NCBI GenBank assembly: GCA_946480925.1
Contig: CAMLLU010000048.1
Coordinates: forward strand, 1 to 41,898
Origin: an uncultured Rivibacter sp.
GTDB taxonomy: Bacteria; Pseudomonadota; Gammaproteobacteria; Burkholderiales; Burkholderiaceae
Direction of reading: 5' to 3'
DNA length: 41,898 bases
Part shown: positions 1-41,898 of the stretch, in pieces
Numbering within the stretch: the first letter of the stretch is position 1
How the letters are laid out: each line of letters begins with the position of its first letter
The notes under the pieces: generated by a model
Databases searched by the model: none
What the model saw: only the letters and a program-made list of their open reading frames with translations
Told to the model about the DNA's origin: nothing
Program-made: the position numbers and the translations under genes

Positions 1-2
1 TC

Positions 3-1253
3 CAGGCCCACGGCTATGGCGACGTGGTGAAAGCCCTCAGGCAGGTGAAGTTCGCGCAGTACCAGGGGGCACTGATCAAGGGGATGAACGAGCAGCTCGA
101 CAAGCTGGTGGCGCTGGTGCAGGGCTTTCGCGCCAAGCTGCAGGCGCTCAGCCCGCAGTCGCTGCCCGGCTGGCTGCCGGGGCGGGATGCGGCCATGGCC
201 GCGATCCACAAGAGCGGCGAGCTGATCGAGCAGCTCAACGCGCTGCGCACCAAGGCGCGCGAGATGATCCCCCAGGCGCTGATCGAGATGGACCAGCGCC
301 TGGGTGCGCTGTTGGCGGGCAACGTCAAGGCCGCCACGCAGGTCACGCACACGGTCCACACCGGCACGGCCGCACCGCAGGTCGCACGTGCAGTACCCGA
401 CGAGCGGTTGCCCGGATATGGCCGCACGCCCGCCCCGGAACCCGGCAACACCCGCCGCGTGCGCGAGCGCAGGCTGGTGCAGTTCCACGTGCGCAAGCAT
501 CAGCAGGAGTTTCGGTTCGTCAACAGCAAAGGTGTGCCGGTTGGGGGCAAGCCCTACCACGAGGGCAAGACGGTGTTGGAGCATCCGAAGCTGAAGGCGA
601 AAGACTGGGACAAACAATCCGGTGCGGTGTCTGAGGGCTACCCGGACCTTACGGCGCCAGACTATCGAGGCCGCGCCACGACGAAGTACGACACCTTTTC
701 CGACCTGACAAAAGCCGACCTCAAGCCCGGGGACAAACTGGTGAGAGTGATTGCGCACGATGCACAACCACGGTCGGACTACGGTGAATACTGGACACGC
801 ACGCTGCCAGAGGATGGGCAGCAGCTCCGCGCCGGCACAGCCGTGAAGGAAGCGTGGAACAAGGACGGCAGCTACGTGGAAATGACGGTGCCGCCGAAGG
901 GCCATCCAGTGTGGAAGGAACTGGGGCAGGATTCCAACAACCCGGTCTTGAAGGGCTGGGAAGGGCCTGCTTCGTCTCAGCGCTATGAATTCGCAGATCC
1001 CAAGACCAATCAGAAGATCGGGGACGACTTCTATCTCACGGGCGGCGACAAGCAATTGCTCATGGATGGCAAGCAAATGGAAATCCTGAAGAAGCATGGC
1101 TTCATCAGCGAGCGCAAGCCGACCAACTTCAAGGACTACGACCCCAACGTGGTGAACGGCGATGGCAGCAAGGGCAACATCGTGCCGAGTGGCGACATCC
1201 TCTTCGAGAACGTGCCGCTCGACCAAGCCGTGATGCCTCCCAAGGCCAACTAA
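3..1253 (+). CDS. Polymorphic toxin, C-terminal part (5' end outside window)
   Basis: The reading frame is open from the first bases of the window (codons before the GTG at 24 read QAHGYGDV), so this is the 3' part of a longer gene. The first ~130 visible residues are helical and charged, resembling a trafficking or linker region. From about residue 150 there is a distinct domain rich in aromatics and Gly, with a segment GDKLVRVIAHD, then SDYGEYWTR, a KEAWN stretch, VLKGWEGPA, and FYLTGGDKQLLM. That order (basic strand with Arg, Gly-Tyr-Trp, WN, WEG, GG-Q) recalls polymorphic toxin domains that I suspect to be ADP-ribosyltransferase-like, but I cannot prove the fold. Two immunity-type genes follow 12 bp downstream, which supports a toxin role. 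The delivery system (T6SS or other) cannot be seen. Confidence 0.6.
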   Translation, partial: QAHGYGDVVKALRQVKFAQYQGALIKGMNEQLDKLVALVQGFRAKLQALSPQSLPGWLPGRDAAMAAIHKSGELIEQLNALRTKAREMIPQALIEMDQRLGALLAGNVKAATQVTHTVHTGTAAPQVARAVPDERLPGYGRTPAPEPGNTRRVRERRLVQFHVRKHQQEFRFVNSKGVPVGGKPYHEGKTVLEHPKLKAKDWDKQSGAVSEGYPDLTAPDYRGRATTKYDTFSDLTKADLKPGDKLVRVIAHDAQPRSDYGEYWTRTLPEDGQQLRAGTAVKEAWNKDGSYVEMTVPPKGHPVWKELGQDSNNPVLKGWEGPASSQRYEFADPKTNQKIGDDFYLTGGDKQLLMDGKQMEILKKHGFISERKPTNFKDYDPNVVNGDGSKGNIVPSGDILFENVPLDQAVMPPKAN

Positions 1254-1265
1254 GGAATCAGCGGT

Positions 1266-1961
1266 ATGAACGCTCTACTAGACGAGAAGCCGCTCCGCAA
1301 AGCGTGGCTCAAGCGCAAGTTCGCCTCATGGGCGTACCACGAGGAACTGCTGAAGCTGCACGACGAATACCTGTCGGCGTTGCACCGGCACTGGGCTCGT
1401 GACGATATTCAAAAGCAGTACCCCGGCGACTACAAGGCCATGCAGTCACCGGTCTTCTTCAACTTCGACCGCGTTCCCAAGCCCGGCGAAACACCCAAGG
1501 CGCAGTGGAAGACGGGCAAGACGGTCGGTTGGGCCGATGCGATTTCATACAACTTCAACCGCGGCATGGACTACGCAGGTGTCGACGAATACGCCGGCAT
1601 GCCTGGCGATTTGCGCGAACGTCTCAACGAGTTGGTGGGCCGGATGCTGAGGATGAGCGAGAACATCCGTGTCACGGTTGAAGACCGTTGGGACGACTCT
1701 GACGACGAAGTTCTCATTGAGCGCTACACCGGCCCCATCGACTGGCCATCTAATTGGCGCGATGACGTAGCGGACCTTGCTAGCGGAGTCGCGCCACAGC
1801 TGAGTGTCGAAGCTGGCCAGCCCTGCCCTCGTGAAGGCTGGTGGTTCACGCCAGCTAAGGCCGGCAGCCGGCGTTTCTTCGTTGTTGGACAGGTGATGCC
1901 TGCTTTCAGCACCGACTATGGCGCCACCATCTGGCAGTGGGACGAGAACCAAGACGGGTGA
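1266..1961 (+). CDS. Immunity protein, Imm71/Imm72-like (copy A)
   Basis: 231 aa, ATG preceded by AAGGAA. It starts 12 bp after the toxin stop, the usual toxin-immunity arrangement. The C-terminal third carries the block GQPCPREGWWFTPAKAG followed by SRRFF, MPAF and TDYGATIWQWD, which I associate with the Imm71/Imm72 group of polymorphic-toxin immunity proteins. The family number is from memory and tentative. It has no signal peptide or membrane segment, so the cognate toxin should act in the cytoplasm. It is paralogous to the next gene over its whole length, with the least conserved part around residues 100-150. It presumably binds and neutralises the upstream toxin. Confidence 0.65.
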   Translation: MNALLDEKPLRKAWLKRKFASWAYHEELLKLHDEYLSALHRHWARDDIQKQYPGDYKAMQSPVFFNFDRVPKPGETPKAQWKTGKTVGWADAISYNFNRGMDYAGVDEYAGMPGDLRERLNELVGRMLRMSENIRVTVEDRWDDSDDEVLIERYTGPIDWPSNWRDDVADLASGVAPQLSVEAGQPCPREGWWFTPAKAGSRRFFVVGQVMPAFSTDYGATIWQWDENQDG

Positions 1962-1984
1962 ACTTTTTTCGACTGAATCGAGGG

Positions 1985-2698
1985 ATGACCGACCTTCTCG
2001 ACGAAGAGCAACTGCGCAAGGCATGGTTCAAGCGCAAGTTCACCTCTTGGGAGTACCACGAGGAGTTGCTGAAGCTTCACGCCGAATACCTGACCGCGCT
2101 GCACCGGCACTGGGCCGATGAGCAACGGCAGAAGAGGTACCCCGACTTCTACAAGACGATGGTGTCGCCGGTGTTCTTCAACTTCGACAACGTTCCCAAG
2201 CCAGGTGAAACGCCGAAGACGCAGTGGAAGGCGGGCAAGACGGTCGGCTGGGTCGATGCGATTTCGTACAACTTCAGCCGTGGGCTAGGTGACATCGGTC
2301 CGCCGTTTGATCAATACGTGGAGATGCCACAGGAGCAACGGGACCGTCTCAACAAGCTGGTGGGGTTGATGCTTTCGCATTGCGAGAACATCAAGTACAC
2401 GGTGGAGTCGAGCTATGTGAATCGTCGTACTGGTTCGGACGACAAGATTCTTGATGAGGAAATTACCGGCCCCATCGACTGGCCATCCAACTGGCGCGAC
2501 GACGTAGCCGATCTGGGCATGAGCGGCCAGCAGGTTCTTCGCTGTGAAGCAGGCCAGCCCTGCCCCCGCGAAGGCTGGTGGTTCACCCCCGCCAAGGCCG
2601 GCAGCCGTCGCTTCTTCACACAGGGCGAGCTGATGCCCGCCTTCCGCACCGACTACGGCGCCACGATCTGGCAGTGGGACGAACGACAGGAGCCGTGA
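1985..2698 (+). CDS. Immunity protein, Imm71/Imm72-like (copy B)
   Basis: 237 aa from the ATG at 1985, 23 bp after copy A; an upstream in-frame ATG at 1937 would overlap copy A and is less likely. N-terminal (LLDE.LRKAW.KRKF) and C-terminal (CPREGWWFTPAKAG, TDYGATIWQWDE) blocks match copy A closely, while the middle (about residues 95-160) differs and has a small insertion. Tandem duplication with divergence in the middle suggests the second copy guards against a variant of the toxin. The gene is convergent with rpoN, whose stop lies 57 bp downstream. Confidence 0.65.
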   Translation: MTDLLDEEQLRKAWFKRKFTSWEYHEELLKLHAEYLTALHRHWADEQRQKRYPDFYKTMVSPVFFNFDNVPKPGETPKTQWKAGKTVGWVDAISYNFSRGLGDIGPPFDQYVEMPQEQRDRLNKLVGLMLSHCENIKYTVESSYVNRRTGSDDKILDEEITGPIDWPSNWRDDVADLGMSGQQVLRCEAGQPCPREGWWFTPAKAGSRRFFTQGELMPAFRTDYGATIWQWDERQEP

Positions 2699-2755
2699 GC
2701 GACTTGGCTCAGCGCCTTCCGTCCAGCAGCACCTGCCCGTGCGTTTGATCGCGGC

Positions 2756-4183
2756 TCAAGCGTGCCGCCGGCGCTTTTCCACCGCCGGCAGCCGCATCAT
2801 CTGGCGGTACTTGGTAACCGTGCGGCGCGCCACGTTCAGGCCCTGGCGCGCGAGCTGCCGCGCGATCTGCGCGTCGGACACAGGGTCGGCCGCGTCCTCG
2901 GCTTCGATCATTTCGCGGATCACGCTGCGGATGGCCGTGGCCGAGCAGGCCCCGCCGCTGGCGGTGGGCAGCGCACGCGAGAAGAAGTACTTCAGCTCGA
3001 ACACGCCCAGCGGCGTGGACATGTACTTGTTGTTCGTCACGCGCGACACGGTGGACTCGTGCAGCCCCAGCTCCTGCGCGATCTCGCGCAGGCCCAGCGG
3101 CTTCATCGCGAGCGCGCCGTACTCGAAGAAGTTGATCTGGTGCCGGATGATGGCGTTGGCCACGTCGAGGATGGTGGTGAAGCGCTGCTCCACGTTGCGC
3201 AGCGTCCAGCGCGCTTCCTGCAGGTGCGCGGCCAGGGCCGAGTGGCTGGAGTCGCGGTACTTCTGGAAGAGCTCGGCATAGGCCTGATTGAGCTTGACCT
3301 TGGGCACCACGTCGGGGTTGAGCGAGGCGATCCAGTGGCCGCCCTTGCCGCGCCGCACGATCACGTCGGGCGTGACGTAGCGCGTGTCGGCCGAGCCGAA
3401 GCGCCAGCCGGGCCGCGGGTCGAGGTGGCGGATGCGTTCGCACACCGCCTCCACCTGCGCGACGCTGCAGCCCAGCGCCTGCGCCATGTGCGGCACGTCG
3501 CGCATGGCCAGGCGCTCGAGCTGCTCGCTGACGATGCGGCAGGCCAGGTGGCGCTCGGCCAGGTCGTCGAGCTGGCGCAGCTGCAGCAGCAGGCATTCGC
3601 GCACGTCCCGCGCGCCCACGCCGCTGGGGTCCAGCGACTGCACCAGCTTCAGCGCCACGTTGAGTTCGTCGAGATCGAGCGGCGGCGTCAGCTCGGCCAC
3701 GCCGGCCAGCTCGTGCAGGCCCACGCGCAGGTAACCGTCGTCGTCGAGCGCTTCGATCACGAGGCCCACCAGCGCGCGGTCGCGTTCGGACAGCGGCATC
3801 ACGCTGGTCTGCCCGTGCAGGTGCTGCCGCAGCGACACGTCGGCCGCCATCATGTCCATCAGGTCGGTGTCGCCCGAGGCCGAAGACGGCGCGAGGCGCT
3901 GCTCGCCACGTCCGGCCCACAGGCCCCGCTCCTCGAGCGGCTCGATGATCTCGGGGTTGGCCGGCGAAGGCACCTCGGGCTCGGCGGCAGGCTGCTGCGC
4001 GGCTTCGAGTGCCGGCGAGCGCGTCTCGCTGTCTTCCTCGAGGAAGGGGTTGTTGCCGACTGCCTGGCGCACTTCCTGCGCGAAGTCGAGCGATGACAGC
4101 TGCAGCAGCCGCACGGCCTGTTGCAACCTCGGTGTGAGTGTCTGATGCTGCTTCTGCTCAGCACGCAGCGTCTGTGCTTGCAT
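2756..4183 (-). CDS. rpoN: RNA polymerase sigma-54 factor RpoN (orphan locus)
   Basis: 475 aa. The ATG at 4183 is chosen because an AGGAG lies at correct spacing upstream and the protein then begins MQAQTLRAEQKQ, as sigma-54 proteins do; the longer open frame to 4381 lacks homologous character. Region I (QQAVRLLQLSSLDFAQEV) contacts the activator; an acidic linker follows (about 50-120); then the core-binding domain, the helix-turn-helix (LREIAQELGLHESTVSRVTNNKY) and the RpoN box ARRTVTKYR near the C-terminus. It directs core polymerase to -24/-12 promoters and needs an ATP-driven activator. The usual lptB-rpoN-hpf-ptsN neighbours are absent, so this may be a second copy. Many -24/-12 promoter matches and an NtrC-family activator lie in the next 10 kb. 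Confidence 0.95.
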   Translation of the reverse strand: MQAQTLRAEQKQHQTLTPRLQQAVRLLQLSSLDFAQEVRQAVGNNPFLEEDSETRSPALEAAQQPAAEPEVPSPANPEIIEPLEERGLWAGRGEQRLAPSSASGDTDLMDMMAADVSLRQHLHGQTSVMPLSERDRALVGLVIEALDDDGYLRVGLHELAGVAELTPPLDLDELNVALKLVQSLDPSGVGARDVRECLLLQLRQLDDLAERHLACRIVSEQLERLAMRDVPHMAQALGCSVAQVEAVCERIRHLDPRPGWRFGSADTRYVTPDVIVRRGKGGHWIASLNPDVVPKVKLNQAYAELFQKYRDSSHSALAAHLQEARWTLRNVEQRFTTILDVANAIIRHQINFFEYGALAMKPLGLREIAQELGLHESTVSRVTNNKYMSTPLGVFELKYFFSRALPTASGGACSATAIRSVIREMIEAEDAADPVSDAQIARQLARQGLNVARRTVTKYRQMMRLPAVEKRRRHA

Positions 4184-4457
4184 TCTTTCTCCTGCGAGAG
4201 TCGTGGTCACGCTCCGGCCGGCCCTCCATGGGCCGCCTCCCCGCACAGTGCAGTGCACAACGCAACACCCGTGCCGGATCGGCCGGGCGGCCCACTTGTA
4301 TCGGCATGCGTCCACCCCGCATTCGGATTCGGGCCTACAGAGGCCCATTAGGTGGGTTTTGCTTATGCAATCAAGCGACAAACGTGCTCGATCACGTGCA
4401 AAGAAGCACGCGCTTGCGGCAAGAAGTTCTGGTGAGCCAGTGCCCGCTCACGAGCGG
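4184..4457. other. Non-coding region upstream of rpoN with a small hairpin
   Basis: No convincing gene. A perfect 6-bp stem with a 4-nt loop (GGGCCT-ACAG-AGGCCC) lies at 4331-4346 without a T-tract. The rpoN promoter should lie here, but I see no clear -24/-12 or -35/-10 match on the minus strand. Confidence 0.4.
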
Positions 4458-4748
4458 CTACCGCCTTCCGCGCAGGGTGCGCTGGTAGGTCTCGTCCGCC
4501 ACCGGGCCGCGGTCGGTGTCTTGGCGGCCTTGCACGATGTCGTCGTGCGCGCGCTTGAGCACTTCGCGAGGCTCGGTCTCCTGGCTGTCGGACGACTCGT
4601 CGCGTTCGTGCGGCAGGCGGGTGTCTTCACCGCTGTCGTCGCCCGCCAGGTGCTGCGTGGTGGCGCCTTGCGGCGAGCGCCGTCGCGCGGGCGGCGTGAC
4701 CTGCGGCGAAGGCGGCATTGGTGACGTGCGCGGGGGCGCTTTGGCCAT
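4458..4748 (-). CDS. Small hydrophilic stress-type protein (96 aa)
   Basis: A Pro/Arg-rich N-terminus is followed by LPHERDES and a C-terminal block REVLKRAHDDIVQGRQDTDRGPVADETY. The LPHERD...DTDRGP pattern recurs in small uncharacterised proteins of Burkholderiales from memory, so I regard this as a real gene. No signal peptide, membrane segment or known domain. It lies 36 bp downstream of the YihY gene on the same strand, but has its own candidate sigma-54 promoter inside the end of that gene. The function is unknown; the setting suggests stress response. Confidence 0.65.
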   Translation of the reverse strand: MAKAPPRTSPMPPSPQVTPPARRRSPQGATTQHLAGDDSGEDTRLPHERDESSDSQETEPREVLKRAHDDIVQGRQDTDRGPVADETYQRTLRGRR

Positions 4749-4784
4749 GACGTGAACTCCGGGCGCCGCAGGACGTGCGGCGCA

Positions 4785-5717
4785 TCACCCCGAGGGCGGC
4801 AAGCCCCGTTCCCCGGTGGGCTCACAGCCGGGCCGCTCACCGGCCGACACGCCCTCCAGCGTCCATGCCACCGCTGCGCCCAATAGCAAGATTTGTGTGG
4901 AGTAGTAGACCCACAGCATGACCACGGCAAACGAGCCGGCCGCGCCGAAGCTCGAAGTCACGCTGACCCGCCCGAGGTACAGGCCGATAAGGTGCTTGCC
5001 CACCGCGAACAGCAGCGCGCTGGTCACCGCGCCCACCGTCACCGAATGCCAGCGAGGCGACCGGTCGGGCAGCCAGCGCAGGAAGGCCGCGAAGGCCGTG
5101 CTCAGCAGCAGTGCCGACAGCAGCACGTCGAACACGCTGATGAGCGTGGCCAGCACCGGATACAGCCGCTGCAGGTAGCCGCTCACGGCCGCCAGCACGG
5201 CACTGGCCACCAGCGAGACGATGAGCAGGAAGCCGAAGCCCAGCACCAGCGCGAAGGCCATGAGCCGCGCGCGCAGGAAGGCGCCGATGGCCGACGCCGG
5301 TGTTTCCACGCGGCCCATGCGGTTGAGCGCCGTGCGCAGGTGCGCGAACACGCCGCTGGCGCCCACCAGCAGCGTGCCCACGGCAATGAGACCGGCGAGG
5401 CCGCTGCTGTCTTCGCGCCAGGCGGCGGCGATCATGCCCTCGATGCCGCGGGCCGCTTCATGGCCGACCAGGCCTTCGATTTCACCGACGATCTGGCCGC
5501 GCGCCGCTTCCACGCCGAAGATGGTGCCGGCCAGCGCGATGGCGATCACCAGCAGCGGCGCCATCGCGAACATCGAATAGAAGGCGATCGCCGCACCCAG
5601 CTGCGCGCCTTCTTCCGCGATCCACAACTTGACGGCCTGCACACCCACGTGCAGTGCGCGGCGCCACTGCAGCCACGGCAACCAGGGCTTCAGGCGGGCT
5701 GCGTCTCGCACTGCCAT
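4785..5717 (-). CDS. YihY/BrkB family inner-membrane protein
   Basis: 310 aa, typical of the family. After a short N-terminal amphipathic stretch comes the signature EEGAQLGAAIAFYSMFAMAPLLVIAIALAG, then several hydrophobic segments (about 95-120, 135-165, 175-205, 215-240, 245-275), ending GSFAVVMLWVYYSTQILLLGAAVAW. The biochemical role of YihY/BrkB proteins is not settled, and the old RNase BN assignment is wrong. The start overlaps the end of the preceding DUF2334-like gene by 28 bp, so the two are probably co-transcribed and translationally coupled. Confidence 0.9.
   Translation of the reverse strand: MAVRDAARLKPWLPWLQWRRALHVGVQAVKLWIAEEGAQLGAAIAFYSMFAMAPLLVIAIALAGTIFGVEAARGQIVGEIEGLVGHEAARGIEGMIAAAWREDSSGLAGLIAVGTLLVGASGVFAHLRTALNRMGRVETPASAIGAFLRARLMAFALVLGFGFLLIVSLVASAVLAAVSGYLQRLYPVLATLISVFDVLLSALLLSTAFAAFLRWLPDRSPRWHSVTVGAVTSALLFAVGKHLIGLYLGRVSVTSSFGAAGSFAVVMLWVYYSTQILLLGAAVAWTLEGVSAGERPGCEPTGERGLPPSG
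4799..4813 (-). promoter_or_regulatory. Candidate sigma-54 promoter for the 96-aa gene
   Basis: On the minus strand it reads GGGAACGGGGCTTGC followed by C. GG and GC keep the fixed spacing of the -24/-12 elements, with one mismatch in GGCAC (GGAAC) and an exact TTGC. It lies 51 bp before the ATG at 4748, inside the last codons of the YihY gene. Confidence 0.45.
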
Positions 5718-6373
5718 CGCCGCGCCACGTCGGCCATGGTGCGGGCCTGCCGGTACTGCAGGTGCCAGGCGAGGCGACGCTGCCAGTCGCGCCGCACCAT
5801 CGAGTCGTCGGCGTCACGCGGCTGCAGCTCGAAGCGCAGCAGCGGGCCGCTTTCCTCGGTCTCGGTGCGGTCGATCATCGCGTTGCGGCCCAGGCTGGCC
5901 AGCCGGTCGAACATGCCGTCGGCCGAATACGACAGGCGCCGGCTGCGCATGGGCCGCCCCTGCGGCAGCGCGTAGATGTGCTGCGGCTCGATCGCGTAGC
6001 GCAACGGCGTGGAGCACAGCGCCTGGCGAAACGTCGGGCTCATGGCATGCCGCTCGGTCACCAGCCCCAACAGCGGCCAGCGCCTCGAGGCAAACCAGCG
6101 CAGCGCGGCCCGCACCCGCGCGATGGCGGCTTCGTCACCGCCCTTCGCCTCGCGCGTGCCGCTCTCGGCCGCAGCGAGTTCGTCACCGCATTCGAGCCGC
6201 TCCTGCAGATCGTCGAAGAAGGCGCTCGAGCCTTCTTCTTTCATCGCATCGGGTGTGAGCGCCAACGTCAACGGCAGCGCCGCCACGTCGCCGATCGCAT
6301 CGATCACCCGCTGGCAAGCCCGCCACGTGGAAGGTTGCACGCCATGCAACACCACTGCAAGTTCAGCACCCAT
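5690..6373 (-). CDS. DUF2334-like (polysaccharide-deacetylase-fold) protein, probably catalytically degenerate
   Basis: 227 aa. The N-terminus (LAVVLHGVQPSTWRACQRVIDAIG...LPLTLALTP) resembles the start of DUF2334 proteins, where the Asp-containing first strand reads 'hDv.P'. GDELAAAES stands where active members have GDELALHG.xH, so the metal-binding His residues appear to be missing. The C-terminal half (PLRYAIEPQHIYALPQG, RLSYSADGMFDRLASLGRNAMI, WHLQYRQARTMADV) also follows that family. I infer a non-catalytic relative. It is the first gene of an operon with yihY and has a near-perfect sigma-54 promoter 79 bp upstream. Confidence 0.55.
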   Translation of the reverse strand: MGAELAVVLHGVQPSTWRACQRVIDAIGDVAALPLTLALTPDAMKEEGSSAFFDDLQERLECGDELAAAESGTREAKGGDEAAIARVRAALRWFASRRWPLLGLVTERHAMSPTFRQALCSTPLRYAIEPQHIYALPQGRPMRSRRLSYSADGMFDRLASLGRNAMIDRTETEESGPLLRFELQPRDADDSMVRRDWQRRLAWHLQYRQARTMADVARRWQCETQPA

Positions 6374-6451
6374 GTCTTCGGCTCCGATCCATACGTGCGA
6401 GTAACGCTTCGTGAGTTTTGGTCACGTGCGCAAGGAGAGGTGCGCAAAGCA

Positions 6452-6467
6452 GGCAAGCGCCGTGCCG
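6452..6467 (-). promoter_or_regulatory. Sigma-54 promoter (-24/-12) for the DUF2334-like/yihY operon
   Basis: On the minus strand it reads CGGCACGGCGCTTGCC: GGCAC, 5-nt spacer, TTGC, an exact core match to the sigma-54 consensus. It lies 79 bp before the ATG at 6373, and back to back with the plus-strand site at 6498-6513. Confidence 0.7.
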
Positions 6468-6497
6468 CCCCGCCCGTTCGGCGCATGCCTGCTGGAT

Positions 6498-6513
6498 GGG
6501 CACGCAGCCTGCC
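6498..6513 (+). promoter_or_regulatory. Sigma-54 promoter (-24/-12) for the PA2169-like/topoisomerase operon
   Basis: Reads GGGCACGCAGCCTGCC: GGCAC, 5-nt spacer, CTGC (one mismatch to TTGC). It lies 72 bp before the ATG at 6585. Confidence 0.55.
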
Positions 6514-6584
6514 GCACACAGGGTACGTGTCGCGGGCCTTGTGCCCGCGGCTGCCGATCGACGCTTTTTGTGGAGAACCAGCCC

Positions 6585-7031
6585 ATGAATAACGGCCATG
6601 TCGTGGAAGTCCTCAACGAACTGATCGAAACCTGCAAGGACGGCGAGCAAGGTTTTCAAAGCTGTGCCAAGCATGCGGATTCGGACGAGCTGAAGAGCCT
6701 GTTCGCCACCCGCGCGGCCGACTGCGGGCAGGCCGCCGCCGAATTGCAGACCCAGGTGATCCAGTGCGGCGGCCGCCCCGCCAACCACGGCACCACTGCC
6801 GGCGCCTTGCACCGCAGTTGGCTCGCGCTGCGCGGCTCGGTCTCGCGTTATGACGACGTCGCGATGCTGGAGGAATGCGAACGCGGCGAAGACGTGGCGC
6901 TCGACCGCTACCGCGAAGCGCTCGAAGAGCCGCTGCCGCCGGATGTGCGCAGCCTGGTGGAGCGCCAGTTCCATGGCGTGCAGCGCAATCACGACCAGAT
7001 CAAGGCGCTGCGCAACCGGGTGGGAGCATGA
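6585..7031 (+). CDS. PA2169 family four-helix-bundle protein (DUF2383)
   Basis: 148 aa. The ATG at 6585 has TGGAGAA at the right distance; the longer open frame upstream runs through the promoter region. The protein begins NNGHVVEVLNELIETCKDGEQGFQ, the signature opening of PA2169/DUF2383 proteins, followed by long amphipathic helices and a C-terminal VERQFHGVQRNHDQIKALR. The family adopts a ferritin-like bundle and is common in stress gene clusters; its biochemical role is unknown. It is the first gene of a likely operon with the lipoprotein (ATGA overlap) and topoisomerase IB. Confidence 0.85.
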   Translation: MNNGHVVEVLNELIETCKDGEQGFQSCAKHADSDELKSLFATRAADCGQAAAELQTQVIQCGGRPANHGTTAGALHRSWLALRGSVSRYDDVAMLEECERGEDVALDRYREALEEPLPPDVRSLVERQFHGVQRNHDQIKALRNRVGA

Positions 7032-7228
7032 AGATGCGCACCGCACCCCGCCCCTTCGTTGCCGTGCTGGTGGCCTGGGCCGTCGGCATCGCGGGCCTTG
7101 GCGTGCTGGGCGGCTGCGAGAAGCGCGGCGTCACGCCGCCCACGCCTTCCACCGGCACAACACCAGGCGCCGGCAGTGGTGAGGCTCCCGCGGCCGCACC
7201 CCCTGCAAGCGCCCCGTCCACCCCCTGA
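7028..7228 (+). CDS. Small lipoprotein
   Basis: 66 aa; its ATG overlaps the stop of the preceding gene (ATGA), indicating translational coupling. A basic start (KMRTAPRP), a hydrophobic run and the lipobox LGGC near residue 30 indicate signal peptidase II processing. The mature part is only a Pro/Ala/Thr/Gly-rich low-complexity tail (TPPTPSTGTTPGAGSG...). The function is unknown; it could be a small envelope tether. Confidence 0.7.
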   Translation: MKMRTAPRPFVAVLVAWAVGIAGLGVLGGCEKRGVTPPTPSTGTTPGAGSGEAPAAAPPASAPSTP

Positions 7229-7263
7229 AAGCCGCGCCCGCTGCCCGCGCCACCGGCGCCCTG

Positions 7264-8313
7264 GTGTACGTGAGCGACACCGGGCCCGGCTGGCGCCGCC
7301 GGCGGTGCGGCAAAGGCTTCGCCTACTTCGATGAACGGGGCCGCCGCATCCGCGATGCTGCCCGGCTCGCGCGCATTCGCGCGCTGGCCATTCCGCCGGC
7401 CTACCGCGACGTGTGGATCTGCCCGCAACCGCACGGCCACCTGCAAGCCACAGGGCGCGACGCGCGCGGCCGCAAGCAGTACCGCTACCACTTCGATTGG
7501 ATGGCCGAGCGCAACGGCGACAAGTTCGGCCGCATGGCGCAGTTCGGCCGCGCACTGGCCCGCCTGCGCCGGCAGGTGCGCCGCGATCTGGCGTTGCCCG
7601 GCCTGCCGCGCGAGAAGGTGGTCGCCGCGCTCGTGCACCTGCTGGACACGACCTATGCCCGCGTGGGCAATGCCGAATACGCGCGGCACAACGGCTCGTT
7701 CGGTCTTTCCACGCTGAAGGACCGCCATGCCCGCTGGAGCGGCGGCACCGCGCGCCTGTGCTTCCGCGGCAAGGGCGGCGTGCAGCACGAGCTCGAGATC
7801 ACGGACCCGAAGGTCGCGCGCATCCTGCGGCGCTGCCACGACCTGCCCGGCCAACAGCTGTTCCAGTACGTGGACCCCGCCAGCGGCGAGCAGCACGCAG
7901 TCGGCTCGGCCGACGTGAACGACTATCTGCGCACGCACATGCCGGACGGCGAAGGCTTTTCGGCCAAGGACTTTCGCACCTGGCACGCCAGCGTGCTGGC
8001 GTTCGAGCGGCTCGAATGCTGCGAGGCACCGGCCTCAACGGCCGCCGCGAAGCACGTGATCAACGAGGTGCTGGGCGACGTGGCCGCGGAACTGCGGCAC
8101 ACGGTCGCGGTGTGCCGGCGTTCGTATGTGCACCCGCAGGTGCTGGCGCGGTTCGAAAGCGGGCAACTCGCTTCGCGTGTCGGCCTGTCTGCCGCTGCTG
8201 CAGCCGTGGCCGCGCCGCGCGGCCTCACTGCGTGCGAGCGCCGCTTCCTCGCCTTGCTGGAGCGAAGCCGGCCGCGACGGCGGGCTGCCTCAGGGCAGCG
8301 TTTCTTCGGGTGA
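7264..8313 (+). CDS. DNA topoisomerase IB (bacterial, poxvirus-like)
   Basis: 349 aa from GTG 7264; the frame also continues a little upstream, so the start is uncertain (no good ribosome site is seen at 7264). It begins YVSDTGPGWRRRRCGKGFAYFDERGRRIRD, then IRALAIPPAYRDVWICP, typical of bacterial TopIB. The catalytic domain has HLLDTTYARVGNAEYARHNGSFGLSTL, the FRGKGG and KDFRTWHAS motifs, and the nucleophile Tyr in CRRSYVHPQV. It relaxes supercoils by transient 3'-phosphotyrosyl cleavage of one strand. Its tail overlaps the opposite-strand small gene ending at 8290 by 24 bp. Confidence 0.92.
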   Translation: MYVSDTGPGWRRRRCGKGFAYFDERGRRIRDAARLARIRALAIPPAYRDVWICPQPHGHLQATGRDARGRKQYRYHFDWMAERNGDKFGRMAQFGRALARLRRQVRRDLALPGLPREKVVAALVHLLDTTYARVGNAEYARHNGSFGLSTLKDRHARWSGGTARLCFRGKGGVQHELEITDPKVARILRRCHDLPGQQLFQYVDPASGEQHAVGSADVNDYLRTHMPDGEGFSAKDFRTWHASVLAFERLECCEAPASTAAAKHVINEVLGDVAAELRHTVAVCRRSYVHPQVLARFESGQLASRVGLSAAAAAVAAPRGLTACERRFLALLERSRPRRRAASGQRFFG

Positions 8314-8553
8314 GCCGGTGGCTCCGGCGCCGGGCTCGGGGTCGCCCGACACGTGGGGCCGCACCTGCTGGGCCGTCTTGTTGGTGGCCACGGGCACCGC
8401 ACCACCCTCGCCTTCCCAGCGCTGCAGCGGCTCGGGCTTGGCGCGTGGGGTGTTGAGGCGGGCGGCTTCGGCGCGCCGCAGGGCATTCATGCTCATCGTG
8501 AGCAACGCCGCGCCGGCGGCCACGTACAGCAGTTTGGCGGTGATGGAGATCAT
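8290..8553 (-). CDS. Small membrane-anchored protein (87 aa)
   Basis: The ATG at 8553 lies 16 bp after the PRC-barrel stop, with a GGACAGGA-type ribosome site between them, so it is probably the second gene of that operon. It has one N-terminal hydrophobic segment (ITAKLLYVAAGAALLTMSMNA) and then a charged, Pro/Gly-rich tail. No recognised domain. It overlaps the 3' end of topoisomerase IB tail to tail. Confidence 0.6.
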   Translation of the reverse strand: MISITAKLLYVAAGAALLTMSMNALRRAEAARLNTPRAKPEPLQRWEGEGGAVPVATNKTAQQVRPHVSGDPEPGAGATGSPEETLP

Positions 8554-8569
8554 GTGCGGTCCTGTCCAA

Positions 8570-8971
8570 TCAGTCCCAGTACAGCGGCGCGCGGTAGTAG
8601 GCGTGCACGCTGCGGTGCCATTGCTCGTCGGCCTGGTTGGGCCAGTGGTCCTTGTCGAAGCCGGGCGCGTTGTCGAACAGATCGCGTTCAGCGTCGAGCA
8701 CGAAGCACTTGCGGTCGATGTCCAGCACCAGCGCGTGCCACGGAATGGCGAACAGCCGCTCGCCGATGCCCAGCACACCGCCTGACGACATCACAGCGTA
8801 GGCCACGCGGCCGCGCGGCACGTCGAGCATGATTTCGTCGATGGTGCCCAGCGTCTCGTCATTGCGGTTGACCACCTTGTCGCCCGTGAGCGTGGAAGCG
8901 GTCATGAGCCGCGGGCCGGGCCCGCTGGCGTTGGTGTCGATGCGTGCACCGCCGGAGATCGCAGCATTCAT
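8570..8971 (-). CDS. PRC-barrel domain protein
   Basis: 133 aa. The ATG at 8971 is preferred over the one at 8995 because AAGGAG sits just upstream. After a variable N-terminus, MTASTLTGDKVVNRNDETLGTIDEIMLDVPRGRVAYAVMSSGGVLGIGERLFAIPW is a clear PRC-barrel, followed by a conserved-looking acidic/aromatic C-terminus with PGFDKDHWPNQ. Such stand-alone PRC-barrel proteins are common near stress genes and their ligand is unknown. It is divergent from the 67-aa gene, with back-to-back sigma-54 promoter matches between them. Confidence 0.85.
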   Translation of the reverse strand: MNAAISGGARIDTNASGPGPRLMTASTLTGDKVVNRNDETLGTIDEIMLDVPRGRVAYAVMSSGGVLGIGERLFAIPWHALVLDIDRKCFVLDAERDLFDNAPGFDKDHWPNQADEQWHRSVHAYYRAPLYWD

Positions 8972-9052
8972 GGCGGGCTCCTTTCGTGAATGCAAAACCG
9001 TGGACTACATGCGGCCGGCGCCGCAAGAGGGCCTGCCTCGTCAAAGGTGGCG

Positions 9053-9067
9053 GCAACGCCCATGCCC
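9053..9067 (-). promoter_or_regulatory. Sigma-54 promoter for the PRC-barrel operon
   Basis: On the minus strand it reads GGGCATGGGCGTTGC followed by C: GGCAT (one mismatch), 5-nt spacer, TTGC. It lies 82 bp before the ATG at 8971. Confidence 0.55.
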
Positions 9068-9088
9068 GTGGAGAGAGCCCCCCTTCCA

Positions 9089-9104
9089 AGGCACCCCCAT
9101 TGCC
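9089..9104 (+). promoter_or_regulatory. Sigma-54 promoter for the 67-aa gene
   Basis: Reads AGGCACCCCCATTGCC: GGCAC, 5-nt spacer, TTGC, an exact core match. It lies 56 bp before the ATG at 9160, leaving a short leader. Confidence 0.7.
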
Positions 9105-9159
9105 CGATCCAGATGTGCACCTCGTGCACTCATCACTCACTTTCGAAACGGAGATTCAC

Positions 9160-9363
9160 ATGAACCAACCTCGCGACAGTGGCCAGCGTGCGCCGAGCCG
9201 CCACGCTGAAGATGAAAACCGCACGCAACAGCAGCAACAGCAGGCCGACAGCCGCCGCCAGCAGCAGCAGCAGGACCGCGAATCGAATCGCGCCGACTCG
9301 GACCGCAGCAGCGGCAGCCGCAAGAGCCAGCCAGGCTCGCCCGATCGAGACCGCGATCACTAG
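9160..9363 (+). CDS. Small Gln/Arg/Ser-rich hydrophilic protein (67 aa)
   Basis: The ATG at 9160 has a GGAG nearby. The protein is entirely low-complexity: runs of Gln (RTQQQQQQ, RRQQQQQDR) and alternating Arg/Asp/Ser. It has no hydrophobic core, so it should be disordered. It has its own sigma-54-type promoter and a strong terminator 40 bp downstream, which argues that it is a real, separately transcribed unit. The function is unknown; hydrophilin-like stress proteins have similar composition. Confidence 0.6.
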   Translation: MNQPRDSGQRAPSRHAEDENRTQQQQQQADSRRQQQQQDRESNRADSDRSSGSRKSQPGSPDRDRDH

Positions 9364-9401
9364 GCCGGTCCTGTTCGGGGATCCTCTCCAGAGCTTTGAC
9401 C

Positions 9402-9424
9402 AGCGCCCTCCAGGGCGCTTTTTT
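9402..9424 (+). terminator. Rho-independent terminator
   Basis: AGCGCCCT and AGGGCGCT form a perfect 8-bp stem around CC, followed directly by six T. It ends the 67-aa gene's transcript. Confidence 0.85.
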
Positions 9425-9738
9425 CATCCCGCTACGAGGTGCCTCGCGAAAACGCGCCAGCATGGCCGGTAGGAAATACCGGCTGGCCTGCAGTGCTTAC
9501 CCGTTGGGCCTGCGCGAGGGAGTCGCCTGCGACGTGGTGCTTTGCAATGCAGCGAGCGCGGCACAAGAGGCGACTGCCAAGCAACAGCGGTGCCTGCCGG
9601 GCTTGCGCCGCGGTCGCTGCGGTGCAGCACCAAGGCTGGGCACGCAATTTGCGCTTTCCGCCTCGGGGCGGCTGGTTGCGCGTGCATGCGCGGCCCCACT
9701 CCGCCCCCAAGGAACGAACCTTTCATTTGCGAGATTTC

Positions 9739-12186
<2,448 letters not shown>

Positions 12187-12400
12187 GCGTGCGGCCATCC
12201 TGCGGCGCTCATAATCTGCCGAGGGAGCCCCACCGCGACTCGTGGTGAGCCGACCACTGCAACGCCGCACGCGGCACCCGCACGCGCTCACCGCGATACC
12301 GCAGCGCAGCGCTGCGTTTCTGGGCTGCACCGTTCATGCCGGCCTGCGAATCGAAAACACTACACATACATGCCAGCAATGGCCACAGATGGGAGTCACC

Positions 12401-13798
<1,398 letters not shown>

Positions 13799-13817
13799 AC
13801 CTCACCGCTCAGAACCC

Positions 13818-14024
13818 CTAGTGCAGGATGCGCCGCAACACCGCCAGCGGCCGGTTGCCGATGACCCGGTGGGCCGGCGCATCTTCGGTGGGCTCGGGCA
13901 GAACCGGCTCGGGCGGCAAGTCCACCGGCACGGGCTGGTCATGCCGCTCGTTGTTGTCCGGCGGCTTGGGAATGCGATGTTCCGGCGGGGGCGGCATCGA
14001 ATGCAGGTGCAGCGAGCGTGGCAT
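13818..14024 (-). CDS. Small Pro-rich protein (68 aa)
   Basis: The ATG at 14024 is preceded by AGGAG. The sequence is MPRSLHLHSMPPPPEHRIP... with Pro/Glu/Val repeats, ending with a basic HRVIGNRPLAVLRRILH. No known domain. It is convergent with the response regulator (20 bp apart) and preceded by a sigma-54-type promoter 32 bp upstream. Confidence 0.6.
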   Translation of the reverse strand: MPRSLHLHSMPPPPEHRIPKPPDNNERHDQPVPVDLPPEPVLPEPTEDAPAHRVIGNRPLAVLRRILH

Positions 14025-14055
14025 CTTCGGGTCTCCTGGCTCACACACCGCGCCG

Positions 14056-14070
14056 GCAGTCGCCGTGCCC
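14056..14070 (-). promoter_or_regulatory. Sigma-54 promoter for the Pro-rich gene
   Basis: On the minus strand it reads GGGCACGGCGACTGC followed by C: GGCAC, 5-nt spacer, CTGC (one mismatch). It lies 32 bp before the ATG at 14024. Confidence 0.55.
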
Positions 14071-14119
14071 GCCTGCAAAGCTTGCCGCCCTGTCAGAAGT
14101 TTTTGCGGGCTGTTGCAGC

Positions 14120-14133
14120 GCTTGCGCGCAAGC
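14120..14133. promoter_or_regulatory. 14-bp palindrome between divergent sigma-54 promoters
   Basis: GCTTGCGCGCAAGC is perfectly symmetric and sits between the sites at 14056-14070 and 14161-14176, where an activator-binding site could serve both. The half-site TGCGCAA recurs twice at about 6427-6447, beside the other divergent pair. An enhancer role is inference. Confidence 0.35.
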
Positions 14134-14160
14134 ACCGTAGAGCCGCTTCAAGAGCCGCTC

Positions 14161-14176
14161 GGGTACGCAAATTGCC
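14161..14176 (+). promoter_or_regulatory. Sigma-54 promoter for the DUF3606 gene
   Basis: Reads GGGTACGCAAATTGCC: GGTAC (one mismatch), 5-nt spacer, TTGC. It lies 33 bp before the ATG at 14209, just upstream of the ribosome site. Confidence 0.55.
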
Positions 14177-14208
14177 CCACAGCTTCGCGCTAAAAAGGAG
14201 GGCAGCAG

Positions 14209-14409
14209 ATGATCGCAATACACGGTGACACCGCAGGTCGGGACCATCGCAACATCAACCTGACGGCCCTGGACCTCACCTACTGGGCGAAGACGTTCGA
14301 CGTGAGCGCGGACGAATTGCGCAAAGCCGTGCAGGAAGCTGGCACACACGTCGATGCGGTGCGGCAATTCCTGGCCGATCGCCAGTTGTCACTGGATTTG
14401 CAACAGTGA
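14209..14409 (+). CDS. DUF3606 family protein
   Basis: 66 aa with a strong AGGAGGG ribosome site. The core INLTALDLTYWAKTFDVSADELRKAVQEAGTHVDAVRQFLA is a clear DUF3606 domain (small helical protein, about 60 aa, unknown function, often in stress clusters of proteobacteria). It is the last gene of the sigma-54-type cluster; the convergent esterase gene follows. Confidence 0.85.
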   Translation: MIAIHGDTAGRDHRNINLTALDLTYWAKTFDVSADELRKAVQEAGTHVDAVRQFLADRQLSLDLQQ

Positions 14410-14509
14410 CAGGACGCCGCCCGCACCGATGAAAAAGCGCGGGGCCCCACGGCCGCCGCGCCTTCGGTTCAGCACCTGGCTTTCCTGGCGTCTGGCGCAG
14501 CGCTGGCGC

Positions 14510-15523
14510 TTAGCGCAGCCGCGCCTTCAGCTCTTCACTGGCCTGGTGCAGTGCCGCGCGCGTGGCGGGCAGGTCCGCCAGCACGTTCAGCAGGCCGAAG
14601 TCGTGGATCATGCCGTTGTAGCGGGTCACGACCACGCTGACGCCGGCCGCGTCGAGCTTGCGCGCGTAGGCCTCGCCCTCGTCACGAAGCACGTCCTTCT
14701 CGGCCGTCTGGATCAGCGTCGGCGGCAGGCCCTTCAGCTGCTCGGGCGTGGCCAGCAGCGGCGACGCGTAGATCTCCTGGCGCTGCTTCGGGTCGATGGT
14801 GTAGGCGTTCCAGAACCACTTCATCATGTCCTTGGTTAGGAAGTGGCCGTTGGCGAACTCGTCGTACGAGGCGTTCTCGAAGTTCGCGTTCGTGACGGGC
14901 CAGAACAGCACCTGCGAGCGCAGGGCCGGCGTGCCCTTGGCCTTGGCCATCAGCGCCACCACGGTGGCCATGTTGCCGCCCACGCTGTTGCCCACGATCG
15001 CCAGCCGCTTGCCGTCGACGTTGATCTGCTTGCCGTTCTCGGCCACCCACTTGGTCGCGCCGTAGATCTCGTTGATGGCCACCGGGTAACGCGCCTCGGG
15101 TGACGGCGTGTAGTTCACGAACACGCCCACCGCACCGGAGTCGGCCACCAGGTCGCGCACGAAGCGCTCGTGGGTCGGGAAGTCGCCCAGGATCCAGCCG
15201 CCGCCGTGCGCGAAGATGAACACGGGCAGCTCGCCCTTCACGCCGGCCGGACGCACGATGTTGAGCTTGACCGGCTTGCCGTCGACCGTGATGGTCTTTT
15301 CGCTCACGTCGGCCGCGGGCAGCTTGGCGCCCTGCTGCGCGCCGACGAGCACCTGCCGTGCATCGGCAGGCGACAGCGTTTCGATCGGCTTGCCGCCGCC
15401 CTTGGCCAGCGCCTCGAGGAAGGCTTGCGTGTTGTGCTCGACGCCGGGGCTGCCGGCCGCGAATGCGGCGCCGGCGGCCAGCGTGGCGATGGAGGCAGCA
15501 ACGATCTTGCGGGCGAACTTCAT
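14510..15523 (-). CDS. Exported alpha/beta hydrolase (acetyl-esterase/HSL-like)
   Basis: 337 aa from ATG 15523, which gives a clean Sec signal peptide (KFARKIVAASIATLAAGAAFA). The hormone-sensitive-lipase-type motifs are all present: oxyanion HGGG (FIFAHGGGWI), nucleophile Ser in GNSVGG, acidic residue in the TAEKDVLRDEG loop, and catalytic His in MIHDF. It hydrolyses short-chain carboxylic esters; the true substrate is unknown. It lies downstream of an OhrR/MarR-type regulator on the same strand, with a palindromic operator between them, so it is probably repressed by that regulator. Confidence 0.88.
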   Translation of the reverse strand: MKFARKIVAASIATLAAGAAFAAGSPGVEHNTQAFLEALAKGGGKPIETLSPADARQVLVGAQQGAKLPAADVSEKTITVDGKPVKLNIVRPAGVKGELPVFIFAHGGGWILGDFPTHERFVRDLVADSGAVGVFVNYTPSPEARYPVAINEIYGATKWVAENGKQINVDGKRLAIVGNSVGGNMATVVALMAKAKGTPALRSQVLFWPVTNANFENASYDEFANGHFLTKDMMKWFWNAYTIDPKQRQEIYASPLLATPEQLKGLPPTLIQTAEKDVLRDEGEAYARKLDAAGVSVVVTRYNGMIHDFGLLNVLADLPATRAALHQASEELKARLR

Positions 15524-15619
15524 GGAGAACTCTCTTTCGTTGAGGTTGAGGGGATTCGAAAAGTCGAGACAGCTCGCGTCTTCAGGGGTGGCAGCGGTGC
15601 GCGACGCCGTTGCCATTTA

Positions 15620-15654
15620 AATTGCATGCAAATACTTAGCACACTAAGTATTTG
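15620..15654. promoter_or_regulatory. OhrR/MarR operator region before the esterase
   Basis: A perfect inverted repeat AAATACTTAG-CACA-CTAAGTATTT lies at 15630-15653, adjacent to the near-palindrome AATTGCATGCAAATA at 15620-15634. Both elements recur, in mirror order, before the marR gene (16179-16213). AT-richness here contrasts with the flanks. Confidence 0.7.
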
Positions 15655-15698
15655 ACGTACCGGAGGCCACCTGCATGCACTGAGCGCTCTTCGCGCCC

Positions 15699-16169
15699 CT
15701 ATGCAGCGTTCTTCAGCAGGGCTCCTCTGAGGTCGGTGAGTTGCTTGCGCAGCACGTCGATCTCGCGCACGGAACATTCCATGGCGGTGGCCACGCAACC
15801 CGGCACGTCCTTCGCCTTGGCCTGCAGGCGCCGGCCCGCGGTGGTGAGCGACACGATGACCTGGCGTTCGTCGCTGGCAGAACGCTCACGCGTGATGAGC
15901 CCCAGCGCTTCGAGGCGCTTCAGCAGCGGCGTGAGCGTGGGCGAATCGAGGAAGAGCTTTTCGCTGATGGCCGAGACGGTGAGCCCGTCGCCTTCCCACA
16001 GCACCAGCATCACGAGGTATTGCGGATACGTGAGCCCCAGCTCCTTGAGCAGCTTGCGGTAGACCTTGTTGAGGCCCAGCATGGTGGAGTACACCGCGAA
16101 GCACAGCTGCTGGTCGAGTGCCTGCGACAAGGCCGGTGGCTGCGACGGTGAGGACGAGGGCTTGTTCAT
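15699..16169 (-). CDS. MarR family regulator, OhrR-like (peroxide-sensing type)
   Basis: 156 aa. The N-terminal helix reads [42 protein letters not shown], the OhrR pattern with the reactive Cys in LCFAVY. The winged helix is [49 protein letters not shown]. Two further Cys ([11 protein letters not shown]) near residue 125-135 could pair with the first as in 2-Cys OhrR. By family it is a repressor released by organic hydroperoxides. No ohr gene is adjacent; the neighbour is an esterase, so the inducer may differ. It probably autoregulates through the site just upstream. Confidence 0.9.
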
Positions 16170-16178
16170 GGGCTCGAA

Positions 16179-16213
16179 TATTAATTAGCACACGATCTAT
16201 TTGCAAGCAATTT
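16179..16213. promoter_or_regulatory. OhrR/MarR autoregulatory operator
   Basis: A degenerate dyad TATTAATTAG-CACA-CGATCTATTT (16179-16202) overlaps the element whose reverse complement is AATTGCTTGCAAATA. The block TTAGCACAC-N4-TATTTG is identical to that at 15636-15654. Confidence 0.65.
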
Positions 16214-16476
16214 TTTGTCTGACTTCAAGCCTCCCCCGCCGATGCGTGATGGGTTCCCCGCAGTCGGGGACCGGTCATCTTTTCATCAGCCGGCGGACAT
16301 GTCTTGAATGGTGGCGGCTTGTACATTTTTTTGAGCCGAGTTCGCAGCGTCGCAAGGCGCTTCGCACCGGCTCACGCGGTGTGCATGAGCCTTCAGGAGC
16401 ATGCGCACCAGGCAGTACCGGTGGGCCGACCGACGACCCGCCTCCCGCGCAACAGTGGTTGAAGACGAGGTCGATC
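16214..16476. other. Non-coding region between marR and the small membrane-protein genes
   Basis: No supported gene. A perfect hairpin TCCCCG-CAGT-CGGGGA lies at 16255-16270 without a T-tract. I looked for -24/-12 and PIP motifs for the downstream genes and found none. Confidence 0.35.
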
Positions 16477-16635
16477 ATGGCAAGGCGTGTTCAGGCGATG
16501 CAGATGCCAGTCCAGCTGGCTGCCATGCTGGTTTCCGCAGCGGCGAGCATTCCGTTCGCGCTGTGCCTGGCCATCGCCACCGGCCCCGTCATCGCGTGGC
16601 GTGCCATCACGCTGCTGCTGCGCCAGTCGTCTTGA
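16477..16635 (+). CDS. Small membrane protein (52 aa)
   Basis: The ATG at 16477 has GAGG seven bases upstream. After a short basic N-terminus, nearly the whole protein is hydrophobic (VQLAAMLVSAAASIPFALCLAIATGPVIAWRAITLLL), consistent with one long or two short membrane helices. No known family. It is followed 11 bp later by the next gene. Confidence 0.5.
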   Translation: MARRVQAMQMPVQLAAMLVSAAASIPFALCLAIATGPVIAWRAITLLLRQSS

Positions 16636-16646
16636 GCGCACGATCC

Positions 16647-17027
16647 ATGTCCTGTTCGACCCTCATTCGCTCGCACCGGCGCGACACCCTGCGCCGCAGC
16701 CAGTCCACCCCTGTGGAGCGCAAGCGCGCCAAAGCGTCAGCCGTTTCGGCCATCGCCGAGCGGCACCGCTCGCGTCTCACGCCGCGCGTGCCAGAAAACA
16801 CCGTCGTCGAGCGCAGCGCGATGGAGATCCGCGACGTGGTGCAGCGCCTGGCCAAGCAGGATCTGAAGGTGTCCCTCGAACTGAAGGCCGCCGTGGGCAT
16901 GCTCTACCAGGTGGCCCGGCTGTCGGAGCTGGCGGCACAGCACGGCAACAGCGCCGTCGCAGTGTCGAACCTCGGCGCCGTGACCTTGCACCTCGAGACC
17001 TTGTGCGCCCGGTGGTGCTCACGCTGA
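16647..17027 (+). CDS. Hypothetical protein (126 aa)
   Basis: ATG 16647. The N-terminal half is very basic (Arg/Ser-rich); the C-terminal half is helical and regular (MEIRDVVQRLAKQDLKVSLELKAAVGMLYQVARLSELAAQ), which supports real coding. No known domain. It overlaps the start of the next small gene. The start could be further downstream, at the ATG of MEIRDVV. Confidence 0.45.
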   Translation: MSCSTLIRSHRRDTLRRSQSTPVERKRAKASAVSAIAERHRSRLTPRVPENTVVERSAMEIRDVVQRLAKQDLKVSLELKAAVGMLYQVARLSELAAQHGNSAVAVSNLGAVTLHLETLCARWCSR

Positions 17028-17182
17028 CCTGGATGCTGCTGGTTTCCGCCGTGGTCGCGCTCGCCATGGCGGTGGCCACGTCCGATACCTTCGCGCGCTG
17101 GCGCAACCGGCGCCGCGTCGCGCGGCTGCTCAAGCAGTTCGCCAGCACCGTCAACTTCGACGAAGGCGCCAGCCGCCTGTAG
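17012..17182 (+). CDS. Small membrane protein (56 aa)
   Basis: GTG 17012 or 17015, or ATG 17033. One membrane helix (LTLTWMLLVSAVVALAMAVA) is followed by a basic cytoplasmic tail RWRNRRRVARLLKQF. It overlaps the previous gene by 16 bp in another frame, suggesting translational coupling. No family recognised. Confidence 0.45.
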   Translation: MVLTLTWMLLVSAVVALAMAVATSDTFARWRNRRRVARLLKQFASTVNFDEGASRL

Positions 17183-17191
17183 GCCAGGCCA

Positions 17192-17215
17192 TTCGCCCGG
17201 TACGACGGGCATTCG
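17192..17215 (+). promoter_or_regulatory. PIP/hrpII box
   Basis: TTCG at 17192-17195 and TTCG at 17212-17215 are separated by exactly 16 nt, and both are followed by C, fitting TTCGB-N15-TTCGB. The box lies 57 bp before the ATG at 17272 on the same strand. HrpB/HrpX-type AraC regulators bind such boxes before type III secretion genes. No good -10 (YANNNT) is seen at 30-32 nt. Confidence 0.6.
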
Positions 17216-17271
17216 CCGTGGCCGGCGCACCGGTGACGGAGCTGCCTGATCCTTGCGAAAAGAGGATCAGG

Positions 17272-17775
17272 ATGTCAGCACTGCAACTCTCCACCAACCT
17301 TGTGTGCCCGCCCGTCGGCGACGATGCGCAGGCCATACCCACCGTGAAAACGGACGAGGCCAGGCCCAAGCCGAGCACCCTCCCTTCAACGCCGGCCACC
17401 GAGCAATTGGCACCGCCCAGGAAGCGGCCCGGCTCACACCGACCCGGCGCGATCACGCCGCGCCAGCCGCTCAACACGCTTTCATCAGGGCGCGGGTCAG
17501 CACGCGCGCCGGCCGCAGCCGTGCCGCACCCCGACGCCGCTCATCACGTGGAAACGCAGGAGCCCGCGCAGACCCGCTCGCATACGCTGTCTGCCGTGCT
17601 CACCATCAACAGCACGCTCGAGCTGGATCTTCCGCAGCGGCCCGATCCGCTGAAGCTGCCCGAGCTGCAGCGGCTCACCCCGGACATGCGCAAACCCGAT
17701 GCGCGTGCCGCAGCCGAGCTCGAGGCGGCCACATTCCTGCGTGGCACCGCAGGCACCGGCAAGAGCGCAGCCTGA
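17272..17775 (+). CDS. Candidate type III secreted protein (167 aa)
   Basis: ATG 17272 with an AGAGGATCAGG leader. The first ~100 residues are rich in Pro, Thr, Ser and Ala with few hydrophobics (PKPSTLPSTPATEQLAPPRKRPG), as in many type III signals. The C-terminal 60 residues are more ordered (LTINSTLELDLPQRPDPLKLPELQRLTPDMRKPDARAAAELEAATF). No domain recognised; the GTAGTGKS near the end resembles a P-loop but lies at the extreme C-terminus and is probably not functional. The PIP box upstream is the main reason for the call. It could equally be a harpin-like or helper protein. Confidence 0.5.
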   Translation: MSALQLSTNLVCPPVGDDAQAIPTVKTDEARPKPSTLPSTPATEQLAPPRKRPGSHRPGAITPRQPLNTLSSGRGSARAPAAAVPHPDAAHHVETQEPAQTRSHTLSAVLTINSTLELDLPQRPDPLKLPELQRLTPDMRKPDARAAAELEAATFLRGTAGTGKSAA

Positions 17776-18182
17776 GCCGGGCCCTGAAGGAACCACCCCC
17801 GTAGCGGCTTCGCCGCACCCCCTCAAGGGGGGCGGCCCGGACACGAAAGGTCCTGTGGACGTTTCGCGCCTGGCGAGCGCGGCCGGGTCGCAAGACCCGG
17901 CGCGGCCTGCAGGGCACGCCAGCGGACCGGCGAAGCCGGATCCGCGGCGTCCGCTGGGCTGCGACCGCTGGACGCAGCGCAGAGATTCATGCGTCGACGG
18001 TGCCGCTTCGGCGCCTGAAGTGAAACCCCAATTCATTCACCACAGAGGCGCGGACAGCGCAGAGAGGGGCTGCATTCTCAGCGAAACCTCTGCGCACTCT
18101 GCGTCTTTGCAGTGAAGGGATTCCAGCAACGTTTCATGCGTTGCGGCTCGCGCCAAGCGCGGTGGAGCAACTGAAATGGAAA
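17776..18182. repeat. Intergenic region with inverted-repeat (REP-like) elements
   Basis: No gene seen in 407 bp. At about 17806-17840 is a GCGGCTTCGCCGC palindrome followed by CCCCCTCAAGGGGGG, an intergenic motif common in Burkholderiales genomes. At about 18029-18117 two arms (CAGAGGCGCGGACAGCGCAG and CCTCTGCGCACTCTGCGTCT) are imperfect inverse complements separated by ~25 nt, resembling dispersed 'CACAGAGGCGCAGAG' elements of this order. Both are likely non-autonomous repeats and possible terminators. Confidence 0.5.
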
Positions 18183-20432
18183 TCAGGCAGCAGCTAGCGC
18201 TGCGATCTCCGCATCGCCGAGGGCACCGCTGTAGACGCGCAGGTCCTGCAGCAGTCCGTTGAAGCCAGGATCGGCACCGTACTGCGAACGGCCCAGCCAG
18301 GCGTTGGGCGTGTCGCCCAGCTGGAAGGGCGTGACGACGACGCCGGTCGCTTCGCCCACCTTCGCGCCGTCGACGTACAGCCTGACGGTGCTGCCGGCCA
18401 GCCTGACGGCCACGTGCACCCAGCGCCCCACGGGCAGCGCATCACCGGCGACGACGGCCTGTTCGCCGAAGTAGTGGCTGCGCGTGGCCATGAAGCGCAT
18501 CTTGCCACCGCCGTCGCGCGGCACGAGCGCCATGTAGGCAATGTCGCTGGTGCCGAAGTCGAAGATGCGCGCCCAGGTGGCGGCGGCATTGCAGTTCACC
18601 CACAGGGCGATCGTGAAGTCGCTCGCCTGGGCCAGCACGTCGGCCGGCATTGCCACGCAGGCACCCTTTGCGTTGACTTGCACGGCGCTGCCGCCCTTGC
18701 GGCCCGCGCCCCAGGCGGCGCCACCGGTCAGCGTGCCGTGCCTGGCGCGGCCGGCCACGTCGGCAGCGCGCGTGCCGGTGCCTTCGTTCAGCGGCAGGTG
18801 CACGATGAGCTCAGGCGCGGTAGACACGCGAACGGCGGCCGACGGAGAGCTCTCGCCGGCGTCACCCACCGAGGTGATGGCGTAGAACCACACGCCTTTG
18901 GCCGGCGCGTCCGTATGCGTGCGCGGGTCGGTGACGCTCGCGATGGTGGTGAACGGGCCGCTGGCCGAGCCGGCGCGCTTGACGTTGTAGCTCTTGGCCT
19001 TGGCGCTGCCCCACCACGACAGCACCACCTGGCCGTTGACCAGGCTGGCCGTCACGCCGCTGGGCGCAATGAGCGTCGCATAGGGGTCGCGGCTGTAGGG
19101 CAGCGTGCCGAAGCCGGGCATGTCGCCCACCCATTCGAGTTTCTCGGGCCGCTGCGAAGCGGCCTTGGCCGTGACGTACGGTGCGTCGAGCCCCTTGCGG
19201 TTGACGTAGTGGTTGTAGATGACTTCCCAGCACGGCCGGCCGTTGATGCCCGAAGCCACGGCCGTGAAGGTGCCCTTGTTGGTGGTGTAGGGCGTGAAGG
19301 GCATCGCATAGGGCTGGCCCGTCGCGGGGTCGTTCAGGTTCGACTTGGCCACGTATTCGGCGCCGGCGAGGAAGCGGTTGTTCCACAGGCCGTACAGGTC
19401 TTCGCCCTGGTTCCAGGCCATTTCGCACAGCAGGCCGGCCAGGCCGATGCCCAGCGTGGTGTGGCCAGGGTCGCGCGGGCTTTCCTGCCACTGGCCGAAG
19501 TGCCCCGGGTGCACGTAGTGCACCATGTGCGCCAGCGCGCCGTTGCCCCGGCCGGTCTTGTAGTAGTTGATCGCCTCGTTGTAGAGGTCGCTGCGGTCGC
19601 TGAAGGCGCCGATGGCCAGGATCCCGCAGATGGCCTGCAGGTCCCAGTTGGCCCAGTGGTTGGTGATCTTGGAGCCGGCGTGGTTGACGAGGAAGCCGCT
19701 GATCCACGGGTAGAACAGGTCCACCAGCATCTTCTTCAGGCGGGCCAGGCCTTCGGCCGACCAGCCGGGATAGGTGCGCATGATCTCGCCGGCGTTGGCC
19801 CACTGGTAGCCGTACAGGCCCGCGGCGAGGATCTGGTCGTTGTTGCCGGTCAAGGTCTTCATCGTCGAAGACCAGGCATCGAGGTAGGTGACAGCCTCTT
19901 TCGCATAGGCCTCGTCGCCCGAAACCTTCCAGCGCAATGCGAACTGGTAGGCGCGCTGCACGTCTTCGACCATGAGGCGGAAGTTCTCGCCCGTGCCGCC
20001 ACGGATCACCGTCTCCACCGGAGTGGGTGCGCGGCCCAGCTGGGCTCGGCCGCTTTTCTGCAGTGCGTCCCAGGCGCCCACCCAGGGCTGCTCGCCCTTG
20101 GCGATCTTCTCGCGCATGCGGGTGAAGTCGGCCTCGGTGTGCAGCAGGCCAGGGTGCTTGAACGTGCGAACGGCGGACGTGGCCTGCAGCGAGGCTGTTT
20201 CGGAGGTGCTGCCCAGCACATCGGTGGAGGCGGAAGTCGAGCCGACGGCACTGCCCGCCTCTTCGCCTCCCTGGCCGCCCTGCCCGCCCTGCCCGCCGCC
20301 GCAGGCGCCCAGCAGCGCCAGCATGGGCATGCTGCCCAGGCCTTGCAGCAGTGCACGCCGCATGCGCTGCGGCGTCTCGTCCTGTGTCACGCCGTCGAAA
20401 CCGGGCTTCGTTCTGTGTGGTCGCCGTTGCAT
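18183..20432 (-). CDS. Alginate-lyase-family lipoprotein with LamG-like domain
   Basis: 749 aa from ATG 20432 (AGGGGG upstream). The N-terminus has Arg-Arg (MRRALLQGL) and a lipobox LLGAC near residue 45, followed by Gly/Glu-rich linkers, so it is an exported lipoprotein. About 90-440 resembles the alginate lyase superfamily (HPGLLHTEADFTRMREKI; NHAGSKITNHWANWDLQAICGI; HYVHPGHFGQWQESPRDPGHT). A fibronectin-III-like domain (about 455-545) and a LamG/concanavalin-like domain (about 550-749, FTIALWV...VHVAVRLAGSTVRLYVDG) follow. It probably degrades a uronic-acid polysaccharide by beta-elimination at the cell surface; whether alginate, glucuronan or pectin is the target cannot be told. It lies between two PIP-box genes but has none itself. 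Confidence 0.8.
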   Translation of the reverse strand: MQRRPHRTKPGFDGVTQDETPQRMRRALLQGLGSMPMLALLGACGGGQGGQGGQGGEEAGSAVGSTSASTDVLGSTSETASLQATSAVRTFKHPGLLHTEADFTRMREKIAKGEQPWVGAWDALQKSGRAQLGRAPTPVETVIRGGTGENFRLMVEDVQRAYQFALRWKVSGDEAYAKEAVTYLDAWSSTMKTLTGNNDQILAAGLYGYQWANAGEIMRTYPGWSAEGLARLKKMLVDLFYPWISGFLVNHAGSKITNHWANWDLQAICGILAIGAFSDRSDLYNEAINYYKTGRGNGALAHMVHYVHPGHFGQWQESPRDPGHTTLGIGLAGLLCEMAWNQGEDLYGLWNNRFLAGAEYVAKSNLNDPATGQPYAMPFTPYTTNKGTFTAVASGINGRPCWEVIYNHYVNRKGLDAPYVTAKAASQRPEKLEWVGDMPGFGTLPYSRDPYATLIAPSGVTASLVNGQVVLSWWGSAKAKSYNVKRAGSASGPFTTIASVTDPRTHTDAPAKGVWFYAITSVGDAGESSPSAAVRVSTAPELIVHLPLNEGTGTRAADVAGRARHGTLTGGAAWGAGRKGGSAVQVNAKGACVAMPADVLAQASDFTIALWVNCNAAATWARIFDFGTSDIAYMALVPRDGGGKMRFMATRSHYFGEQAVVAGDALPVGRWVHVAVRLAGSTVRLYVDGAKVGEATGVVVTPFQLGDTPNAWLGRSQYGADPGFNGLLQDLRVYSGALGDAEIAALAAA

Positions 20433-20638
20433 GCTTGCCCCCTGGTGGATCCTCGCGTTGTGTTCACGGCGGCAGACACGGTCCACCGCCATCTTGATCG
20501 CGGGCCAATGTAGGGGGGCATGACCCGGCGGTCATGACGAAACTCAGACCACGCCCTGACTCGGCGTTTCAGCGTGTGTCCGTTCGTGCCGATTTCACGG
20601 GGCGCACACAGGGCAGCGCCGCCCCGCCGCCAGAGCCG

Positions 20639-22768
20639 TCACGCGCCGTGCGGCGGCTCTTCGACGATCTCGTGGATCTCGACACCGGGGTTGTGGCGCT
20701 GCGATGCACCGGCCGATCGCGCACCGGCGTCCGCGAAGGCCTGGGCGATGCCGTCGGCGGCCACCTCCTCGCGCTGCAGCAGCCGTGCGAGCGTGGGTGC
20801 CTGCGTGTAGAACTCATGCAGCTCGCTCACGCGCTGCTGCAGCTCCTGCGGCGTGCCCGGCACCACGGTGGCGAGCTGCTGGCCGTCAGGCCCGTTGAAC
20901 AGCCTGCCGATCTGCTGGAGGCCCTTGCCGACCTGGCTGCCGCCCCAGTTGAGCGCCAGCTCCGCGCCGCGTGCAATGGGGCCCGGCATGGTCATCGCCA
21001 TCATCGTCATCACCAGGCTCGCGTAGTAAGGCGCCGACGAGTTGGCTTCGATCAGCCCGCGCGGGGTGAACTCCTTGGAGATCTTGTCGGCCGACAGTGC
21101 CAGTGCCATCACCATGCTGGTGGCAGCCATGCCCTTGAAGCGCTCCATCGCGTCCTGGCGCGTGGCCTGCTTGTTCAGCGCGCTCTGCAGCATCACCGCC
21201 GTGACGACGGCGCTGTCGGCAGCGAGGTCCACGGTGCCGATGGGATCGGGCTGGATCAGGTAGACAGTCGCGCCGGTGACGCTCGCGGCAAAGACGGTCA
21301 ACGCGAGCTTGGACGCGAAGTCCGGGTTGGACGACGACCCACGCGGCACCACGGCCCCTGCGGCTTCCTGCGCAGCGCTGATGCCGAAGGCCTTGTCCAC
21401 ACGCTCGGTGCACTGCGCGATCGACTCGAGCAGGTAGGTGCACTGCGAGTTGAGCGTGCGGGTGAGTTCCCTGCCGGCGGCGGGGTCGGTGAAGTCGAAG
21501 CGCTGTTGCTGCAGCGCGAGACGCCCCGCTTCCAGCTCGCTCCACACGCGCGAGAGTTCCGCACGCACCGCCTGCCCCACCTCGCCGGGCAGGATGTGCT
21601 CGCGCATCGCCGTGGCCTGCTGAGCGAAACCGGCCTTTTCCATGCCGAGCGCCGCCGCGCGAACGCCGGCTTCCATCGCCTTGTTGGCCGTGCTTTTCAC
21701 GCTGGTCCACACGAACGGCGCGATCAGTGCCATGCCGGCTGCCACCGCGAAGCCGGCATGCGCGAGCTTGTTGTGCTCCACCGCCTCGGCCTGGTGGCGC
21801 ACCTCGGGCGAACCGTACTTCTTCGACATCTCGATCGACAGGAAGATCGCATTCAGCAAGGCCGGGTAGAAGTGAACCTCGTCGGCGTGGCGCCCGAGCT
21901 CCCCGCCGGTCAGCGGGAAAGGCAGCCCATCGGCCGTGGGGCGCAGCGCGGAGCCGGCCACGCCGACCACGGCCTTGCTGGCGGCAGCCACCGTGTAGGC
22001 GAAGGTCTTGGCCTGGTTGGCCAGCAGCGGGCTGGGCACGATGACCGGCCACAGGTTGACCATGTTGACCAGCGCCTTGGCGGCACGCATGGCAACGTTG
22101 GAGTCCTTCTCGAGCGGCTTGATCGCCTGTTCGATGGTCTTGATGTCGTTGAGCAGCGTCTGCTTGAAGCGCGGCTGGATGCCCTGTTCCGCTTCGATCA
22201 CGGAACGCAGCTCGCCGAGCTGCCGGCTGCACTGCTCGAGCGTGAACGGCGACGCCGCTTCGCCGTCCTGCCCGCGCAGCCGGCGCAGGAAGTCCGGGTC
22301 GTTGGCATGCGGCTGCAGCATGGTTCGCAGATCGCTCAGCGACCACAGGTTCTTCGCGGCCGAGGCCGCCATGCCGCCGGCGCTCTTCAGGCCGCTGGCC
22401 ATGGTGCTGGCCACACCGCCGACCACGCCGCCGGCTGCGCTGCGGATGCCGCTCGCCAAGCCGCTGGCGACACCGCCCATCCACGAGCAATCGACCGGTT
22501 CGGGCGGCACAAGCCCGGGCAGCAACGCCGCAGGGGAACGCATGGCGTTCAGATCCGGCGTGGGCTGCGGCGACGGCCATGCAGAACTGCGCGGCGACAT
22601 GGCCCCTGCCTGCAGCGGCGGGGCCTCTTCGCTCGCACGCCGGCCCTTGAGCTGGTGCCCGGCAGCGGCATTCGGGCCGGCCTGCGCTGGGGGCGTGTCT
22701 TGCGTGGCAGCCGATGCCTCGGGAAGGCGTGACGAAGAAGCGGTGGAAGAAATGGGGTTCGATATCAC
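20639..22768 (-). CDS. Candidate type III effector or translocator-like protein (709 aa)
   Basis: GTG 22768 with AAAGAGGAT upstream. The first 15 residues are Ser-rich (ISNPISSTASSSRL), followed by Pro/Ala-rich sequence to about 75, as in type III substrates. Residues about 80-125 hold a Gly/Ala/Ser/Val repeat (GVASGLASGIRSAAGGVVGGVAS) that could insert in membranes. The rest is helical, with hydrophobic stretches near 250-275, 345-365 and 525-620. The PIP-type box lies 126 bp before the start. No known effector family recognised; it could be a host-membrane-directed effector or a translocon component. Confidence 0.55.
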   Translation of the reverse strand: MISNPISSTASSSRLPEASAATQDTPPAQAGPNAAAGHQLKGRRASEEAPPLQAGAMSPRSSAWPSPQPTPDLNAMRSPAALLPGLVPPEPVDCSWMGGVASGLASGIRSAAGGVVGGVASTMASGLKSAGGMAASAAKNLWSLSDLRTMLQPHANDPDFLRRLRGQDGEAASPFTLEQCSRQLGELRSVIEAEQGIQPRFKQTLLNDIKTIEQAIKPLEKDSNVAMRAAKALVNMVNLWPVIVPSPLLANQAKTFAYTVAAASKAVVGVAGSALRPTADGLPFPLTGGELGRHADEVHFYPALLNAIFLSIEMSKKYGSPEVRHQAEAVEHNKLAHAGFAVAAGMALIAPFVWTSVKSTANKAMEAGVRAAALGMEKAGFAQQATAMREHILPGEVGQAVRAELSRVWSELEAGRLALQQQRFDFTDPAAGRELTRTLNSQCTYLLESIAQCTERVDKAFGISAAQEAAGAVVPRGSSSNPDFASKLALTVFAASVTGATVYLIQPDPIGTVDLAADSAVVTAVMLQSALNKQATRQDAMERFKGMAATSMVMALALSADKISKEFTPRGLIEANSSAPYYASLVMTMMAMTMPGPIARGAELALNWGGSQVGKGLQQIGRLFNGPDGQQLATVVPGTPQELQQRVSELHEFYTQAPTLARLLQREEVAADGIAQAFADAGARSAGASQRHNPGVEIHEIVEEPPHGA

Positions 22769-23289
22769 GTGGATCCTCTTTGTTGATGCGCGGAGGACGT
22801 GACACGTTTCGATGACTGCCTGCTACCGCGCCACACCCCCGCGACTCCTCTCTGCTGGGTCTTGGAAACGGCTTTCGGCTGCCGACGCGGCTGCCGAAAG
22901 ACGAGCTTGAAGGGCGAATGTTGTGCTGCTGCGCAGCAACACGGCAGGCCCGTGCGAAGCCGCGAGGCATGGCGCGAAATCACATGGCAGCGATGCGCCC
23001 TGCAGGGCTTGCTGTTACCTCCTGAAGCACAAATCCCCCCACCGGGTGCAGCCCGCAGCGCGGAGGCAGTCGCCAAAATCGGCGTCCACAAAAAGCATTC
23101 AGGGGGATTCCGATGTCGTCGTCCATCGATGGCGGCAGCCGTGCTGCTGCATGGCCGCCGGGTTCGCCATGGCGGCCCCATCGCCATGCCGGCCGTCAAG
23201 CGCCGAGCCGCTGACCACCTGGGTGCCCCGCTCCCTTGCCGCCATGCGCGGCAAGGCGAATCGCAGACCACCACACGGAGGCCCCGGAG
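22769..23289. other. Non-coding stretch carrying the PIP box and an inverted repeat
   Basis: No supported gene in 521 bp. CTTTCGGC (22872-22879) and GCCGAAAG (22893-22900) are perfect inverse complements and overlap the PIP box. Part of the rest has coding-like GC bias in several frames, but no open frame here looks like a protein. Confidence 0.4.
22895..22918 (-). promoter_or_regulatory. PIP/hrpII box
   Basis: CGAA at 22895-22898 and 22915-22918 (TTCG on the minus strand), exactly 16 nt apart. On the minus strand the boxes are followed by C and G, so TTCGB-N15-TTCGB is satisfied. It lies 126 bp upstream of the GTG at 22768. No good YANNNT -10 is seen. Confidence 0.6.
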
Positions 23290-23769
23290 ATGATCGACTG
23301 GCTCAACATCGTCGCAACACTCGTGGCTGCGGCCATCGGCGGCGGCGTGGCAGTGCTCGTGGCGCGACAGCAGATGCGCGCGTCCGAAAACGCCGAGCAG
23401 CGCAAGCGGCGCAGCGCCGCGGGCATGGAACTGGTCGATGCGCTGGACTCGTACCTGCACGTCGCCTATCGCGGCGACCCTCTGGAGCGGCAGCGGCTGC
23501 GCCGGCGGATCCTGTCGTTGACCGCGCTGGCGATGCCCACGCGCTTCGACGCCATGCAGACCCACCTCGAGCTGGTGGACCGCTGGTGGGCCAGCAAGAA
23601 GCGCGACGGCCCGCCCGTGCGGGGCGCCGGGCTGTCGACCACGGAAGAGTTCTTCCGCGGCTTCAAGGAAGCGCTGTTCCTCGACGTGTTCGGAACGCCC
23701 GTGCAGCTGGCCGAAGCCCCCGCATCGCCTGAAAACGTCGAGCACCCCGTGGCCGCGCACGCCCGTTGA
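23290..23769 (+). CDS. Hypothetical membrane-anchored protein (159 aa)
   Basis: ATG 23290 with ACGGAGG upstream. One N-terminal membrane helix (LNIVATLVAAAIGGGVAVLVA) is followed by a basic, helical cytoplasmic part containing AGMELVDALDSYLHVAYRG and MQTHLELVDRWWASKK. No known domain. It is convergent with the OmpR-like gene, 9 bp apart. Confidence 0.6.
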   Translation: MIDWLNIVATLVAAAIGGGVAVLVARQQMRASENAEQRKRRSAAGMELVDALDSYLHVAYRGDPLERQRLRRRILSLTALAMPTRFDAMQTHLELVDRWWASKKRDGPPVRGAGLSTTEEFFRGFKEALFLDVFGTPVQLAEAPASPENVEHPVAAHAR

Positions 23770-23778
23770 GGCGGCGAG

Positions 23779-24576
23779 CTACTGCCAGCGAGACGGCGAG
23801 AAGGGCCGCGCCCGCAGGCCCGGCTGCGTTTCGGCGGCTGCCGCGTCGTTCTGCTGCGCGGGCGGCTGCTGTGGTCGCATGGCCTGCTGCCGCATGACCT
23901 GCTGTTGCGGAACCATCAGGTCGAGCCGGTAGCCGATGCTGTAGACCGCCTGGATGCGCACTGCGGGGGCAGCCGCCGCGTTGGCCATGTTCGCGGCCAG
24001 CTTGCGCCGCAAGCGGTAGACGTGCTGTTCCAGCGTGCGCCGGCACACGTCGCTCGGGCAGCCCCACACACGCGCGGCCAAGCTCGCCGTGCTGACCACG
24101 TGCCCGGCGTTCGAGAACAGCAGCGATGCGAGCGCGAACTCGCGCGCGGTGAGCGGGATCCTCACGGAGTCGCACCACACGGTGGAGGTGGCATCGCACA
24201 ACGCATACGGCCCCACGTCGCGCACCGTAGGCCGACCCGCGTGGGCACGCACCCGTGCCAGCAACCGGTCTGCCGAGGCTTCGCGGTCTGCATAGTCGGT
24301 CGCCCCGTGGGCCAGTGCCTCGGCCATGCCCACGCCCCCCGCACCGCCCACCACGACGACGGGCACGCCGCCGGCCACGTGGGTCTGCAAGGCATGCAGC
24401 CAATCGACCACCCCGGCGTGGTCCTGGAGCAGCACCGCATGACCTTGCCGGCCCCGCAGGGCCTGCAGCACACCGGCGATGGACTGCATCGGCAGCAGTG
24501 CCGCGCCGCGGGCTTCGAGCTCACGGGCGACGGTCGCCTGTTCCGCCTTGTCGGCGAACAGCGCAATGAACTTCAT
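23779..24576 (-). CDS. OmpR-type winged-helix regulator with degenerate receiver
   Basis: 265 aa, ATG 24576 with AGGGGG upstream. Residues 1-115 have receiver-like spacing, but the acidic pocket is missing (FIALFADKAEQ instead of a DD motif) and no clear phospho-acceptor Asp or signature Lys is seen. About 130-220 is a good Trans_reg_C winged helix (RIPLTAREFALASLLFSNAGHVVSTASLAARVWG...LEQHVYRLRRKLAAN...VYSIGYRLD). A Gln/Pro-rich C-terminal tail of ~40 residues follows. It probably binds DNA independently of phosphorylation. Size and degenerate receiver recall HrpG, the OmpR-type regulator above hrpB/hrpX; that link is speculation. Confidence 0.75.
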   Translation of the reverse strand: MKFIALFADKAEQATVARELEARGAALLPMQSIAGVLQALRGRQGHAVLLQDHAGVVDWLHALQTHVAGGVPVVVVGGAGGVGMAEALAHGATDYADREASADRLLARVRAHAGRPTVRDVGPYALCDATSTVWCDSVRIPLTAREFALASLLFSNAGHVVSTASLAARVWGCPSDVCRRTLEQHVYRLRRKLAANMANAAAAPAVRIQAVYSIGYRLDLMVPQQQVMRQQAMRPQQPPAQQNDAAAAETQPGLRARPFSPSRWQ

Positions 24577-24648
24577 TCGAGCCCCCTGGTTTGCACGGCT
24601 GCGAAAGAGGCAGCGCTTCCTGCTACCCGTTTTTCTTGAAGCTGTGAA

Positions 24649-24680
24649 GCAAAAAGCGCCCGCTGAAGGGGCGCTTTTGC
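24649..24680. terminator. Bidirectional terminator
   Basis: GCAAAAAGCGCCC and GGGGCGCTTTTGC form a 12-13-bp stem with A/T tracts on both sides and a short loop, 10 bp after the DUF4440 gene's stop. Confidence 0.75.
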
Positions 24681-24690
24681 ATGACGGGAC

Positions 24691-25191
24691 TTACTTCTTC
24701 TTCGCCACCACGGGCTCGGGCATGGCCGACGAGTGGTGGTGCGCGATCAGCCACTGGCCGTTGACCCACTCGTACACGTAGCTGTAGCGGGCGTGCACGG
24801 ACTTGCCGTCCTTGAACCTGAACGTGTAGGTACCCACGTCCTGCGCCACGTTGCAGCCGATCTTCACGATGCGGCTGTCGATCTTGCCCTGCGGGCTGCC
24901 CTTCAGGAACTTCACGAAGTAGTCGCGGATCTCCGCCGGATTGGTGCGGGCCTGGTTCGACACCGTGGGCAGCAGCACCGCGTCAGCCGCGTAGTTCGCG
25001 ACCACCTTGTCCGGGTCCAGCGTGGACAGCGAGGCGTTCCAGCGGTCGAACAGGCCGGTGATCTGGCTCTCGGTGGCCGGCACGCAGCTCGCAGTGGCAG
25101 GCGTCTGCGCGAGCACCGGCGCCGACAGGCCGGCAACGAGGGCGGCAGCCGCGATGGTGCGCAGCGCACGGGGAGCTTGGCGAACGTTCAT
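24691..25191 (-). CDS. Secreted SgcJ/EcaC-type protein (DUF4440, NTF2-like fold)
   Basis: 166 aa. A Sec signal peptide (ALRTIAAAALVAGLSAPVLA) is followed by an NTF2-like domain: ITGLFDRWNASLSTLDPDKVVANYAADAVLLPTVSNQARTNPAEIRDYFVKFL and a C-terminal YSYVYEWVNGQWLIAHHHSS, the hallmark of the SgcJ/EcaC and CaMKII-association families. Two Cys (in ASCVP and KIGCNV) could form a disulfide. The function is unknown; NTF2-like proteins bind small molecules. It has 11-bp-phased repeats upstream shared with the two-component operon at 27263-29589, suggesting control by that system. Confidence 0.85.
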   Translation of the reverse strand: MNVRQAPRALRTIAAAALVAGLSAPVLAQTPATASCVPATESQITGLFDRWNASLSTLDPDKVVANYAADAVLLPTVSNQARTNPAEIRDYFVKFLKGSPQGKIDSRIVKIGCNVAQDVGTYTFRFKDGKSVHARYSYVYEWVNGQWLIAHHHSSAMPEPVVAKKK

Positions 25192-25305
25192 TGATGAGTC
25201 CTTTCATGACGTTGGATGAGGCGCCGGGGCTACCGGCGCCGCACCGCATGCATCGCGGTACGGGACTCATTCTTCGAGGGGCAGGTGAACCGGCCCTCAC
25301 TGCGC

Positions 25306-25344
25306 GATGAAGCCTCGATGAGGTCTTGATGAACGGCAGATGAA
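25306..25344. promoter_or_regulatory. Four 11-bp-phased GATGAA repeats (response-regulator sites)
   Basis: GATGAA, GATGAG, GATGAA and GATGAA begin at 25306, 25317, 25328 and 25339, exactly one helical turn apart; GGTGAA at 25284 is in the same phase. OmpR/PhoB-type regulators bind tandem 11-bp direct repeats. The site lies about 115-150 bp before the DUF4440 start. Confidence 0.7.
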
Positions 25345-25518
25345 TCAGGTCCAGTCCCTTCAACTTGCCAAATCGTCAGGCCGCGCCCAAGATCATCGGT
25401 AGCGATGGGAGCGTCGGCGATCTGAGTGCCACGAGGCGCGTAGGCATCAATGGCGTTGGTGGTGGGGACCAACCAGTCTGGGATAAGAGTGGAGTCCGAT
25501 ACGACCTCTTGCCATGTC

Positions 25519-26442
25519 TCATTCGCTCTTGTTTTGAATGCGGCGATCGGTTGGCGTTACTCCAAAGCGTCGCTTGAACTGATAGTTGAAGTGGGAGATA
25601 TCGTTGAAGCCGCTGAGATGTGCAATCTCGGAGATCGACACTTTCTCCATCCTCCGGAGGTGTCTGTCTGCGACTTGAAGCCGTTCTTCTCGAACGAACT
25701 CGGTAAAGCTGGTTTTCAGTTCTTGGAGCATCCTCTGAACCTGCCGCTCGGAAACGGCCAATCGGCTGGCAACGCATTGCAAGGACAACTCAGGATTGCA
25801 GGCCTCTTGGCGCAGCAGTCGCACCAACTCATCCTTCAGCAGTCCGCTTGATTGGGATAGGGATGTCACGCCTCTTCCGGAAAGGATGCTCAGCAGGTTG
25901 GAGACATTCTCCGCAATGAGATCGAAGTCGGATGCCTGCACTACCGAGCTTGCGCTCGACAGTTCATTCAGATAGTTCACAAGAAGGGTGGACAAGCCGC
26001 TGTGAGGCGTCAACGCAAGGGCATGCGTTCGTGCAAGGAAGGGAAGTCGATGCTCGACGATCCTCACGGGCAGCTTGGCTACAAGCACGCGCACGTCTTG
26101 CTGGAAAGACACCCGCATCGACCTCCTCCCATCGATAACCGCAATGCTGCCAGGCTGCAGCACGACGTGCATGTTGCCCTGCTCCACATGCGCGACGCCC
26201 TCCAACTGATAGCCGAGGAGATAGCCGCCGGCGCCCGCATCAGACAGACGCTCGCGACGGCCGGAGAGCTCGTGTGACGTACACCCAAAGCGGGCACAGC
26301 TGACATCGCCATGACGGCGGGCCGTGATGCTGGCGGAAAAAAGGCCTACCGTGGGTTCGACCTGAACGTTGTGGACCATCTTGCACATGGCATGGCGCCA
26401 TGCCTCGAATCTATCTTGCGAGGAGATGCCTTCAGTGGACAT
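25519..26442 (-). CDS. AraC family regulator (FeaR-like)
   Basis: 307 aa from ATG 26442 (GGAAG upstream); ATG 26457 is also possible. The N-terminal part (SSQDRFEAWRHAMCKMV... YLLGYQLEGVAHVEQGNMHVVLQPGSIAVID) is the FeaR-type AraC-binding-like domain. The C-terminal double helix-turn-helix includes LSLQCVASRLAVSERQVQRMLQ and ISEIAHLSGFNDISHFNYQFKRRFGVTPTDRR. It lacks the length and organisation of HrpB/HrpX, so it is not an obvious type III regulator. The gene and its surroundings are visibly less GC-rich than the window average, suggesting recent acquisition. Confidence 0.88.
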   Translation of the reverse strand: MSTEGISSQDRFEAWRHAMCKMVHNVQVEPTVGLFSASITARRHGDVSCARFGCTSHELSGRRERLSDAGAGGYLLGYQLEGVAHVEQGNMHVVLQPGSIAVIDGRRSMRVSFQQDVRVLVAKLPVRIVEHRLPFLARTHALALTPHSGLSTLLVNYLNELSSASSVVQASDFDLIAENVSNLLSILSGRGVTSLSQSSGLLKDELVRLLRQEACNPELSLQCVASRLAVSERQVQRMLQELKTSFTEFVREERLQVADRHLRRMEKVSISEIAHLSGFNDISHFNYQFKRRFGVTPTDRRIQNKSE

Positions 26443-26457
26443 CGACAACACTTCCAT

Positions 26458-26819
26458 GTTCAGCCATCGCGCTTTGCAGTTGGGTTGGGCAACGGAGAAG
26501 GCACATCAGCATCGCACCCGGCAATTCCTGCGCTACCTCCGTTCAATAGCGTGACGCCCAGCAATCTCGATCGCCACGACTACCGTTTTGAGTCTACAGA
26601 CTGGCCACCTCAACTAGGCAAATTGCTGCGCAATTGCCCAAGCCCTTGGCGCAAAAGACCAAGACGCGTGATTCGACCCGTCGGCAGAATCGCGCCGCGC
26701 TGTGTCGAGCACAGGCGTTGAAGATGAGCACCTAGCGCAGCCGCCTCATTGCGGATCGGGCAGACGAGCTGGGTGAATGGCAAACGTTGGGCGGCGAAGT
26801 CCGCCTATCCGAGGAAACG
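26458..26819. other. Non-coding, lower-GC stretch between the araC-type and GFA genes
   Basis: No supported gene. It contains the divergent promoter space. GC is lower than the window norm (for example 26540-26650), matching the flanking genes. No clear repeats. Confidence 0.4.
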
Positions 26820-27236
26820 ATGGCGAAAATTGAAGGCGGTTGTTTATGCGGTTCGGTGCGCTACAGGTCAAACTCGAAGCCGCTGATGACAGTGATTTGC
26901 CAATGCACGCACTGTCAACGGACTTCGGGCGGCCCGTACCTGGTGGTACTCGCGATGCCGACAGGGTCGCTGGAGTTCGGCGGTGAGCCGCTTTCCACTT
27001 ACAACGACAGAGGTGATAGTGGAATGCCTGTGTACCGACAGTTCTGCGGCAAATGCGGCTCATCCATCGTGACAGGCTCCGCAGTTGCACCAAACATGCA
27101 ATTCCTGGCGACCGGCAGCCTCGATGACGCGTCGTGGGTGCGCCCAGAGGCGGCGATCTGGTGTAACTCTGCACAACCCTGGGCTCCGCTGCCAGAAGGC
27201 GTGGCGAAGTTCTCGCAGAACCCTGATTTGAGCTGA
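26820..27236 (+). CDS. GFA family protein (glutathione-dependent formaldehyde-activating type, Zn-binding)
   Basis: 138 aa, ATG 26820 with GAGGAAACG upstream. Motifs: GGCLCGSVRY, CQCTHCQRTSG and FCGKCGSS are the zinc-binding Cys pairs of the GFA/CENP-V fold, with WCNSAQPW near the end. Most GFA-domain proteins are not proven formaldehyde enzymes, so the substrate is unknown. Codon usage and GC are like the adjacent AraC gene and unlike the window. Confidence 0.9.
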   Translation: MAKIEGGCLCGSVRYRSNSKPLMTVICQCTHCQRTSGGPYLVVLAMPTGSLEFGGEPLSTYNDRGDSGMPVYRQFCGKCGSSIVTGSAVAPNMQFLATGSLDDASWVRPEAAIWCNSAQPWAPLPEGVAKFSQNPDLS

Positions 27237-27262
27237 CCGAGCGTTGCACGTGAGAGTGCACA

Positions 27263-27964
27263 TCAGCCCGCCGAATCGTCGAGCTTGTAGCCCAGCCCGC
27301 GCACCGTCTTGAGCAAGGGCAGCGCGTGGCCCTCGTCGATCTTGGCGCGCAGGCGCCGCACGTAGACGTCGACGATGTTGGTGAGGGGGTCTTCGTAGGT
27401 GCCCCACACGTTGGCGAGGATGCGCTCGCGGCTGAACACGCGGCCCGGCGCGTTCATGAGCAGTTCCAGGAAGGCCAGTTCCTTCGCGGTGAGGTCGATG
27501 GGGTGCCCGGCCCGCCGCGCCTGCATGCGGTCGCGGTCGAACTCTAGGTCGGCCACCTGCAGCACGGTGGCACGCGGCCGCACCTCGCGCCCGCGGCGCA
27601 GCAGCGCCTCGATGCGCGCGAGCAGCTCCTCGAAGTCGAAGGGCTTGGTGAGGTAGTCATCGGCGCCCAGGCGCAGGCCCTTGACCTTGTCTTCGGTAGC
27701 GCTCATGGCAGTGAGCATGAGCACCGGCAATTGGCGGCCTTCGGCGCGCAGCGTCTGGCACAGGTCGAGGCCGTTGAGGCCGGGCAGCATGAGGTCGAGC
27801 ACCAGCAGCGCGAACTCGCCGCTGCGCGCCATCTCCAGCCCTTGCGGGCCGGTGCGCGCCAGCTGCACCGTGTAGCCCTCGGCCTTGAGGCCGCGCACCA
27901 GGAAGTCCGCCACGCGGGTGTCGTCTTCGACGACCAGCAGGTTGTTGTGGATGAGCTCGTTCAT
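27263..27964 (-). CDS. OmpR-family response regulator
   Basis: 233 aa. The receiver has Glu-Asp-Asp (LLVVEDDTRV), phospho-acceptor Asp in LLVLDLMLPG and Lys in DDYLTKPFDF; the winged helix is IDLTAKELAFLELLMNAPGRVFSRERILANVWGTYEDPLTNIVDVYVRRLRAKID...TVRGLGYKLD. It overlaps the kinase gene by 4 bp (ATGA), so the kinase is translated first. It probably binds the GATGAA repeats before its own operon and before the DUF4440 gene. Confidence 0.95.
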   Translation of the reverse strand: MNELIHNNLLVVEDDTRVADFLVRGLKAEGYTVQLARTGPQGLEMARSGEFALLVLDLMLPGLNGLDLCQTLRAEGRQLPVLMLTAMSATEDKVKGLRLGADDYLTKPFDFEELLARIEALLRRGREVRPRATVLQVADLEFDRDRMQARRAGHPIDLTAKELAFLELLMNAPGRVFSRERILANVWGTYEDPLTNIVDVYVRRLRAKIDEGHALPLLKTVRGLGYKLDDSAG

Positions 27965-29589
27965 GCGGCCTGCATTGTGGTGTCAGCTGCCGCCTCAACG
28001 AGGCGCGGCAGCACGATGCGCACCAGCGTGCCCTCGCCCGGCGTGCTGTCGATGGCAATACGGCCGTGATGCGCCTGCACGATGGCCTGCGCGATGGACA
28101 GGCCGATGCCGGTGCCGTCTGCCCGGTGGCGGCGCGCGCGTTCGCCGCGCACGAAGCGCTCGAAGACCTGCGGCAGCTCTTCGGGCGCGATGCCGATGCC
28201 GTGGTCCCTTACGGCGACCTCCACCTCGCCTTCAGCCACGCGGCAGCCGAGCTGCACGGTGCCGCCGGCATGCGAGTAGCGCAGGGCGTTGTCCAGCACG
28301 ATCATCAGCGCCTGGCGCAGGCGCTCGGCATCGGCCTGCACCGCCACCGGCATGGCCGGTGCATCGAACTGCAGCCGCATGCCGTGCAAACCCGCCAGCG
28401 CCTCGGCCTGTGCGGCCACCTCGGCCAGCAACGGCGACAGTTCCAGCGGCGCTGGCTGCATCACCAGCTGGTCGGCTTCGGCGCGCGCGACGAGCATCAG
28501 GTCGTCGGTGACGCTGGTGAGCTGCTTCACGGCCTCGACGATGCGCGAAAGCGTCTGCCGGTATTCCGCGGCAGGCCTGTCGGCGCCGCGCAGCGCGATC
28601 TGCGCCTCGCCACGAATGGCGGTGGCCGGTGTGCGCAACTCGTGGCCCAGGTCGGCGAAGAGCTGGCGGCGGCGCTGGTCGAGCCGCTGCAGGGTTTCAT
28701 GCGCGGCCTGCAGCTCGCGGGTGCGGTCCTGCACCGCGTCTTCGAGGCGCCGCCGTGCAGCATCGGCTTCACGGCGATGCTGCTGCAATTCGGCCGCCAT
28801 CGCGTTGAAGTGATGCGCCACGCGGTCGAACTCGTCACCCGAGCCGAGTGCGATGCGGTGCTCCAGCGCGCCGGCCTGCAGGGCCTGCGTGGCTTCGAGC
28901 AGCCTGTCGAGCGGCCGCTTGAGCCGCCGGTTCAGGTGCAAGGCCCAGGCCAGCGCGGCAGCGAAGGTGAGCATCGCCATCACGATGGCCTGCTGTCGCA
29001 GCCGCTCGATTCCGCGCTCCGTGGCCGCGCGCGCGATGGGCACCGCCTTGCGCTGGCGCTCGATGGCGCCGTTGAGCAGCTCGCGCAGGTCGCGGCCGTG
29101 GGTGGTGTCGAACACCTGGTTGAGCTGCCGCCACACGCCGCTGAATTCAGCGCCCGGGGCGAGCGGCTGCAGCGTGTTCAGCTGCACCTGCACTTCGGCG
29201 ATGTTCTGGTCCAGCAGCTGGCTGATGTCTGCCAGCTGCGCCACCTCGGGCGGCACCTCGCTGCCTTCGCGCGCGGCGATCTCGTGCCACGACTCCACGT
29301 ACTGCCGCGACGTGCCGGCCAGCCGGGCCGCGCCGGCATGCATGCTGTCGAGCAGCCGGTCGCGCACTTCGGGTTGCGCGTCGGCATTCATGAGCCGCTG
29401 CGAGGCCCACACGCGCAGGCGCTGCTTGTTCGCCGACAGCTCCAGCAGCTCCGACAGCAGGTCGCTGTTGAGGCGGCTGTGGCGCACGTAGTCGCTCAGG
29501 CGGTAGGCGCCCCACGAAACGAAGCCGGCCTGCAGGAAGACCAGCACCACGAGCAAGGCAAAGGCCAGCGAGAGTCTGAGGCGAAACAT
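27961..29589 (-). CDS. Membrane sensor histidine kinase
   Basis: 542 aa from ATG 29589; a GTG at 29619 is possible. TM1 (LSLAFALLVVLVFLQAGFVSWGAY) is followed by a periplasmic domain of about 150 residues, helical, four-helix-bundle-like (SELLELSANKQRLRVWASQRL...), TM2 (IVMAMLTFAAALAWALHL), HAMP (RRLKRPLDRLLEATQALQAG), HisKA box DLGHELRTPATAIRGEAQIAL, N box LMIVLDNALRYS, and G boxes DHGIGIAPEELP and GTGIGLSIAQAIV. It pairs with the downstream OmpR-type regulator. The signal is unknown. Confidence 0.93.
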   Translation of the reverse strand: MFRLRLSLAFALLVVLVFLQAGFVSWGAYRLSDYVRHSRLNSDLLSELLELSANKQRLRVWASQRLMNADAQPEVRDRLLDSMHAGAARLAGTSRQYVESWHEIAAREGSEVPPEVAQLADISQLLDQNIAEVQVQLNTLQPLAPGAEFSGVWRQLNQVFDTTHGRDLRELLNGAIERQRKAVPIARAATERGIERLRQQAIVMAMLTFAAALAWALHLNRRLKRPLDRLLEATQALQAGALEHRIALGSGDEFDRVAHHFNAMAAELQQHRREADAARRRLEDAVQDRTRELQAAHETLQRLDQRRRQLFADLGHELRTPATAIRGEAQIALRGADRPAAEYRQTLSRIVEAVKQLTSVTDDLMLVARAEADQLVMQPAPLELSPLLAEVAAQAEALAGLHGMRLQFDAPAMPVAVQADAERLRQALMIVLDNALRYSHAGGTVQLGCRVAEGEVEVAVRDHGIGIAPEELPQVFERFVRGERARRHRADGTGIGLSIAQAIVQAHHGRIAIDSTPGEGTLVRIVLPRLVEAAADTTMQAA

Positions 29590-29620
29590 GCCGCACTCTA
29601 TCGCCCGGCACTGCCGCACA

Positions 29621-29648
29621 GATGAACGGCAGATGAACTGCTCATGAA
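29621..29648. promoter_or_regulatory. Three 11-bp-phased repeats before the kinase operon
   Basis: GATGAA, GATGAA and CATGAA begin at 29621, 29632 and 29643. The 17-nt string GATGAACGGCAGATGAA is identical to 25328-25344. It lies just upstream of the kinase start, implying autoregulation. Confidence 0.7.
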
Positions 29649-29825
29649 GCAGACGAAGCGGCTGCTGGCAAGTCTTTGTTTCGCGGTCGTCATTTGCGTG
29701 AAGTTTCGCAAGGGTCGGTCAGGAATCAGTCAAGACTCGCCATCATCACGCTCCTACGCTCGTGCCGCGCCGAATGGACGTCCGCTGGAACCCGGGCGAC
29801 CAACGCGACATGAGGAAACAGCACT

Positions 29826-30389
29826 GTGAGAGAAAACGTGACGGCCGAAGCGCTGAAGAACGCACTGCGCGACAAGAGCCACGCAAGCTTCGATGCGATC
29901 AACCATCTCGACGTCCGCACAGGCCGGCTCGGGCGTGTGATGCGCGGTGAAGTGCAAGGCGATGTCGTTGCACGACTTGCGCCCTGGCTTGCGGCAGCCA
30001 TCGAGCTGGATGAATTCGTGCCCCTGCCTTACGCGGCGCGGCAAGGCTTCAGCGCAGCGGTTGGCGCGGCTGGCGGTGCATTGTGCGTAGCGATCCGCGA
30101 ACCTGGAATGCACTTCTGTGTTGCGAAGACCGAGCACGAGGCGTCGCAACTGTGGAAGTACGTCGCGTGCGGACTGCCCGGCGCGCCCGCAGCTGGCGGG
30201 ATCGAGCCACCGCCGTTGCCCTGGTGTGCCACCATGGGTTGGCCGAGGCTTGCTGAGCAGCCACAAGAGACGCTGGATTGGTTGACTGAATTCGCGCGTT
30301 CGGTTGCCTGGGTGTGGGTCAACCACGTGAGCTTCAAACTGCCGACCCGTGACCGGGACAGAGGCGTGGCATCACGCCGGACCGCGTGA
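29826..30389 (+). CDS. Hypothetical protein (187 aa)
   Basis: GTG 29826 (or GTG 29838). The N-terminal ~70 residues (TAEALKNALRDKSHASFDAINHLDVRTGRLGRVMRGEVQ) are helical and could be a helix-turn-helix, but I do not recognise a family. The middle is Gly/Ala/Pro-rich with scattered Cys, and the C-terminus (ETLDWLTEFARSVAWVWVNHVSF) is aromatic. It lies between the two-component operon and the AWR-like gene. I found no PIP box (a TTCG pair upstream has a 21-nt gap). Confidence 0.5.
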   Translation: MRENVTAEALKNALRDKSHASFDAINHLDVRTGRLGRVMRGEVQGDVVARLAPWLAAAIELDEFVPLPYAARQGFSAAVGAAGGALCVAIREPGMHFCVAKTEHEASQLWKYVACGLPGAPAAGGIEPPPLPWCATMGWPRLAEQPQETLDWLTEFARSVAWVWVNHVSFKLPTRDRDRGVASRRTA

Positions 30390-30494
30390 TGACTCTTTCC
30401 TGCGGCCCTCGCTGAATCACCCGAAGGCGACATGACGGGCCGCCGAAGCCAAGGCCGGCCCGAAGGAAAAGCCGGCCCGGTAGCCTGTGGTTGG

Positions 30495-30532
30495 CGAAGC
30501 CCCACCCACACCACAGACCGGCCGGGGCTTCG
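30495..30532. repeat. Perfect 9-bp inverted repeat
   Basis: CGAAGCCCC (30495-30503) and GGGGCTTCG (30524-30532) with a 20-nt loop, 53 bp upstream of the PIP box. No T-tract follows. Possible hairpin or regulator site. Confidence 0.4.
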
Positions 30533-30584
30533 ATCAAGCATGCGAAAAACAGATATGCGGATGCGCAAACGGCGCAAGGGCTTT

Positions 30585-30608
30585 TTCGCCTGACCCTTCG
30601 CGTCTTCG
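30585..30608 (+). promoter_or_regulatory. PIP/hrpII box
   Basis: TTCG at 30585-30588 and 30605-30608, exactly 16 nt apart, followed by C and T respectively, so TTCGB-N15-TTCGB holds. An extra TTCG at 30597 lies inside. The box is 65 bp before the ATG at 30673, leaving room for a short leader with AAAGGA. Confidence 0.65.
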
Positions 30609-30672
30609 TTGGCCGCTGATGAGCGTGGTGGACCCGGGCCGAATGATTCGAGCCAAAGGAACCGCCCTCAAC

Positions 30673-33600
30673 ATGCTCGATCGCATTCGCCACATGACGG
30701 GTCTGAACCGCTACACGGTCGAGACCCCGAACACGCAACACCAGCAAAGCGCCAACAAGGCCGACATGGGCGTGCGTCCACCGCTGCCGCCACGCACCAC
30801 GCCGCCCGCTGTCGACACGGAAATGGCGCCGAGGCTGCGGCCGCCTGCAGCCTCGGGCGGCGAATCACCGGCTTCAGTGGGCATGGCGAGCCCCGCGGTG
30901 GTGATGACGCCGAGCCCCGCCCGCTCCGACAGCGCGCTGATGCGGACCCATGCCGACTCGGCCGATGCCGGCTCAGCGCCGCCGCACCCGCTCGCGGCAG
31001 TAATGACGCAAGGCCCCACAGCCCTTCTCGACCTCGTCACGCACCAGTTCCCCAGCGTCAGGCACGCGAGCTTCGCCCATCTGCCGCTGCAGCAGGCCTT
31101 GCAGGCGCTGATGCCCGGCATGTCGGCCGCCGCACCTGTCGGCCTGCCGGGCGCACCAGCCGTGCTGCTCACGCAGTCGCTGGCCTTGGCCACCGGTGCC
31201 GACGCCCTGCGGGCCTCTGCGGCGCTGGGCGCGCTGCGCCAGCTCGACCCGGTGCGCGACGTCAGCGACGCATGGCACCTGCGCGGCGAAGGCATGCCCG
31301 CGCCGCTGCCACCTGCGCAGCAGGATGCCTGGCGCGTCGCCATGCAACTGGCCACCACGCCGAGCGGCATGCGCCTGCTGCAAACCGTCGTGGGCCGGCC
31401 CGTTCCACCTGCGCAGGAACGCAACTTCGAGTTGCTGATGAAGGCCGTGTCGGCAATGGCCGATCGCAACACTTCACCGGTAGCTCACCCGGCCGCCTTG
31501 ATCGCAGGCCTGGGCGCACCCAGCACCCTGCTCGACGAAGCACTGGCTTGCGCCGCAGCCCGACTGGCGGGTGACGCGCAAGCCGCACGTCCTCACGACT
31601 GGGCGCTCAACGCCGTGCGCAACGATCTCTTCGACACGGGCCCCGGCTCGGAATTCGCCGCCATCGAATCACGCCTCATGAAGATGGGCCGCTGGATCGC
31701 CCTCGCCACCAGCGACAAGCCGGGACAGCTGCGCAACCCGATGAAGGGCAAGTCCGCCTTCCGTGCCCTGCGCTACGGCGCACAGCAAGTGGACCGCGGG
31801 CCCGCGATCGCCAAGCACCGCAAGGCCTTCGATGCGGCACTGCGCGCCGCGACATCACAGCTGAAGGACCAGCTCGTTGCGCTGGCGCCGCTGGCCCGCA
31901 GCGGTGGGCCGGGCCAGGTATCCAGGGAGCTGTTGCGCGCGGCGGTGCTGGACCACTGCCTCGCCACGCCGGATCAGCCGCTGGACAACCGCGTGTTCGA
32001 CGCCGCCGCCGTCCATGATGTCGCCGCAAGGCTGGCCGGCATGCTGGCCGCTGCGGGCGGTCGCCCGGCAGACCTTACGCAGCCGGGGCTCGCCGAGCAT
32101 CTGCAGCAGCAGCCCGAACTGCAGAAGCTGGCCGAAACGCCGCTGCGCATGGAGCACCTGCAGGCCTGGCTGGCCGACGCCGTGAAGACCCACGCCGCGC
32201 AACCCGTGGGCCGGGCCGAGCTACACCCTCAATGGGCCGATGCGGTGGCGGCCGAGCTGCAACGCGCGCACCTCGAAGTGCACGGGCACGACACGCGGGT
32301 GCCTCACGTCGATCGCGAGGCGCTGCGCAAGAGCCTCAAGCACATCGTGCAGAACATCGAAGGCTCCTCGCGGCTGCGCCTGAGCAGCGGGGGCGTGGTG
32401 GGCGTGGGCCTGCGGCAGCTGTCGGCCGCCGTCTCGGGGCTGGTGAGCGGCTTCCTGCTGCGCGGGCGCCTCGACGCACGCCAGCAATGGGGCCGGCAGG
32501 CCGTGTTCGAGATCGCGATGCCGCCCTACGACATGGAGGTCATGGTGGCCACGCAGAGGCAGCGCGCTTCGCAGCTGGGCGTGGGCGCCTTCGTCGGCGC
32601 GGACCTCGGCGTCGCGAGGGCTGGTGGCAACGTCGACGTCACGGCCTATGCCAGCGAGTCGGCCGGGCTCAAGGGCGTGACGCTGCGGCTGCCGCGCATC
32701 GGGCGGCCCGTGAGCGAACTGCGCACGGAGTTCTCGCGGCTGGTCGATCGCCTGCTGGACGGCACCACCGCCGCAGAAGGCCATGCACCGCAAGACCTGC
32801 TGAAGCAGCTGCTGCAGGAGTTCCCCTTGCTCACCGTCAACCGCATCGGCCGTGCCGGCGACGAGCGCAAGCGGCATGGCATCTCGGTCGAGGGCGTCGT
32901 CGCGGCGCAGGCCCTGGGCATGCGGGCCGGCGTGAATGCAGGCATCGCGATCGAGGCGCAGCGCGGCGTCATCCGCCACTACGAAGACGACTCCGGCAGC
33001 CTGCAGGTGCAGCGACACATCGCGGCGTGGAACGTGCGAGGCGCCGCAGGTGTGCGGCTCACGGCCGGCCCGAGCGTCGATGCCGGCCCGGTGAACCTGA
33101 CCTCGGGCAACACCGACACGACGATCCGCGGCGTCAGCGCCGACCTGCTGGTGGCCGGCAGCAGCGACCGCCGCGAAGTGGTGTACCAGGACGGCCGGCT
33201 GCACCCCATCTCCTTCCACGAGACGGAGTTCCAGAACCTCGACGGCTTCATCGCCCACGTGGAGCAGCGCCGCAGCCAATGGGTGCAGGCGCGCCTGGCA
33301 TCGCCGGGCACTGCGCGCAACGCAGACGCCGAGCACACGAAGCTGCGGGCCTTCCTCGACGAAGTGAGCAGCCAGGCGACGCCCACCCACACCTATGCCT
33401 TCCGTTCCACCATCAGCCCGAGCGCGGCCGAGCGGGTGGATGCGTATCGCTCCGCCTCCTTGCTGGCGCAACGGCAAGGCGCAGGCACCGAGGCCACGCA
33501 TGAAACCGTTGCGGCCATGGACGCAGCCGTGGAAGGTGAGTGGGCCAATCCCGCATCGCTGCAGCCGTATTCGCTGCGCTCCTACGAACGCGTGTCGGCC

Positions 33601-33693
33601 CAGGGCTTCAACGGCCTGAACCTGGTGGCGCAGTTCGGCTCGACCCATGCCGCCGATGCGAACCACATCGACAACCGGCTGGATGCGGTCTGA
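30673..33693 (+). CDS. Candidate type III effector, AWR (RipA)-like
   Basis: 1006 aa. ATG 30673 is chosen because it lies just downstream of the PIP box and AAAGGA; an ATG at 30643 is in frame. The N-terminal ~130 residues are Pro/Ser/Thr-rich (a type III signal type). The rest is helical, with an Ala-Trp-Arg triad in QDAWRVAMQ, then SRLMKMGRWI...MKGKSAFRALRYG, and a conserved-looking core RLSSGGVVGVGLRQLSAAVSGL...GRQAVFEIAMPP...MVATQRQRAS. Size and these motifs match my memory of Ralstonia AWR/RipA effectors (about 900-1100 aa), but without alignment this is tentative. AWR proteins act inside plant cells and influence TOR signalling. The polygalacturonase gene follows 153 bp later. Confidence 0.65.
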   Translation: MLDRIRHMTGLNRYTVETPNTQHQQSANKADMGVRPPLPPRTTPPAVDTEMAPRLRPPAASGGESPASVGMASPAVVMTPSPARSDSALMRTHADSADAGSAPPHPLAAVMTQGPTALLDLVTHQFPSVRHASFAHLPLQQALQALMPGMSAAAPVGLPGAPAVLLTQSLALATGADALRASAALGALRQLDPVRDVSDAWHLRGEGMPAPLPPAQQDAWRVAMQLATTPSGMRLLQTVVGRPVPPAQERNFELLMKAVSAMADRNTSPVAHPAALIAGLGAPSTLLDEALACAAARLAGDAQAARPHDWALNAVRNDLFDTGPGSEFAAIESRLMKMGRWIALATSDKPGQLRNPMKGKSAFRALRYGAQQVDRGPAIAKHRKAFDAALRAATSQLKDQLVALAPLARSGGPGQVSRELLRAAVLDHCLATPDQPLDNRVFDAAAVHDVAARLAGMLAAAGGRPADLTQPGLAEHLQQQPELQKLAETPLRMEHLQAWLADAVKTHAAQPVGRAELHPQWADAVAAELQRAHLEVHGHDTRVPHVDREALRKSLKHIVQNIEGSSRLRLSSGGVVGVGLRQLSAAVSGLVSGFLLRGRLDARQQWGRQAVFEIAMPPYDMEVMVATQRQRASQLGVGAFVGADLGVARAGGNVDVTAYASESAGLKGVTLRLPRIGRPVSELRTEFSRLVDRLLDGTTAAEGHAPQDLLKQLLQEFPLLTVNRIGRAGDERKRHGISVEGVVAAQALGMRAGVNAGIAIEAQRGVIRHYEDDSGSLQVQRHIAAWNVRGAAGVRLTAGPSVDAGPVNLTSGNTDTTIRGVSADLLVAGSSDRREVVYQDGRLHPISFHETEFQNLDGFIAHVEQRRSQWVQARLASPGTARNADAEHTKLRAFLDEVSSQATPTHTYAFRSTISPSAAERVDAYRSASLLAQRQGAGTEATHETVAAMDAAVEGEWANPASLQPYSLRSYERVSAQGFNGLNLVAQFGSTHAADANHIDNRLDAV

Positions 33694-33846
33694 TCGTGTC
33701 GGCACGACCGGAAACGAATTGACGCAGTTGATCAGCGCATCGTCACTTCGGGGTCATGACGACTCTGCGCGCCTTCGGAAGACTCGCACACCCTGTGCCG
33801 GGCCAGGCAAGGTGCCTACCCGTGCAGACAACAGCGTGGAGATCCA

Positions 33847-36003
33847 ATGCGAATGAAGAAATGGGAGCGTGGCTGCGGCATCGTGCTGGCAGCCCTGGTG
33901 GCTGCCACGATGGCGGCCTGCGGCTCGGGTGATGACGACGAATCGTCCACCGCCGGCAGCACCGCCACGTCGGGCACGTCGACCGGCAGTGACACATCCA
34001 CGGGCGGCGGCACGACCACCGGCGGCAGCCCCGCCACGGCAAGCGCCGCCTGTTCGGCCGCCAACGTGAAAGCCAGCAACGGCACCAGCACCAACGTGCC
34101 GCAGAACCCCTGCGTGCCCACGCTCGCCTACGACGACACGAGCCTCACGCTGGTGTGGAACAAGCCCGACAACTACGCCGACGTGGTGGACTACAACGTC
34201 TACATGAACGGCACCAGGCTGGGCAGCGCAGCGGCCAACAACGCGGCGCACTCGGTGGCCAAGCCGTACATCGACCACTTCTATGCCGACGACTCGGCCG
34301 GCTTCCACACCCGCGTCACCTTCCACAACTTCCACGTGACAGGCCTGTCGCCGGACACCGCCTACACCTTCACCGTGCGCGCGGTCGACGCCTCGGGCCA
34401 GGAGTCCGCCGACAGCGTGGCCGTGGTGCGCAAGACGGCACCCGCCTTCACGCGCATCTACAACGTGGCCACGCTCGGCGCCAAGGGCGACGGCACGACG
34501 GTGAACACCACCATCATCCAGAACGCCATCGACGAATGCGCCAGCACCTCCACGTCGGCCTATGGCTGCAAGGTGCTGATTCCCGCCAACGACGCCAGCG
34601 GCTCCGTGTTCGTGACCGGCGCGCTCTTCCTCAAGAGCAACATGACGCTGGAAGTCGCCGAAGGCGCCACGCTGCGCGGCTCCAGCGAAGCGGCCGACTA
34701 CCCGCTTGCCAAGGGCTACCAGCTCTACAGCTACTTCACCAACTCGACGGACGACCGCCGCCCGCCCTCGCTGCTGAACGCGCTCAACCCCGCGCACATG
34801 AACGGCAGCAAGGCACTGGCCGACCACCAGGGCTACGACGAGACGCGCGGCGTGTTCACCAACATCCGAGTCACCGGCAAAGGCACACTCGACGGCAGCG
34901 GCTGGGTGCGCGGCAGCACCGACACGGTGGACGAGATCGGCAACCGCCTGGCCGCCTTCGAGCCCGGCAGCGCCAGCAAGTGGAGCACGCTGGGCGTGCT
35001 GGCCAAGAGCCAGCTGCTGGCCGCGCAGGCCGAAGCCGGCGGCACGCTCGACGCGACGCAGAACGCCAACTACTACAGCAACCGCCGCTCCAGCCTCGCC
35101 ACCTTCCGCGGCGTGAACAACATCTACTTCGGCAACCTGAAGCTCACCAACCCGGCCTACCACGGCGTGATGTTCGTCGAGAGCGAGAACATGGTGTTCA
35201 CCAACACCGTGACGCAGACCTTCGACGTCAACAACGCCGACGGCGTGGAGTTCGGCAACAGCAGCAACGCCGTCGTGTTCAACAACTTCGTGGACAGCGG
35301 CGACGACTGCATCAACTTCGCCGCCGGCCAGGGCAAGAACTACGAAGGCGTCACGCCCCAGCAGTACGCGTGGATCTTCAACAACTACATGCGTGAAGGC
35401 CACGGCGGCGTGGTGGCCGGCAGCCACACCGGTGCGTGGATCCAGGACATCCTGGCCGAAGACAACGTGATGTTCATGACCGACAACGGCCTGCGACTGA
35501 AGAGCACGCCGGCCACCGGCGGCGGCGCGCGGCGCATCGTCTTCCGCGACACCGCCATGCGTGAAGTCGGCACGAAGAACAAGGTCACCGCGGGCGGCCA
35601 GACCTTCACCAACAACACCAACGGCAACCCGTTCATCCTCACGCTGTCGTATTCCGCGGGCAGCAACGTGTTCGACAACGCCTCGGCTTCGGCGCAGTTC
35701 CGCGACATCACCGTGAACCGCGTGACGGTGGACAACGGCAGCGCGAGCACCGGCGGCGCGATGATCACCGTGGACGGCTACGACGGCAGCGACACCTCGC
35801 TGGGCTATGCCGAGACCTTCCACGAGAACGTGACGTTCGACACCGTGAAGATCACGAACGCGAAGCCCGCCAGCATCAGCCGCCTGAAGGACAGCACGTT
35901 CAGGAACGTGACCGTCACCAACTGGGGTTCGGCGGCCACGCCCTGGAGCATCGGCAACTCCACCGGGTTGACCTTCACGGGCGTGACACCGGCACCGCAG
36001 TAG
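33847..36003 (+). CDS. GH28 polygalacturonase (exo-type), lipoprotein with fibronectin-III domain
   Basis: 718 aa, ATG 33847 with GGAG. N-terminal lipobox (LVAATMAACG) and a Ser/Thr/Gly linker, then an Fn3-like domain (about 85-198: LVWNKPDNYADVVDYNVY...LSPDTAYTFTVRAVDASG). The GH28 beta-helix (about 200-718) has the catalytic motifs: NADGVEF, SGDDCI, EGHGG, and RLKS (RIK type). It cleaves alpha-1,4-galacturonan of plant pectin, acting outside the cell or on its surface. Plant pathogenic Burkholderiales use such exo-PGs to feed on and macerate tissue. No PIP box upstream. Confidence 0.93.
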   Translation: MRMKKWERGCGIVLAALVAATMAACGSGDDDESSTAGSTATSGTSTGSDTSTGGGTTTGGSPATASAACSAANVKASNGTSTNVPQNPCVPTLAYDDTSLTLVWNKPDNYADVVDYNVYMNGTRLGSAAANNAAHSVAKPYIDHFYADDSAGFHTRVTFHNFHVTGLSPDTAYTFTVRAVDASGQESADSVAVVRKTAPAFTRIYNVATLGAKGDGTTVNTTIIQNAIDECASTSTSAYGCKVLIPANDASGSVFVTGALFLKSNMTLEVAEGATLRGSSEAADYPLAKGYQLYSYFTNSTDDRRPPSLLNALNPAHMNGSKALADHQGYDETRGVFTNIRVTGKGTLDGSGWVRGSTDTVDEIGNRLAAFEPGSASKWSTLGVLAKSQLLAAQAEAGGTLDATQNANYYSNRRSSLATFRGVNNIYFGNLKLTNPAYHGVMFVESENMVFTNTVTQTFDVNNADGVEFGNSSNAVVFNNFVDSGDDCINFAAGQGKNYEGVTPQQYAWIFNNYMREGHGGVVAGSHTGAWIQDILAEDNVMFMTDNGLRLKSTPATGGGARRIVFRDTAMREVGTKNKVTAGGQTFTNNTNGNPFILTLSYSAGSNVFDNASASAQFRDITVNRVTVDNGSASTGGAMITVDGYDGSDTSLGYAETFHENVTFDTVKITNAKPASISRLKDSTFRNVTVTNWGSAATPWSIGNSTGLTFTGVTPAPQ

Positions 36004-36155
36004 AAGGCCGCTGCCGCGCACGGGCATGCGCGGCAGCGCGCGAAATCGCGGCTCGATTCGCGAGGAAGTCGTCTTCAACGGTGCGATTTCATTGGCTGTT
36101 CGCGCCGTCTGCGTGCTACAAGTGAGCCCACCGCTCGGCCCACTAGCAGGTGAAG

Positions 36156-37886
36156 ATGATCGAGTCCTCCTACAGGCGGCTGCATGCCGCGTTGCTGCCG
36201 GACTACAGCCCCAAGGCAGCAGCCTTCTGGTGGACGATCGCGGTGCCGGGCGCGGTGGCCCTGCTGCATTCGCTGTGGGCGCTGCGCGGCCTGCCGCTCG
36301 AGCACCTGCTGCAGATCTGCATCGGTGCCGGGCTGGCCATGCTGGCCGGGTACTTTCCGATCCGCGTCCCGAACATCCCCTCTGCCTTCGCCGCGGGCGA
36401 CGTGTTCATCTTCCTCGTGCTGCTGTTGCACGGGCCCGAAGCGGCGACGGTGGCCGCAGCAGCCGAGGCCCTGGCAGGCTCATGGCGCGGCACCAAGCGG
36501 TGGAGTAGCCGCATCGCCAGCATCACCGTCGCCACGGCCAGCATGTTCTGCATGGGCTCGCTGATGATCCGGACGCTGGTCTTCAGTCAATGGCGCACCG
36601 ACGTGCTGCTGCTGGCTTCGGTGGTCTTCGGCTTCGGCTACTTCCTGCTCAGCATGTCGCTCATCTCGGCGATGTTGCGGCTGCTGCGCAACGAGCGTTT
36701 CAGTTTCTCGGACGTGTTCTCCACGTTCGGCTGGGTGGGCGTGAGCTACGTCGCCGGTGCGGCGCTGGCCGCGCTGCTGTACTACGTGTCGGTGCGCGCG
36801 GGCTTCGGCGTGCTGATGGCGATGATGCCCATGCTGGCCATGATGCTGGCCACCCAGCACTACTACTTTCGCCAGCAGGAGGCGGCCGAAGCCATGCGCC
36901 GCACCGTGGCCGAAGCCGGCCAGCGAGAGACCGAGATCGCCGCGCGGCACCTGCGCGAGCTGCAGGCCAGCGAACGCCGCTTCCACAGCGCGTTCACGCA
37001 TGCCTCCATCGGCATGGCGCTCACCTCGCTCGACGGCCGCATCCTGCAGGCCAACCCCGCGCTGCACGCATTGCTGGGCGGCCAGGGCGAGCCGGTGCTG
37101 CAGCGCGCGTTGCGCGAGTTCGTCGTCGATGAAGACCGGCCCGAGCTGGATGAGGCACTCGCTCGTGCCGCAAAACCCGGCTTCGAAGGCTTCGAGCTCG
37201 AGCTGCGGTGCCGGCACGGCAACGGGCGCGCGATCTGGGTGCTGCTGCACTGCGGCGTGTTCGCCGAGGCCGATGAAGACGCCGCCCAGCCACGGCTCAT
37301 CGTGCAGGCACAGGACGTGACGGCGCGCCGTGAGGCGGAGGTGCGGTTGACGCACATCGCCTTCCACGACAGTCTCACCGGCCTGCCGAACCGGCACCGG
37401 TTCATCGACCTGCTGGACCGCGCCGTGCGCCGCGCGCAGGCCGATGCGTCGCAGTCGTTCGCGCTGATGTACCTGGACTTCGACCGCTTCAAGTTCGTCA
37501 ACGACAGCCTGGGCCACCACGCCGGCGATGAATTCCTCGTGCAGGTGGCCCGCCGCATTGCCGACAGCCTGCGGCCCGGCGACGTGGTGGCCCGGCTGGG
37601 CGGCGACGAGTTCGCGGTGCTGGTGCTGCACATCCGGCACGAACACGACGTCGTCGCGCTGGCCGAGCGCATCCTGCATGCCGTGCGCCGGCCGCTGCAG
37701 CTGGCCGGCACCGAGCTCAGCACCAGCGCCTCCATCGGCATCACGCTCAGCACGCGAGGCTACGCATTGGCCGACGACATGCTGCGCGATGCCGATGCCG
37801 CCATGTACCAGGCCAAGGCCGGCGGCAAGAACCGCCACGTGCTGTTCGCAGCGCACATGCGGCAGGAGGCGCCCTGGGCGTCGTGA
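36156..37886 (+). CDS. Membrane diguanylate cyclase (MASE-like, PAS, GGDEF)
   Basis: 576 aa, ATG 36156 with AGGTGA upstream (GTG 36150 also possible). About 25-250 is an integral membrane sensor of 7-8 hydrophobic segments, a MASE-type arrangement I cannot assign to a named subgroup. A coiled linker and PAS domain (about 280-400: FTHASIGMALTSLDGRILQANPALHALLGG) follow, then the GGDEF domain: DSLTGLPNRHRF, intact GGDEF signature (RLGGDEFAVLV) and an inhibitory RxxD site (RPGD) five residues before it. It should make c-di-GMP with product inhibition, favouring sessile growth. Confidence 0.93.
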   Translation: MIESSYRRLHAALLPDYSPKAAAFWWTIAVPGAVALLHSLWALRGLPLEHLLQICIGAGLAMLAGYFPIRVPNIPSAFAAGDVFIFLVLLLHGPEAATVAAAAEALAGSWRGTKRWSSRIASITVATASMFCMGSLMIRTLVFSQWRTDVLLLASVVFGFGYFLLSMSLISAMLRLLRNERFSFSDVFSTFGWVGVSYVAGAALAALLYYVSVRAGFGVLMAMMPMLAMMLATQHYYFRQQEAAEAMRRTVAEAGQRETEIAARHLRELQASERRFHSAFTHASIGMALTSLDGRILQANPALHALLGGQGEPVLQRALREFVVDEDRPELDEALARAAKPGFEGFELELRCRHGNGRAIWVLLHCGVFAEADEDAAQPRLIVQAQDVTARREAEVRLTHIAFHDSLTGLPNRHRFIDLLDRAVRRAQADASQSFALMYLDFDRFKFVNDSLGHHAGDEFLVQVARRIADSLRPGDVVARLGGDEFAVLVLHIRHEHDVVALAERILHAVRRPLQLAGTELSTSASIGITLSTRGYALADDMLRDADAAMYQAKAGGKNRHVLFAAHMRQEAPWAS

Positions 37887-37981
37887 GCCCGACCGCCCGG
37901 CCGGCAACGAGCGCTTCGTTCCTTGCCCGGTTTCTCGCATCGCTTCATCCACAAGCAAGACGAGCCCCCGCAGCAGCATTG

Positions 37982-38407
37982 CTAATGCCGCATGGGTGAA
38001 GCTCCGGCCCTCGCCTCGCTGCGCCGGCTCATCAACGCGGAGCCGATGAGCACGGGGACGGCAAAACACACCAGCCTGGTGACGTTCACCACCTCCTCGG
38101 CCGCGCCCGGCAGCCCGAAGCCTTCGAGCCCCGAGGCCAGCCACAGCATCAACGCCATGGTGCCGCTGCCCGCCACGAGCGCTACGGCCCAGACCAGCAC
38201 GCGCATGCGCACCGCGCCTTCGCCGAGCCAAAGCACCGGTTGAACCGCGCCTACGGCAGGCAGCCAGAAGGCCATGCCCGCCCAGCCCGCGCAGAGCACG
38301 CAGCCAGGCCGCAACATCATCGCCAGGTGAGCCACCCCGGTCGACACCAGGAACAACGCGACGCACAGCACGGCGTCGACCAAGAGCTTCTTGATGACGG
38401 GAGACAT
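37982..38407 (-). CDS. Four-helix hypothetical membrane protein (141 aa)
   Basis: ATG 38407 with GGAG nine bases upstream. Four hydrophobic segments (LLVDAVLCVALFLVSTGVAHLA; GWAGMAFWLPAVGAVQPVLWL; VLVWAVALVAGSGTMALMLWLA; VNVTRLVCFAVPVLIGSALM) separated by short loops. No family recognised. It stands alone, tail to tail with the cyclase gene. Confidence 0.65.
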   Translation of the reverse strand: MSPVIKKLLVDAVLCVALFLVSTGVAHLAMMLRPGCVLCAGWAGMAFWLPAVGAVQPVLWLGEGAVRMRVLVWAVALVAGSGTMALMLWLASGLEGFGLPGAAEEVVNVTRLVCFAVPVLIGSALMSRRSEARAGASPMRH

Positions 38408-38703
38408 GACACGCGGACTCCAGACTCGGTGACCGCGATGCATGCGTGCGCAGCACGGCCTTCGCAAACCAGTATGGAAACGCCATGCACGCCCGGGTAT
38501 CCCTCCAAGGGGGCATCAATGCAACAAAGGCGGCACTGGAGCAAGCGGCATTCCACTCGATGCGCCGATTCGTGCTCCCGTCCCCGGCGCACCACACCGC
38601 GCACAACGGCCAGGCATCTTCACGCCGGTGTCACCGACGGCCACGAGCATCGCCGCCGACCGCGGGCACGTGGTGCCCCGGCTTCCTCAATCCAACGGAA
38701 AGC
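38408..38703. other. Non-coding region upstream of the NLP gene
   Basis: 296 bp. It holds an inverted repeat GGGCAC-GTG-GTGCCC at about 38663-38677, 25 bp before the NLP start, in a position for a regulator. No PIP box, no sigma-54 site (GGCAC is not followed by TTGC). Confidence 0.45.
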
Positions 38704-39504
38704 ATGCCCATGCCTTTGCCCCGTCAACTCGCCGTCGCGCTTGCGGCCGGCCTGTTCGCCTGCGCCACCGCCCAGGCCCATGACTTATATCGCCTCGACG
38801 CCGCATGGCCTTCGACGGCCGACATCAGCGGCACCTACCCGCTGTTCGACTTCGACACAGACGGCTGCCTGCCCAGCGCCGGCATCAGCCGCAGCGGCCA
38901 GCAGAACGGCGGCCTCAAGCCCAGCGGCAGCATCACCGGCGGCTGCCGCAGCACGAGCTTCCTCGACACCTCGAACACGCTGCACCGCCATGCCTGCCTC
39001 GCCAGCGGCGGCAGCACCTACTGCGGCCACTTCTATGCGCTGTACTTCCTGAAAGACCAGATCAGCTCACTGGGCGGCGGCCACCGGCACGACTGGGAAT
39101 ACGCCGCCGTCTGGACCAAGGACGGCGTGGTCACCCATGCCGGCTACAGCGCGCACGGCGATCTCTACAACGCCGAAGTCGGCACGCTCGCCCGCGTGAA
39201 CGGCCACGTGAAGTTCGTCTATCACAAGGACGGCGTGTCCACGCACGCACTGCGCTTCGCCAGCAGCAGCGAACCGCCCGAGAACCCCTATGGCCAGTTC
39301 CTCATGCCCAACATCACCAGCTGGTACGAGCTCGTGGGCGACGGCGTGAGCAATGCCCAGATGCGCAGCCTGCTCAACGGCTTCGACTACGGCTCGGCCA
39401 CCATCCCGCTGAAGGACAGCAACTTCCTCGGCAACCTCAACACCTACAAGCCCGCGGGCTACCCGACCTTCACGGCCGCCAGCGTGAGCGCATCGCAGCG
39501 CTGA
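38704..39504 (+). CDS. Necrosis- and ethylene-inducing (NLP/NPP1) cytolysin
   Basis: 266 aa from ATG 38704 (a second ATG at 38710). A Sec signal peptide (LPRQLAVALAAGLFACATAQA) is followed by an NPP1 domain. The diagnostic heptapeptide GHRHDWE is at residues 126-132; the following YAAVWTKDGVVTHAGYSAHG and KFVYHKDGVSTHALRFA strands also fit. NLPs bind GIPC sphingolipids of eudicot plant membranes and lyse cells, with the heptapeptide and an Asp cluster coordinating a divalent cation. A strong marker of plant association. It is probably exported by Sec and a type II route. Confidence 0.95.
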   Translation: MPMPLPRQLAVALAAGLFACATAQAHDLYRLDAAWPSTADISGTYPLFDFDTDGCLPSAGISRSGQQNGGLKPSGSITGGCRSTSFLDTSNTLHRHACLASGGSTYCGHFYALYFLKDQISSLGGGHRHDWEYAAVWTKDGVVTHAGYSAHGDLYNAEVGTLARVNGHVKFVYHKDGVSTHALRFASSSEPPENPYGQFLMPNITSWYELVGDGVSNAQMRSLLNGFDYGSATIPLKDSNFLGNLNTYKPAGYPTFTAASVSASQR

Positions 39505-39592
39505 GTTGACCGACGGATGCAGCGCGGGCTGGGTGCGGCTCGCGTTTGAGTACAAGAATCACCGCGTCCTCCACACACCCGGTAACCACTCC

Positions 39593-39606
39593 CGGCTGCG
39601 CAGCCG
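39593..39606. promoter_or_regulatory. 14-bp palindrome before the toxin gene
   Basis: CGGCTGCGCAGCCG, perfectly symmetric, between the NLP stop (39504) and the toxin ATG (39684). It could be a short hairpin or operator. Confidence 0.3.
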
Positions 39607-39683
39607 TTGACACCTGACGAAGGGGCTCCCTACAGTGCGCCGCGCCTGTTCCGCAGGCGGAAAGAGAACACTGGAGGGGAGGA

Positions 39684-41153
39684 ATGCATCAAGACGACAC
39701 GTGGCGCGTGTGGAACCGACTGGAGGATCTGGAGCGGCACCTGCGCTCGCCCTATGGCGTCGGGCATGCCCGGTTCGACAGCGTGGGCCGCCCGGCGCGG
39801 CCATCGCCCTCCTACGGCTGGAGTTCCATCCGTGAGCAGCTGTCGCGCGTGGAACGGGTGCGCCGGGCCCTGCGCGACTCCGGCCCTGCAGCGCAGGAGC
39901 TGCTGGCTCAGCAGTTCGCCGACCTGGACCTGCCCTCGATCAGCGCCGTGCTGGTGCAGGCCTGCCAGGACGTGGCGCTGTACTACGGCGGCTCGGTGCT
40001 CGCCGGTGCGGCCCTGGGCGGGGTTGGCGGGGCTTTCCTGGGCGGGGTGGGCGCCGTCCCGGGGGCGGCGGCCGGTGCGGCCCTGGGGTCGCAGGTGGGC
40101 GGCTGGTGGCTGGCCTTCCTGGGGCTGCAGTCGCTGGCCGAAGACCTGGTCGACACGCTGCCGGCGGCACTGCGGCACTACGAGCGGGGCTTTCGCGAGG
40201 CCTGGGGGCCGACACCACACGAGGTGCGGCACGACGCGCTGGGCCTCGGGCAGGGCCACGGCAACGCCCACTTCGCCGCGGGCGAACTCGCGCAGGGCCA
40301 CGTGCTGCTGGTGGGCGCGCTACTGGCGGCGCTAGCGGCGTGGCTCACGCGCGGGCGCGGCAACCGGGCGCAGGTGCTGCAGGAGATCCGCAGCAGCCCC
40401 CGGCTGGGGCCGCGGGTGGCGCAGTGGCTGGAGCAGCACGAGGAGGCGCTGCGCCAGCATCCGGCCCTGCAGTCGAGAAGGCACCCCGAGGCCGGAACCG
40501 CTGGAACCGGTGGCGGCCTGCCGCCCGAGCTGCCACGAGAGACGGCAGCCGGTGGCCGCGGCGGGCGCGACGGGGCCAAACCCCTCGCACGGGAAACCAA
40601 GGTGCCCTGCTTCCATCCGTTCGACAAGAAGAAGTTCGCCCAGATGGGCGAGGCCGAGCGCAAGGGCTACCTGAAGGAGATGAGCGATCAGCTGCAGCGC
40701 CAGCAGGACCAGATCAACAGCCTGAGCGCCGTGGAGTACAAGGCGGCACGCGATGCGTTTCAGAGCGTGGGGCGCAATCCGTTGGCTGAGGGAACTCAAG
40801 CGAGTTATAGGGAAAGATTCGCAGCGGGCATCCGCGAAAGCATTCGAGACAGTTTGAGCAAAGGCGGCCTGAACGAAAGGCAGGCTCGAACGGAAGCAAC
40901 CTCACGCACGAAGGAACTCATGGGCAAACTTTCTGCCCTGCATGAGCCTGACATGGTGGCCGGCGGCTGGATGCAGCCGGCCCCGAAAGGAATGGGCCGC
41001 GCCGACGTGAACTCATCGATCGGCGCCAGTTGGAACCAGGAAGGCCGCATTGCAAGCATGGATGCGGCTGCCGAAGAGGTGATCAGAAACGGCAAGGGCA
41101 ACGAGAAAATGAATGTGAAGCTCGAGCCCTGCCGTGGGAAGGGCATGAGATGA
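39684..41153 (+). CDS. Tde1-like DNase toxin (Ntox15), probable T6SS effector
   Basis: 489 aa, ATG 39684 with GGAGGGGAGG upstream. Residues 1-100 are helical. About 99-140 is a glycine-zipper run (GGSVLAGAALGGVGGAFLGGVG, then AAGAALGSQVGG), as in the Agrobacterium DNase Tde1, which suggests membrane passage. After a second hydrophobic segment (about 210-225) and a Gly/Pro-rich linker, the C-terminal Ntox15 domain has the start CFHPFDKKKF (about 309-318), LHEPDMVAGGW with the HxxD motif His-Glu-Pro-Asp (about 419-422), and VNSSIGASWNQEGRI (about 442-456). By family it degrades DNA in target bacteria. The next gene overlaps it by 4 bp and matches the known immunity partner type. Confidence 0.88.
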   Translation: MHQDDTWRVWNRLEDLERHLRSPYGVGHARFDSVGRPARPSPSYGWSSIREQLSRVERVRRALRDSGPAAQELLAQQFADLDLPSISAVLVQACQDVALYYGGSVLAGAALGGVGGAFLGGVGAVPGAAAGAALGSQVGGWWLAFLGLQSLAEDLVDTLPAALRHYERGFREAWGPTPHEVRHDALGLGQGHGNAHFAAGELAQGHVLLVGALLAALAAWLTRGRGNRAQVLQEIRSSPRLGPRVAQWLEQHEEALRQHPALQSRRHPEAGTAGTGGGLPPELPRETAAGGRGGRDGAKPLARETKVPCFHPFDKKKFAQMGEAERKGYLKEMSDQLQRQQDQINSLSAVEYKAARDAFQSVGRNPLAEGTQASYRERFAAGIRESIRDSLSKGGLNERQARTEATSRTKELMGKLSALHEPDMVAGGWMQPAPKGMGRADVNSSIGASWNQEGRIASMDAAAEEVIRNGKGNEKMNVKLEPCRGKGMR

Positions 41154-41812
41154 GAGACGAAGCGTTTGACGTGTTCATCGAAGAGTTTGGCGAGGCAACC
41201 CACCACTCGGCTGTTCCGCCTTCCGCGATCGCACGCTGGCGAGGCAAGCTGCCAGATCAGTTGCTGGCCTACTGGAGCGAGGAAGGCTGGTGCGGCCATG
41301 CGAACGGCCTGTTCTGGATCGTCGACCCAGATGAGTACGAAGATTTGGTCGATGAATGGCTAGAGGAATCGCCGCTTGAGCAAGTCGATTCATTTCATGC
41401 CATTGCCAGGACGGCATTCGGAACGCTGTATTTGTGCGGAGAGAAGACGGGGCGGAGCGTGACGATTGACTGCGCGACAAATGCCATGTTTGTGTTGCCC
41501 AGAGGCTTGCATCCAAAAGCTAAAGAAGATCTTGACCGCTCGATCCGATCTTTCTTGGGGCTGGACAAAGATGAATGTGACCTGAAAGACGAGACAGGCC
41601 AACCTCTGTTCGACCGCGCCCTCGCCAAGCTCGGCCCCCTCGCCCCCGACGAGATGTACGGCTTCGAACCTGCCCTGGTAGCCGGCGGCAAGATGCGCCT
41701 GCAGAACCTGCGCAAGGTCAAGCTCGACCAGCACCTGACCATCCTGCGCCAGCTCGCCGCACCCACCATGCCGTTCGCCAACATCGACATCGACAAGCTG
41801 CTCAAGTCCTGA
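41150..41812 (+). CDS. Tdi1-like immunity protein (GAD-like + DUF1851)
   Basis: 220 aa; ATG overlaps the toxin stop (ATGA), ensuring coupled translation. The N-terminal half (FDVFIEEFGEATHHSAVPPSAIARWRGKLPDQLLAYWSEEGWCGHANGLFWIVDPDEYEDLVDEWLE) is the GAD-like domain and the C-terminal half (LYLCGEKTGRSV...LFDRALAKLGPLAPDEMYGFEPALVAGGK...LDQHLTILRQLA) is DUF1851, the same two-domain architecture as the immunity partner of Tde1. It is cytoplasmic, with no signal peptide, consistent with protection against an internal DNase. It probably blocks the Ntox15 active site. Confidence 0.9.
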   Translation: MRDEAFDVFIEEFGEATHHSAVPPSAIARWRGKLPDQLLAYWSEEGWCGHANGLFWIVDPDEYEDLVDEWLEESPLEQVDSFHAIARTAFGTLYLCGEKTGRSVTIDCATNAMFVLPRGLHPKAKEDLDRSIRSFLGLDKDECDLKDETGQPLFDRALAKLGPLAPDEMYGFEPALVAGGKMRLQNLRKVKLDQHLTILRQLAAPTMPFANIDIDKLLKS

Positions 41813-41827
41813 GCGTCGGCCTCGGCC

Positions 41828-41898
41828 GGTGCGGCACGACACCCTGGGCCTCGGGCAGGGCCACGGCAACGCCCACTTCGCCGCGGGCGAACTCGCGC
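41828..41898 (+). repeat. Partial second copy of the toxin's pre-CT segment (orphan toxin tip?)
   Basis: 41828-41898 matches 40223-40293 at all but two of 71 positions, and in frame from 41829 reads VRHDTLGLGQGHGNAHFAAGELA, versus VRHDALGLG... in the toxin. It begins abruptly 16 bp after the immunity stop with no start codon or ribosome site. It looks like the 5' edge of a displaced toxin C-terminus cassette that continues beyond the window. Confidence 0.75.

Follow-up and report, generated by a model that had tools for sequence, protein, structure and literature searches.

A candidate two-tier sigma-54 cascade with a second RpoN and a local kinase and regulator for stress-family genes in Burkholderiales

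The DNA analysed here, the window, is a stretch of 41,898 nucleotides from an uncultured Rivibacter sp. It probably encodes a two-tier cascade, in which the housekeeping factor RpoN1 would switch on a second sigma-54 factor, RpoN2, which in turn would serve stress genes under a local kinase and regulator; we put the probability of this reading at about 0.68. The hybrid kinase (9739-12186) would perceive a signal and phosphorylate its likely partner, the NtrC-type regulator (12401-13798). Transcription of rpoN2 by RpoN1 would begin at the -24/-12 promoter at 4261-4276, which is near-canonical, and promoters with a shifted consensus (GGGCAYG-N4-TTGCC in the bacterial group of the window) would be occupied by RpoN2 holoenzyme, rather than by RpoN1, and opened by the regulator. 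The output would be PRC, DUF2383, topoisomerase IB, DUF3606 and tiny hydrophilic proteins, along with the kinase itself, and the outcome is presumably stress protection. The proposal is built on five features read from sequence: the promoters, the conservation of their sites, the linkage of RpoN2 with the regulator, two promoter types and altered DNA-binding motifs. Sigma-54 requires an NtrC-type activator; promoters of the -24/-12 kind therefore depend on an ATP-consuming activator and would give switch-like control.

Genes and -24/-12 sites of the locus

The genes of the locus, with the basis of each label, are as follows.

2759..4183, minus strand: rpoN2, sigma-54 factor of second-copy type, RpoN box ARRTVTKYRQ (Pfam AID/CBD/DBD; NCBIfam NF009118 above cut-off; tree; box and HTH comparison)
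4458..4748, minus: 96 aa hydrophilic small protein (zero Pfam/NCBIfam matches)
4785..5717, minus: BrkB/YihY membrane protein (Pfam PF03631)
5690..6373, minus: DUF2334/deacetylase-like protein (NCBIfam NF053788, sub-threshold)
6585..7031, plus: DUF2383/PA2169-family protein (Pfam/NCBIfam)
7028..7228, plus: putative small lipoprotein (sequence; without family match)
7264..8313, plus: DNA topoisomerase IB (Pfam)
8290..8553, minus: putative small membrane protein downstream of the PRC gene (sequence; without family match)
8570..8971, minus: PRC-barrel protein (Pfam)
9160..9363, plus: Gln/Arg-rich tiny hydrophilic protein, 67 aa (sequence; without family match)
9739..12186, plus: hybrid histidine kinase with PAS domains, HisKA, HATPase and receiver, start inferred (Pfam)
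12401..13798, plus: NtrC-type activator with receiver, AAA+ with GSFTGA and Fis-type HTH, own promoter without a -24/-12 site (Pfam/NCBIfam, promoter scan)
13818..14024, minus: proline-rich tiny protein (sequence)
14209..14409, plus: DUF3606 protein (Pfam)

Pfam/NCBIfam confirmed the labels given in a preliminary description of this DNA to RpoN, the hybrid kinase, the NtrC-type regulator, BrkB/YihY, DUF2383 (PA2169), topoisomerase IB, PRC and DUF3606. Its DUF2334-like label was matched by no Pfam family; in NCBIfam the only match, to a GlcNAc-phosphatidylglycerol deacetylase, is sub-threshold, with 95 bits against a cut-off of 280 (E 3.8e-27). Tiny Pro-rich proteins similar to that at 13818..14024 are found downstream of the regulator, behind a -24/-12 site, in many Burkholderiaceae loci.

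The -24/-12 sites are listed below. Those at 4261, 9580 and 9638 had been missed by the preliminary description; unless stated otherwise, sites were found by both consensus and promoter-region scans.

4261..4276, minus: CGGCACGGGTGTTGCG, 77 nt before rpoN2 (promoter-region scan)
4798..4813, minus: GGGAACGGGGCTTGCC
6452..6467, minus: CGGCACGGCGCTTGCC
6498..6513, plus: GGGCACGCAGCCTGCC
9052..9067, minus: GGGCATGGGCGTTGCC
9089..9104, plus: AGGCACCCCCATTGCC
9580..9595, minus: AGGCACCGCTGTTGCT, orphan -24/-12-like site, downstream gene not clear (consensus scan)
9638..9653, plus: GGGCACGCAATTTGCG, ahead of the kinase
14055..14070, minus: GGGCACGGCGACTGCC
14161..14176, plus: GGGTACGCAAATTGCC

For the seven sites described earlier, coordinates, strands and GG/GC spacing were all reproduced. 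As had been claimed, all seven end in TGCC, two have exact GGCAC-N5-TTGC, six form three divergent pairs, and each lies on the strand of the next gene, its end 30-80 nt before the next start. When ten promoter regions, picked with the sites already known, were compared with their shuffles, a correctly spaced site scoring at least 8.5 was present in nine (shuffle mean 0.49; 0/2000 shuffles reach 9), the regulator's own promoter being the sole one of the ten without a -24/-12 site.

The window regulator combines a receiver, a sigma-54 interaction domain and a Fis-type HTH, and the AAA+ loop reads GSFTGA in 77 of 81 members, the window included, and GAFTGA in four. A search for a shared upstream regulator site identified none, yielding only TGTAAAAA near Burkholderiaceae rpoN2, plus a weak TTGCnGCAA. 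Divergent pairs spaced 21-42 bp apart are too close for a regulator site to fit between the two members.

Conservation and enrichment of the sites in relatives

Enrichment of sites around the cluster, their conservation in relatives and a second rpoN had been suggested as checks, and each came out positive when relatives were compared. Across 81 loci (the window and 80 others), 172 sites scored at least 14 at the true -24/-12 spacing as compared to 19-39 at seven wrong spacings. Regulator neighbourhoods (9 loci from six genomes) held 34 sites scoring at least 13 at the true spacing against 2-10 at wrong ones, whereas 20 other 20-kb stretches (400 kb) of the same six genomes showed no excess (11 vs 9-20). 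True-spaced sites were also kept ahead of orthologues: of rpoN2 in 51/54 rows (1-4 at the seven wrong spacings; 43/44 distinct genes), of DUF2383 in 8/24 (0-1), of TopIB in 5/13 (0) and of PRC in 4/11 (0-1), as well as ahead of three of the four homologues of the 96 aa hydrophilic protein (4458..4748). The single rpoN1 row in the promoter comparison (L122) had no such site. The DUF2334-like/yihY operon, also proposed as a target, does have a site in the window, but none was found ahead of 17 BrkB or five DUF2334-like homologues in relatives, and both genes are therefore weakly supported as members of the regulon. In the loci of relatives, OtsA, BON/OsmY-like, DUF883, CsbD, KGG and DJ-1 families lie downstream of sites; these are usually placed in RpoS or sigma-B regulons. 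Matches to the shifted consensus are also found outside the cluster, and only four of 20 distal sites, away from the cluster, lie ahead of genes from the typical small families associated with stress or the envelope.

These data bear on two readings in which the sites are not promoters. One, that the seven sites arose by chance in G+C-rich DNA and were picked out because the reader sought them, with the genes using sigma-70 or RpoS promoters, is highly improbable. Whole-window counts are not clearly above shuffles, both for GG-N10-GC (1061 observed vs 1028 expected, so that this bare pattern is no evidence of promoters) and for TGGCAC-N5-TTGC with up to two mismatches (83 vs 73 expected; 12/100 shuffles reach 83), and the contrast between true and wrong spacing is weak inside the window taken alone; chance is nevertheless contradicted by the promoter-region shuffles, the wrong-spacing controls over 81 loci, the other genome regions and the conservation ahead of orthologues. 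We likewise give very little credence to the idea that the sites serve as operators, with the inverted repeat GGCA-N7-TGCC recognised by a dimeric protein that represses or activates. With C at -11 the outer GGCA/TGCC is palindromic and the spacing is strongly kept (137 vs 17-40 at other gaps), but the inner bases are asymmetric (101/140 combine Y at -21 with T at -15), the -10 base does not mirror -26, Burkholderiaceae sites end mostly in TTGCT/A/G, and the window sites keep to the coding strand, 30-85 nt ahead of starts.

RpoN2, its linkage with the regulator and two promoter types

The window RpoN has all three sigma-54 domains (Pfam PF00309, PF04963, PF04552), and its residues 4-472 can be aligned to PDB sigma-54 chains. 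In the RpoN tree, 27 RpoN1 rows formed one clade excluding the window (100/99), and the window with 16 second-copy rows formed another (100/100); with midpoint rooting, RpoN2 rows were not all in one clade. By its position in the tree, the window rpoN belongs with the second copies. The earlier claim of a local sigma factor beside the cluster stands, with the correction that this factor is of RpoN2 type. Its RpoN box is a variant of the ARRTVAKYRE-like box, the final E of which is present in 27/27 RpoN1 rows as compared to 0/41 second-copy rows with a readable box. HTH residue 384 is T in 27/27 RpoN1 and N (15) or S (2) in the window's group of RpoN2. As judged from these alignments, both DNA-binding motifs are altered in RpoN2 relative to RpoN1.

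Among 120 sampled Burkholderiales genomes, centre included, two strong rpoN genes were found in 12, of which 11 have the NtrC-type regulator. For the 119 genomes besides the centre, the regulator was present in 10/11 two-rpoN genomes vs 3/108 others (Fisher 2.9e-11). In all 11 pairs, including the centre, rpoN2 and regulator share a contig at a distance of 63 bp to 17.3 kb. Conversely, a second rpoN was present in 66/76 regulator-bearing genomes searched; the other ten, some of them MAGs, show one rpoN. This co-occurrence, together with site conservation and neighbourhood enrichment, supports the earlier suggestion of a dedicated sigma-54 regulon whose sigma factor and activator are encoded nearby.

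In the window's group, sites other than those flagged as rpoN2 sites mostly read GGGCAYG-N4-TTGCC (143 matches vs 3 for the reversed pattern in 9 genomes); of 220 such sites, 155 carry C at -11 and 121 carry G at -26. At the rpoN2 sites (n=27), C at -11 occurs in about 2 (7%) and G at -26 in 0%; among 20 sites near P-II genes, drawn from 30 loci in this group, none has C at -11, one has G at -26 and 17 have T at -26. RpoN2 loci of Burkholderiaceae prefer TTGCT/TTGCA over TTGCC. Single-rpoN Cupriavidus loci (n=3) have 7 TTGCC sites vs 0.7 expected, and the tie between RpoN2 and C at -11 is therefore not strict; single-rpoN Noviherbaspirillum/Burkholderiales loci (n=4; 3 vs 1.7) and Ramlibacter loci (n=2; 1 vs 0.7) show no clear excess. 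With Cupriavidus as the exception, stress-type promoters thus appear distinguished from the rpoN2/P-II type at -11.

A further explanation accepts real promoters opened by the regulator but lets RpoN1 serve them all, with RpoN2 as an accessory copy or an amplifier; the bases at -11 and -26 would then differ because of promoter strength or regulator preference, not sigma specificity. We consider it unlikely, though worth serious attention. The regulator does occur in genomes that show a single rpoN, TTGCC sites are in excess in single-rpoN Cupriavidus, and Ralstonia rpoN2 deletions have no phenotype in the tests reported in the accounts consulted. Against this stand the tight linkage of RpoN2 with the regulator, the changed RpoN box and HTH, the two promoter types within the same group of genomes and the finding, in the part of a Ralstonia study considered here, that rpoN2 can replace rpoN1 only for C4-dicarboxylates (PMC4676750). 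We prefer the RpoN1-RpoN2 cascade. Its extension to Burkholderiales at large is somewhat favoured: RpoN2 would be a dedicated stress sigma-54, switched on by RpoN1, with its own kinase-regulator pair and a consensus altered in step with the RpoN box and HTH, giving two sigma-54 networks per cell. In Sphaerotilaceae/Comamonadaceae this consensus would have C at -11 and G at -26, in Burkholderiaceae mostly T/G/A at -11.

Significance and comparison with known systems

The analysis gives Burkholderiales RpoN2 a specific candidate role, a stress regulon for which an activator, a sensor, a promoter consensus and a set of targets can be named, and the RpoN2-regulator pair is met again across a large group of bacteria from soil and water. 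If the proposal is true, genes for which RpoS-type control is the usual assumption fall under ATP-gated sigma-54 control in a large environmental lineage. The sigma-54 paralogues and their promoters also offer a natural series for studying readout at -11 and -26.

The gene families downstream of the sites overlap those of RpoS-type and sigma-B general stress regulons; the window promoters differ from the RpoS type in being -24/-12. Among sigma-54 systems, Cereibacter (Rhodobacter) sphaeroides pairs RpoN1 with NifA, RpoN2 with FleQ and RpoN3 with AprX, and -11 discriminates RpoN1 from RpoN2 promoters (PMC11999139, citing Poggio 2006). As far as that account goes, the likeness lies in multiple rpoN paralogues that have separate activators and gene sets, and in promoters split at -11, here by sequence comparison alone. 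However, C. sphaeroides belongs to Alphaproteobacteria and its systems concern nitrogen fixation, flagella and an Xre regulator, whereas the window system is from Burkholderiales and has stress-family genes, apparent two-component control and rpoN2 behind a sigma-54-type promoter. In Burkholderia pseudomallei, RpoN2 is required to express katE, a catalase gene with a predicted RpoN box (PMC4745423). This places one stress gene under RpoN2, but it is a single target, and the account, in the part considered, names no regulator, cluster or promoter type. Ralstonia solanacearum, as in the window, has a second rpoN behind a -24/-12 site, and its expression is reported to depend on rpoN1 (PMC4371752), by analogy the only outside support for a step of the cascade. 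Its mutants had no phenotype in the reported tests (PMC4371752, PMC4676750) and 'its role remains enigmatic' (PMC4371752). The published Ralstonia accounts, so far as consulted, do not tie rpoN2 to this regulator or to a stress regulon, whereas in the Ralstonia loci of our set (L034 and L037) RpoN2, the regulator and -24/-12 sites are all present.

Sigma-54 sites in the cluster and in relatives

The seven -24/-12 sigma-54 promoter matches (sites) named in the preliminary description were all found in the window sequence. Genes and further sites of the 12-kb cluster are listed below.

Features of the cluster (coordinates in the window, strand, description)
2759-4183, - strand: sigma-54 factor gene (rpoN), complete
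4261-4276, - strand: further site, upstream of the sigma-54 factor gene itself
9580-9595, - strand: good -24/-12-like site, orphan, without a clear gene downstream on the same strand
9638-9653, + strand: further site, upstream of the kinase gene
9739-12186, + strand: hybrid histidine kinase with PAS (the kinase)
12401-13798, + strand: NtrC-type response regulator (the regulator)
In the cluster: BrkB/YihY protein gene, with a deacetylase-like protein gene ahead of it
In the cluster: run of DUF2383, small putative lipoprotein and topoisomerase IB genes
In the cluster: PRC-barrel protein and small putative membrane protein
In the cluster: three tiny hydrophilic proteins
In the cluster: DUF3606 protein

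The orphan site possibly serves an RNA or is a chance match; the Rfam search of the window gave no match. No -24/-12 site was present in the regulator's own promoter region in the window. A large ORF at 24-1253 (+) resembles part of a polymorphic toxin-type protein and the next two genes (1266-1961 and 1937-2698, +) overlap slightly, are similar to each other and resemble duplicated immunity-type genes; Pfam gave no match for these toxin- and immunity-like genes (24-2698, +).

Counted over the whole window, GG-N10-GC or a loose consensus showed no excess beyond chance. With a scoring matrix built from the sigma-54 consensus, 9/10 promoter regions in the cluster carried a true-spaced site scoring at least 8.5, a number reached in 0/2000 shuffles (mean 0.49); the ten regions were picked post hoc, with the sites already seen, so the independent tests count for more. 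In the window plus the best 80 loci with a regulator relative among the matches listed, 172 sites scored at least 14 at the true spacing, as compared to 19-39 at seven wrong spacings. Nine loci, six around the regulator and three around rpoN2, taken from six genomes, held 34 sites scoring at least 13, vs 2-10 at wrong spacings, and 20 other 20-kb stretches of the same six genomes showed no site excess (11 vs 9-20). The spacing test was weaker in window 4100-14500 alone, with 16 vs 4-9 sites at a score of at least 9 and 6 vs 0-4 at a score of at least 12.

We determined the presence of a site within 260 nt upstream of orthologues at the true spacing and at seven wrong spacings. For rpoN, a site was found in 51/54 rows (1-4 at wrong spacings) and in 43 of the 44 distinct genes of the second-copy type (rpoN2), to which the rpoN of the window belongs. 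These 44 genes remained after removal of five repeats of loci already included (L118, L120, L123, L124 and L125), two extra pieces from L045 and one from L066, an artefact (L007) and the single row of the housekeeping type, rpoN1 (L122), which had no site upstream. The sites that the preliminary description had assigned to a dedicated regulon were likewise conserved ahead of DUF2383 (8/24 vs 0-1), topoisomerase IB (5/13 vs 0) and PRC (4/11 vs 0-1) genes, and were absent ahead of BrkB (0/17) and deacetylase-like (0/5) orthologues. Homologues of the small protein at 4458-4748 had a site in 3/4 cases (0 at wrong spacings), and the regulator showed no excess (9/127 rows vs 2-13). When sites scoring at least 12 were followed to other targets in relatives, including L111-L125, with one representative each scanned with Pfam, a glycosyltransferase family 20 gene (trehalose-phosphate synthase type) stood behind such a site in 25 loci, BON in 11, DUF883 in 8, KGG and hemerythrin in 6 each (one of the KGG loci being a repeat) and CsbD in 4; PRC, transglycosylase-associated, DJ-1/PfpI and short-chain dehydrogenase genes did so in three loci each. 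On L021, a contig titled Methylococcaceae, the regulator is 63% identical, and CsbD and EF-hand genes lie behind sigma-54 sites; its presence there suggests transfer or misbinning.

A search for enriched dyads and words ahead of strong sites revealed no binding site of the regulator. TGTAAAAA was enriched there, yet mostly near rpoN2 of Burkholderiaceae, and TTGCnGCAA was weak (10 vs 2.5). Some 70-110 nt ahead of the rpoN2 -24/-12 site in L029, L030, L032, L033, L036, L038, L040, L041, L045, L047, L056, L114 and L115, a TTTTGCC...GTGTAAAAAGTGCGC-like element is conserved and is a candidate activator site in Burkholderiaceae. In the divergent pairs at 6452-6513 and 9052-9104 the sites are just 30 and 21 bp apart, too close for an activator site to fit in between. 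A special architecture of divergent back-to-back sites was rejected, the excess over convergent pairs being just modest. In many Burkholderiaceae (many of L030-L054, mostly at about 11440-11560), tiny proline-rich proteins of PEPIEPP/IGDPPP type are encoded just after the regulator, with a sigma-54 site ahead of them, and a tiny proline-rich protein likewise adjoins the regulator in the window. A receiver-less sigma-54 activator of about 360 aa (family F001) lies near the regulator in 43/81 loci, divergent to it in many of L029-L080; 39/44 members of the family have GSFTGA.

Co-occurrence of the regulator with a second rpoN

A second rpoN, the existence of which the preliminary description had raised as a question, was borne out in relatives, as 66/76 regulator-bearing genomes (23/28 and 43/48) had at least two rpoN matches; the 76 genomes derive from 78 loci queried, and L031, L054, L065 and L072 are not in the count. 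A tree of 70 rows placed the 27 best-hit rpoN rows (RpoN1) in one clade (100/99) and the RpoN of the window with 16 second-copy rows in another (100/100); on midpoint rooting the second copies were not all in one clade. The rpoN2 of L025, a MAG titled Bordetella parapertussis, is very near those of L024, L026 and L027 (MAGs titled only Burkholderiales) on the tree, and its gene order resembles theirs; the title is doubtful.

We also sampled 120 genomes of the order independently of regulator presence. Twelve had at least two strong rpoN matches, and 11/12 carried a full-length regulator with at least 50% identity, a cut-off chosen after the list was seen; the twelfth (G097) had just a partial, receiver-less match. 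The regulator was found without a second rpoN in three genomes. With the centre genome of the sample excluded, the regulator was present in 10/11 two-rpoN genomes vs 3/108 others (Fisher 2.9e-11), where weak or split second rpoN matches (G096, G104, G124, G128, G147, G191) and regulator matches that were full-length at 43-44% (G182, G192) or partial (G097, G102, G106, G108, G149) were left out. Some regulator match at 1e-100 was obtained in 21 genomes, and counting all of them, again without the centre, gave 11/11 vs 9/108. In all 11 rpoN-regulator pairs the two genes shared a contig, at distances of 63 bp to 17.3 kb; these linked rpoN copies stand outside the 70-row tree.

Two types of sigma-54 promoter

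Since sites were scored on core positions only, -26 and -11 were free to vary. Among 220 sites of Sphaerotilaceae/Comamonadaceae (the group of the window; L121 omitted) not flagged as rpoN2, 155 had C at -11 and 121 had G at -26 (148/211 and 115/211 with the window excluded); the set still holds a few rpoN2 sites missed by the flag, which works against the contrast. Of 27 flagged rpoN2 sites from this group and Burkholderiaceae, 7% had C at -11 and none had G at -26. P-II genes (glnB/glnK type) are canonical RpoN1/NtrC targets, and none of the 20 sites in 30 P-II loci of 15 genomes of the group had C at -11; at position -26, 17 of them had T and one had G.

The preliminary description had remarked that all sites end in TGCC, and this was a real signal, as TTGCC-type sites are enriched in the group: GGGCAYGNNNNTTGCC gave 143 matches in nine genomes vs 3 for its reverse. 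In two-rpoN loci of the group, a second rpoN being assumed for the window, TTGCC was counted 99 times and TTGCA 12 times, the means at other gaps being 3.7 and 2.0. The corresponding counts in Burkholderiaceae were TTGCT 66 vs 2.1, TTGCA 29 vs 2.9, TTGCG 38 vs 10.9 and TTGCC 12 vs 4.6. GGCA-N7-TGCC occurred 137 times in 516 kb vs 17-40 at other gaps; a palindromic operator was rejected because the flanks lack symmetry and 101/140 matches of an earlier count have the asymmetric inner bases of a sigma-54 promoter, with Y at -21 and T at -15. L121, 6.3 kb of which duplicates L005, was present in the earlier base, box, palindrome and TTGCN counts, and the recount without it was nearly the same. 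A GGCAYGN4TTGCW scan of four genomes gave 87 matches vs 43 for the reversed control, a twofold difference, and an iteratively trained TTGCC-type matrix, which drifted from 97 to 706 sites and matched background too, was discarded.

Of the 143 GGGCAYGNNNNTTGCC matches, 52 lay within 40 kb of rpoN2, in no more than about 1.4% of the sequence; in G002 this held for 0/8. Twenty distal TTGCC sites, selected before downstream genes were inspected, preceded BON, hemerythrin, DUF4142, glycine-zipper, HlyIII, endonuclease/phosphatase, KaiC-like, 6PGD-like, CheB/CheR, DUF2242, GGDEF, receiver-domain and two DoxX/epimerase proteins and six family-less ORFs; the wider gene set is thus mixed.

The RpoN box ARRTVAKYRE was present in 27/27 RpoN1 rows, and its last residue was E in 0/41 second-copy rows with a readable box (two further rows were unreadable). 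RpoN2 of the window's group has T at residue 457 (17/17), Q (15) or H (2) at 461, and N (15) or S (2) at HTH residue 384, vs T in 27/27 RpoN1; in Burkholderiaceae/Alcaligenaceae residue 384 is mainly G (15/19). From these residues we infer that the RpoN box and HTH changes could cause the promoter shift. A requirement of RpoN2 for C at -11 is called into question by Cupriavidus loci with a single rpoN, in which TTGCC sites numbered 7 vs 0.7 and may be read by RpoN1.

Proposed regulation and related systems

As proposed here, rpoN2 would probably be transcribed by RpoN1, the kinase and regulator would probably respond to a signal, and the putative stress genes and the kinase gene would probably be transcribed by RpoN2 with the activated regulator. 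Among the open-access papers listed, none appeared to describe this regulon, which does not prove absence. In R. solanacearum, rpoN2 is reported to lie behind a -24/-12 site and to depend on rpoN1, its role being termed 'enigmatic' (PMC4371752), and RpoN2 there does not fully replace RpoN1 (PMC4676750). In B. pseudomallei, rpoN2 is required for katE expression (PMC4745423). The proposed arrangement resembles that of C. sphaeroides, where RpoN paralogues with their own cognate activators, and promoters distinguished at -11, are already known (PMC11999139).
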